Shown here piece by piece: positions 1 through 64,000 of a stretch of DNA of 64,000 nt. The number at the start of each line of letters is the position of its first letter. Positions within the stretch are counted from its first letter, which is position 1. The translations under genes were made by a program, and so were the position numbers. The DNA is from Rhizophagus irregularis (lineage: Eukaryota > Glomeromycota > Glomeromycetes > Glomerales > Glomeraceae), in NCBI RefSeq assembly GCF_026210795.1, contig NC_089452.1:2852001-2916000 (forward strand), in the 5' to 3' direction. Below the pieces are notes generated by a model that was not told where the DNA came from, searched no databases, and saw only the letters and a list, made by a program, of their open reading frames with translations.

Positions 1-126
1 GGGTCACCGGGTGGAAAAAAAAATTTATTTTTTTATGATTATGATTGGTCAAAACTAAAATCACATGACTAAATAATAAAATATCTTTTTGTAACATTTA
101 CATGACCCGCCCGGTTATGAGAAACG
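1..126. repeat. Truncated MITE (right part of an inverted-repeat element)
   Basis: The window opens inside a short GC-tipped repeat: GGGTCACCGGGTGG at the very start and GACCCGCCCGGTTATGAG at about 109-126, separated by AT-rich filler. The right tip resembles the right tip of the complete element at 22028-22214 (GACCCGGCCGGACTATGAAA), so both probably belong to one MITE family. The left end lies outside the window. Confidence 0.45.
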
Positions 127-2342
127 AATAATTTTATATACTTGACCTTACCTAAAATAGATTCTTTGTTGTTTGTTCAGATCTCGCTCAAATTTATTTA
201 CAATAGAAGAGAAAAGTACGTATGTAACATGTAAATAAAATATTTAAGAAATTTACATAAAAAATCATCAACTTCTTTTAAAACTTAGGTACTTCCAGAA
301 TAGATGTCCCATCTATCATTTCAAGTTCTTCCTTGGTGAAGTATTTCATAATTAATTGTCCTCAATATTAAGAATAAAGAAATGAATAATACTATAAAAC
401 AAAAATGCAATTGTTACAATTCTTCTTACACAAACATAATCTCACACATGATTGCTACTAACCGCTCAAACTCCAGCTTTTACCCTAGTTTATATAGCTA
501 TTCCTCCAGATGAAAGTTTCCATATGTATAGTATTTCTATTTATTGCTCTATAAGCTCTCATAATTCTTCTCTTGATTTTTCTTACTCACCTTTCTAAGC
601 AAAAAAAGCATAATTGTGAAAAATCAAGTCTAAAAATTCTTAATAAAGATTTACTTTAATTTTCTTTACCACTTTACTTTTTTCACCTCTTGATTATTAA
701 TACCCGTCCTTTAGTTAGTAGTGAAAATATTAATAAACATTTACAGCTATAATAACATCTGTCAGATATAATTTATTTCAAGAACTGAAGTATCCAAATC
801 TGAATCTTTATCATTCTCAGAAACATTAGTTTCTAACTATATACATATTCCACTTTTTGTAATAAGCATTAACATAAATATAATTAACTTGATTTCAGGA
901 AATATAGAAGGATCTGACAGATTGGAAATTTGTGGTTATTGAGACTGTAAATAAGAGTTATATTAAAGGTAACAGCATATGATGAAGAATTATTAATGTT
1001 GGAATTAGAATATCGGAAATTTTCATCATATCTAGCCTTCAAGTTTATTTAAAATCGATTATTTTAAATACAAAAAAAAAAATACTATTTTGGTTTAATT
1101 CTAACCTTATTAGACAAAGATTATAGAAACTTACATAACGATAAGTCGATAATCATTCAAAAAAGATTTCTGCTTTTTTTTTATTTTTGATTATTTTTAA
1201 CCACAGTTTAGATATCTTTTCTTTATTATTTGTTAAACAGATAAATAAGCATAATAAATTTACGTTGGATTTTATTTCAAAAAAAACTTTGAAATCTTAC
1301 TTTTGGGATGATGGAATTATATTTAACCTTTTTACAAAATTTATATATATTATGAAGTGTATTAAATGAACATAAAAAGTCTTGCAAAATCATAAATACT
1401 AAAAATATATATTAATTCTTTCATATTAAAAGTTTCTAAAAAAGAATAATTGTAAAGTTTTTATATCCATTATTATTCATTATCTTATGAATAAAAACAA
1501 TTAATAAATGATATTAATAAACTGAAGAAAAAAATTATTAAGTTAGATAAAAACTACCAATTTTACTTTACCTAATTTAAGACAAAAAGTAAAAGTAAAT
1601 ATAAAAGTTATTGCATAATATACAAAGTATCTTACCTTATATTAATGCCAATTTTTTTTAAAAAGAAAATTTTATTTTTAGTTAGCTATTAATAATTCAC
1701 AGACAGACAGAATTATTATTATTGGAGTTAAGTTATTTAATTACTTTATATAATTATATTGAAATATATAAAGTTTGTAGGCAAATCCTAATATTACAGT
1801 ATATTGACTTAGTTTCGTTATTCTTTTGTATTAAAATAATCAGATAAAGTGATAGCTTCCTGCAATATAGACTGATATTCTCCCAGATGCAAATTCTTTC
1901 TTATCTTTTATTATATATATGTTAAATATTAAAAGATTTGCATGTAAACTTTAAAATATTAATATTTCAGCATCCTTCCTGTCTGATGACTAAATATGCT
2001 ACTTTTTCATATTAAATAATCAGGCAGGGTTTGAGTAATCTTTATGTAACAAAAAGAGATGTAGATATCTTTACTAATATATAACAGATATTAAAATATC
2101 GATATCTATTAAAAAATACTTCACTTTATGTAATTAAATGAACAGTATAGAAAAAAATTTTAATAGTCATATATTATAATCAGGATCCCGAAAAATACAT
2201 ATCATAAAGTGATGATTGGCAATTTTGTCAAATGTTTTTACTAAGGTCAATACGCAAAATTAGTTTATGACCATAATTTTTATTAAATAAGCAATTTTTT
2301 TTTATGACATATTTATATATTTAAAAATTGTTTAAGCAAGTC
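127..2342. other. AT-rich intergenic DNA, no supported gene
   Basis: Only low-complexity AT-rich sequence is seen. The single coding-like trace is a 23-codon minus-strand stretch at 278-349 that starts with ATG and reads MKYFTKEELEMIDGTSILEV before two more codons groups and a stop. It could be a terminal exon of a gene family copy, but no upstream exon was found. Confidence 0.4.
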
Positions 2343-2492
2343 AGAATTCCAGCTTTTTTGTAGAGCTATGCTACTAATTAGTAGAAAATCCTGGAATTCC
2401 AAGAATTCTAAGGAGTTAAGCTGCTAGTTAATAGAAAATCGCTAGAATTCCAAGGCATTATACCACTAATTAGTAGAAAATCGCTGGAATTA
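2343..2492. repeat. Imperfect tandem triplicate with inverted ends
   Basis: Three copies, about 45-50 bp apart, of a unit containing ACTAATTAGTAGAAAATC followed by a GGAATT-type end occur at about 2370, 2421 and 2463. The palindrome ACTAATTAGT sits inside the units. The outermost ends are inverted: GAATTCCAGC at about 2344 and GCTGGAATT at about 2483. It is probably a small MITE that expanded internally. Confidence 0.55.
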
Positions 2493-3659
2493 TAATTATA
2501 TATATTTATACAGTATATTAAAAAAAAATTACCGGCATCTTACGCAAATTAAAATATATGACATTATGCAAAATAATTGCTACTATGCAAACTATATATA
2601 TAACTTTTTATGACTTTCGAGAATTTTACTAATATGGTTAAATAAACTTGCATGTGGCCATTGTGACCTTTATATGTATTTTTCAGAATTTCAGAATCCT
2701 ATTATATCTGAATAATCTGATCAAATTTTAATTATGCACAGTATTTTATTAGTAATTGTCCGAAGCGTAGTGAAGTACACTCAATATCTGTCACGCTATG
2801 GCCAATGAAATTTTAAGATCAGGTGTAACAACAATAATAGGCCAATGAAATTTTAGAATCAGGCTTAACACGTGATATTATTGATAATCATGTGATTGTA
2901 ACGCTTCAGAGTTCAGACACCGTATTAAAATTATATAGAGCAATATATGATTTATATATATATATAAGGAATTTGCTATATGATAGAATTATATACAAAA
3001 ATCATTACAAATAATATTCAAATTATTATTTATATTATACGTATAAAAAATTTTTTAGTGTAAATTCTTTATTTACATATATAAAGAATATTTTTAATAA
3101 CTGAATGTATGTTGTATGGATTTGAATCTACTTTAAATTACTAGTTATACATACGTAAATGCATATGACTATACTACTAAAATTATTCAATTTTACTAAA
3201 CAATTTTTAATTAATAAAGAAAGTTTAATTTTATTAAACCAAAGTGATAAAATTATACTGTGAAATTAATAAATAGAAAAAAAATTTTTTAAAAGTTCAT
3301 TAATGTCATAGTATGAAAAATGATTTTTTCATGAATATTAGTGTTATTAATAGCTCAGCTTAGTCCAAATTAAAGCTAAAGCTAATAAGAAATTAAGTCA
3401 AACTAAACTGATTTCCATCAACTTTACAAGTTATAATTAGCAAGTATATGCAAATTTAAGAAAATTTTATTTTCCACAAAAATTATATATACTTATTAGA
3501 TGTTGAGATATTTAATAAATATATATCTGATATATTTTTTTAATTTTATAGTGTAGTATACAATAATAATAAATTTACTTGTTATAATAAACTTACAATT
3601 ACAGCAAAATTTCCAAACAGACAATTTTTCAACAGGATATTTGCCTAACAGGTTTTGCT
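2493..3659. other. AT-rich intergenic DNA, no supported gene
   Basis: No gene is visible. A short direct duplication, CCAATGAAATTTTA, occurs at about 2801 and 2842, and a CACGTG hexamer lies at 2869-2874. Confidence 0.45.
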
Positions 3660-4582
3660 TAGAGCTGCGACCCGTTACCCGTTTACCTGGATACAATCCG
3701 GGTATACTCAGGTATTTATGAGTATCTGGGTTATAGAATAACAAACGGGTAAAAATGGGTAATACCCATTTTGTATCCGATTTATGTTGACACATATATA
3801 CTGTAGAGCTTGTGCCCGTCATAACGACGTTTGCCACCACAAACTACAAAGATAAATTATTAATATTATCAAAATGAAAAAATTCAAGAAAGAAAGGAAA
3901 TTCTAAGTCTTATTCCTAATCTAATTCTAAGAAATATATTTAAACAAAATAAAATTAATGATTTCCCCATTTTAGACGTTCAAAAACAACCAATTAAAAT
4001 AATAATTTCTTATTCGTTCATTTCTACTGCTTCGTCATGATTATGTAGATCATTTTCAAGGGTTATCCTGACTACCCGATCCCCAAATGAAATAATTAAC
4101 CAATAAAATCTTACAAACTAGTTTACCGTCATCGCGGATGCAGAAAATTTAAAATTTTGTACACTTAGACTACATATAAAATTGCGCCCCAAAATTAAAA
4201 ATTTCACTAGGTAATTTCGGCCTCTACAATACCCAGGTATTACTCGGGTAATTGCTCCATAAATTTTGCCAGAATTAAGATGTTAACTCCGGCCAGAATT
4301 AATGTTTATATATCTTGCCACAAAAATAATCTATGAAAATTTTTGACCTAAAGAGATTCTTATTAATTCTGGCCAAAATTATAATTTTTGGCCAGAATTA
4401 AGCGGTGTATTAATGGCCACTGGTGAGTTTTAGCAATACTTATCCTAAAAAACTTCTTCATTTGTTTTATATTTGATAAATATCTTGATTTATATATTTA
4501 TTGAGAAAAGAATAGGTTTTTATCCAAAAAGATACGGGTAATACCCGTTTTGAAGTCGAAATTCTGATGGGTCGCAGCTCTA
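3660..4582. mobile_element. Non-autonomous hAT-like inverted-repeat element
   Basis: The ends are the perfect inverted pair TAGAGCTGCGACCC (3660-3673) and GGGTCGCAGCTCTA (4569-4582). The 8 bp outside each end are gttttgct on the left and gtcttgtt on the right, matching at six of eight positions, as expected for an aged 8-bp hAT target duplication. The TAGAG-type end is also hAT-like. Inside both ends there are clusters of ACCCG/GGGTAATACCC motifs, which in hAT elements are often transposase-binding subterminal repeats. No transposase is present; the minus-strand open frame over the left end is a by-product of the repeat. Confidence 0.7.
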
Positions 4583-4829
4583 GTCTTGTTAGAATTATGC
4601 AGAATTATACATGAATATATGATCAGCCGTTCATTAGATTGCTAGAAAAATGTCTTAAATGTCTTATTGGAAATGATCTGTAAGTGTAAACTTACTAATA
4701 AAATCTTAATATTAAATATAGTAAACTTTTTATCATATGCGCGCATTTTTGAAATTTTGACACACCCCAAAATTTAAGTTGCACGCAAATCATTTGTCGA
4801 TGGTGTATATGCGAAATTCGGGCATATAT

Positions 4830-6620
4830 TTGTAACTTACAGAAACGATAACTTACACTATGTGTAAGTTATACGTGACTAGTGAAGGTAATAGATTTTT
4901 GGGAATATTTTTTTCATATAAGGACGATAGAAAAGTATACATAAGGAAAATTGCGCATATGGTTGAGATTTTTTGTTCAAAAATAAGATGGAGGAAGTTA
5001 ACGGATAAAATTTTGATATCATTGTGGAATACGGTAATGATTCCAGCAATTGAATATCAATTGCAAGCAGTAGTTTTAACGGAATTAGAATGCGAGAAAA
5101 ATTATGGCGAAGGTAAATAAAGTATTAAAACATAGTTGTAATTTGCCGATCAGTTGTCCAAATGCTATAATTTAAGATAAAGACTTATTGTAAGTTAAAA
5201 ATATTTACGCATTGCAATTGAAAATGTTAGAGAAAAACATTGTTTATTATAGTATTGGTCGTAAAGATTTAAAAAAATTATTCAAGATGAATTTAGTTAT
5301 ATTACAAGGTTTATATTGGACGGCAAAATGTATTGGAGAAAAGAATGTTAATTTAAGAAAACTATGTCACAGTTATGTAAACGATAGTTTAAAGATGTTA
5401 AGAGACAATGGAATTTCAATTTGCGATCACGAGTTAATTACGGATAATTATAATAAATGTCATAGATATTTAGGTGGTTGTCACTAGATATTTTTAGTGA
5501 AAATGAATATAATAAATGGAAGGTACAGTTAAAAAAGAAGAAAATATTATTTTTAGATCAGATCATAAAACACGATAAAGAATATCTAATGAAGTGGCAA
5601 CATTTTTGTGTGGAACGAGGTTTTATTAATTATGGAGGTGGTGAACCTCTGCGGTACAAGCGTTTAAAAGAGATAATATGTGAGGATGCAAATTCTAGAG
5701 AAATTAAAAAACAAATATAAAGTCAATATGGCGGAAGAAAAACTAGTAGAATGTTTGAAATTAGATGATGTGGCTTCTAGGAAAAAGATAAAATAATCAC
5801 GTGGAACGAAAGAAGGCATAGTATTTTGTAAGTATTAACGTAAATCTAAAAGTAAAGGATGGAATGGTTTAGGGATACATTATACTCAATAACGAATAGT
5901 GATTTTGATTCTCCTTGGTTAAAAAAGTGCGCAGGATGTTATAAAAATATTTCTAGAAATAGAGAGGACGATGTTTGTTTAATACATTGTAATATTGGAG
6001 ATGAATTAAGTAGAGAAATAAAAATAAGAAAGATAACATAAAATGAATTGTCAAGTAATGAAGGAAGTGTGAAACCATTTGAAAATCTGTCTGATATCAT
6101 CGACAAAAATAATATTTTAATTACTAAGAAACATAAAGAATTAAATGAAGATACAAAAACGGAAGATGTAAGGGAAGCTGAATTTTTGCTTTGGTTAAAT
6201 TATATATGTGTAAATAAAGAAAATTTCGTTTGGGAAAATTTCGATGAGTTAGTTAATAAATGGAACGATATCGACAAAGTAACGATTACGGCACGTCAAT
6301 ATTTAAATATAATAACAATATAGAAGGAAACAGACGAACAATGGGGAACGTTGAATTTAGAATTACGACGATATATAAGAAAATTTTTAATACAAATTTA
6401 AAATTTAGTATTAACGAAGATATGAATGAAATGAAAAGAATTTTAATCACATTAATTATCGCTATGAATTAGAAAAATTTAAGAATGAGACAAGTAATAG
6501 GAGAAAGATAGATTACAAAAACTATTACTTTATTAAAGTTTTATATCAGATAACAATAAGGCAGAAATGATGCTATTAAAGCAATTAGAACAATTATTTG
6601 TTATTAATATAAGTTTCAAT
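4830..6620 (+). pseudogene. Decayed LINE-like reverse transcriptase, C-terminal part
   Basis: Successive open pieces in shifting frames (about 4860-5120, 5212-5487, 5478-5720, 5859-6041, 6048-6323, 6260-6472) read as one protein broken by stops and frameshifts. The first piece has RFLGIFFSYKDDRKVYIRKI and later IRWRKLTDKILISLWNTVMI, resembling the thumb and post-RT region of non-LTR retrotransposons of AM fungi. A later piece has a cysteine/histidine cluster (KKCAGCYKN, DDVCLIHCNI). The codon composition is richer in G and C than the flanks. The family call is from general resemblance only; the YxDD catalytic core is not in this fragment. It is clearly non-functional. Confidence 0.5.
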
Positions 6621-6890
6621 ATTAATTGGGCAAAATTTAGGTAAACAAAGTTACACTAAATCTCTCCATATCAAAATCTCCGTATAATAAAACAGAGTAA
6701 AGACTATCGTACTCGTAGATCGCTATTCGATATTCATTCATACATTTACTATTCCCTGTTACCAAACTAACTAAAGTAATTCTATACTATAATCTATATA
6801 CGTTATCCTAAAAAGTTTTATACACGTTTTTCCGTTTTTATCCTTGTTTTTGCTATTTTCTAAATTTTCTACCAATATACTAATTGTTCC

Positions 6891-7166
6891 TCATCCCTCA
6901 CTACCTCCTTTTGTTTGTGTCGTCTCGATGATGTTAAACTTGATGATGGGCTCACTTTGCCGCCACTCCATCGAACAACCACTTGTCCTTGAGGTAAAAT
7001 TTTTATCATGTGTTCGTCGGATCTTGTCTTTCAAATTGCCGTATTCGTCTATATAATCATCTTGTTTCTTCAGTTGTAACTCTTTTCCAATCTCGTTGTT
7101 TCTCATCGACTTAGTTATCGCGCTCATCAAATCCACTTCTTTGTTAAAATATAAAATTATCATCAC
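6891..7166 (-). pseudogene. Unidentified short coding-like fragment
   Basis: A 91-codon minus-strand frame, richer in charged residues than chance AT-rich frames, contains KELQLKKQDDYIDEYGNLKD and CSMEWRQSEPIIKF. It lies between two decayed coding remnants and may be part of the same or another retroelement. No domain is recognised. It has no obvious partner exon. Confidence 0.25.
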
Positions 7167-7289
7167 GTGACTGCGTGGCGAAGTGGTGGTAACACTAACA
7201 TATAAAAGTTTGAATTAACGCGATTAGCGTGACAATTACTTCTGTCATGTCTTTCTCTAACCAAACTCTTTTTTACTCAAATAAAATAA

Positions 7290-8330
7290 TACCAACTATA
7301 CATACACTATTGTTGAAGAAGGTTTTTACCCTTTAAAAAACATAATTTGCTATACCTCAGCTCGTTCTCGCAATGGAATTCAATTTAAAATTCCAGATAA
7401 TTATTTAGTTCAAACTAGCTGGGGTAGAGGAGATTTACGACATACCATAAAATTTGAAATTGAATATGAATCAGATGGATAACCTGTTTTTAGAATTTGG
7501 TTTAAAAAGAACTTTCAGCAATACGTAATAGAATTAAAGCTGCCAATGAATACTTGTGAGTTGGTACACCATTTTAAATAAAATTTTGTATTTTTATTTA
7601 TAACATTAGTTTTATCATTTGTTTTAAAATAGAGGAAAATCCTAATACTCATTCAAATCTTTTTGGAATACATGTATTTGGTCTTGTTCTTTATCTACAA
7701 ATGCTACAAATGTAGATAAAGAACATGAAAAAAAAAGTCATTCTCGTTCTTTTAAACTATTTAACATGTTAAAGTGAACCTATTAAACACGTGCATTTTC
7801 TATACATATTGATACAATATTTCAAATGAAACTCTGAATTTCTATAATTAAAGCGATCAGCCAATTTTGCAAGAAATCCGATTTAATGTTCAATTTAGGA
7901 TTATTTGGCTGATTATCATGATAAAAATGAAAAAGAAAATCAGCGCATTGATGCATTTACAAAAGTTATTGATCAAGGGCCAATTTCCCAAGATGCTTAC
8001 CAAAACCTAACTGCACTTCAATCTGAGTTACCACATTAATGAAGAAATGAGTTAAAAATCCTCATTTCTATTTTAAATATTAAAAATACATCCCTTATAA
8101 ATGAAGCTCGGATCAAGAAGTTGTAGAAGAGATGTTACAATATATTGGTAAACAGGTTATAGACGTATTTCAGATATTTTACATTTTGTAATTCCAGATC
8201 TTATGAATAGAAGTAATCTCAATCCAAATGATCCTATAATTCATGTATGAATATCAGATGATGGGCTTAACGAAGGCAGAAAAGTGAAACACGTTATGAT
8301 TTTTTTTTTGATTTTTACGAATATACAAAA
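7290..8330 (+). pseudogene. Decayed multi-copy-type coding remnant
   Basis: Translated pieces in several frames give protein-like strings, for example FAIPQLVLAMEFNLKFQ near 7350, QTSWGRGDLRHTIKFEIEYE near 7412, and RRISDILHFVIPDLMNRSNL near 8160-8230 followed by VRISDDGLNEGRKVKHVMI. Stops and frameshifts separate them, so this is a dead copy. The style is that of lineage-specific expanded hypothetical families or transposon proteins in AM fungi. No function can be assigned. A 14-bp perfect hairpin lies inside it at 7686-7724. Confidence 0.35.
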
Positions 8331-10255
8331 GAGTAATCTATATTTATAAATTCTATAAAATTCTATAAATGTATATATCCTTTTGTTTTCCGCTCCACTG
8401 TTAATTAAGGTAAACTAGACCGCTTTTTTTATATTAATATTCAAATAAATTACAATTAACCTTTGCTTCAGCTTGTCCATCAAATAATAAAACAAAGGTT
8501 AATATTTACGCCCCCAATTCTGATTGTTACTAGCTGTGTATACGCGTCTGGGCCTTGAAAAAAACACCACTTTTGTAGTTAAAATAGTAAATATAGCTAA
8601 AAGAGATTGATATTTATTTACCGATAGTGCATTGACAAGCCCATGATTACACATTGATTGTTAACATTTACCGAAATATGTTTGGCCAAATATTGTATAG
8701 AATGTTCGCTGAGAGTTGGTTTTGTTATAGACATTTCATATGTCTCAGAGGTAGGGTGTCTTGGGCTGATAAAACGACACTTAAAAATAAATTACGTAGA
8801 GACATATGTCAACAATCTCTTCCTCACCACGCATGCACGTTCTCGCACTTTCTTCTGATGCCTCCTCGAATGTCTAAATCATCAAAAAAATCGTCACTGT
8901 TGCTATTAAACTGAACTTGTACTTGAGGGAGAGTGGTATTGATGACCTCGGATGTACCTTCAATTTCTTTTTTGGATTATCATCATCATAAAGATTCATA
9001 ATTTCGTATCCTTGATTGGTTGTAGATTTATCAAAAAGTCGAGTGAAAGTAAAGTTTGATTTTAGTCTATTAAACAGAAACCATTGTGCTGTCAGTCGAG
9101 TTCTTCATGAAACGAAACAACTAATTTTTTTACCCGTTTCTCCTCAATCAGTCCTTCGCTTTGCATATTCTCGATATTCATCCAAAAAGCTTTGTTCATT
9201 TTTTCATTATTCAACTGCAGTAAAAAAATAAAAAGGAAGAAATATAATAAGAATCTATTTCATATAGGTCATTGACAGCGTAGGATGGAACGCAACCCTA
9301 TACTTCGTATATTATCACGAGAACGCAACTCCTTTAAGATCACCCTACACTCAAGACGAGGGCGGGGAGCGCCACCTCATACTTCATGAATACACTGTAT
9401 TCTTACAGAGACGCAATCTGCTGGAGTTCCCACGTCTCCTGCAGGAACGAAACCTGCTCTTCATTTACATTATACGCAACTTTTTTAATAAGCTTTTCGT
9501 CACATTTCAACTCTTGCGCAACAGATATAAATCGTTTCTTCCAAAAGGCATTTTTGTTTGGTCATGATTTATCTTTTAAGTTTGTTCGGCTATTAATGTT
9601 TTGTTTTTACACAAGAAATTACTAAAGGGATATTTTTGCAGGACGCGATTTCTGTTCATAACAAGTAGAGTTAAGATTTGCAAGAAGTCAAAACTCATAG
9701 ACATGTTAGAAGAGCCTACTATAATACTATAAGAGGGGCTTTAAATATATATAAAATAACTCGAAATTAATAAAATTAAAAATTAATAATAAAGTTCATT
9801 AAAATCATTAAAATCTAATCACTAGATTTTAAGATAATCATAAAAAACTAAAAGGGTAAAAAAGTATTAAAATCAATTTAAAAACTTTTAAAATGTAATT
9901 TCATTAATATTTATAAGAATATTTTATATATTTTATTTCAAAATGTAATTTTAACATTTTAATTAAAGTAAATTGCCTTTTATTGTTTAAGTTGTTTAGT
10001 GAAATTAAAACAGAATCCAGGAAATTTTTGTTTCAAAAATATTTTTTTATTATAATTGCTAGTATTAATTTTAAAAATAATATACTGCAAAAATATTTTC
10101 TTAGTTTTTATTTCAAAGTTTTTTACTCCAAATCACCAGATCACTATTAGCCAGAATTATCAATTTTTACCGGCACTATATTTTTTAATGCTGGTTGATC
10201 GTCATAATTTCAGTCACCACCTCCAGTGATAGTTAGAAAAATTCTTTATTAAATA
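8331..10255. other. Intergenic region with no recognisable gene
   Basis: Between 8640 and 9640 base composition is less AT-rich and several overlapping open frames exist (for example 9016-9231 and 9386-9625), but none shows a recognisable domain or plausible splice structure. One frame around 9270-9480 carries the near-repeat RRNLLEFPRLLQERNLLF, hinting at a repeat protein remnant. From 9640 onward the sequence is low-complexity AT-rich DNA. Confidence 0.4.
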
Positions 10256-10453
10256 CAGTCAGCCCCCTTTATAGTCACACCCCTTGGGACCGAAAAAAAA
10301 GGGTGTGATTATAAAAAAAGTCATATGTTGTGATTATAGAGGAGGTTTTTCTAATATATTTATTAGTACATTGGGCCAAAATATGGTGTGCTTATAAAGG
10401 GGAATTTTATATGTTGTGATTATACGGGGGGTGACTATATAGGGGGTCGACTG
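10256..10453. mobile_element. TA-flanked MITE with TACAGTC ends
   Basis: A 198-bp element flanked by TA on both sides. The left end begins CAGTCAGCCCCCTTTATAGT and the right end is its near-perfect inverse, ACTATATAGGGGGTCGACTG. Interior copies of GTGATTATA-type motifs occur in both orientations. TA target duplication and CAGT tips are typical of Tc1/mariner-like MITEs. Confidence 0.8.
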
Positions 10454-11677
10454 TATATTAAATAAATAAAAAATTAAAGTAATAGTTACTTGTAGTAAAA
10501 TTATAATATAATTTGGCTAATATTTTATTAGATTTTTAATTTTGCATTATTACTACTAATAAACTTAGCAATTTTTTTCTTTTTTTATTATTTAATAAAT
10601 AATTTCAAAATATATATTTTTTTCAATTAAAATAGTATTAAATAAAAAATATTATGATATATTAAATAAATAATTAAAAAAAATATAAAATTTCAAATAT
10701 TTCTAATATAACTTTAACTGAAACTTATTAATAAACAAAACAAATTAAAATAAATTTAAAAAAACAAATTTTGTAATTATTTTACCAATCAGTAATTCAA
10801 TTTAAACAATTTTTTTTTAAATTATAAATCTTAATGAATTTTATAAAACAAAAAAAAATTTATTAATAGATGATAAAATATCAATTGCAATAAATTAAAA
10901 TAATAATTTGTATAATTTATATATATTTTTTATAAATATATATATATAATATTTTAAATTTTATAAATATGCAAAAATTAAAGCAACTGAAAACTTTTAG
11001 TAATAAACAATTATTAATTATATATATAGCAAATAATAATTTTATTATTTTTTTTTCTGCAGCACTATTAAAATAATAAAAGTATAAAAATATATATATA
11101 AAAAACTATTTTAATATTATTCTTACAGTATAAACCACTTATAACTTATTATACTATGCTTAATAAGTAGTTAATAAATTAAATTAATTAGAATTAAACT
11201 GTAATTTAACAATTCAGTTTAAAGTATAAGTAAACTAAATTATAAACTGAGTTGATTTGGTTCAAATATATTAAATTATAACTATTTTTATTTCAAGTTA
11301 AAATATTATTTAACTTAATTATATTGGCACTATAAAATTGGCCAGTATTATAAAAATTTTAGCCAGAATTAATTCAGTATATTTAATCAGATTCATATAT
11401 ATTATATATTGTATTATAAACTTTATAAAATTTATTTTTATTGACTATAAAAAAATTTTATATTTTCAGTAACTAATATATATAATATGCAGGTTTTTTA
11501 TTATGAAAAAACTAAATTTCTAAATAAAGCATTATAATTTATAAACTCCTTTTGATATACTAAGTAAATTGTAAAGCAGGCGAAAATACACATACTATAT
11601 GGTTTTTAAAGATGTTACAATTGTGCCAAAAATGTAAAAATTTAAAAAATTTAAAAAAATAGAGAATTGGAAAATTT
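10454..11677. other. Low-complexity AT-rich intergenic DNA
   Basis: Sequence is dominated by A/T runs and TA repeats, with no coding or RNA signal seen. Confidence 0.5.
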
Positions 11678-11735
11678 GGCAAAGTTCGGCAAAATTCGGC
11701 AAGTTCGGCAAAGTTCGGCAAAGTTCGGCAAAGTC
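11678..11735. repeat. 10-bp minisatellite GGCAAAGTTC
   Basis: About five consecutive copies of GGCAAAGTTC with few substitutions end at CAAAGTCTCGTCGTACTGTA. The terminal TACTGTA resembles the CTGTA tip of the TACAGT-ended MITEs, so this may be the internal repeat of a solo or truncated element. Confidence 0.65.
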
Positions 11736-11897
11736 TCGTCGTACTGTATTTAGTAATAAAAAAAATTTACTATAGTAATATTTTAGATTTAAAAATTACG
11801 TAATAACCACACGTAATTAAAAGTTAAGGTAATATTTTTCTCCCCAAAATTATTTTCCCACTTTTTTCACTTCCCAACCCGCTTTTGATTCTAAAAC

Positions 11898-12084
11898 GTG
11901 AGCGTCGCCTAGAGGTAGTGCGATACTAGGGACACTCGTGGAAAGAGTATTGGCAAGCCAAGGGACTCTCCCCCAATTGCAAAAATTCGTTTAATATCAA
12001 AGTTACACAGTGTGTAACGTTTCAGATATTAGACTGAAAAGAACAGATACTACACTTGATCTTAGCCAATAGGCAAGAGAGGAT
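11898..12084 (-). ncRNA. U2: U2 spliceosomal snRNA
   Basis: Read on the minus strand from 12084, the sequence has the invariant U2 block GGCTAAGATCAAGTGTAGTA, containing the GTAGTA branch-point-recognition sequence, then ATCTGTTCTT. Next come an 8-bp perfect hairpin (GTTACACA/TGTGTAAC), an Sm-type site AATTTTTG, and a 3' stem-loop closing as CCTAGTATC...CCTCTAGG, equivalent to stem IV of other U2 RNAs. Length is about 187 nt, normal for U2. The 3' end is placed by analogy and may be off by a few bases. U2 pairs with the branch site of major-class introns. The gene is divergent from the CMTR1-like gene, 672 bp away. Confidence 0.96.
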
Positions 12085-12756
12085 AAGGAAAAAAAAATTG
12101 CTGCATTACGATATCATTTTAAATAAAAATTTGAAAAAAATCAAATTATGGGATTTCAGTTGCCCCTGACGTTTGGGTGCATCACAACTGGTTGACCAAT
12201 CAAAATCCGAGCAATTTTCTTACAAAATTTGTAAAAAAAAACAAGAAACCTTCTGGAATTAAATTAGAATGTCAACGTATTTTGAACTTGTCATCTAATC
12301 TTAGTTCCTTTAATTAATATAGTTACGAAAAGAATTAATTTATTATTGTAAATGAAAATTTCTATTATTTTCCTTGTGAAAGAAACTCGAAGTTTGAAAT
12401 TCTTTTAATTCGTTGGGAAATAAAAAAAAATTAGTAATTCGATGGGAATATAAAGAATAATTTAGCCATTATGTTAAATTATTAATGAATACTTATTTAA
12501 TATATCTGCACAAATTTAGAATAGTACGTATTCAAAGAATAATAATTCTTTTTATTTTTCTTGTTATGCAGTTGACTCCACATTAATACATAAATGGTTT
12601 CTTTTTGGGAAAAAACTTGATTCGATCATATATTTGCTGATCAATTATAAATTCTAATCGTTTTTGAAAAAAAAATTTCTCTCTCCACCGCTAAATAAAT
12701 AAAAAAAATAAAATAGAATAAAATAAAATAAAAAAAACAGAATAAAAAAATCCTCG

Positions 12757-15456
12757 ATGGATCCATATACTGGTAAGATTATTTTGCTTTCAATAATTTT
12801 AACTTAAATCAGAGTATTTTTTTAATCTGATTAAACCATTTTCTTTTACATATCGAATCTTTCTTTATTAAGATGATGATCCTGAATACCGTAACACTCC
12901 ATTGTTTTCTCAGGTTAACAAACCTTCGGTTAGAACTGTTGCTCCACCTGAACAACGTAGAGTAGGTGGTGGTGGAAGATATAATAGGAATCAATATCAA
13001 CAACAATCTGGTTACCAACAACCTAGTCATCATTATTCTCAAAATCATCACCATCACCATCACCAACAGCAATACAGAAGTTATAACCATTATAATTCTT
13101 CGGATCGTTCTAATTATAATTCAAATAGATATAATCAACAAGAACAACGATCGCCACAACAAGCCTCGCAATCTTATAATACGAGAGAAGAACGACATAG
13201 AGAAGAACATCATCATCGATATCCAACTCAAGAGCAAAAACCACCACAACCTCCATTGACTTCTATTCCACCTTCTTCTTCTTCTTCTTCTTCTTCGTCT
13301 ACTTTACCATCTCTACCTTCTTTTTCAAGTATTTCTCAATTATCATCTGATAATTCATCATCATCATTCTCTACTCTTCCTCCTATTCAGCAAATTGACA
13401 AAGATAAAAATCGAATAACTTCTACTATACAATTACCTAAGCAAAATGCGGACTTTATTTCTTGTAATATTCCTTATGAAGGAGGAAAGCCAATTGAGGG
13501 ACTAGGGATGGTTTTTGGCCTAGTAAGTTAAATCTTTTTTCAAATTGTTTTTTGGGTATTTTTTGTATTTTTATTCATATTAATATCTACTTTTACAATC
13601 GTTAAAGATTACTGAACCTGATTATAATCTATTTTGCGATTCCAAAGTTGTGTACGATCTTCTTCAAAAGAAGGTAAAAATCTTCTTATAAATAGCGTAT
13701 CAGTTCGATAAAAAATTATTAACTTTTTTTAACAAATAAAAAAAAAAAATCTCAAACAATAGAATAGTATTGAGGGTATATCACATGAAAAATTCACAGA
13801 AGCGAGACAGAAATCAAATCCTTATGAAAAAGTTGGTAATTCGATTTTTATGAATAGAGCTGCTGTAAAATTGGCATGTTTAGATTCCTTAGTTGGCTTT
13901 GCATCGGTTAAAAGATACGATCCTGTTAAAGAACTGGTAAGCTAATATACATTGAAATTTTATTTAATACAATGTTATAAACAATTTGATGATCATAAAC
14001 TTTTTTAATATACAAAGGTATTTTGGTTTGCGGACTTATGTGGTGGACCAGGAGGATTTACAGGTTTTAAAAATTAACATTTTTTCTTAAATAACTTTAA
14101 AAATAATTAATTATTTTTTTTAGAATATTTGTTATGGCGTAAACATTCTTGGTGGAGAGAAAAAGTTCACGGATGGGGAATTACTTTAAAAAGTGGACAG
14201 GATTTTGAATTTAATAGATTTCATCATGAAACTATGCCAACTAAATGTTTTAAACCCTACTACGGAGCTGATGGCACAGGTAATTTCAACCATTTCTCTT
14301 TTGAATTTGGTTAATGGTAATGATAATAATGATAATAGTAATAATATCTTAAAATATTTAGGTGATTTGTATAAAGAAGAAAATATTAAAGATTTTGCAA
14401 GAGTTGTAAAAGGAGGAACTAAAGGAGATGGGGTAGATTTGGTAACAGCTGATGGGGTAAGTTCTGTGTATAAGCATTTAAGAACTTAATATTATGGTGT
14501 AAGCTAAAGATATTTTGTCGATTTAAATAGGGATTTGATGTAAGAGGAAGAGAACAATATCAAGAAATTCTTTTAAAACAACTTATATTATGTCAAGTAG
14601 TTACGATGTTTATGACACTCCGAAAAGGTAATTACCAATGAATTTTAGAATTTTGTAACAATATATTGATTTTTTTTTTTTAAATAAATGTGTATACATA
14701 CTTATTTTATTTAGATGGTGATTTTGTATTAAAATTATTTGATATATTTACACCATTCACTGGAGGTATCGTATGGATATTATATCGTCATTTTGAAAAG
14801 ATTTGTATCATCAAACCATTATCAAGTAGACCTGCAAATTCAGAGAGGTAATTTTTTTTTATTTTAATTAAAAATTTAAAAGCCATGCTTAATGCTAATT
14901 TCCTCTTTGCTAGATATATAATTTGTCAAAAATTACGAGAAAGTAATCCAGAAGCAATGATAAGTTATCTCCTCAAAGTAAACAGAAAATTTAATGAAAT
15001 AAAATCTAACGAGTCAACTTTATCACCAACGACCACATCATCGTCATCACTTAACCGGTTATTAACGCAAGATAGAGAATCAACAAATTCATCAAGATCA
15101 ACAAAATTACCAAAGGAGGATATAAATGAAATTATTGATATTTCCGAAATAAAAAAAGATCAAGAATTCTTGAATTATATTAAACAGAAGAACATTGAGA
15201 TAGCTAAAAACCAGATTGGAACTATTAAACAGTTATTGAAATTTGTTGAGAATCCGTATCCTTTTTTTATTATGAATCAATAGGTTATGAGAGAGAAAGT
15301 TTAAGGCTTGAAAGAAATTTTTTAAATTCCTTAATTTAATTTTATTTTTGATAATATAGGGAAATGAGATTACCTCAGGAAGAATATAAAAAACTTTGTT
15401 TACAAGAATGGAGATTACCACCAAGCGAAGAAGGTTCTTATAAATCTGTGTATTAA
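12757..15456 (+). CDS. CMTR1: Cap-specific mRNA 2'-O-methyltransferase 1 (CMTR1/FtsJ-like)
   Basis: Nuclear enzyme expected to methylate the ribose 2'-O of the first transcribed nucleotide of capped RNAs using SAM. Eleven exons: 12757-12772, 12873-13522, 13608-13673, 13763-13936, 14018-14063, 14124-14279, 14362-14456, 14531-14627, 14715-14847, 14914-15255 and 15360-15456, total 1872 nt, 623 residues. Residues about 20-190 are low-complexity Q/H/S/P-rich. The Rossmann methyltransferase follows: FMNRAAVKL (Lys about 280), SAM loop LCGGPGGF (about 309-316), DLVTADG (Asp about 400), GDFVLKLFD (Lys about 440) and SRPANSER (Glu about 477), giving the K-D-K-E tetrad. Both exon joins and conserved blocks support the model. 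The last intron has U12-type signals. No G-patch or WW domain is seen, unlike animal CMTR1. Confidence 0.93.
15256..15359 (+). other. U12-type (minor spliceosome) intron in the CMTR1 gene
   Basis: The 104-nt intron starts GTATCCTTTT, the consensus U12-type 5' splice site, and contains TTCCTTAAT at 15327-15335, a match to the U12 branch-site consensus. It ends TATAG. Splicing joins GAG AAT CC to G GAA ATG AGA in frame (ENPEMRLP). The branch A lies about 25 nt from the AG, somewhat farther than usual in animals. Confidence 0.75.
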
Positions 15457-16061
15457 TAAATTATATTGTGAAATTATTAAAAATATGTCGTTATTTGATA
15501 TCTTTTAAATTAAAGTTATTTGGAAAAAAACTTTTAGTTGCTTGATAATTTAAAATAAATTTGCACAATATATTAAGATACAAGAAACAGGGTAGATCAA
15601 AAACGATATATATTATAAAACGTATTTTCACATGTATAATAGCAACACATTATAAATTTCATAATTTTAAATTTATTATGTTCTTTAAAAATGTGCATTC
15701 ACTGCATTCACTAATGCTTAAACCGATTTCCATTAAATAAATTAATGAAATATTGATCAAATGAATCTTTACGATTTCTTGGAAGAATTAAAATCGTATT
15801 TTGATTTCCTTTTTTCAATCCTATATCCTGCAAATCCAAAAAAAATATATATATATATATATGTATAATATACATTACAATATTTGTGTGAAAAATTCAA
15901 AGCTACCCGTTTCTACCAAATATAGTGAAATTTACAAACATAAAAATAATAAAGTCAAATAGTCTAATGTAATGACAAAAAAAAGTTACGCTATATGTTT
16001 TTTTCAATTAGGATAAAAATTCTTGTTCAAACCAGTGATGAATTTTTATCAAAATAAAAAG
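15457..16061. other. Convergent intergenic region
   Basis: About 600 bp separates the 3' ends of the CMTR1-like gene and the minus-strand NPF-motif gene. It contains a TA dinucleotide run near 15848-15862. No gene is seen; it presumably holds both 3' UTRs and termination signals. Confidence 0.5.
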
Positions 16062-17592
16062 CTAATTTTCCATCCCGTTATTCATTTTCCGAGGATTAGT
16101 AACCGCTGATTTAGCATACGGATGATATTGATATCGTTTAGCTCTTTTAGCATAATCTGTAATTCTTGTGCTCTGTGACTTTTAGATAATAAGAACAACA
16201 ATGTTAAAATAATTCGAGAATATATTGACAAAAAAGAATGTAATCCTTACATCAGATTCTAAACTACTACCACTATCCGACTCTTCCTCGATTTCGTTAT
16301 TATTAACATCCGTCACGTTTGGTGTTGATGTATGTTTTCTGTAAATTCAATATACGAAAATTTAATCGTTTTAAAAATAATAAATAAATATGAATGTATT
16401 TACCTAATTACATAATGTATTTCTTCATCAGAGTCGGAGTCAATAGAGCCAATGGCAGACTCTGATCTTTCAGCCTCAACTTGTAATAGTGGAACTATAC
16501 TTCGCGGTTTAATGGACGCTCCCAATGAACTTTAGATATAATACATAATTTAATAAACAAACGAATATTTAAGGAAATAATAATAGATGTTAATTTATAC
16601 CAAAGTGTGTCATCTTCATCTTCATAATCATAAAAATTTGACGGAACCGGATAACGTACACCACGACTATAAACATTATGAAATCGATAAACGTTTATAA
16701 AATAATTTTTTTTTTAAAAAAAATATTTGTAATATCATTTACTTACAACACTTGCGCAAATTGATTTTCATTAACTTTATTGTCCGACCCTTCTTTCATT
16801 GCAACAGGCGGTGAAAGGAATGGATTATTCGGAGAATCTCTTATAGTTGATGGGTCTAGTTCGCGCGGCGAAGAATCGCATGAAATCTCGTCTTTTTTAA
16901 TTGAATTCTTTGGAACAAGAAAAGGATTCCTGGGATAATCGCTTTCGATCAATCCATTTTTTGACTCAATTTCTATAATTGTATCAATAAAAGTTTCACG
17001 CCATTCTGAGTCTTCTTGTGACAAAGAGTCATCAGAATCAGTGATTTCTAATTCATTAACTTGTTCTGATAATGGTTCTTGTGAGTCCCACAATAATTTT
17101 GCAGAATTGGTCAGCGGTCTAATAAAAAATTAATCAATGACATAATTTATTTAAATGATTAAACGCTAGGATGTGGTTCTAAAGTGATATTCTTTCCATG
17201 TCTTAGGAAAAAAATTTTAAAATTTGCAATTATACGCGTAATATAAAAGGAAATGTAAATAATTACCGAATATACACTATTGTATCATTTAATTTACGCG
17301 TTTCTGGCGAAAGTGGAGGTGATTTTTGTATTTTAGCTGCTTTTTCTCTTGCAACTGCTAGAGGCCCAAAGGGATTTTCTGGTGAATCAATAGCTCCAAG
17401 CGATATCGATGTTTTAGGTTGCGGCGAAGTCTTGTGTGTCGAACTTTGCTCTGCCAAATCTTGAACTATAGCTAACTTCGTGGCAACCTTCGCCGCCGGT
17501 TCCTCTAGAGTACTCTGTGGAACTACGGACGACGAAGGCTCATAATTTGGCTCTTTTAAGGCCGAAATGATTATAGTTTTAATTGCCAACAA
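16062..17592 (-). CDS. Acidic, disordered protein with repeated NPF motifs (unidentified)
   Basis: At least six minus-strand exons can be joined: about 17592-17266, 17119-16749, a short one near 16673-16606, about 16529-16405, 16338-16251 and 16178-16062 (ends ...NNGMEN stop). The encoded protein is Ser/Asp/Glu/Pro-rich and probably disordered. Three spaced motifs share a pattern: DSPENPFGP, YPRNPFLVP and DSPNNPFLSPP. Acidic serine clusters (TDSDDSLSQEDSE, DSDSDEE, EEESDSGSS) resemble casein-kinase-2 sites. The C terminus is basic (YAKRAKRYQYHPYAKSA). The first exon lacks an in-frame ATG before an upstream stop, so the true start lies in an unfound exon near 17.6-17.7 kb. NPF could bind EH domains, or the motif could be a cell-cycle docking element; no family was recognised. 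Confidence 0.7.
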
Positions 17593-17699
17593 AATAAAGT
17601 GTTAGCAATCAGATTTACGCGACACTATGATCGACTAATCTTAGTAACATGAACTTCTACATGTTTAGATTGTTACACGAGGTAACAGTTGAAATTAAA

Positions 17700-17977
17700 A
17701 TTAGGATGGCGCACTGCTTACTATATATATAAGAACAGATAACTATATTAAAATTTTGGTAAAATTTTAAAGAGATTAAAAATATCGTAAAATTAAAATT
17801 AATATTTCTTTGTCTTTATTATAAAACTTAACAATTCTAATATATTCTTCTATTATTAAAAAAATAGAATTTTATATAAATATAAAACATTTTTCATAAA
17901 ATATCCAACTTATTTAGCAAATATTTTTAACAAACTAAATTATTTTAATTAGTATTTAATTTTAGAGAATTACTAAA
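17700..17977. other. AT-rich intergenic DNA
   Basis: No gene or clear repeat boundary is visible here; the sequence is low-complexity and AT-rich. Confidence 0.4.
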
Positions 17978-19212
17978 CTTAACCTGGGGGAATTTTCCTT
18001 CCCTCTCCCTTTATTTCAATTTTTAATTAAAATATTGACTTGCGAAGTAATCTAAGAATAAGATTATATGTAAATTTATGAGAAGAAAAGGTTTTATTAA
18101 GTTAAAAAAGGTAGTTGTTCAGATGGTTTTTGTGAAAAGTACATAATTTTGATTTTTATAGTTAAATTGTATTTTTCATAATAAAAATTTTTTTTAAAAC
18201 CAATTTTATGCAATTAATATCTATTTCATAAAAAAAGTTTATTTTTTTTAAGGGTATCATATGGTTACACATATGTAACATAATGTCGATTATAACCCAA
18301 GTCAATTTTATCAATTAAAAAAAAGTGTGACAAAGCCAAGCCACTAAAGAAACATATTATTATTGTTTAAATTTTTTATTTCCATATTTTTAAAGAGTTG
18401 TTATACCTGGTTTAATTAGTTTTTTTAGTATATGCTTTATTTTCAAAAAGTTTTACTTGTCAAGAATTCAGTTGCAAGTTGCTCATTATACCTTAAAGTT
18501 GCTCATTACTTAAGCTAACTCAGTCAGTTTGCACTATTTTCTTACCAAACTTAAAACCAAACAGTCTGGCTTCTTTATCTACAAATTCACTTATACAATA
18601 ATATAATGGTAAGACAGATTTTTTGAAAGTTTACTATAAGCTATTCCTTAAATTTATAGTTCTATATTGTTCTATTTTTAGATTTCTAGTAGTTTTCTAA
18701 TTATTACTTTTTTTCATTATGGATAGATTATACATATTTAAATAATAGTAATTATAAATAAGTATATTGCATTGGAGTTATCAAGGAGCAGGTTATTGTT
18801 ATTAAAAAGTGATCTATTTATTTTTTGGATAAAGAATCAAAAATCATTTACTGAGAGCGCTTAAATATTAATTTTTATTGTAATATTTTATTTTTTGTAA
18901 TTTATCTTACAAAATAAAATAATTATAATCATTATAGACAACAAATTAGTGAAACTGTGAAATTTCTGTTAATTGTAAAATAAAATAATGAAGTTTTTTC
19001 AATTTTTTCTTTGATTTTTCTTTCGTGTGAAGTATTTCTTAAAAAATTGTCATGTAAAATTGATTGATTTTATTGGCTATTATTGTTGATCATCACATGA
19101 AATACTATTTTTAAAATGTTACACAAGTTGATCATTGAGTTAACTACGAAATCAACAAAAAGACCCTACCCTTAAATTCTTAAGGGGGGGAGGAATTATC
19201 CCCCTGGTTAAG
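17978..19212. mobile_element. Inverted-repeat element with CTTAACC ends
   Basis: The left end CTTAACCTGGGGGAATTTTC (from 17978) is mirrored by the right end GGAATTATCCCCCTGGTTAA, closing with G at 19212. That is an imperfect terminal inverted repeat of about 25 bp. The roughly 1.2-kb interior is AT-rich with no transposase seen. Flanking 8-mers are only weakly similar, so the target-duplication length is uncertain. Confidence 0.6.
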
Positions 19213-19757
19213 ATTAGCAATACTCTTAATTTTAGATATAATTTTTATATTTTATTTAATATTTAATTTATATTATACCATATATTGCAAGCTACAGTAC
19301 TTCTCTATATATAGTACCCCTTTTTATAATATAGGTAAATATTTTTTAAATATATTACAAGTTTTTAAACCTTTTTATTTATAATAAAAAATTTTATACA
19401 TCTTTGGGTATGATATTATATTAACTAACCCTTTAAAATTTGCAAAATATCTAAAGTATTGTGGCTTATAATATATAATGGTTTAAATATATTAACTTAT
19501 TATAATTTCAGTTACTGGTGATTATCACCTCTGGTAATAGTTAGAAAAATTCTATATAAAAATTACCTGTATTTTAACTATACTCCTGTTTTTAATTAAT
19601 TAATAATACAGTCAAATCTATACATGAAACTGAAATTGGTTAATTTTGACTTCCGAAATGGTCGAAATGGTCGAAATGATTTTGACTTGAGCCCCTCCAA
19701 AAGTCGAAATGGTTGAAATTACATTATAGTCATATGATTTTATAGTAAACAATAATA

Positions 19758-21457
19758 CAGTCCCCTCTCGATATAACGAACCCTAGGTTCCAGCTGATCA
19801 AGGCTTCGTTATAAGCAACTTCGTTAACACTATAACGAATTATTCGGTATTGTATAACGAATTCTTCGGTATAGGAATATCGGTTATACAGATCATGTGA
19901 CTTGTTGATCTGATTACTGATAATTTAACATTTTTTTTAATCTTTTTTTTATAGGGGTGCTTTCTAAACTTCAAAATAGATGCCTAGAATGAGAAGTAAG
20001 TGGGAACTGGGGGTTTTTTATATTAATTTCGTTTAAGAACATTTACTAATGTTCTTTTTTTATTTTTTTATTGTAGAGAACTTCCTGGACTTCGAAATGG
20101 ACGCCTGAGACAGAAGTAAGACGGAACTCAATTTTTTTTATTTAAGAACATTTACTAATGTTCTTTTTTTATTTTTTTATTATAGGGAACTTCCTGGACT
20201 TCGAAATAGACGCTTGAGCAAGAAGTAAGTGGGGAACTCAATTTTTTTTATTAATTTCGTTTAAGAACATTTACTAATGTTCTTTTTTATTTTTTTTATT
20301 GTAGGGACTTCGAAATGGACGCTTGAGACAAGAAGTAAGTGGGACAACTCAATTTTTTCTTTTAATTTCGTTTAAGAACATTTACTAATGTTCTTTTTTA
20401 TTTTTTTATTGTAGGGACTTCGAAATGGACGCTTGAGACGAAGTAAGTGGGACAACTCAATTTTTTCTTTTAATTTCGTTTAAGAACATTTACTAATGTT
20501 CTTTTTTATTTTTTTTATTGTAGGGACTTCGAAATGGACGCTTGAGACAAGAAGTAAGTGGGACAACTCAAATTTTTCTTTTAATTTCGTTTAAGAACAT
20601 TTACTAATATTCTTTTTTATTTTTTTTATTGTAGGGACTTCGAAATGGACGCTTGAGACAAGAAGTAAGTGGGACAACTCAAATTTTTCTTTTAATTTCG
20701 TTTAAGAACATTTACTAATATTCTTTTTTATTTTTTTTATTGTAGGGACTTCGAAATGGACGCTTGAGACGAAGTAAAGTGGGACAACTCAATTTTTTCT
20801 TTTAATTTCGTTTAAGAACATTTACTAATGTTCTTTTTTTATTTTTTTATTATAGGGAATGCTTCCTGAAGTATTCTATATAAAAATGTTTATTATAATT
20901 CCTTTTTTTGTAGGAATGCTGTTTAACAATAACTGACTATATAATAAATAAATTATTAATGATATATTAATTTAACTAGGAGTGTCCTTACCCCTGTGAT
21001 AAATATAAATTAATAACAATTCACATCGAATCCTAATACAACCGAATTAATGTAAATTAATGTAATTCTGCCTAAATATTAAATAAAATAGCCAGAATTA
21101 TTAATCCCGATACGATCCCCTGATACAAGCCTGATCCATAATTTAAATATAAAACACAGGGGTGATATTTAATGTCATAATGCATCAATATTTATTAATA
21201 ATTACATTTAATTATAAACTATAGAAATTCTTCGTTATAACTGAAAAAAAATTCGTTATAAAAAAAATCCGTTATATCGAGAGGCATTTTTATATAAGAA
21301 ATTCACACACTTTACTTCGTACTACGTTATACGGTAAATAAATAGTAAACTTCGTTATATCAAGGTTTTTTTCATATTTAAAATCGGTACCACACTGTAT
21401 GATCCGTTATATCGTGTTATTCGCTATATTGAGGTTCGCTATAGAGAGGGGTGACTG
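19758..21457. mobile_element. TA-flanked inverted-repeat element carrying a tandem module array
   Basis: A 1.7-kb element flanked by TA. The left end is CAGTCCCCTCTCGATATAAC and the right end is its inverse, GCTATAGAGAGGGGTGACTG. Copies of ATAACGAA/TTCGTTAT occur near both ends. No transposase is encoded. The centre (19955-20912) is a tandem array of about 110-bp modules, annotated separately. The TA duplication and CAGT tips indicate a Tc1/mariner-type non-autonomous element inserted in the larger element at 19609-21740. Confidence 0.75.
19955..20912 (+). repeat. Tandem array of about nine intron/exon-like modules
   Basis: About 110-bp units repeat with exon-like starts at 19955, 20077, 20186, 20305, 20415, 20524, 20635, 20746 and 20856. 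Each unit has a 28-41-nt core (GGACTTCGAAATGGACGCTT then GAGACAAGAA) preceded by a T-rich tract ending TAG and followed by GTAAGT. The spacer holds the palindrome AAGAACATTTACTAATGTTC, whose centre TACTAAT is a branch-site-like heptamer. Every unit thus mimics a micro-exon with complete splice signals. The cores do not keep one open frame: the first is closed in all three frames and 28-nt copies shift frame. Coding is therefore unproven. Confidence 0.85.
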
Positions 21458-21738
21458 TATTAAAATTCAAAGTTAAAGAACTCCGCATCCAGTGATTCGA
21501 GTTTTATGATCTTTATACGGTTGGATTCAGCTCATCGAGAGGATTCCAATGATATGTATTTCATATCTGTAGCATCAATATTGACGGAGTTATTCATGTT
21601 TAAAATTTTATATTAAATTATAATTATAAAAATCACATAACTGTGATGTAATTTCGACCATTTCGACTTTAATTTCGACTTTTGACCTTCCCAAATCGAA
21701 ATATTTCTACTTTTGGGCTTTAATTTTGACTTTATGTA

Positions 21739-22953
21739 TAGTCAAATCTCTTAGTAGAGTTCAGTAAAGAAAAATTTTTTTATATACTGAACCCCTAAGT
21801 TTTTTCAGAGAAAGTTCAATATATAAAGAAAATCATGTGATTAATATTCCAATTTCAACTAGAATTAAGATATCTCAGCATCAATTAATTTAAGTAAAAA
21901 TTAAATAGTTATAATTCTAGCTGAAATTAATTAATTTCAGGCAAAATTGGCAAATCATGTGACTAAGTTCAGTATATCAAAAATTTTTTTATTATGTTTT
22001 ATAATAAGGCCATACAAACTTGATTTTATGGTTTTCATAATACAAAAATTTCATCAATAACCCGGCAATCCGGCTTTTAATTTTTTTTTTCAAAAATTTT
22101 ATATGCGAAATTTTTTTTCAATTTTTAAAAAATTCTCACCCGGCATAGTAATAATATAAAAAAATTTTTTTTTAAGACTTAACAAAACTGACCCGGCCGG
22201 ACTATGAAAACCATTTTTACCACTTTGTGTCGCCTAAGTGGTAAATCAATAAAAGTTCAAAATACGTTATATAAAGTTGTATACATATGGGCTAATCTGA
22301 CTCACCAACCAAATGTCACATGAAAATAAGTGTAACAATATCGAACCAATCGAATTTAGTGTAATAAGTGAAAAAAAATCAAAAAAAAATATTTTGAACG
22401 CTTCTTTTATATAATAAAACCATTATAAAATACTGTCAAAAATAAAGAATAACCCTTAAAAATATGCTGTTTATTATATAAATACATATAATATATAATA
22501 ATTACAATAATTATTAAACAATAATGCCTAAAAAATAAAAATAAACCTATTAATATATTTAAAAAAAGTTTTACAGCGTAAACTGCTGTTTAAAATGCCT
22601 TAATAAATGTAATAATATGCAAATAATGTTATAAAAATAAAGCATATTATACTAACTTTAACATGTCACATATTTACAACATCCAATAGGAAAACGATTC
22701 TCCAACGATTTTCCACCATATTGTTTTTTTGTAGAAAGCTTATCTAAGTTTAATTATTTGCAGATCATCACAAATTTCATATATATTCCTCAATTATATC
22801 ACCTGATTATTAATTAAATAAATGTCTCGACGGCCAATATGAATGCTCAATATATTAAGATATTTTTAAATATTATAAAACTGGTTTTTTAAAAAAAGTT
22901 TAGTAAGTCAAAAGTTTATTATATCATAAGTTCATTATATCGAGACTAGACTG
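21739..22953. mobile_element. Possible degenerate TA-flanked element
   Basis: The left tip TATAGTCAAATCTCTTAGTA and the right tip CGAGACTAGACTGTA share a diverged inverted relationship with GTTCA-type motifs just inside. The interior is AT-rich and contains the complete MITE at 22028-22214. The boundaries are tentative. Confidence 0.35.
22028..22214. mobile_element. MITE with ATGGTTTTCATA ends
   Basis: A 187-bp element has perfect 12-bp inverted ends, ATGGTTTTCATA (22028-22039) and TATGAAAACCAT (22203-22214). GC-rich subterminal CCCGGCAATCCGG and CCCGGCCGG blocks flank an AT-rich core. The right tip resembles the partial repeat at the window start. Confidence 0.7.
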
Positions 22954-23110
22954 TAATTTAACTGTATTTTTTTTAAATTTAATATTTATTGAAATATAAT
23001 AATATTTATTTAAAAATATTTAGAATTCTATTATAATCAGTATAATTAAGTATTTACTTTAATTGGATATTTGAATATTCAATTGAATATAATATATGTA
23101 TAAGTTTAAA
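22215..23110. other. AT-rich intergenic DNA
   Basis: No gene was found. A TACAGT-type right tip (CTAGACTGTA) lies at about 22946-22955. Confidence 0.45.
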
Positions 23111-23276
23111 TATATGAGGTTTTTGCAATAGAAAGGTATGAAACTCAAAAAAAATTAAAAATTGAATTAATATTAAATTTGCATTTATTTCAGTAAAAAA
23201 AAACATAATTAGCATATAAAGTAAAATTAAAATTTTTTTTGAATTTCATACTTTTTTATTGCAAAGACCTCATATA
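23111..23276. mobile_element. Foldback MITE with TATATGAGGT ends
   Basis: The outer 10 bp are perfectly inverted (TATATGAGGT at 23111 and ACCTCATATA ending 23276). The arms remain inverted for about 45 bp with few mismatches (TTTGCAATAGAAAGGTATGA versus its right-arm counterpart). Almost the whole element can fold into one hairpin. Confidence 0.75.
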
Positions 23277-23631
23277 GTTAACTTTCTTTATAATCACTTT
23301 TGTTTTAATTGTATTTTACTATATAATTATACCAGTTAGATGTTCAAAATATTTTATTATTAAAACTATCCTATATAATTACAATCTATCTATAGTTACT
23401 ATTACACATATTTTTAAAAATCTTATATTAAAAAAATATTGTTTATGGTCATAATTATGTATAAAAAATATAATAAATTACTTAGCATCTAATGATTACA
23501 AAAGTATGTAATACAGTTTATTAGAATTATCTTACTAAGATAAATCAAATAGTGGTAATTTTATCTTTCTACAATTACTGGCTAATAAACTATTTAACAA
23601 AATGTCAAAAATAGGTATTTTAATATTTCTC

Positions 23632-23890
23632 AGTATTTAGTAATTGTAAAATGATGATTAATAACTCTTTGGAATCATATAATCAAGATAAATCAAATGG
23701 TACTAAAATCAACTTTTTTAAATATGATAGATCATAAGTTATGTAAAAAATATTAAAATAATAAATTATAAATAACTTGCAATCTATCACATCTAAAATA
23801 ATGATCTTAGTATCATTTAATTCATTTTAATTAAATGATTCTAAAGAGTTATTAACTATTATTTTACAATTACTAGATACTAAACAATTA
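23632..23890. repeat. Long inverted repeat (foldback)
   Basis: The left arm, about 23635-23712, includes TTAATAACTCTTTGGAATCA. The right arm, about 23812-23888, reads as its inverse with TGATTCTAAAGAGTTATTAA. Arms of about 80 bp surround about 100 bp of spacer. Related fragments occur nearby (about 23520-23600) and at about 30480-30560, so it is a dispersed family. Confidence 0.65.
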
Positions 23891-24118
23891 AGCAAAATGT
23901 TTAATGGCATTATAATTCTAGATATCAGAAAAATCATGTAATATGGATAAATAATATACTGATAAAGATATAGATAAATAATTAACTGAAAGATAAATAA
24001 TTAACTAAAAAATAAATAATTAGTTGAAAAATAAATAATATATCAAGAAATTGAAAAATAAAATATTAGTTATGTGATATAATATAGTAATAAATAGTAC
24101 AAGTATTTTATAGTAATA

Positions 24119-24530
24119 CAGTCGGCTCTCGTTATAACGAATTTTGATATAACGAATTATTTGGTATAACGAATTTTTAGTGTTGTACCAATTTTAACAT
24201 ATAAAAAAAAATTTGCTATAATGAATATTACTAATTAAATGCTGTATACTGTTTAACGAAGTAAGTCTATAAACTGTACATAATAAAATGACTCTTTTTA
24301 TACCGAATTTCTTTTTATAATGAACTTTTTTTAATACAATGAAGATATTTTGTGTAACATACGTTGTACATAACATAAGAAATCATAATATACCACAATA
24401 TACCAAAGTTTCATATGTTATACCAGATTTTCCCATTATATCGAAATTCGCTATATTTTATTAACGAATTTTCTTATAACGAAGGCCTGATTGGCCAAAC
24501 CACCAACTTCGTTATATCGAGAGCCGACTG
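24119..24530. mobile_element. TA-flanked MITE with ATAACGAA repeats
   Basis: A 412-bp element flanked by TA. The left end is CAGTCGGCTCTCGTTATAAC and the right end its inverse, GTTATATCGAGAGCCGACTG. ATAACGAA-type octamers are repeated several times next to the left end and, inverted, next to the right end. The long minus-strand open frame inside is low-complexity and unlikely to be a gene. Confidence 0.85.
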
Positions 24531-24705
24531 TATTTATTTATAATTTAGTTATTTATAATTATCTATATTTATATTAATTAATATTAGTTTAAATTAGTTA
24601 AATAGTTTATTATTGTATCAATAAAGTCATTGTATTAATGAAATAATTGTATCAATAAGAAATTATTTCTATTAGTAGAATATTATTCTTATTTATAATT
24701 ATAGT
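24531..24705. other. AT-rich spacer
   Basis: Low-complexity sequence lies between two repeats, with nothing else seen. Confidence 0.4.
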
Positions 24706-25410
24706 TGTTTCCGAAATTCAATTGGCAAATCCGAAATCCGAAATTACAAAATCATAATTAATTACGTATTCCGAAATTCCAAAATTTGCATAATAGTGCA
24801 AAATTGCGAATATCTCGGGATCTAGTGATCAGATTTCGATGATCTTACTACCATTCGATTCGTCTCATCGAGGCGAATCTAATGATATGTGTTTCATTTC
24901 TATAAAACCGATATTGATGGAGTAAAATTACTATAAACATTTAATGAATTTTGGTATCGGAGCATGATCTAGTGATTAGATTTGAATGAATTTACCACCA
25001 TTCGATTCGTCATGACGAGACGATTCTAATAGCGGTAAGATCATCTTTCTAGCATTGAAATTGGTGTAGCCATTACGCTATAAATATTTAAAAGTTATTG
25101 GTATCGAATCGCGATCTAGTGATTGGATTTAAATGATCTTACTACTATTAGAATCGTCTTATCAAGACGAATCAAATGGTAGTAAGATTATCCAAAACGG
25201 ATCACTGGGTGCTGAGTTATTATTTGTTAAAGTTTATATATATAAATCGGCCAAAATTAAGGCTAATTCTGGCCAAATATTTTCATAATACGAAATTAAT
25301 TACGGAGTCTGAAATCAATTACGGAATACGGAGTTTTTCTAATGAATTACTTAATAATTACAGAATTACGTAATTACATATTTCCGTAATACTAAAATAA
25401 TTTCGGACAC
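24706..25410. repeat. Inverted-ended element with a triplicated hairpin-containing unit
   Basis: The ends are approximately inverted (GTTTCCGAAATTCA on the left; AATTTCGGACAC on the right). Inside, three diverged units begin near 24829, 24968 and 25117 with ATCTAGTGATTRGATTT. Each continues to a palindromic core of the type GATTCGTCTCATCGAGGCGAAT. A related unit lies at about 21489-21600, inside the element at 19609-21740, including the phrase ATATTGACGGAGT, here ATATTGATGGAGT. Confidence 0.65.
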
Positions 25411-25716
25411 AAGTATATTTATAATCTTTAGCATAATATAAATTATTATAAAGGCTGAATTTTAGACTTAGTTTCAGTTAATCAGTTTTTAACTCAATAA
25501 AATGAAATATTAATTTATTAAAAGTTATTTTGAATATATTCATAGTCTGCTTGAGATTTAATTAATATTTAATTTATTAAAATAATAAAATATATAAAAA
25601 TTATTATAATTTGAAAGTAAAATTATAAATTGAAATTAAGAGAATTTTTGTAAAAAAAACTATTAAAATTTGAAAGTTAAATGAATAAATAATGAAATTT
25701 AAACCAAATAAAAATA
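25411..25716. other. AT-rich intergenic DNA
   Basis: No gene or repeat boundary is seen. Confidence 0.4.
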
Positions 25717-25887
25717 TACAGTCAAACCTTGATATAGCGAACCCTTGATATAGTGAATTTTTCAGACAACTATAATAAATTTCCCCTTGCTATAACGAAT
25801 TAACCAATCAAATCTCTTAAAATCTTCACTATAGCCCTATAGCGAAGTTGAGGTCTGGAACCTAGGGTTCGTTATAACAAGGGTTGA

Positions 25888-28800
25888 CAGGACCCCGGAC
25901 AATTATATGAGATGTGGGGGGAAAAAAAATGATAAAATTTGGAAAAATTTACCCCAAAAATTTTTGGATTTTATACCCACTTTTATATATACTACATTTA
26001 AAAAATTCGAAATTTACCCAAATTTTACATACCAGATTAGTACCAGATTAGTAAAAATTATTTTATTTATTTTTTCCTTTTTGATTAAGACAACGTAAAA
26101 TACAAGATAAAATACTATCATTAGAAAGTGTTTGATAAATCTGGTATGCGTTAGATTGTAATGAATACATATCTGTACATGATTTTTCTACTTGATATCC
26201 CAAATAATAAAGTATTCGTTTAGATGTTAAATGACAAAAATATTCGTATCCTTCTTCACACTTTGAATAAAACAAATTATTCTGTAAATTTCTGAATACT
26301 TTAGTGGATACATATGTAATTAGATTAACTTCATTTATAGGTTCTTCAGTATATGAATGATTATTTCCAGTTGATGTACGATAATAAATTGCAAGTATTT
26401 GTACAAGACATATTTCCTTATTAATTAATGTTAATGCAAATCCTCCCTTTTGTACAGGATAAATTGAAGAAATATTTGCCGTACAGATCGAAGGAACATA
26501 ATCTAAAACTATAAAATATTTAATTAAATATTTAATAATTATTAGTAAAAATTAATAAATCAGTTAATACTTACTGTAATTTGGCAATTGTAATTCTCGC
26601 GAATTTTTTAACATTTCATTGACATTTTCAAATCTTTTTCTAATATCCCATCGTTCTAATCGTGCTTTTGGTAATCTTGTATTATTATTATTATTAGTAA
26701 CTTGCGCAACTATTTTGCTAGCAATAGATGGATTAATTTCTGACGAATTATAGTCTCTTTCCTGAAACTGTGACCGGATCATTTTTTTTGAAGTATAAGC
26801 TTTGTGATATTTTCGGCGTTGATGTAGTAGATCAAAAATTACATTGCCATTATTATCTAATATATCAGGATTGTTGTCATCATAAATTTGTTGTAAATAT
26901 GTATTATTAGATAAATTTGTTATCTGTTCACGAGCATCTATCAAATTCTCATCTGTATCATTTCGTAAATTTAAGCTTGCAACATTTTCCATCATTTCAG
27001 CAACTTCTGCTAAAATTTCTTCTCCATCTCGAAATTCTTTTGTTAAATTTTCTTCAATTGGCGTTATTTCACTTGTTAGGAGATCAATTGGAGATGATGG
27101 TAATAATGTAACTACCATAGAAACACATTTCGCCAAAGCATTTGCTTCTCTATATGCATCATTAATAAGAACTCTAATTTCGTCATCTGTAGGCCAAATT
27201 TTTAAACTTGAATTTAAATTGTCAACATTTCCTTCAAAATAATCACAAATATAACCTATTAAATTTTTTTATAAATTAAATTAGAGATTGATTATAATAA
27301 TAAAATGCTGAAAATTATTAAATAAACCAACCAACTCGAGAAGTTTTATATTCTGAATTTGGATTGACAATTGTAGAATTATAATAGGCATTTGTAACAT
27401 GGCGAATTTTAGGAATTAGATAAATTAAATCTGCATATGTAAAATCGGGTAAGTGTTGCCACGCCATTCCAAAAAAATGCTCGCATGCCTCACTTCCATG
27501 CATCCAAGGTAATAATGGCATTGAATTATAGTATTCCCGATGTGCTATGATAAGTAAAATCTGTAATAATAAAACCAGCACTATTACTATTTATCTAATT
27601 TGATAAAATTAATTATAAAAAAATTGAAATTATAATACCATTGAATCAACAAGAAAAGACAATATTTCATAAGTTTGATGAGCTAAAAAATTACGATCAT
27701 TTGCAAAAATCTCTTCATATTTATCTGATGCATTTTGAATAAATTGTTTCCATATTCTTAAAAAAAAACTGCTCATCATAACCATTTTGATTCTTTCATG
27801 GTTAGAAATATCTCGATTGAGATATGAATCAATTAATTCTCCTTTTAAAAGTAATAAAATAATATATTAGTAAATTAACTTTATAATAATAAATTAAACA
27901 CAATAAATCAAATTTTAATTTACCAATAATAAACAAATAAACTAATAATCCTTTGTTTTTAGAATCAGAATTTAAAGTTTGAGTTACTTCATATAAAAAT
28001 TCGTAAGAAAAAAGCCGATACGCGGCTCCATCGTCTTGTTTATCAACATTTAAAACATCTGCATGATACAGAGCAGAATTCGGTGATTTAGACAATCCTA
28101 ATACATGACCAAAACCTAGGAAACTATCTCCAAAAGTCAGCATTCGAGCGCCACTAAAAATACTATTTCGTCCATTTTTTTTCGCATGCTTTGGATCTGA
28201 AATACAAACAATAGGACCAATGTTTGGAATTATAGGACAATGTAATTTGATATCTAAATAAAAAAGTCATTAATAATAAAGACTAAAAGATTTAATGCTG
28301 AAGTAAATTAATTATATACATACTATATAATTCATCATTAAATTCAAGTTTCGTTTGGGTATTAGTTTGCATAATATTCTTTTGAGCTTTAATTTCTATC
28401 GATGCGCCATCGGCTCCAATTGATAATATATGAATTTTAAAATGTGCAGCAAGTTCTAAAACTTGATTATGAATTTCATATACATCAGATACATTTTCAC
28501 TATTATTTGGAATAATTCCGAGTACAAATGGTGGTACTTTAGGAACTGGCACTTGTAAAATATATACACGAACATATTTAGCTATTGCATTATTTGTTTG
28601 AATCTTTTTTACAATAGTATCAATTTCACCATAAGAAGATATTAAAGTTTCTTGTAACGGAAATGTAGACCCAAGAATTGCACCCAAACTTGCAGAATAA
28701 CGTAATTTTTCTTCAAGTTTTGTGTTATCTGTTGATGCAGCGATTGGCCCATCATAATTAATGCTATTTAAAAACTTTCTAAATTTAGCCATATTTTCAA

Positions 28801-30353
28801 AGCATATCGATGGATCATCAATTGCTAAATCTGATTGAGCACGTTGTACACTAAAAATTAATTAAATAGAATTAAAATTAAAATTAAAATATACAGTATA
28901 AAAAGTATTGATATACGATAAAAATTATTTACCGGATATTTCTAATTGTTCTTCCTGCAAGATTTTTTTGAAAAATAGCATATGTTTGTGGACTGCTACT
29001 TGCTAAAATAGTTAAAAAATTAGAAAATTGTTCGGGATATCTAATATTTTGGAGCCCTTTTCCTTCATTAATACGATTTGTCATTTCCACAAAAATTTCA
29101 CATAATCCAGAAAAAATTTGTTTATCTTTAAAGGCACCAGCTCGTCCCATTCTTGCTAATTGATTCCAAAATTTTGGAGTACAATCTTCTGGATCATTAA
29201 AGTATCCTAACAATTCCATGACATTTGCATTTTTACAATATTGATAAAATGGAGAATTTTTATAAAGAATTAAAGGAGTGTATTTTTGGTTTTTTTCTTT
29301 AGGAATTGGTTTATCAATTGCGTTCTATTTAATATAATTTACCATTTATAAATAAATATATATTATAAAGAATAATTTATAAAAATAAAAAATTTAATTA
29401 CCAGAAAAACCTTTAATTTTTTCAAATTAAGACATTGCTTACAAACTTCGCCAATTCCATCAACATATGTTGAACATTCAGTACTTCTAACACAAAAAGT
29501 TGTGCTATCATTTATCCACTTTGCTTGTGATCGTAAAGTATCTAAAAGTTGATCATTTTCTTTTTTATTCAAATCGTTCCAGTGAAACGATGATTTGATT
29601 TTATCACCAAACAATTCTCGTCGCTACAATTTCTGGAGGAGCACCACCAAATGTGGTTACAAAACCGATGCGACGTAAATATAATTTAACTTTTTCATCA
29701 TTTAATCCGACACAAAGTTTTCTTTTAGTATTTGAAGTTTCTGAATCTTGGGTTGAAAAAAATTGTGTAATTTGAGCGTTTCCATCATTACTTTTACATA
29801 TTTTCTTTTTAACATGACGGTCAAGAAGATCTGGATCATAGTTTCTATCAAGGCGAACTTTTTTACCACATATACATATTACAGTTTTTGGATCAATAAT
29901 TTTTCTAACTTTTGGATGTTTTGAGAGTGTCGCTTCGTATGTTTCATTTTTATTAACAAAATAATTTTTTTACGTAAAACAAATACGTTATCACGTCAAG
30001 AGGTCAAATCTTTAATTTTTTTTCTCCACTTTATTAACTTTATCAATGTGACAATAATTGAATTTTTTTACATATTGTAGTAACGGTAAATTGTAAATTT
30101 AGGACTATTGCAGTAAATGATTTACCATATATAATAATCGGTATCACGGAATTTACCCCTTTTTATAATATACCACCTAAAAAATCACAAAATTTTACCC
30201 ATAAAAAATCATACCACTATTTTTTTAGTTACCCCATTTTACCCCCCACATTTTTTTAAAAAACCCGTTTTTTACATACCACCTTTCAAAAAAATTTTTT
30301 AAAATTTACCCCATTACATACATACCGGATCAAATATAATTGTCCTAGTCCTG
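25888..30353. mobile_element. Autonomous-looking DNA transposon with zinc-finger transposase
   Basis: The left end CAGGACCCCGGACAATTATA (25888) and the right end, read inverted from 30353 as CAGGACTAGGACAATTATAT, form a terminal inverted repeat of about 21 bp with few mismatches. Subterminal stretches on both sides are rich in TACCCC/GGGGTA motifs, possible transposase-binding sites. The element spans 4.47 kb and encodes one multi-exon minus-strand protein. Flanks TTGA and TTCGA suggest a short, imperfect target duplication. Confidence 0.8.
26063..29990 (-). CDS. Zinc-finger DDE-type transposase (family uncertain)
   Basis: Read 29990 to 26063, the joined exons give a long protein with few apparent breaks. 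The N-terminal part has a C-x-C...H-x4-C cluster (VICICGKKVRL, DRHVKKKIC), likely a DNA-binding zinc finger, then a second cysteine cluster near 29430-29520 (CVRSTECS, CKQC). The RNase-H-like core is suggested by IGADGASIEIKAQ (about 28420), CISDPKHAKKNGRNS (about 28170-28200) and HGSEACEHFFG (about 27460-27500), placing two Asp and one Glu in order. The DP-H-K-x-RN and E-x-FFG motifs recall P-element/THAP9 and related transposases, but the assignment is inference. The start is unresolved: no ATG precedes the first readable codons, so a 5' exon may be missing. The stop, after NQKGKNK, is at 26063-26065, just inside the left inverted repeat. Confidence 0.65.
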
Positions 30354-30363
30354 TTCGACTGTA

Positions 30364-32354
30364 TTAATATTCTGTTGAAAACATTTAAAGATAAATTAGA
30401 TATTTATTTATTAGTATATGACAAATGTTAGTATCAGCATAATAAATGTAAATTAAGAAATATTAAAATGCCAATTTTTGATATTTCATTAAATAGTTTA
30501 TTAGTAGTTAATAACCATAAAAAGATGAAATTACCACCATTAATTTGTTTTAGTGAGATGATTCTAACTAGCTATATTGTATTTAAAGTTTCAAATAGGT
30601 TGACTAAATTCAGTTAACCTAACAAATTAACTTGAATTTATTAATTCAAATTTAGCAATTGCAATTTAATATCAGTTTATGTTGTAACCATAGATATTGG
30701 AATAATCACATGATATGAATAAATTATTAATCAAAGGATAAATAAAATACTGAGTGAAAGAGAATCAGGTAATATCCCATAATTTTTGAGAAAAGTAAAA
30801 ATAAGGGGTATATAAAGTTATGAAGAATAATAAAGCTAGTAAGTATAAATTTATACAATATATAGTTATTTATAGTAACATTTATTTATAGTATATCTAT
30901 TTTTGTTTATTTATACTTATAGTTTAGTTATTATTAATTTAATTATAAAATTACAGAATTAGATTATAAAATTACAGATTATAAAAATTACAAAATCATA
31001 TTTAAAGGGATAGTTTAATGTAATATAAAATTCATATAAAAAACCAAGTTTTAACTTAGTTAAAAAAAGGTTTTTTTAGTGGTAATTTTAGAAAATAAAA
31101 ATGAGAATTAAAAGAAATATTAATTGTTAATAAAGAATTATCAATATGGTTCATATTAAAAATGGTTAGTAATTAATATTTATTGGTAAAGGAATAAAAT
31201 TGTTATTAATATTATAATAATAAATAAAACATAATAGGAAAAACTCTCACAATCTGAAATTTTGATTTAAACTAAGCAAAAACACATTAATGTTTTATTA
31301 ATAATATTATTCTAAAATAATTTAAATCTTCATCTATTAGTATGTGATAAATATCAGTAACAATATTATAATATTGATATAATTTGAATGAACTGTTAAT
31401 TTGAAACTATTGATTTTATATAATAAAAATGAATTGCAATATTGGAATTTACTTTTTATATTGATTTTATATAATAAAGTGAATTATAGTATTAGAATTT
31501 ACTTTTTATATTGATTCTATATAAAAAAAGTAAATTGTGATATTGATGGCTTGTTCTAAATGTGTAACTATAAAAAGAATTAACTATATTACTTTATTTT
31601 AAATTTATTAAATATACTTTATATAATAATATATAAATATTAATTAAATCATTTAATAATTTTAACTATAAACTTTAAATTAAATTTTAATTTTTAGTTT
31701 TTTTTATATTTTGATTAGTAATAAATTATTTATAAATTATAATTTTTTATTGGATTTTATTTTTATTGCACTTATGTTATATTACATTTCTATAATATGA
31801 TGTTACATATAAAAATCAAAAATGATATTCTAAATCCTTTTTAATATATATATTGGTTAAAAACAATATGTATAATATAAGGTTTCTTACATTATATAGT
31901 AAGTAGTATATAAAGTTTTACACTGAGATTTTTTAAAAAATGAAAGATCTTAACAAAATTATACAATTAAAGTGATCAATATAATTAATATATAAAAATT
32001 ACCAAAAAAGAAATGTAACATATTATATTTTTATTTATATATATAAGATATTTTAAAAGTTAATAATTACAAAAAAATAAAATCTTATAAAATTTTTATA
32101 TAAAAATTAATTTTATATTTATTAAAAATTAATTTAAAATGATAAATTTTATCTTAATTTATATAATTTTTTATATTAGTTATATTAAAAATTCATTTTT
32201 TTTAAAAAAAAAATCAAAAATTATTTTTAGTTTTTTTTTTAGTTTTTTTAATTTTTTTTTTAATATAAATTTATATAATATAATAAATAAAAGTGAATTT
32301 TACTTGAGATAAATTTTATTTTTAATAAATTTTATTTCTGATAATAAAATAAAA
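30364..32354. other. AT-rich intergenic DNA with dispersed repeat fragments
   Basis: There is no gene. A fragment related to the 23632-23890 family occurs near 30480-30560. A short tandem phrase, TTTATATTGATTTTATATAA, recurs at about 31413, 31456 and 31507 in diverged form. Confidence 0.45.
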
Positions 32355-32356
32355 TA

Positions 32357-34103
32357 CCATATTTTATTGAAATTAAGCACCCCTTTTTTGCAACAATTTT
32401 GAGCGAAAAGTTTGGGGTGGTACTTAATTTTGATACTTTTTTTAAATTCAACCGTTAATGATTTTTTTCTTATGGCGCAGTTTGCTAAACCACGCACATG
32501 ATCAAATTAAGGGGTTTTTTATTTCAATTATGCGTTTAAACGTGAATTTTGAGTTTCACATGACCTTTTTGAAAAAACAATGCCAAAGATTAAACGTCAA
32601 TGCACTTCATATTCCGTTGAACAAAAAAAAAATATTGTTACTTACGCTACTCAATACGGAAGAAATGTGGCAGGCAGACATTTCGAAATTGACCAAATTA
32701 TGATTGGGCGCTGGATTAAGGCAAGCAAAACTTAGACAAGTGAAATAAATGATAAAAGTATGTGGTTGAAAGGCTTTCTATCCTGAAGCCAAAAAGGAGC
32801 TATATGACTGGGTTTTAGATCAAAGGAAAAAGGGATTAGCTGTAACATTTGTAACCATAAGAATTTCGATGAATGAAATTTTGGATAGAGCAGATATGAT
32901 AGCTCTTTATGGTGATTTAACAACGGAGTTTAAAGCAACTACAGGTTGGTTAAATGCCTTTATGAAGAGGTATAATTTAATAAGGTGTCGGTGTACAAAA
33001 ATAACACAAAAACTCCCTGAGCAATTAGAAGAAAAGTTGGAAGAGTTTTACCAGTTTGTTATTCGCCTTAGAATTCGGAAATCTTTTGAATTATGCAACA
33101 TATTCAACATGGACAAAACGCCTGTATAGTTTGACATGGCCGGGAACTTTACGATTAATACAAAGGGGAAAAAACTGTTCACATCTGTGGAACAGGCAAT
33201 GAAAACAACCGGTTTACTGTTGTTTTGACATGTACTGCAGGTAAGATTATTTGATTTAGTGATCTTAATATGATTATTATTTTTTTTAATTTTTCTTTTA
33301 TTATAGATGGAACTAGATTACCTCCAATTTGTATTTTCAAAGGTAAACAAATGCCATGTGGTGAAAAGGCTCCTTCTGGTGTAGTTGTATGGTTTCAAAA
33401 GAGTGGATGGATGAATGTTGAATTGATGAAACATTACATTGATTATCTTAATCATATAAGAAGTTCAAACAGCCAATCCAGATTTCCAGCCATGATGGTC
33501 TTTGATTCTTTTAGAAGATATTTGGAAGAGTCAGTTAAAGAAAAATTTAAACAAAGCAATATTGATTTGGCAATAATTCCTAGTGGTTTAACCAGTAAGT
33601 GTCAACCCCTTGATGTTGCTATCAATAAACCGTTTAAGGACAACCTTCGTAAAGAGTGGCATTTTTGGATATCTAATGGTGGTGCTGGGTATACTGAAGT
33701 AGAAAATCTTCGACGTGCAAAGATAAGTGATATTTGTGGATAGGTAAAATGTGCATGGGAAAGTATTTCTGATAATATTATTGTCTATTTTTTTAAAAAA
33801 TGTGGCATATCTAATGCACTAGATGGATCAGAAAATGATGCTATTTATGAAGAAATTGATGAATTTCTTAGAGAAATTGAAAATGAAAGAGAAGAGGAGG
33901 AATTAGAAATTGTTAATATGGATGATAATTATGATAGTGAATAGGAATTTTTTTTTTACTATGATCGTTATATTTGTAAATCATATATCAATAAAGTATG
34001 AAGTGCTTATTTTCGATGGTGCTTATTTTTGATTTTTGCTTGAAGTTGTGCAAAATAAGGGGGATGCTTATTTTCAAAGATGCTTAATTTCGATAAAATA
34101 CGG
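32357..34103. mobile_element. Pogo/Tigger-like DNA transposon, decayed
   Basis: The left end CCATATTTTATTGAAATTAA (32357) and the right end, inverted from 34103 as CCGTATTTTATCGAAATTAA, are a near-perfect terminal inverted repeat. Both are flanked by TA (32355-32356 and 34104-34105), the pogo/Tc1-mariner target duplication. The inner subterminal regions carry GGGGTGGTACTT / GCTTATTTTCGA-type repeats. The single encoded transposase is broken. Confidence 0.88.
32580..33944 (+). pseudogene. Broken pogo-type transposase (CENP-B HTH plus DDE_1)
   Basis: Starts MPKIKRQCTSYSVEQKKNIV, with an N-terminal helix-turn-helix of CENP-B/pogo type, then a second DNA-binding half ending WLNAFMKRYNLIRCR. The catalytic motifs are NIFNMDKTPV, MMVFDSFRRYL and SKCQPLDVAINKPFKD, the D-D-D triad of the DDE_1 family, with the usual Glu after the first Asp replaced by Lys. 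The copy is dead: in-frame stops at 32733-32735 and 33127-33129 and after DICG near 33741, plus frameshifts near 32780 and near 33166. A possible intron (GTAAGAT...TTATAG) lies at about 33241-33306. The C terminus is acidic, as usual for Tigger proteins. Confidence 0.85.
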
Positions 34104-34105
34104 TA

Positions 34106-35892
34106 GTAAAATTATATTTTAAAATAAATAAATAAAAAAAAAAATCAATATTATTATAAAAAGAAATTAATTATACATTTACCAGTAAACTAAGTAATAA
34201 TATATTAATTTTGTTTGTATTATATTTTATAATTTTATATATGTAAATAAAAATTTTTTATATTATAAATAAATTTTTAAACTTTAACTTTCTTTTTAAA
34301 TATACTATTAGAAAAAATTATATTTTTTATAATATTACTAACTTCCAAAATTTTATATTTTTTTATTTAATAACTTCAGAATATAATTTTACTATTTTGG
34401 CCAAATAAAATTGACTTCTTAATTTTCATAGATGTAAGTATAATATATATAAAAAAACCTATATTTTTTATAATGATACTAACTTTCAAATTTTTTTTTC
34501 TGTTTACTAATTTTAGATTGTAATTTCATTTTTTTGATCAATGAAATTGACTTTTTTTTATTAATTGAAAATATTCAGCAAGCTTGTATATTAATTTTCA
34601 TAAATGTAGATATAATACATATAGAAAAATCTATATTTTTCATAATTTTTTTTTATTTACTAATTTCAAAGTATAATTTCACTACTTTGGTCAAATGAAA
34701 TCAAAGGATAAATAATTAACTGAAGGATAAATGATATATTGAATAAGAAACAGATAAAGTAAATGATCTATATAATTCAATATTTATTATTATTGTTAAT
34801 AAGTAAATAATGATATGATAATAAGATTAAGAAAAAAATATTAAGCAAAAGAATTATTAATAAATAGATTTAGATTAGAATAGTTATTTAGTAAATTATT
34901 TTAAAAAATTATTTTTCAAAGATTATTTTTACAGATTATTTTAAAGATTATAGATTATTTTTCAAAAATTATTTTTCTTTATAATAGAAAATTTAAGATT
35001 TAGAATCTTTAGTGAAACATCAAAAAGTATAAATATAAGTGGAGTTTGATAGACAATTTTGCAGTTGAAAAAGAGAATTCAACAACTCGTAAAAATAATT
35101 TTTCTTAAAATAAAATAAAATAAAAATAAATAAAAATATGTTTAATACATAAATTTTCAATTGTTTAACCTTTTCTTTTAATGAAAAGTGCATAATAAAA
35201 TAATGATTTGGATAATAGAAAAGGGGAAACTCTCTGAGTTTATAAGTGAAAGTTACTATAATTAATTTGAAATTTGGAATTTATCTAATATATTTTTGTA
35301 ATATATCTTTTATATACAATTTGTAATATATATATAAGTAATATAAAACCTTTAAAATGATATATATAACTAATTAGTTTTTTATCAGTTTAGTTTTATA
35401 TTGGTATAATTCAAATTAATTTAAGACTAAACTATAATTCTGATAATTCAAACTGGATCCTTACAGGTGTAATTTTATTATTTTATCTTATTATAAAGAA
35501 ATATTTAATTAATATACTGATTTAATAATATAATTTATATTAAAATTAATATTTTAGATTTTGGCAATTAACTTATAATCCAGTAATCCAATTTTATTGA
35601 TCATTTTTTATAATATAGCCTTCTTTAATATTTACAGAAGGTTATCAAAATTGGACCACTAGATTATAAGATAATTAAATGATTCTAGTTTTTAAATTTC
35701 TAAGTTAACAAATTTACTAAAATATAAAAAACAAACCAAGAATTGTATTGGATATATATCCAGATTCTGATAATAGTAAATTGTTGACAGAAAAAAAGAT
35801 ATAATTCAATATTTTTTTTGCGACTTTTACAGTCTAATTTGTCCAAAACTAATATTTCTGTTACACGATTTGATAATCTCTGATCAAACTAA
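34106..35892. other. AT-rich intergenic DNA
   Basis: Low-complexity sequence contains a diverged direct repeat near 34300-34480 and 34480-34700 (GACTTCTTAATTTTCATAGATGTA-like phrases followed by ATATATAGAAAAA). No gene is seen. Confidence 0.45.
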
Positions 35893-36122
35893 GGCCGCTC
35901 CAATTTTGATTGTTTGTAACGTCCAGAATTTATGAAGAGTTTGAGAGGGGTCTACAATAAACAAACATACATAATATAACTTTTGGGAAATTTGGGAAAT
36001 TCTGGAAAATTGTAATTTTAAATTTAGAGGGTATTTATTACTATATGTTTAATAGAATCCAGATTTTTGAAAAAATAGAGGGGAGAGGGGTACGTTAAAC
36101 AAATAATTAAATTGGAGCGGCC
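35893..36122. mobile_element. MITE with GGCCGCTCC ends
   Basis: A 230-bp element with inverted ends GGCCGCTCCAATTTTGATTG (35893) and ...AATTAAATTGGAGCGGCC (ending 36122). GTTTGTAACG and its inverse CGTTAAACAAA extend the arms. The GC-rich tips stand out sharply against the AT-rich flanks. The target duplication is unclear. Confidence 0.75.
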
Positions 36123-36537
36123 TGAATTGTTCGGTAAATATAAAATAGTAATTATTTATTTTATTTTTTGAATATGAATTCTATATTACAAAAAAATTTT
36201 TTTCCTTTTCCTAATTTTCTCATATAGTTAACAAAAAAAAAGGGAAAATAAAAACCAAAAAACCTACATATCTTTTTTAATTTAAAAAAAACTATGCTAA
36301 AAAAAATATTTCATTATTTTATTTTTCTTTGATTTTAATTGCGGATTCAAATAAATTAATCCATGCTACGTGTAACCAACTTTAATTCTTTTTACATTAT
36401 ATTAACATGTTGCGGTAATTTTATCGTAACATGCTTATAAATGTAAGTAAAATATAATAAATCAAAAAATTCAAGGGAATTCAATTCATTTCGATCTCTA
36501 AGAAGAAAATTTTATTAATCAATAAGCGATTTATAAA

Positions 36538-38092
36538 TTATAAGACAAGGTTCAAAACATACCAATGAAATGGTGGATTACTAAGTGTGAAATCATCAAG
36601 ACCTTGACTAGGATATGAATACATGGCAAAGCTCTCAATAGCATGCATTATATTATCGAGAGGATTAGGTTCATAAGGTCTGAACTCACAATCAGGACAA
36701 AACCACTGCCCTGACGGTTGTTGTGTAAGCCCTACACAATCCCAGTGATACCATGCATTTTCACACTAATTGAACAATTAATTGTTAATGTCGTAATTCA
36801 TCCTAACAAACTATAAACCATTGAATACTTACTCTAGGATGATCGCATTGGATCATGTTACCAAACTCTGGCTGCTCAATGAAAATAAAGTTATTATATT
36901 AATTCAAACACGATGTATTAATTGCGTAAGTAATGACTTACCCGTCTGCAAAAACAATATAGAGTTTCGTTTGGATCAAATTCCAAATCACTGATGTCAT
37001 CACTATTAAATAATTATTAGTTGAGAACAGTTGAAATCGACAAATGAACTAAATTTATTACTTACTCTGTTGATTTACAAAAAAAGACAATTAAAAATAT
37101 TTTAGTAATTAAATTACAAACATGATAAATAAAATAAATTGAATTATACACTCACTTTCCAAATTTATGTTGTTACGGACCAATTCGTCGTCTAGTCTTT
37201 CAAGGTGTCTAGAGATCTGCGTTATATAACAATTTAATCGACAAAAATTAACACATTAGAAATTGTAAACTTTGAAATTTATAATACTCACTAGACTATA
37301 CAGCTTATCTGCAACTGCAATTTTTTCGTCCTGTTTGTGCAAGGCATCATCATAGGCTTTCTGTAAATCATATTGTGATAAAATAGAGGGAGATGTGAAA
37401 AAAAATTTACCAAGGTTACAATACATCTTTACTTATTGCTAAGCCACATTATCACGAACCGTGCCACCATTTGCCACGTGTCAAATAAGGCTTTATAAAA
37501 GATGCAGACTGCGGGAAAATTTCCTTCTCAAAAACATATACTTTTATTTCTTCTAAAACGTATTTTCATATAAAAAATAAAACTTTACCTCTGTTTTATC
37601 TTTCCAGTAGCTGGCTATTTTTTCTTCTTCATCACTTTGATCGGATTCCTCTAGTATTTCGAAATATTTCTCTTGGCATTCTTTGTAAATTGCACGTAAC
37701 TCTATAATAATTATTATTAAAAGAAACAAAAAACCAATATATAGTTAAACATATTAAGTTTTAGTGAAATACGTGTTTTCAAAAACACGGAAATTAAAAA
37801 TAAAAAAATCATACTTTCTAGCTGTTCGTCTAAAATTTGCAACTCAGTCAAGCTTTGAACTACTTCGGAACCCAAATTGTAAATAGCTTTATTGAGAAAG
37901 GTGATAAAGTAAGGATTATCATAATGAACAAAGTTATTTTTCATTAGTTGATCAGTCTACTTTACAGAAAATTTTTTTTTTTTTTAAGAAAATATTCCGA
38001 AAAAACTAACAATCAATGTAATCATCAAGAACTTCAGTTGCTGATTTAAATTCATTATCAATACTATGAGTATCATTAGTTTCTTGGTCCAT
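36538..38092 (-). CDS. Inhibitor-of-growth (ING) family PHD-finger protein
   Basis: Chromatin reader expected to be a subunit of a histone acetyltransferase or deacetylase complex, recognising H3K4 methylation. Eight exons: 38092-38011, 37886-37815, 37701-37589, 37360-37292, 37216-37152, 37002-36942, 36874-36833 and 36765-36538, total 732 nt, 243 residues. The N-terminal ING domain reads VLDDYIDSIYNLGSEVVQSL...LDEQLEKLRAIYKE. The C-terminal PHD has the C4-H-C3 pattern: TLYCFCR, MIQCD, CENAWYHWDCVGL and WFCPDC. The GT-AG exon choice at 37886 restores the ING consensus; an open frame upstream of it (up to 37944) is intronic. The short region after the PHD (EFRPYEPNPLDN...) lacks the usual polybasic tail. 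Which ING/Yng subtype it is cannot be decided. Confidence 0.9.
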
Positions 38093-38808
38093 TTTTTTTT
38101 AAAGATTTAAAATTTTTATTTTGAGACAAGAAAGAAAAAAAATTACGCAGTGAGAAAAGGAGTGAGGAACCGAAAAAAAAAGGTGGTTGTAAAACCGTTG
38201 AAGTACTTAATGAAAAAAAAAGGTGAAAAAAGTAAAATAACACATGCACCTATAACAAACGTCAAATTACCGTCAGACTTTAATGTCACCAAAGGTTGCC
38301 TAAAGTAGTGGGTCGTGCGAATTTTTCACTAGTTTCACGAATCTGCATAGTAGAAAATCGCTTGACAATCTAATACATCCAATCAGAAAATACATTATAT
38401 AACTTGTTTCTATCAAAATAGGGGTGTGACTTGTGATTTGTGATAGCAAGAGTCATGACTAAATTTTAATCATAATAAAATTAAAGTCTGCTAATAAGAT
38501 TACTTATAGATGATAATCTATATATGAAAAAAAATTCATGCAGGGGTGTATACAATCAACGTACAACAATTGTGATACTTTTATATTATAGTACTCTAAC
38601 TTTATCATCAAACTTAATATGGAAAAGTTTTACGTGGCAAACTTTGTGTCAACAACCTTCGTTGTGTAATTTATTTATTAATGTCGATGTGATACGATCG
38701 CGATCATTTATTTAACTTTTTATGATATGCAAATAAATACTATATATGTATATATAATTTTTTTTTTTTTCCTTCTTTTAAAAAAAATAACAAAAGTAAA
38801 ATCGATAA
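38093..38808. other. Intergenic region upstream of ING, downstream of PDI
   Basis: About 700 bp with no gene. The part next to 38092 is the ING promoter and 5' leader. Confidence 0.5.
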
Positions 38809-40578
38809 TTATAATTCTTCATGCTTGTCTTTTACAGCAGTAGTTGTTGGAGCCGGTTCTTTTGATGATGATGGCTCTGGAGTGGAAGATTCAAGATCAA
38901 CTTTGTTATGTGCGTTCTTATCCAAGAATTCAACAAGGCTTTCGTAACTTCTATCCCCTGAATAATCTACAATTTCATTATCCCCAGCTTTGAAAAGTTT
39001 GATCGTTGGAAATCCAGCAATTTGGAATTTGGCTTTAGGAGGAAGATCATTTTCAGTACTATCCATCTTGGCGACAAGGATCTTATCCTTCACATTTTTG
39101 TAAACTTCTCCCAATTTTTCGTAAGTAGGTGCAAGCTTCTTGCAATGTCCACACCCTGAATATTAATTAAACCATTTAGATTTTGTTTAATATACATATA
39201 AAGCAAATATTAAAGACCTTAATACTTACATGGAGCATAGAACTCAACTAAGACATCCTTGGTGTCATTGAATACAACACTTTCAAAGTTGTCAGCAACC
39301 AACACAAAAACAGAATCGTCATTTTTCTCAGGAATTGGCTCGGATTTTATGCTTGGAGTAATTTCTCCCTTAACAAATTTATCGACGAAATCTCTAATAG
39401 ATTCGGTAGTGATTTCTTTGCTTTGATTAAATGGATATTTCAAATTTTCATCGGGTAATGAAATACCAAAAGCGGGCCATGTTTGTTTCAAATTGATATT
39501 ATCAGCATGTTGACCAAATTTAGTCGCGTCAATAAATACAAAGTTAACTTTTCCCTTAAATTCTTTAGCGACAGGTTCAATCTCTTTGCCGAGATCAGTT
39601 CGTTGTTCATCGTCATCATAAAAGATGAACGCAAGAGGTAAACCAGAATCAACATATGAAGCATAATTATCTTGTCCAATTTCTGCCAATAAGGGTAAAG
39701 CATTTTTCTTAATAAAAGAAGTAAGTTCCTCTTTGGTAAATGTGCCTTCCAACACATTCTTTCCTTCATCAAATTTCTTGTAAAGAATAACAGCGGGTGG
39801 CTTGACTTCGGCTTTAGTTATTACTTCTTTTTGACCAGTTTCACCAAAGACAAAATCATCACGTAATTCCTCGGATATTTGTGAGAAGATATTGAATTCT
39901 TTTTGATCATCAGCATTAAAGAAACCAATAACAACTTTATCATCAGAATCCTTGAATGTGTCAAAATTCTCAATGTTTACAGCAGTTCTTGCAGGCAAAG
40001 CTTGTCTAAAGATGATTTAAATTTTAATTATAAAAAAAAAAAATTACTTTCAGTTTGAAAGGGAATAACGCAAACGATACTTTTATTGGATCCTTACTTT
40101 TTCATGTAACTGATAATAAGGTTAGCTTTCCTGCCGCCGTTATACTCTGAAGCTTTACCATCCTTGAATACTTTAAGAGTGGGATAGCCTTTAATCTCAT
40201 GTTCGGCACAAAGTTCTGTTTCCGCTGTACAGTCAACTTTAGCAAGCTTAATATTTTCAGCTTTTAAAGCTGTGGCGGCCTCTTCATATTCGGGTGCTAT
40301 TGAAAAATACATAAATAAAGTAAGTTCCTTTTTGAGAATGTGAAAAGGTAATATTTTGCTTAAAAACGGCTTGCAATACCTAAAGCTTTACAATGTCCAC
40401 ACCATGGTGCAAAAAATTCAATAAGGATAAGCTTTTCTGGTTCAACAATTGTTTTAAAGGTATCTTTTGTTAAAGAAATAACGTCGGATTCTTCTGCTAA
40501 CACTATAGAGCAAGCTAGGAGTGATAGAAATACTAGAAACGCTCCAGTTGCCACGGAAAATAAATTTTTAACACGCAT
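38809..40578 (-). CDS. PDI: Protein disulfide-isomerase (a-b-b'-a')
   Basis: ER-lumen thiol oxidoreductase that forms and rearranges disulfides in secretory proteins. Four exons: 40578-40380, 40296-40098, 40005-39230 and 39155-38809, 1521 nt, 506 residues, the usual PDI length. A hydrophobic signal peptide (about 1-28, ending SIVLAEE) supports the start at 40578; an in-frame upstream extension would bury it. Domain a has APWCGHCK (Cys60/63), then b and b' follow without active sites (about 135-360). Domain a' has WCGHCKKL (Cys393/396), created across an exon junction. The acidic, Ser/Pro-rich C-terminal tail ends KDKHEEL, a variant ER-retrieval signal shared with UGGT in this window. The gene is divergent from VPS11 across 296 bp. 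Confidence 0.97.
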
Positions 40579-40874
40579 ATTTGTAAGTAAAAAAGATTGA
40601 AAAAATACTGTAAAATTGGCTTGCGAATTGACGACATCTTTATATCTCCAAAATTTGTTGTCAACTGTGTTGTCAATTGATAATTGGGTATAAATTGCAT
40701 GCTTATTTTGCATTTCAATTAATAATTGTGACTAAACTATAAAGCATTTAAGATCGTCAATTGATTCGAGTGTGGTTTTTCACGTGTTCTAATTTAGGAT
40801 AGATTAGATGCACCAAGTTACATAACTGGCTGAAAATCAAAAATCAAAACTTGTCAAGATTGTATTTAGCAATA
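40579..40874. promoter_or_regulatory. Bidirectional promoter region, PDI and VPS11
   Basis: The start codons of the minus-strand PDI gene and the plus-strand VPS11 gene are 296 bp apart, so both promoters must share this interval. A palindromic CACGTG lies at 40781-40786, between the two genes. No TATA box can be singled out in such AT-rich sequence. Confidence 0.6.
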
Positions 40875-43800
40875 ATGTCTGTAAAGCAGTGGTAAGTGTA
40901 CAATGTTATATATTTTCCAAGTCGAGATCATAAATCATAAACTGTTTTATCACATTATGTCCTTTAAATTTATTCAGGAGACACTTCACTTTTTTCGATG
41001 TTCAACAGATAAAGGATCATGATTCAACAAAGCCGCCTGCGATTTTTCAAGTATTAAATTTGCTTCTTATATTGCATTATTACAGCTTGTGAAGTATATA
41101 TTCATAACATAATTTTCATAGAAAACCGACATAACAGTGAGTACGAGCGGCCGAGGAAACATTATCTTAGCTGATATCCTTTTTTATGGATTACTTCAAC
41201 AAAAAAAAAAGATCATTATAGAACAATTCTATCCTTGACAACTCGTTAATATGTGCGCTTAAGTCGCACAAATTATTTTACTTAATTACACTCCTCAGGA
41301 TATGTTCATATTGTAGACCGATCCTTTAATGTACAATCATTTATAGCCTATGAAGGTGGACGAGTAACACATATGAAGCAAATAAAACAAAAGAATATCT
41401 TATTAACAGTCGGAGTATGTTATTGAACTTTATTTGTTTGTTTTTAACTGTCATGATTTTTTATTTACAATTTCTTCATTGCGAATTACAATAGGAAGAA
41501 GATTTTCCGATCTTTCCGATCATAAAAATATGGGATCTCGATAAACAAGATAAATCCAAAGGGATTCCTATTTGTCTGCGAACCATCAAGGTTAACCATG
41601 GGGGAAAACCTTTTCCTGTATCAACAATAGCTGTATTAGATAATTTATCTCAAATAGCTGTTGGTTTGGCCAATGGTGTAGTCGTGTTGATAAGAGGCGA
41701 CCTCAAAGAACGTCATACCAAACAAAAGGTTATTCATGAAAGCGATGAACCTGTTACGGGTAAGTGGTTTATCCTTTGCTAAGTGATTTATATAATATTA
41801 TGCAAATTATAAAAATTAATAATAATATTCCTTACGCACAAAGGCCTTGGATTTAAGGAAAACAACAAGAACACTATCTTATTTATAGTCACAATAAATA
41901 AGGTTTTAACTTGTATTACACCAATTAAAAGTCAGCCCGTAAGTTTATTAAGACAATGCTCTCATGATGTATTATATCACTAGTATTTAACACATTTCCA
42001 AATTTTACATTAGATTATTATTGACGAACAAGGTTGTGCTTTGGGTTGTGCAGTAATTAGTGACATCACACACGAAATGGTTGTTGCCAAAGATGAGGTC
42101 TGAAAAATTCTTGTGTATTTCGATTATGCGCAATTCTTTATTATTAAAGCTTAACAAAAATCAACTTATAGGGAATTTATTTTTACGGAACTGAAGGACG
42201 AGGAGCATGTTTTGCCTATGAAGGTATGTAATTAAGTATTCATGTCATTATGTTATAAAATTATTTTAAAATTTTTGATTACGATAATAGGCACAAAATC
42301 AGAGGTGATTTGGTTCAAATCGAATCTTATCATAGTATCACCACCTGCTCAGTCAACGCGTTATACGTCCACTACTCATACTGGATCATCTAATCAGAAA
42401 AATACTTCTCCTTTTGAATTAACAAAAGTTACCATATTTGATACTGCTAACAAATTTATTGCTTACGTGGGAACTTTCTCTCACGGAATACGGACAATTT
42501 GTTGCGAATGGGGTGGTATTTATATTCTAGGAATGGACGGAAAGGTTTTACCATCAATAAATATTTTTATTGCTAAATCATCTGTAAAAAAAATTAATGA
42601 CATTTTTATCTTGATAACTGACAGTTATATCGTCTTGAAGAAAAGGATACACCGACCAAACTTGAAATATTATTTAAGAAAAATCTATATTTGCTTGCAA
42701 TCAATCTTGCGCATAGCCAGAAATATGATGATGCAAGCATTTCGGAAATTTTTAAGAAATATGGCGATCATTTATATAGGTATATTATTCAAATCTCTTT
42801 ATAATTAATTATGAATTAATATACATTTATTTAAATTATTTAGCAAGGCGGATTATGATAGCGCAATGGCTCAATACATTCGTACCATTGGACAGCTTGA
42901 ACCATCGTACATTATTCGAAAGGTAATATTGTTCAATATTTAAATCTGAAATAAAATTAACAATATTAATAAGGTGATAAATTTGGGGATAAATTTTAAT
43001 TTAATAGTTTTTGGATGCTCAACGTATACACAATCTTGTAAATTATCTTCAAGAGTTACATTCCCATGATTTAGCAACTCCAGATCATACAACATTGTTA
43101 CTCAATTGTTACACAAAACTTAAAGATGTTGCGAGATTGGACCAATTTATTAAGGTACGTTCGTAGATAGTACACTTCAATAAAACGCTAGATAAATTTA
43201 ATGATTATAAAATTTCTTTATTGATAGACGGACAATAAACTCAATTTTGACTTGGAGACAGCTATTAAAGTATGTCGACAAGCCGGATATTATGAACATG
43301 CTGTTTACTTAGCAAAGTTGGGCGAAGAACATGATTTGTATATATTTTTTAATAAAATTATTATGTTCATTGAAGGAAACGATAATTAATATAATTTATT
43401 ATGTATAGATATCTGAAAATACAGATTGAAGATACTAAAGATTATCAAAATGCATTGGAGTATATACGCAATCTTGGATCACTCGAGGTACAATATTAGA
43501 AATTTCATTAACAGATTTTTATATAAAGTATTTTGTTTTAATATTATCGTTTCTTAATTATCAAGGCAAATCGAAATTTGCAAAAATATGGAAAAATTCT
43601 TCTCAACCACCTTCCGGAACCTACAACTAAACTTCTTATTGATTTATGTACTGGCGACTTATATTTAACGGCGCAGAATCCACATACTCCCGAACCAGTT
43701 GGTCCTACAGAAGTATCACATCCTGGTGGCATCCCCTATCCCTCATTTCTGCAATTTGCTCATGCTTCACCAGCTCCATCACTAAACGCAGAAACACAAG

Positions 43801-45413
43801 CAAATATAACAGCGGTTAATACTCCAAAAGAACCAAAAACTGTTGCGTATAAACCGCCACCAGTTCGCACTTTCATGTCATTATTTGTAGACCAACCAAA
43901 CTACTTAATACAGTTTCTTGAGAAAGTTTCTCAAAAACGTTGGGGCGGTTTCGGCTCTATTAAACCTTCACAACCAGCTCATAATCTTTCTTTAGCTAAG
44001 GGACAATATGTTCCTATTGATAATATTGCAGATGAAGCAGCTGAGTCTTCAAAGAGTTTTTTTGAATCCGACGCAGAAATTGAAGAGAAGAAAGCAGTAT
44101 GGAATACACTACTGGAGCTTTATCTATCTGAGGCATATTTACCCCCTGTAATTTCAACTAAAGATGCTAAAGGAAGAAAAAATGGTGCACCTGGTATTTT
44201 TGGTGTTACGACAGAAACTGAACGCGTAAAAGAAAAATTGATTAGAAAGGATAAAGCTTTACAATTGTTGATGGATGAAGATGTTCGTATCTGAATATGT
44301 CCGTTATTATCATCAGATTTAGGTTAATAATTTTTTTTTTTTAATCTAATTGTAGATTTCATATGATGCGAATCAAGCGCTGGTACTTTGTTATTTAGCA
44401 CAGTTTGATGAGGGTATTATTTATTTATATGAAAAGATGAAGATGTATGAAGATATTCTAAGGTTCTACATGGCCAAAGATAATACCGAAAAAGTAATTC
44501 AGGCATTGAAAAAATATGGGTATGTTAATCCACTATTTGAAATATATGAATAAATACACATTTCTTAAGCAATTCTCATCACTTAATTTATAAACTTTTA
44601 TAGACCTCAAGATCAATCTCTTTATCCCCTCACATTGACATATTTTTCATCTTCACCAGCGACTTTGGCAACTTCAACAACTGAACTTTTAAAAATACTT
44701 GACCACATTGAATCTCATAACTTATTGCCACCTTTACAAGTTGTACAGGCTCTTAGTAGAAATTCTGTAGCAACGTTGGGTATGGTTAAAGGTTATTTAG
44801 GAAAAAGAATCGAATTAGAAAAAAAAGAAGCTCAAGCGGATATGAAACTAATACAAAGTTATCGTGAAGAAACTGAAAAAAAGAGAAAAGAGATTGATGA
44901 TTTGAAGACGACGTACGTATTCATTATCATATTGTTAAAAAAAAACAGTGTTAATTTATTTGCTTTATAGAGCCCGAATTTTCCAAGTTACAAAATGTAC
45001 TGGATGTAGAAGCAATCTCGATTTACCTGCCGTACATTTCTTATGTCGACATTCGTTTCATCAAAGGTATATACACCTACGAACCTTCTTGATTTCTAAT
45101 ATTTTATGATCCTTACTATATTAATCTACGCGTTTTACCAGATGTCTACCCGATTCTGATCGTGAATGTCCACAATGTGCTGTTCAACATCGTATGATTT
45201 CCGAGATAAGAAGAGCTCAAGAAGAAAATGCTGAAAAGCATGAATTATTTTTTGAACAGGTAAGAATTTATTTCATATTACTTAATTATTTTCTCTTATT
45301 AACATTTATTATTGAATTACATTTAATAGTTAAAAGAAGCAGAAGATGGCTTTAGTGTTATCGCAGATTACTTTTCCAAGAATACAATGGCTTTTGCTAA
45401 ATTAATTGACTAG
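40875..45413 (+). CDS. VPS11: Vacuolar protein sorting protein VPS11 (HOPS/CORVET core)
   Basis: Core subunit of the class C tethering complexes that drive endosome-vacuole fusion. About twenty small exons from MSVKQW (exon 1, 40875-40891) to AFAKLID stop (45411-45413). The N-terminal half forms a beta-propeller (RHFTFFDVQQIKD, SGRGNIILAD, IPICLRTIKVNHGG, CCEWGGIYILGMDGK). The alpha-solenoid with clathrin-repeat character follows (KADYDSAMAQYIRTIGQLEP, VCRQAGYYEHAVYLAKLGEE). A coiled coil (about 44815-44920) precedes the C-terminal RING-H2: VTKCTGCRSNLDLPAVHFLC, RHSFHQRC and CPQC, closely matching the VPS11 family. Most introns are short GT-AG; intron 3 starts ATATCCTTTT and looks U12-type. 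An insertion-like Pro/Ala-rich stretch (PEPVGPTEVSHPGG) sits in the solenoid. Confidence 0.95.
41174..41289 (+). other. Candidate U12-type AT-AC intron in VPS11
   Basis: No GT donor follows the conserved block NIILA; instead the sequence is ATATCCTTTT, the U12 AT-AC donor consensus. Ending at AC (41288-41289) joins GCT G to AC TCC TCA GGA, giving ILADSSGYVHIV, a good fit to the propeller strand. The alternative AG at 41297-41298 also keeps the frame but deletes three residues. TCCTTGAC at 41232-41239 is a branch-site match but lies about 50 nt from the AC. TTACTTAAT at 41279-41287, one mismatch, sits at normal distance from the AG. Confidence 0.75.
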
Positions 45414-46039
45414 TTTGATTAAGGAGAATCAAAATATGTACAGTATAGAACTTCTAATCTTAGAGATATCGGAACTTGAATGGTTTTTGGTTTATGTATA
45501 TTATTATTATATAACAAAATATATTTTTATTGAACACGTAAATGTAGTAAATCTATCAATATTTCACGTGACATAAATAATTTTTAAAAGAACTGAACCG
45601 TTTATAAGTTTATAATATAAACCTCATCGTAATTGTTTTAAATTTTAATTTCGAGTGTGATCTCACGTAAATTCTTCCTCGGGTTCTTATTAATATTTAC
45701 TCAAATTTTATTACTAATAATAATTTCATCTCCTTGATTATCGAGCAATTAATAAATCATGAGATTGATCGGTCAATTTTTTGATGATTAAGATACAATG
45801 ATTCCCGTTTCTATTTTATCCGTCGCGTATTTCATTCTATATGTAGTCTCATATAAAAATTTACTAAAAGATAATTTTTAAAAAATGAAGTTTAATTTAA
45901 TTAGGTAATTTTTATAATGAAATAGCAATAAATTGTATATATAAATGTACTGTATATATAAACTTTTTATTATAAGCAATATCGTTAAAAAATTTTTTTT
46001 TTATATGCAAAAATAACTTCCTAGAGAGTTATTTTCGAT
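45414..46039. other. Downstream region of VPS11
   Basis: No gene is seen. A CACGTG lies at 45565-45570. Confidence 0.4.
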
Positions 46040-46260
46040 TTAGTTCTTTGTTTTCGCATTTCTTTTAATCCATCGGTCAGAAATTTCATCTGATGATAAA
46101 CGAAGCTTACTGATAGTACCTATAGTTGAATTAAGAGATTGATTTTGTATAGCGTTTAAAATGATTTCAAGTTGATTCTGGTCCATTTCAACTAAACATT
46201 GTTTTATCTCATTAATTATTTTATCATTTTGATGCTTTTCTTGCTGAAATCAGCATCACG
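46040..46260 (-). CDS. Possible terminal exon of an unidentified small protein
   Basis: The minus strand after an acceptor-like TTTCAG near 46254 reads QEKHQNDKIINEIKQCLVEM, then DQNQLEIILNAIQNQSLNST and SKLRLSSDEISDRWIKRN, ending at a stop at 46040-46042. Amphipathic heptads suggest coiled coil. Upstream, near 46390-46560 and on the same strand, an Arg-rich open stretch followed by GTGAGT could be another exon. No homology is recognised; it could be a remnant. Confidence 0.35.
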
Positions 46261-47519
46261 GTTTATAGTCAAATTTTCATCAAAAAATCATTTTATTAGT
46301 TGATATCCCATCTACTCCGTCTTTATGTTGCAAGCTTTACCCTATAGTTTTTAAAACTTATTCAAACTTGGTTAATCACAAAAATCTTAAAGACTCACAG
46401 AATAGAATACTCCATCTAGATTCCCTTCCTCGTCCTCCACTTCGTCCCTTTCTTAGGGGCAATGTAAACAAACAAGGACGTCGCGTACGCGCTTCTTCAA
46501 CAGGATGTTTCTTTATATCTTTCAAGCATCAATATCATATAGATCAATATTAATAGACGTGGTTGTGAAAGAATGGACATTTGTGACTAGATCATTACCA
46601 CAACCATTAACATAGACGCAACTGACTTTTCGTGCATTACGTGATCTTTAATTAAAAAGTAACTGGTAACATACAAATCATTTATATAAATTGATCATGA
46701 ACAGCATGAAAAGACCTCTTTAATTGTTTTGGTTTGGGGATAAGGTTTATGATACAGTCAACTCCGAAAAACGATATTTGGGATTCATATGAAAAACTTC
46801 GTTATCTGTTTAATATATCAAAATTATACCGATATTTATATGTTCTTTCGTATGAAGGGAAAGTAAATTTTATCATTATATCATGTTTTTTATATATCTC
46901 GATATACTAAATATCGGGTAAAATATAAAACCGGTTAGAAATAACACAAAAGTATTGGTAGTATTTTCTTGACCTATATATATTAAATAAAAGAGAGTCG
47001 AGCAGTAATTATCTAGTCACGCATGGATAGAATAAAAAAAAAGTACAAAGGAATATACAATTTTTTACAGCGTTTTATATATGCCTTTCGTGAGTGCTAC
47101 CTCTCAACCCAATAGATCTTGATAGATTTTTATTCTACAGTACTTGATTTCGCGTGTTACAAAATTGGCTTTGCATCGTGGCTCTGTAAATCTTTGATCA
47201 TTATTTGTACGAGTGTATCATATAATTTAACATTTTTTTAAATAACGAGCTAAAATAGTCTAAGCCCAATATTATAAAACGGGATGATAGTTTTATCCGC
47301 GTGAAATTTTTCTTTGTATTAATTAAATAAAATTATAAATAACAATAAAAAATTCTTTTCTTCACAACCTTACTGAACTTTTTTTTTTTTTGATATATTT
47401 ATTAAGCTTTTAAATTAATTAATTTAATTTAAAATTAAATTTTTCAACCAACCAGAATATACATTGTTTCATTATTTGCATTAACTCTTTTTAATAAATA
47501 AATATATATATAATCAACA
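46260..47519. other. Intergenic region with a half MITE
   Basis: A TACAGTCAACTCCGAAAAAC end begins at 46753 and resembles the left ends of the TA-flanked MITEs. Similar motifs (TCGATATACTAAATATCG) occur at about 46898, but no clean right end follows. The rest, up to the VTT gene, is its AT-rich promoter region. Confidence 0.45.
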
Positions 47520-48778
47520 ATGTCGAATATCATTGAATTTTTTCGAGAAATGCCACGAAGAAAAAAATTAACTTTATTATTAACATCAATAATAGTCATT
47601 GTTTTGACTATATTGTTTTTTATATTTGAGAAACCAATAATGAGAGGTAATTTGGTTAATAATAATATAATATACGATGGTCATAATAAATATTTTTATA
47701 GTAAGCATCTTGAAAAAAAAAAAATAAAAATAAAAATTTAAATAAAATTCAATATATAGACGCTTAATTAAAAATTTTAATTTAAACTTAACGTAATATT
47801 ATATACAAATTCTTTTAATAGCTTTAGCTCCGGTAGCAGAAGAAATACGTGATCTAAAATTTGGATATTTAATTATCGGAGGAATAATAATCGCTTCAAG
47901 TATTCCACCAATTCCAGGGTTGGTTAAATATTTTCATTGATAATTGTTTTATTTTGATCAAAATTTTATTTTTTAATGTTTGACTTTTTATAGGTATGGA
48001 TCTATGATATTTATATGTGGATTCATATACGGATTCCCACTTGGATTCGCCCCAGCATACATTTTTGCTTTGCTTGGTGCATCTTTTAGCTTTTTGTAAG
48101 TTTATTTCGCTAAAGAAAAATATATATATATGAAATTAGTTCTATTCCAAGTCTGTTAAAATTAACATAATTCGGTTTTAATAGCGTTTGTCGATCAATA
48201 TGTCTTGGCTATGCTAGAAAGCTCACAAAAAAGAAAAGTAATTTTCAAAAATTAGCACTTGCTATAGAAGAAGGTGGATTCAAGGTAAATAAAAAATAAA
48301 ATTTAAAATCCAATTAAATTCAAACAACATCCACTTACCATAAAAACTTTTTAATTAGATAATATTTTTAATAAGATTGAGCCCATTCCCATTTCCCTGG
48401 TCAAATGCATTTTTTGGTACAATTCAAACCGTTAGTTTTTGGAAATTCTTTTTAGCTACAGCTTTAAGCTTACCAAAATTATTAATATATATATTCATTG
48501 GTTCGAGATTTCGAAATTTAACTGAAGAAATGGATTCAACTTCTCGTACAATTAATTATGTTACATTAGCTGTTGGTAGTGTATTGTTATTCTTTGCAGC
48601 TTGGTATATTTATAGGAAAATGAATGCAACTGTCAATGCTGCCGCTGTTAAAAGATTATTACAAATGGAAGAGAGTGGTAGTCTTGATAGACTTGATTTA
48701 AGTGAAATTGATTCTTCGGAAATATATGCTGATGAATTAGTAGTTGATGAAGTTAATGAACGTGGAAAGTTGCAATAA
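47520..48778 (+). CDS. Tvp38/TMEM64-type VTT-domain membrane protein
   Basis: Polytopic Golgi/ER membrane protein of the VTT (SNARE-associated Golgi) family; relatives act in membrane traffic, lipid scrambling or ion homeostasis. Five exons: 47520-47646, 47822-47918, 47994-48095, 48185-48284 and 48359-48778, 846 nt, 281 residues. Membrane helix 1 is LTLLLTSIIVIVLTILFF. The conserved core has IPPIPGYGSMIFICGFIYGF, GASFSFFVCR and the family hallmark FLIRLSPFPFPWSNAFFGTI. A last helix (TLAVGSVLLFFAAWYIY) is followed by an acidic cytosolic tail (DLSEIDSSEIYADELVVDE). The gene is convergent with SFR1, 194 bp apart. The exact cellular role is inferred from family only. Confidence 0.92.
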
Positions 48779-48972
48779 CAATTGAAAATGTTAATTAATT
48801 TAAAGGAAAAAACATTTCAACATATTATAGACTATTAAAAACACACACACACATATCATATAAATTAATATAAATAAAATATTAAAATATAAAATAAGAA
48901 TTGTTTATATTAATCATGATTTCATATTATATTAGCTTTCTTCATAATGTATATACTAAAACGATCTTTCTT

Positions 48973-50101
48973 TTATTCTTCGAAACATTCATCATCTTCA
49001 TTCCATCTGATCAACTTTAAATCAATTCCCATTCGTAAAAGCATTGTTTTCATGGTACGTTGTTCAAGTTCGTTTTTCTGATTAGATGATTCATTATAAT
49101 CCTCCTCCTCACCATCCGAATAACTTACAATATGCTTCTGTTGATCCTCTTCATCCCATCCCCAATTACCCCAAGCATTCGAAAAGCCTGCCTCTTCTAA
49201 AAAGGATTTTTCTTTCGGAATTTTCGAAAATAAATATTCTGCAGTCTCTTGACTTGCTCGACGCCATTTCTTAATTAGTTGTCCAATATTATTGCCTTCA
49301 TTCTTTAATGAAATAATTTAGTATAACAATTATGTAAATTGAAACTATTATTACTAAGTTAATATACTATATTTACCGTCTCCTGATATTTCAATACCAA
49401 TTTAATCTTCCTGATATTTTCTTCAACTTTGGTAATTTCTTTTTCTAATTCTCGTTTCTGGTCCAATAATGCTTTAATTTCTGGATCATGCGATTCACGA
49501 GATAAAGGTGACTTGAATTTTGGCCTTTTGACTGATGCGGGTAACGGTAAAGAAGATTTTCTTTTCAATGGACTTTGCGTCGAAGAACTACGTGCCGTAC
49601 TTGGAGTCAAAGGTGAATTCAACTTTGACTGCGCCTTGCTTATTATAGATGCCATTGAACGTCGTTTTGCACTAAGTTCAGATTTTGGTGTCAGTTCTGA
49701 ATTCTGTCTTGATTCTTGTATAGATAATTTTTCCAAATTTTTTCTAATCCAATATATTGTAATTTCTTGATTCTTGTTATCTGTACGCGTTGATAATAAA
49801 TTTATTATACCTTTTTTGACCAACCGGTCAATTAATTCTAGTGCGTTGCGTCGATTCTTTGTCTAATTATTTAAAAATAAATGTTCAATAGAAGTGGACG
49901 AAATACAAATTTGCAATTTGCTTTTATTTAAGAATAATATTATATTACCAAATCACTCCTGTTCTTTGAACAAACTATATCAACAAGATCTTGTTTTGAC
50001 CAAGCGTGCCAATCTTCAGAGTTTGAAATACGAAGAAGTACGTGAAATGCCATACCCGCCAGCGAAGGTACTTTAAATCCGTTCGACTGCTTCGACACCA
50101 T
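48973..50101 (-). CDS. SFR1: Swi5-dependent recombination mediator Sfr1/Mei5
   Basis: Partner of Swi5 that helps Rad51/Dmc1 assemble on single-stranded DNA during recombination. Three exons: 50101-49949, 49862-49377 and 49302-48973, 969 nt, 322 residues. The diagnostic block runs KRPKFKSPLSRE, a Leu/Glu-rich coiled coil (LLDQKRELEKEITKVEENIR), KIKLVLKYQET and GQLIKKWRRASQETAEYLF, the Mei5/Sfr1 core that binds Swi5. The C terminus is acidic (DGEEEDYNESS). The first about 85 residues (VPSLAGMAFHVLLRISNSED...WSKQDLVDIV...ALELIDRLVKKGIINLLS) look like a winged-helix fold, not a standard feature of yeast Sfr1. The middle is Ser/Pro-rich and basic. A long open frame on the opposite strand (49429-49770) is a shadow. 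Confidence 0.85.
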
Positions 50102-50443
50102 TTTATTTAGAGAAAATAAAACTGACTAAATGATTGTGGATTGGCTGGATTAACCCGAAACTTGAGAGAAATAAAAAAAAAAAAATTGTGCATACTAAAA
50201 CCCGACTGAAAATGATGTACTTTATACTTGTTAAACACGTGTGTTCTCGTGTGTCAATAAATGTGACCCTTTTACATTCACAAAATAAATATTTTTTATT
50301 TTGATTGGCCGATTGGCAGGAGCAATAATGTAATACATACGTAATAACTGATTAGGTATATTATGAATTACATACAAAACTAAAAATAAATTAATTATCA
50401 TATATTTTGTATTAAAATTAACTAAATTATAATAATATTTTCG
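50102..50443. other. Intergenic: SFR1 promoter and 3' flank of the pseudokinase gene
   Basis: 342 bp with no gene. A CACGTG (50236-50241) lies about 135 bp upstream of the SFR1 start, within AACACGTGTGTT. Confidence 0.5.
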
Positions 50444-52834
50444 TCAAAAACCATAAAAACTTCTTATTCTTAAATTACGTGATTTCTCGATCATAGCTTT
50501 ACCTATCATAACATCCTTGCTTAGTCCATACCGCGGATATTGCCCTTTATTAATTATCCCTCCAAGCATTTTTAAAGCATCGGGATGGTCTTGTTTCGCT
50601 GAACTTTTTAAATAATCAAGCGCAATTTTAGTTCTATCTTTGTCACGATGTTCTTTTGCTGCCGTACCATAATTTATTATCGCTAAAGCATAATAATATT
50701 GTGCATCTGCATGTCCGGATTCAGCTGCTAACTTCAAAAAAGACACACTAGCTCTTGAATTTGGTGTGCCCTTTGTACCTTCATGCCACCCTTTAAGATA
50801 ATAATATCCTACCCAATATTTTCCATCAATATCATTCGATTTACTTTCATATTCCTCAAATATTTTCCATGCCCTCTTATATTGCTTATTTTGATGGTAT
50901 TTAATTCCCCTTGCAATGTCTGGTATTTTTCCAATAATTTTTGGGGACTCTAAACCTTCTGTTGAATTGTCATCAATAGATTCTTCCTCTTTGTTATAAC
51001 TAATCAACTCAACATTTTGGTTTAGTAAATTTCTGGAATCTAATATGTCAAGTCTGTTATACAATTTCTCCATGTTGGAACGTTCTTCTGGATCATGAGC
51101 CCATGCTCTTTCGATAATATTTTGGAATTCTACAGGAGTTCCGTGTACAGGTTTTTGTGGAGGATATTCACCTTTAAGAATTTTTTCGGAAATTTCCTCA
51201 GAAGTAAGTTTGTTATAAGGTAACTCATGATGTTGAATTTCCCACAAGACCATTGCGAAACTATAAAAAATAGATTTATGTTTTTTAGAAATTATAATTA
51301 AATATTGAACATATTAATAATTAATTACCTATATATTTCACTAGCTTTAGTGTATCTTTCACCTCTAATCCTTTCTGGTGAATTATATCTGTAATAATAA
51401 TAAATGAATGTTTGATTTAATTTTTTTAATTTTTGTCACGAGCACATGAGCAGATTTTACTACCTTACATCAAGTGGCGCAGTAGATTTTTTATCGATTC
51501 GAAAATTAAATAGTCTGGGTTCAAAATGCTGATTCAATAATATGTTCTCTCTTTATAAATAAAAAAATTGATAATAAAAATGATGATAATTTTTTTTTAG
51601 AAATCGGAATAAAATACATAAACACGTGACGAAGAACGGAAGGAGAATGTTATACTAACGTTCTAATATCATAATGTAATATGTCTTTTTTATGACAATA
51701 ATTCAGCGCATTAGCAATTCCTCGAGCAATTGACAATTTTTCGATCCAGTCAAGGTCTTTATTTTCAGCGAGATAAGTTTGTAGATTGTAATCTTCCCAT
51801 CGTGAAATAATGGAAAAACCAGATGGACGTTGACAATATCCAAATCTAAATAGAAAATAATTAATAAAAAAAATAAAATTTAAAATAGTAATGTAACGAT
51901 TTTAAATACTTACATTGTCAATATATTATTACAAGAACTCAAATCTTTCATAAATTTAATTTCTCCTATCATCTCTTTATATTTTTCATCATTAACACTA
52001 AAATTTCCCACTTTCTTCTCAGCAATTCTTCTAGTACCTTCATACCAACAAAGCTTAATGTGATTTCTACTACCTCTAAATATAGGGTTAACTTCAGCAG
52101 CACTAGAAGTATCAAAAGTTTGAAGACCATTAAAATTATATGAAACTTTAATGCACTCAATTGGAATCTTTAAGTTTAATGAATCTTTGACCATTGCATC
52201 TAATGATTTTTGTTTAAGAGTTGAAGAAAATTTTCCAAGTGCTTTGATCTTTTTCTTTATCGCGCTGCTCCATCTTGAACGTTTTAATTTCCAATCTATG
52301 ATAATATTTTGAAATTCAGTCGTTTTAATTTCTAATTCTTCGATTAACTTTTCAAATTTCTCTCTTTCCTGTATAATAATATATTTTAAAAATATATTGA
52401 TTATATTAATAATATATAATATATGTACCATCTGTTATCCAACTTGTCTCCGTCGATCATTACCAATCCCAAATAAAATAAAAGGAATATTATACCTCAT
52501 AGGTATTAACACTATTGGTGAACACGTAATTTGTGAAAGCTGAAAGTTTCCACAAACAATCTCCAAGTCTTTGTAATTCCTTGCTATTTTCAACATAATT
52601 CATAAAATCATCACGAGGTACGTTTGGACTCGGAGATGGAGTATTAGGATTCGTACTTATATTATCAATTTCGTTCAAAACATCTTTACAACGCTTAGCA
52701 ACTTTTAATCCCTCTGGGCATAAATCACGATTATATTTTGATGTTTCAAAATCGGATATGATACTATCTAAAAATTTTTTTGACATGGAAAAATCTTTTC
52801 GCATACCCCCCACCATAGAAAAGAATAAAGACAT
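50444..52834 (-). CDS. Pseudokinase with N-terminal helical domain and C-terminal Sel1 repeats
   Basis: Six exons: 52834-52496, 52368-51914, 51845-51660, 51550-51464, 51388-51329 and 51260-50444, 1944 nt, 647 residues. Residues 1-170 are predicted helical (KVAKRCKDVLNEID, LQRLGDCLWKLSAFTNYV, REKFEKLIEELEIKTTEFQN). A TKL-like kinase fold spans about 190-440: IAEKKV (possible beta-3 Lys), GEIKFMKDL, catalytic loop LHYDIRTENILLN (Asp about 323), but NFR (342-344) replaces DFG, and a C lobe SFAMVLWEI...RAWAHDPEERSNM. Sel1-like repeats follow (about 505-640: KYWVGYYYLKGW, AAESGHADAQYYYALAI, SAKQDHPDALKMLGGII). Loss of the DFG Asp predicts little or no catalysis. The layout of helical bundle plus pseudokinase recalls MLKL. 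Sel1-kinases are expanded in AM fungi. Confidence 0.85.
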
Positions 52835-54502
52835 TATTAATTATTATGTATAAAGGAAAAGGATGATATTTTAAGAATGAAATATAAATTTACAGAAATA
52901 TAGGAAAAAAATAAAAATAAAAATTTGAAAAATATTTAAAAGTAAAAATTATTTTTACTATGAAAGCGAGATTTATTATCAGATAACCAAAAAAACCACG
53001 ACGTGGCCTAATTTTATAATTACTAACTACAAACATGCATACATAACTTGAATGCCCAACTATTATTACACAATGCAACTCTAATAACCACGTAAAACAA
53101 TAAACAAAAACAACACTACATAAAAAACCACGGCCATATAGGTCATATAAATCCGAATGCCAAATGATGATCTTTCTCCTAGACTTTTAATGCATCGTAA
53201 TACTATCGTAATCAATTCCGCTTGAAAAAAAACGCCTACTTTTTCGTGAAATGTTACTTTATTTTAAAATTTCTAGAAATAGCCATGTATTTTGACTTTT
53301 CTGCGGCTATTAAGGCTAATAAGGTAAATAAAGTTGAAATCTTGTATCGCTTTTTGATCCATCAGGTTTATTTGTCACGATAATGCACAATATATAATTA
53401 TTAGAATTAATTAGAATGTGATAATTAATGCGATAAAATTTCTTGTGTTTCTATTTTCATTGTTCTTCCTATTTTAAACGTACTTACAATTACATAATTA
53501 GAAAATACATTTTAACGCGGTATGATTATAAAATTTTCCAATAATGGATAGAGTAGAATCGCGAAATTATTATTGTTGCGTACAAAAAAAAAACACTTAC
53601 AATATTTCATAAAAAATATTTTTATGACAGAAAAATATATAATATTTTTCATCCAAGATACGGAAAAATACATTTAAGAGAGAAGATAACAGACAAAAAG
53701 AAAGAATTTATCTCCTCTTTTATGGTATTGATCAACATTAACTTATATATAGTACTCTCTACCTCTCCTGCTCAGTACTCAATTAAATGAATGATGTTAC
53801 TCGCTTATTTTAGTTATGATTTCTCAGATAATCTAGTCATTCGATATATGTCGCAAATATACAAATGTTGTGTACTTGTGCCTTTTAACCCTTTTTCTTT
53901 CATTATAATCAATCCAATCAACAAAATATCTTGAATTTAAGATTGTTGGAATTAAAATGTTGAAAAAAAATCATAAATAGAAATGAAATAATTACACTAG
54001 CGTTGGATCCTGTAGTGTTATAAAATATCCTGTACGAATTAATGATCATGACTAATTTGGTTAAGAGTTTTTACTTTTAATTTGTCATGGAGATACATCA
54101 TACATCATACTGTTGAAATTAAGTTCGAACTATACCAAGATTTTGGTCTTTTCACTACGAACTAGATGATCTTTTTTTCGAACATCGAAATAACTATCAC
54201 GTGAGGCGAAGGAACAACGTTTACGCTAAAACATGGAGGCATTCAACTAAAATATGGTTAATGTTTTATAGAAATAATATTTCCTTGCGTCTTTTGAACT
54301 GCCATTGAAAACTGCACAATCATAACTCAAGCTGAAATCATAAGTTTATCTGAGATATTACCACAAGTCAACAGTGGAACCGTTTATACTTTATTACGAT
54401 TTACGAGCCAAACACTGCGTGTCACGTGAATGTCAATTCCGTATAACAGATAATGTCGATCTGAAAGTTAAAACTCGAAATCTTTTTTATTCCTTTTTTT
54501 AA
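52835..54502. promoter_or_regulatory. Divergent intergenic region, pseudokinase and UGGT
   Basis: 1.67 kb without a supported gene lies between two divergent starts. CACGTG occurs at 54198-54203 (ATCACGTGAG) and 54423-54428 (GTCACGTGAA), 305 and 80 bp before the UGGT start codon. A minus-strand open frame at 52890-53078 is low-complexity and hydrophobic, not a convincing gene. Confidence 0.5.
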
Positions 54503-57500
54503 ATGGTATTAAAAAAATTAAAGTATAACACCTTATTATTGGTGTCATATTTATTTTGTATAATATTTATAGTTTCTAAAGCGGAAACGCCACCCGTTCA
54601 AACATGGTTAAAAACTTCTTGGGATGCTCCTCATTTATTACTCGAAATAATGTATGTATTAAATTAATTAATTATATTTGAGTATAAAATTTAATTATCA
54701 TACATATATATATTATATTAATTATCTTGTTTTAATTTAAAGAGAGTCTGTTTCTGTAGAGAATTCTACAGCATATTATCCACTTATAAATGAATTTATA
54801 AACCTAGGATTATTTTCTTCCGAATTAACTTATCATGAAATGTATAATACGGCACTCGATGTTATCGAATCAAAGCAGTATTTATCAACACCAACGTCAA
54901 TATCAATTCTCGAATTCTCTCTTTCGCTTCATACGACTGCTCCAGCGATTCAAGCTTATTACCATTATTACAACACGACCGTAGTGCCAAGCAAACATGA
55001 GCCTGATATTAATTTCAATCCTGAGTGTGACGTTTGGGTTGATTGGTATGGTCATCAAGCTTGTAATGTTGAAATTTTTAAAGAACTGACCGGAATTAGC
55101 AAGACCGGAAAATTTGATAAACTTCTTAATAGGTAACAATTATTATTTTTATATGATTTTGATAAGTTATATATTTTATATTAATATCATATTTTGATCA
55201 TGTTTAATAGTTCTGATCAACATCCAAAACTTTTGTCATTTGATCATATTTTATCTTCTAATGCAGAAACCACAAAACCATTGATTATATTATATGCTGA
55301 CGTAATTTCACCAAGTTTTGTACCTTTTCATCAATTTATAACCGATTTGGTTGATAATGAAGAAGTCGAGTATGTTTTACGATATAAGCCTCCCAGGGGT
55401 AGTCGAAATTCTTTACATCTTGCTGGATATGGAGTGGAATTAGCATTAAAGAAAACTGATTACATTGTAATTGATGATCGTGAAGTCGAAACTGGTAGGG
55501 GTTTGATGTTTGCAAATAATCAAAATCATGCAAAATTTTGTTTTAATATAATTCTTGTATGATAGGTGATCATAATGAAAGGGAAAATGAAAACTCTGAA
55601 TCTTATAATGATTCACACAGAGAAAAATTAAGCGAGCATTTATTTGATGAAAATATATCCGAGATTAAGCCACTTACAGCTAGTGCAATTAGAGGTATTT
55701 AATGAATTTTTTTTTCAATTGAATAATCTGGTAATGAGTATTTTACTTACATAATATTTTTTATATGAAGAACTTGGCTTAAAAGCTACTCAGTTCATTA
55801 TTTCTTCACAAAATCCTTTGTTGACTCTTACACATTTGTCACAAAATTTACCAAAATATTCTTACCATATCGCACAGCTTAATCTCAATTCATCGCTTAA
55901 ACAAGAAATCAAAATAAATCAAAATTATTTTGGATTGGATTCCAATTCTTTTTGGCTTAATGGGCTAACAGTTGACCCAAGTTCTGTTGATCCATTCAGG
56001 TAAGAGTCGACTGAAAGGATATCATTTTAATGAAAATTTATCATCAAATTCTAAATAATAATATTTTTTTTTTTAAAAAAAAAGTTTATTGAAACTTCTT
56101 CGACGTGAAAGACAAAATGTGTTGTCACTTATGAGTCTTAATATGACTTCACAGCAAGCTGTTGAATTTCTTGCTTCACCTATTATATTGGAATCAAAAT
56201 CTTCACAAGAGTTAACTAAAGGAATTTTCGATGTTCGCGACAAGTCAGAAAAACAAAATATTATAATTTGGTTTAACGACATAGAAAAAGATAAAAGATA
56301 TTCGAACTGGCCACCTAGAATATTTGATGTATACTATTATTTTATATTTTATATTTACTTTTCATTGGATTTTATATTTACACACATATTTTATAATTTA
56401 GATTCTTCATCCAATTTATCCGGGACATATGAGATATATACGCAAAAACTTGTTTAATACATTATTCGTTATTGATTTATCATCTGTGAAAAGTCTCGAA
56501 GTTATCAATGAAATTAAATTGTTCATTGAAAGAAATATTCCAATCAGATTTGGTCTTATTCCGCTTGTTGTTAAAGAGAAAAATGAATGTAAGTGTTAAT
56601 TATTAATATTAATTCTGTCCTAAAATTTCGCACATCACTTAATTTTTTCTACCTTTATAGCTATAATAATGGCGAAGATATTCTATTACCTTATTGATCA
56701 GTATACAATGCCCTTAATCATGCAATTTTCCTCACAGGTTAGCTATATAACAAAATTATAATTAAGCCATATTTAATTTTAATGTGATGTTAAATTCTTA
56801 ATAAAATTTTATTTTATTTTATTACAGGTTCTTAATGAGTTAAAAAATTCACCTTCAGCTAATATAGTTAAAATTGCAGAAAAACAATTCAACAATGTTA
56901 TTAACGATCAAACACCCAAGGATAACACATCAGTTAAATCTTTTGATGATATTATTAAGTCTGATACTGAATCTTCGCTTGAAGAACAGATTCTTGGCGC
57001 AACAGAATTTATTAACAAATTCAGAATAGATGCTGATGGAAAAGGAAAAGGTGCTTTATTTATTAATGGAAAATATTTTGATTTGGATGATGTAAGTAAA
57101 TTTATTTTATGAATTTTGAAGGACAGATAACTTTACTATCTTACGCATATATTAGTTCGATATGATATAGATTGATTTATTATAGTGCTTATTGCTTACA
57201 ATTCGTTTTACAAATCTTTTTATTTATAGAATTATCAGAGAGATATGATTCAAACTATTACTGAACACACTGGATTCATACAGCAGAAAGTAAGTATTCT
57301 TATAAGAAATTAATTGATTTTAATAAATAAAATTAAATTAATTTATATGTATATACTCTTTTTATGATAGGTGTACGTTGGTGAAATTTCTGATCATACA
57401 AATGTATTTGAATATTTTATGACTTTACCAAGAGTCCCGTCTAGAAGAAACCCTCATGTGTTCGTATCAGATTCACAACCCTTGAATGTCATAAATTTAG

Positions 57501-60500
57501 TAAAAAACGACGAAAAACTAAGCAGTGGAAGATATATTTATTCAAGTAAATTTACATACTTTATTTATCGTTTTTTCATGAAGTTTATAGTGAGTATACG
57601 TTTATTAAATTTTATTACTTTTATATTATCTATAGCGAAACAAGATGGTAATGAAGTACCTGTATCATTATTACTTATAACTAATTTTGACAGTGAATAT
57701 GGAGCTAAGCAAGGATTAGAAGCTTTGAAATATTTGGTAATATGTTATTATTATATTAATTGTTAACTAAAAAAACATATTTATTAACAATAGTATTCAT
57801 TCAGGATGAATCATCAAACGCACGCGTAGCATTCATTCATAATCCTTCAACTCAACCTAGTATACGCGAGGATATTAGTCTATCTTCTCTTATTTATCTT
57901 ATATTACACAGTTCTGAAACGAATACTGTAGATATGCCGGATTTACCAAAAATCCTCAAAGAAGCTTTCGAAGAATATCTTAATATAGAAAATAAAATTA
58001 AAATGCCATTTGTTGAACAAACAGAATCACAAGAGATACCAATTTCAAATTATGAAAGCGCAAACCCTGCTAGATCCTTTGGATGGCAATTTGCTGATAA
58101 AGTCAAGTCACAAACTTATTGGAAAGAATGGAATTCATTTACACGGAAAACGTTGAAATTGAATGAAAATGATACTGCTATCATAGTTAACGGTCGTGTA
58201 TGTGCTTTTCCTATACTTATTGCGAACCATTATTATTATTATTTTTTTTTTGAATATTCTCTTATTAAATAATTAATAGGTTGTGGGACCTTTCATTAAA
58301 GAAGATTTGTTCGTCGTAGACGATTTCAACTTATTGGTTGAATTAGAATTCTCTGAGCGTATCGAACCTGTAATAAATGCCGCAAAAGCAGCTAATTTAA
58401 CAATACATTTGGACAGGTAAATTTATTTATTAATTTATTATTAATTTAATAAAATTTGTTATTAATTTATTTTACTTTTAGGTCCAATTATCCGGATTTT
58501 GTGACTAAAGCAACTTCTATAATAACTGCTTCTATGACATCGGATGTTCCTGTTGGTCTTTTTGGTGGACAAGAATTAAAGCGAGATCTTTCATTCAAGA
58601 AGTTGAAATCAGAAAATAGGTAAGAAATAAGTTAATAAAAATATATATATAAGTTTGGTAATATATGTGATTGATTATTGTTTTGTTATATTATAGCAAA
58701 ATTGTTGTTGGTGATATAGAAGCAGCAATATACAAGATTAGTGTTTTAATTGATCCTTTAAGTGAAACGGCACAAAAATGGTCCACGATATTAGAGGTAA
58801 GCAACATGGAAATGCTTTCATTTTATTATATTGTAAAAAAAATTTTATTTATCATGCTCAATTTTTAGATACTATCGCAAATTGATGGAGTTGCTATTGA
58901 GTTATATTTTAATCCAAAGATGAATTTAGCTGAAATTCCGATAAAGAGATTTTATCGTTATGTATTAGAACCGAAATTGAAATTTAATACTACGACTGGG
59001 TAAATTATACTTAAGAAAAGAGTTTCATCATGTCATTTTTTTATTTAATATCTTTTTTTTTTAATAGAAACCTAATTGCCCCATCCGCCCATTTTTCGAA
59101 TTTACCTGAAGATCCTTTACTAACACTTGGAATGGATGTAATTCAAGCATGGCTAGTAACACCTAAAGTTTCTATTCACGATTTGGATAATATTCGGTTA
59201 GCAAATTTAGATTCTCGTTTGAGGATAAAAGGAGTGGAATCGGTATTTGAATTAAATAATATTCTTATTGAGGGTCATGCACGTGATATGACACTACAAG
59301 CACCTCCAAGCGGACTACAGATTGTACTTGGTACAAAAAATAATCCTGTAATGGTAGATACTATTGTAATGGCAAATCTTGGATATTTGCAATTAAAAGC
59401 AAATCCTGGTATATGGACATTTAGTTTAAGAGAAGGAAGGTCATCAGAAATATTTGATATACAAAGTGCTGGAAGTGAAGGATGGTATAGTCGTAATGTT
59501 GAAGAAATCGGGAATGAAATAGTATTAAATAATTTCGAAGGATTGATTATTTATCCAAGGTTTACTAGGAAACCTGGTAAAGAAAACGAAGATGTATTAA
59601 AACTTGAAGAAAAAGATGGAATTTGGAACTATTTTATGGATAAGTAAGTATATATTTTCTGTCTTACTTTATGGAAATTCTAATGGAGATTTTAATTGTT
59701 TCTTCTTTTTACCTAAATAAAGGTTTTCGAAAAATGTTTCTAAACAGAATAAAGCAGAAATTAATATATTTTCTGTAGCATCTGGCCATCTGTATGAAAG
59801 ATTTTTGTCTATAATGATTCTAAGTGTATTGAAGCATACAAAAAGTCGTGTTAAATTTTGGTTTATCGAAAACTTTTTATCACCATCTTTCAAGGTAAAT
59901 TTGAAATTAGTTTTACCATCTATTTTATAATGAAAACTCTAACACATTTGTATTACAGGATTTTATCCCACATATGGCTGAAGAATATAATTTTGAATAT
60001 GAACTTGTTACATATAAGTGGCCGCATTGGTTAAGAGCACAAAAAGAAAAGCAAAGAACTATCTGGGGGTGATTATTAAAGAATTTTTCTATTTTTAAAA
60101 AATCATTAATTATTAATATTTGTATTTATATTTTAGATACAAGATCTTATTTCTTGATGTACTTTTTCCACTTGATTTGGATAAAGTTATATTTGTTGAT
60201 GCGGACCAAATTGTACGAGCAGATTTAAAAGAATTAGTCGATATGGATCTTCAAGGAGCCCCATATGGATATACACCATTTTGTGACAATAGGCCAGAAA
60301 TGGATGGATTTCGATTTTGGAAGCATGGATATTGGAAGGATCATTTAAAAGGAAAACCATATCATATTAGGTATGATAAAGTATTGTGTATTTCGGTAAT
60401 AAAATTGTTATTAATAAAATTTTTCTACGAAATAGTGCATTGTACGTTGTAGATTTACAACGATTCCGTCATATGGCAGCAGGAGATCAGATACGTGGAC

Positions 60501-60966
60501 AGTATCAATCACTTAGCGTAGACCCAAATTCATTGGCAAATTTAGATCAGGATTTACCTAATAATATACAACATATTGTACCAATATTTTCTTTACCACT
60601 TGAATGGCTTTGGTGTGAAACTTGGTGTAGTGATGAATCACTTGCGGGAGCAAGAACCATAGATTTGGTAAGTTTAAAAAAAATAATTGACCTTTTTTTT
60701 AAACCAAAAATAATTAATAAACAAAATAATTTATATTCTTTTATTAGTGTAATAATCCAATGACAAAAGAACCAAAACTTGATCGTGCAAGACGTCAAGT
60801 TCCAGAATGGGAATCTTATGATAAAGAAATTGCCACTTTTGCTGCAAAAATTTCCCAATCACAAAAATCTTTTATTACGGAATCAAATATTCAAAGTAAG
60901 AGTACAATTGAAGTGAGCAGTGAAAGTAAAATTCCTGTAAAAACTGAAAAACATGAAGAATTATGA
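54503..60966 (+). CDS. UGGT: UDP-glucose:glycoprotein glucosyltransferase (ER folding sensor)
   Basis: Re-glucosylates N-glycans on misfolded glycoproteins so that calnexin-type chaperones re-bind them. About 23 exons. The signal peptide ([20 protein letters not shown]...SKAE) leads into [20 protein letters not shown], the typical mature N terminus. Thioredoxin-like modules and beta sandwiches follow ([60 protein letters not shown]). The C-terminal GT24 domain begins [20 protein letters not shown] and contains [20 protein letters not shown], the DxD motif in [37 protein letters not shown], and [20 protein letters not shown]. The conserved tail ([20 protein letters not shown]) is followed by a linker ending TEKHEEL. 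The order matches full-length UGGT with no break seen. Confidence 0.97.
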
Positions 60967-63262
60967 TTTATATTAGTGAGTAGAATTATACACAAATCAC
61001 AAATTCAACAATAGAATTTTTATTTTATTTTATTTTATATTTTATTTTATTTTATATTTTTTTTATTTAAATTTTTTTTTTACAAACCTTAATATAATCA
61101 TATTATAAAAAATTATCAACATGATTATATGTTAAAAGAGTCTTAAATTAAAGGAAAAAGTATATTAAAAGTAGTAGTATACAATAATTTATAAAACTTA
61201 CTTTTAGAATGTAAATGTAAATTAAAAAAACTACACATTAAAAAGAAATACATTCATTAGATATAAAAAAAATATTAAAATAATTTTAATATACATATTG
61301 TATACAATTTTAATAAGAATTATAATTACTAAAAATCTTTAAATTATATAATTTAAGGAAATATAAAGTTAAAAAATTTTTAAAATTTGGTATATTATAT
61401 TAGTCAACCAAAATATCCTTTTCTCTAATTAATATAATATAAATTATTTTAATTTATGTATTGATAATGCATATAATTATATGTATTTCTATATGCATTT
61501 TTTAAAAAATATAAATTAAAAATGCAAATAAATAACTAAAGGAAGTTAGATTTAAATTACTACTGTAATTTAAGCCATTAAATTATAATGATACTTTTCT
61601 TTTTTTTCCATTTGGATTTGAAGTTTTAAATTATGTTTTTATTATATAAATTACATTTATTTCATTTTTATAAATACTTTTATTATTAAGTTTAGATAAT
61701 TTTCTAAAGGATTTTTGTATTTTACAACTTCTAAAAATTTTTTTTTAAACCACTTAATTATAGGATTTTCAAATTATTTAGCATTTTTTTAGTTAAGTTT
61801 TAAATTAATCAAATCTTAAAATTGATTACTGATTGCTTTTTTAATTTAGATTTTATTTTTTCTGATCTTTTTATATATACTAAAGTTCTATTAATAAACC
61901 TATTATTTAATATAATTAAATGTAATCTTTTAAATGAAAAAAACTATATTAACTTCCAATTTTAAATAAATATATATATAAATAAATATAATTATATATA
62001 TAAAAATTTGTAAAAGATTATAATGTAAAATATGTTTAATTAATAAGCATTTTTAAAAATAAGTATTCCTGGCCAGAATTATAAGAATTTTAGCTAAAAA
62101 CAGGATGCTTATATATCACAAAATATGGTATATATTTTATTAATTATTTTATTAAATTATATAATTTATATATATATATATATAAATTTTACATATATTT
62201 ATTATAATATAAATAAAAAAATAATTTATTCAATTTGACCTAAAATATTTAAATTGTACATATCATTAAATTCATAATTTATACTTTTGGTCAAAAAAAT
62301 ATTTCAGTATTTTTTATATTAAATTATAAGAAAAAATGCCAACCCATGTTTTTTACAATTATTTTATAAAGAAAAACTATTTTAGCATTTTTTTATATTT
62401 TAAATTTTAATAAAAATGCTAAAACATTTTTTATTAAATCAAAATAAATATGTTAATATTTAACTAAAAAATATTTTTTAATTAAAAATATTAAATTTGA
62501 GTTTTACTATTTTATTTTTAATGATAAAATATCAAATTGATATTTTTTAATTAAAAAACATTTTTATTTATTTTTTAATGAAAAAATATCAGATTTAACA
62601 TTTTTAATTAAAAAAAATAATTATTTTTTTAATAAAAAAATACCAGATTTAAGTCAAAAAAAATGTAGATATATTTTTATATATAAATAATAAATTATAA
62701 TAAAAAATGCAAAAATGTTTTTTAATCTAAGGTTAAATATCTGATTGTCAGAAGGTCACTTGATTTTATCTAATCTGATTCAAAATTTTAAATATAAGAC
62801 TAATGATTAGTATAATTATACTTATAATTAATAAAGTAATTATAAAAGAAATATTTTATATATAAAAAATTAAAACCAAAAAATATATTTTAAAAAAGAG
62901 AATTTTTATATAAAAAGTATTTATAAAGAGAATTAACTATCATATATATTTAAAATATATAATTTAAAAATTATACAGTATATATATTTTAAAGTTTTAA
63001 ATTTGATTTTAATTAATTTTTTTAAAAATATAATAATATTTAAAATTGATATTTAGTTGTTAATTACAATTATATTTCTAGTAGTATTGCAAATATCTAA
63101 AAGTATATATATAAAAAATTTAAGATATTTAAAAATTTTAAATTAAAATTTGTAATATTAATAATTTTAAGTATTTTTAAAGGCAATTTCTATTCGTACA
63201 CGGGTGTCTTAAACACGGCATCACATGATTAATAAAAAATTGATTTTTTCAGGCGTTTAAAC
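60967..63262. other. Extremely AT-rich gap, no gene
   Basis: About 2.3 kb of A/T tracts, TA runs and short inverted repeats; for example TTTAGCATTTTT at about 62381 and AAAAATGCTAAAA at about 62414. No coding, RNA or transposon-end signal is convincing. Confidence 0.55.
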
Positions 63263-63382
63263 ATGTATCACGTGATAATATTTTCATTGTGCGCAAAATT
63301 TTTTTTTATTATTTTTATTATAAAATTTAAATGCACATACATGCATATACATACTATTAAAAGTGCGCATACATGCTATAAT

Positions 63383-64000
63383 CTAACAACTATTTTGACA
63401 TGTCTTCGCATAATGTCCATATTGCTTGCACTTTCCACATTTTCGCCCTTTTGTATTATTTGTTTCCTCTTCTACTATAACGTTGTCTGTTATCATATTA
63501 ACCTTTGTACTATCCTTTAAAACCCGTTTTCCCAAAGTTTCTACACTAGATTTAAACCTTTTTGGAGGTCGTCCTTTATGTTTAGTAATAGCAGGATTAT
63601 TAATATCAGTAAAGGTTTCTTGAGTTTCTTGAATTTCAACATTCTTATTATGTGTATCATAGATAAAAGACTTGAGTAAATTCATCAACTCATGTTGCAT
63701 ATTGGCTTTAAGTGCACAATCAATAGCTTTCTTTTGATAACCCAAACAATTCTGCATAAATAGCTTTAGTTGATTTTATAGCCAAATTGGAAACATGTGA
63801 ATCAACCCGAAATGAAAAAAAGTGTTGAAAGGTAATACTTTTTTCCATTCCTACTCTATCTTCTGTTTGTGTACCACATACTGAAATAGGAGAAAGATTA
63901 TCTAACTGAATATTGATATCTAGGTACCATCGGCTTGGAATAATATTCATGTGAAATGCCGCATGTTGAGAATAAGTACCAACTCGAAAAAAAATGCCGG
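63383..64000 (-). pseudogene. MULE/FAR1-like transposase, C-terminal fragment
   Basis: The minus strand from the window edge reads RVGTYSQHAAFHMNIIPSRW, then QHFFSFRVDSHVSNLAIKST, then KAIYAELFGLSKESY, where the frame shifts near 63740 to KAIDCALKANMQHELMNLLK. It continues with HKGRPPKRFKSS and a CCHC zinc knuckle, CGKCKQYGHYAKTC, before the stop at 63383. The IPSRW segment, GRPPKR linker and terminal zinc knuckle are typical of MULE transposases and FAR1-related proteins. One extra base causes the shift, so this copy is probably inactive; a sequencing error or an unseen intron is the alternative. The catalytic part lies beyond the window. Confidence 0.75.

Follow-up and report, generated by a model that had tools for sequence, protein, structure and literature searches.

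Why would a small DNA transposon carry a row of very short cores, each enclosed by what looks like a full set of splice signals? The question is raised by a 64,000-nucleotide stretch of Rhizophagus irregularis DNA (the window). R. irregularis is an important plant symbiont, and about half of its genome is given as repetitive in PMC11075540. The reading that we favor, at a probability of about one half, is that the array consists of genuine GT-AG introns and micro-exons and represents a second, probably non-coding unit acquired by a sublineage of pogo-type elements. Loci are designated by L numbers, contigs by C numbers, and the window element by W.

The window array and its carrier

The array and its carrier comprise the following features.

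19758-21457, + strand: pogo-type non-autonomous element, 1,700 bp, with TA at 19756-19757 and 21458-21459
19758-19865, + strand: left end, inverted repeat and CGTTATA-type motifs (element positions 16-97)
19955-19995, + strand: core 1, 41 nt, behind the element's first acceptor, donor GTAAGT
20035-20056, + strand: first of eight palindromic branch sites, AAGAACATTTACTAATGTTCTT, 22 bp
20077-20115, + strand: core 2, 39 nt, donor GTAAGA
near 20155, 20274, 20385, 20493, 20604, 20715, and 20825, + strand: the other seven branch palindromes
20186-20224, + strand: core 3, 39 nt, donor GTAAGT
20305-20334, + strand: core 4, 30 nt, donor GTAAGT
20415-20442, + strand: core 5, 28 nt, donor GTAAGT
20524-20553, + strand: core 6, 30 nt, donor GTAAGT
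20635-20664, + strand: core 7, 30 nt, donor GTAAGT
20746-20773, + strand: core 8, 28 nt, donor GTAAAG
20856-20870, + strand: core 9, 15 nt, weak donor GTATTC (read by eye)
20914-20965, + strand: putative terminal exon 3' of the last acceptor, containing AATAAATAAA (read by eye)
21231-21457, + strand: right end, CGTTATA-type motifs (element positions 1475-1679) and inverted repeat

The inverted ends of the window element are 83% complementary over 30 nt, and we take these ends, which are of the CAGT type, to be pogo-type. TA duplication, inverted terminal repeats, and CAGT-type ends are features that the element has in common with pogo/Fot-type Tc1-mariner transposons. The window copy itself yielded no transposase. 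An earlier note on this DNA, made from the letters alone, had placed the array inside a TA-flanked non-autonomous transposon, and a paralogous site beside L045 that lacks the element bears this out. The joined flanks of the window element match this paralogous stretch, which has a single TA; therefore, the TA was duplicated at insertion. Positions 19680-19755 of the window and 1-250 of L045 belong to one other repeat, into which the window element was inserted, and this repeat is the source of the empty site.

Eight cores with donors, 28-41 nt long, lie on the + strand between 19955 and 20913, and each of the eight is entered through a T tract and TAG. Their donors are GTAAGT in six cases, GTAAGA in one, and GTAAAG in one, and two further acceptors are present beyond core 8 (before 20856 and before 20914). 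The spacers contain TACTAAT eight times, each time within AAGAACATTTACTAATGTTCTT, one arm of which is broken in two of the eight. Tandem Repeats Finder gives the array a period of 111 bp and 6-7 copies. Donor, branch site, T tract, and acceptor stand at working distances for spliceosomal GT-AG introns. The earlier note was thus right in its coordinates and in the signals it named (core, T tract, TAG, GTAAGT, and TACTAAT within a palindrome), with eight cores with donors counted here. Its description of each unit as an intron plus a micro-exon holds for the build of the array. It was also correct that the reading frame is not kept across units, in which 28- and 30-nt cores are mixed.

A mechanical scan for acceptor-core-donor modules returned nine modules on the + strand of the window element and none on the - strand; eight of the nine are true, and the ninth reads the GTAG of the next acceptor as a donor. 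Sixty dinucleotide shuffles of the element gave a mean of 0.98 modules and a maximum of 4. The same scan of the remainder of the window gave 22 modules on the + strand (0.36 per kb) and 19 on the - strand.

Related arrays and the palindromic branch site

The earlier note had proposed a genome search for other arrays with the same core. The unit occurs in at least 236 places in the genome (146.7 Mb, 32 contigs searched), and the matches listed for it group into at least 36 array loci, all of which were fetched. The left end of the element is present in 36/36 of these loci and the right end in 34/36. Together with L041, this makes 37 elements with 1-14 palindromic introns each. Fifteen elements were scanned for modules, and seven (W, L042, L043, L049, L050, L056, and L057) exceeded the maximum of their own 60 shuffles; the other eight (L041, L044-L047, L051, L058, and L059) did not. 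L041 (reverse complement, 1-534 and 1439-1900) has a single palindromic intron and lies inside a MULE transposase frame with its array strand in sense. MULE transposase domains match on both sides of the L041 insertion, and L041 is not bounded by splice sites there.

Larger relatives (L049, L050, and L057) were recovered by searching with the ends of the window element. The transposase frames of L049 match DDE_1 (1.4e-33) and HTH_Tnp_Tc5 (1.4e-17) in Pfam, which are also the domains of pogo/Fot-type Tc1-mariner transposons. In L049, the array is at the left end and the transposase is on the opposite strand; the array is built as in the window, with a period of about 111 bp, the palindrome AAGAAACGTTCTAACGTTTCTT, and a diverged core. 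Ten L049-type arrays were found in the genome. Among the matches listed, a transposase match lies within 8 kb of 8/10 of them, with convergent orientation in 8/8, and none of those listed belongs to C28:223758 or C31:525196. The window element differs from pogo/Fot-type transposons by its intron/micro-exon array, and in the larger relatives such an array converges with the transposase. Reading by eye showed no array between the left end and the transposase of four pogo elements that are more distantly related (L090-L093), and the simplest reading of this is that the array was gained within one pogo sublineage. Two side observations concern transposases. In L060 (C11:3266200-3270000), the space between the array and the transposase of a larger element contains another array, which is on the opposite strand and has a different core, and the window itself contains a piece of another DDE_1 transposase at 33270-33743 (1.8e-17).

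Arrays of this build extend beyond the window family. Arrays that differ in their cores are matched as well by the opening segment of the L049 unit, roughly 40 nt with branch palindrome, T tract, and acceptor, and arrays with cores unlike those of the window have periods of about 100-122 bp (e.g., L060, L061, L062-L064, L069, L070, L078-L080, and L084-L089). These loci were reached through the start of the L049 unit or through the palindrome itself. They keep the branch palindrome, the T tract, the acceptor, and mostly the donor GTAAGT (L060/L061, L062, and L085), with weaker donors in L069 and its kin (GTATAA and GTAAAA). In L062, L063, L064, L078, and L089, the donor GTAAGT also lies within a palindrome (GTAAGTTTCG...CGAAACTTA), and this form has 29 genome sites at up to 2 mismatches (control, 0). 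The strict branch-palindrome motif has 491 sites genome-wide at up to 1 mismatch, and the window's form of the palindrome has 237 at up to 2 mismatches, with 0 in the control for each; both figures count sites and not arrays, and part of the sites were read. L069, L079, and L084 belong to a long repeat with multiple micro-exons, for which a 50-nt piece of the exon query has matches of 100% identity in at least 14 genome places. This suggests that the repeat spread recently, by whatever route. Variable columns among these near-identical copies (exons 1/311, introns 9/662) are too few to decide between exons and introns.

Intron length in the arrays is 60-89 nt in 418/505 cases. Four candidate introns of a host gene in the window, encoding UDP-glucose:glycoprotein glucosyltransferase (UGGT), are 65-80 nt long with stems of 2-3; therefore, the length of the array introns looks ordinary for the host and the palindrome does not. 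A palindrome stem of at least 8 occurs in 281/505 introns of the fetched loci, part of which were chosen through the palindrome itself, compared to 0/20 candidate introns elsewhere in the window. Folding of the introns at 20225-20304 and 20335-20414 predicts a 9-bp RNA hairpin with a UACU loop, and the branch hairpin is in the best predicted fold of five of the six intron stretches folded (it is absent in L060), with the ends of the L085 and L060 stretches not falling precisely on splice sites. The stability of the six folds is slightly above that of shuffles (z -0.90 to -1.96). Paired changes in the two arms scored 7.50 in one palindrome register, compared to a maximum of 7.30 in 500 shuffles (20 distinct arm pairs), and the other register had no paired-change signal (7.36 compared to 7.22 shuffled; 25 distinct arm pairs); one more register, in which there were 2 arm pairs, was set aside. 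Rfam gave no match in window positions 19500-21600 (E up to 1) or, at the gathering score, in seven related loci. The palindrome may have a second role, at the DNA or RNA level.

Constraint, coding potential, and alternative explanations

Conservation of the splice signals was compared with that of the remaining sequence. The window family provided 180 units from 37 elements, the count being restricted to units that span 95-130 bp and lie between two palindromes, and AG was retained in 174/180 and GTAAGT in 173/180. Mismatches to the reference were found at 6/1421 splice-signal positions, 204/5320 core positions, 382/8817 remaining positions, and 63/3957 palindrome positions. By base, splice signals compared to other sites outside the palindrome were changed at 2/533 vs. 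104/2473 (G), 2/533 vs. 147/3438 (A), and 2/355 vs. 142/6497 (T). When positions with more than 15 changes (variants common to many copies) were dropped, G still differed (2/533 vs. 52/2113, p = 0.0009), and there was no difference for A (2/533 vs. 20/2746) or T (2/355 vs. 18/5980). A few positions with widely shared variants supply much of the excess in the plain counts, and the constraint is therefore weaker than those counts make it look.

In an older family (51 units compared with L049, 1/52 units having been set aside), A and T of AG and GTAAGT were changed at 0/255 positions, compared to 55/1102 in the rest of the intron and 59/742 in the core. G was changed at 10/146 splice positions, compared to 55/442 in the rest of the intron (p = 0.07) and 68/446 in the core. 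Counted per reference position, nothing was significant in this family (A 0/15 vs. 4/52, G 8/15 vs. 23/46, and T 0/10 vs. 8/55). Taken together, these comparisons suggest, and do not establish, that selection acts on the splice signals. G-to-A and C-to-T changes predominate in L049-type arrays. In their palindromes, G was changed at 32/79 CpG positions and 8/51 positions elsewhere, as expected of methylation-linked decay.

If the cores are joined by splicing, their product could be a small accessory protein of the element with a repetitive sequence, and we consider this quite unlikely. Stop-free frames after in-silico splicing are long, reaching 140 codons in L005 (14 introns), 116 in L085, 94 in L060, 94 in L072, 72 in L057, and 64 in L049. 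No more than 3% of 300 within-exon shuffles reached the observed frame length in four of seven arrays (L005, L057, L072, and L085), and the proportions were 7% for L049, 14% for the window element, and 39% for L061; this null breaks repeated exons, and long frames therefore seem rarer than they truly are. A start codon is wanting near the beginning of the long frames of L060, L072, and L057, and L050 has stops in all three frames when spliced in silico. Core lengths fall into all three modulo-3 classes (152/168/115 for 0/1/2) among modules filtered for one of a fixed set of donors and for [TC]AG and [CT]TAA[CT] upstream; this filter fixes the donor and acceptor, and the donor and acceptor counts of the sample are therefore not independent evidence. 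In the window family, 15/204 core changes were on third positions of the GLRNGRLRQE frame, but these positions are mostly A/T, and the figure therefore shows only that there is no excess. The array is probably non-coding, in agreement with the earlier note, which had called a protein product doubtful; the core lengths, the start codons, and the frames all speak against one.

Exon-exon junctions, as would be left by retrocopies, were sought with joined exons. None was found among the matches listed for the joined L084 exons, nor among those listed for the joined exons of the window array and L049 (best 40 of 43 candidates). Each match listed for the spliced-exon queries stays within about one exon, and the absence of junctions proves little. 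The array may be a source of variable spliced RNA, as the earlier note had suggested.

A neutral minisatellite is the alternative with the most in its favor, although we regard it as somewhat unlikely. One exon-intron fragment would have been captured long ago and amplified, and the splice signals would be hitch-hiking remnants homogenized with the array. The variation in array length (1-14 introns) and in core length (28-41 nt in the window element) would suit such an origin, as would the lack of retrocopies among the matches listed and the finding that, on strict counting, extra conservation of the splice signals is significant only at G of the window family. That difference at G nevertheless persists without shared variants. 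A stronger argument than the rate test comes from the arrays with unlike cores: seemingly unrelated cores share the branch palindrome and acceptor, which argues against an ordinary minisatellite, and a single captured fragment fails to explain the whole class.

The array could instead work as DNA, its palindromes binding the transposase or another dimeric protein and its splice-like appearance being secondary. This is unlikely in our judgment. It would account for palindromes that are near-perfect (with the proviso that the loci were partly palindrome-chosen) and for paired changes above all 500 shuffles in one register, but the other register lacks this signal, the signals of the window element are on one strand, and the arrays of W, L049, and L042 do not contain the CGTTATA-type motif that is found at both ends. 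The earlier note had also entertained an intron-generating element, which would be spliced out whole and create introns as introners do. Splice signals and a TA target duplication are indeed present; however, the ends of the element are not splice sites, the first clear signal from its left is an acceptor (read by eye), and L041 interrupts a MULE-type coding frame with no splice sites bounding it. This proposal was therefore not upheld, and we consider an introner-like element highly improbable.

Proposed origin and relation to known systems

In the reading that we favor, genuine introns and micro-exons carried as a second unit, the intron/micro-exon unit would have been taken up at the element's left end by one pogo sublineage of R. 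irregularis. A + strand transcript would start at the left end or enter from outside and would be spliced through the micro-exons. The RNA would terminate in a brief final exon that contains AATAAA, stopping short of the convergent transposase gene in larger relatives, if AATAAA serves for poly(A) addition; AATAAA is frequent in AT-rich DNA, which counts against this reading of the last exon. Unequal exchange would grow and shrink the array within the observed range of 1-14 introns, and the splice signals would be held better than the cores, which would drift. The purpose that we prefer is clean handling of incoming transcripts, by which no long unspliced or antisense RNA would form over the element. 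The proposed purpose is weakened by the non-autonomous copies, which lack a transposase gene in need of protection. In Cryptococcus, stalled spliceosomes are linked to RNAi against transposons.

A broader proposal can be offered tentatively. The arrays may form a so far undescribed class of splice-active repeats with micro-exons, short introns, and a branch site locked in a palindrome (the donor too in some families), distributed over several repeat families, with one pogo lineage carrying the unit as an additional gene. Splicing could be switched by the palindromes, which might mask the branch site or leave it accessible.

Several known systems resemble these arrays in part. Introners (PMC9860276) are likewise repeated mobile DNA with splice signals; they are set apart because they are bounded by splice sites, whereas the sites here are internal and many per copy. 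The internally symmetrical stwintrons of Hypoxylaceae (PMC8469720) are also fungal intron families with symmetry, but they are nested, whereas here single short introns with a palindrome around the branch site alternate with tandem micro-exons. A soybean CACTA transposon that mobilizes gene fragments (PMC1947982) is likewise a transposon with exon-like pieces, which give new exon combinations; its pieces were captured from host genes, whereas the present array arises by tandem amplification of a single unit that has counterparts in other repeats of the genome. SP7-like effector genes, which are also repetitive and belong to R. irregularis, have a conserved intron ahead of their first repeat and a secreted protein product (PMC11333574). 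They were considered as a source of the arrays and rejected on structure, because here an intron lies between all repeats and coding is doubtful.

No earlier report of such arrays was found in the literature searched, which is weak evidence of novelty given its thin coverage of subscription papers. In a study of R. irregularis transposons (PMC11075540), no word of the main text starts with pogo, splic, tandem, or intron. If the arrays are spliced, the elements would supply multi-exon RNA from mobile, changing DNA, and the palindromic-branch introns, hundreds in number, would offer a natural series on how branch-point structure controls splicing. The array elements could exemplify the retention of splice signals by a DNA transposon to its own advantage. 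Gene prediction and read mapping in R. irregularis could suffer from the arrays as well. Host genes in the window include one for a thioredoxin-fold (PDI-like) protein at 39219-39998 on the - strand and the UGGT gene at 57760-60763 on the + strand.
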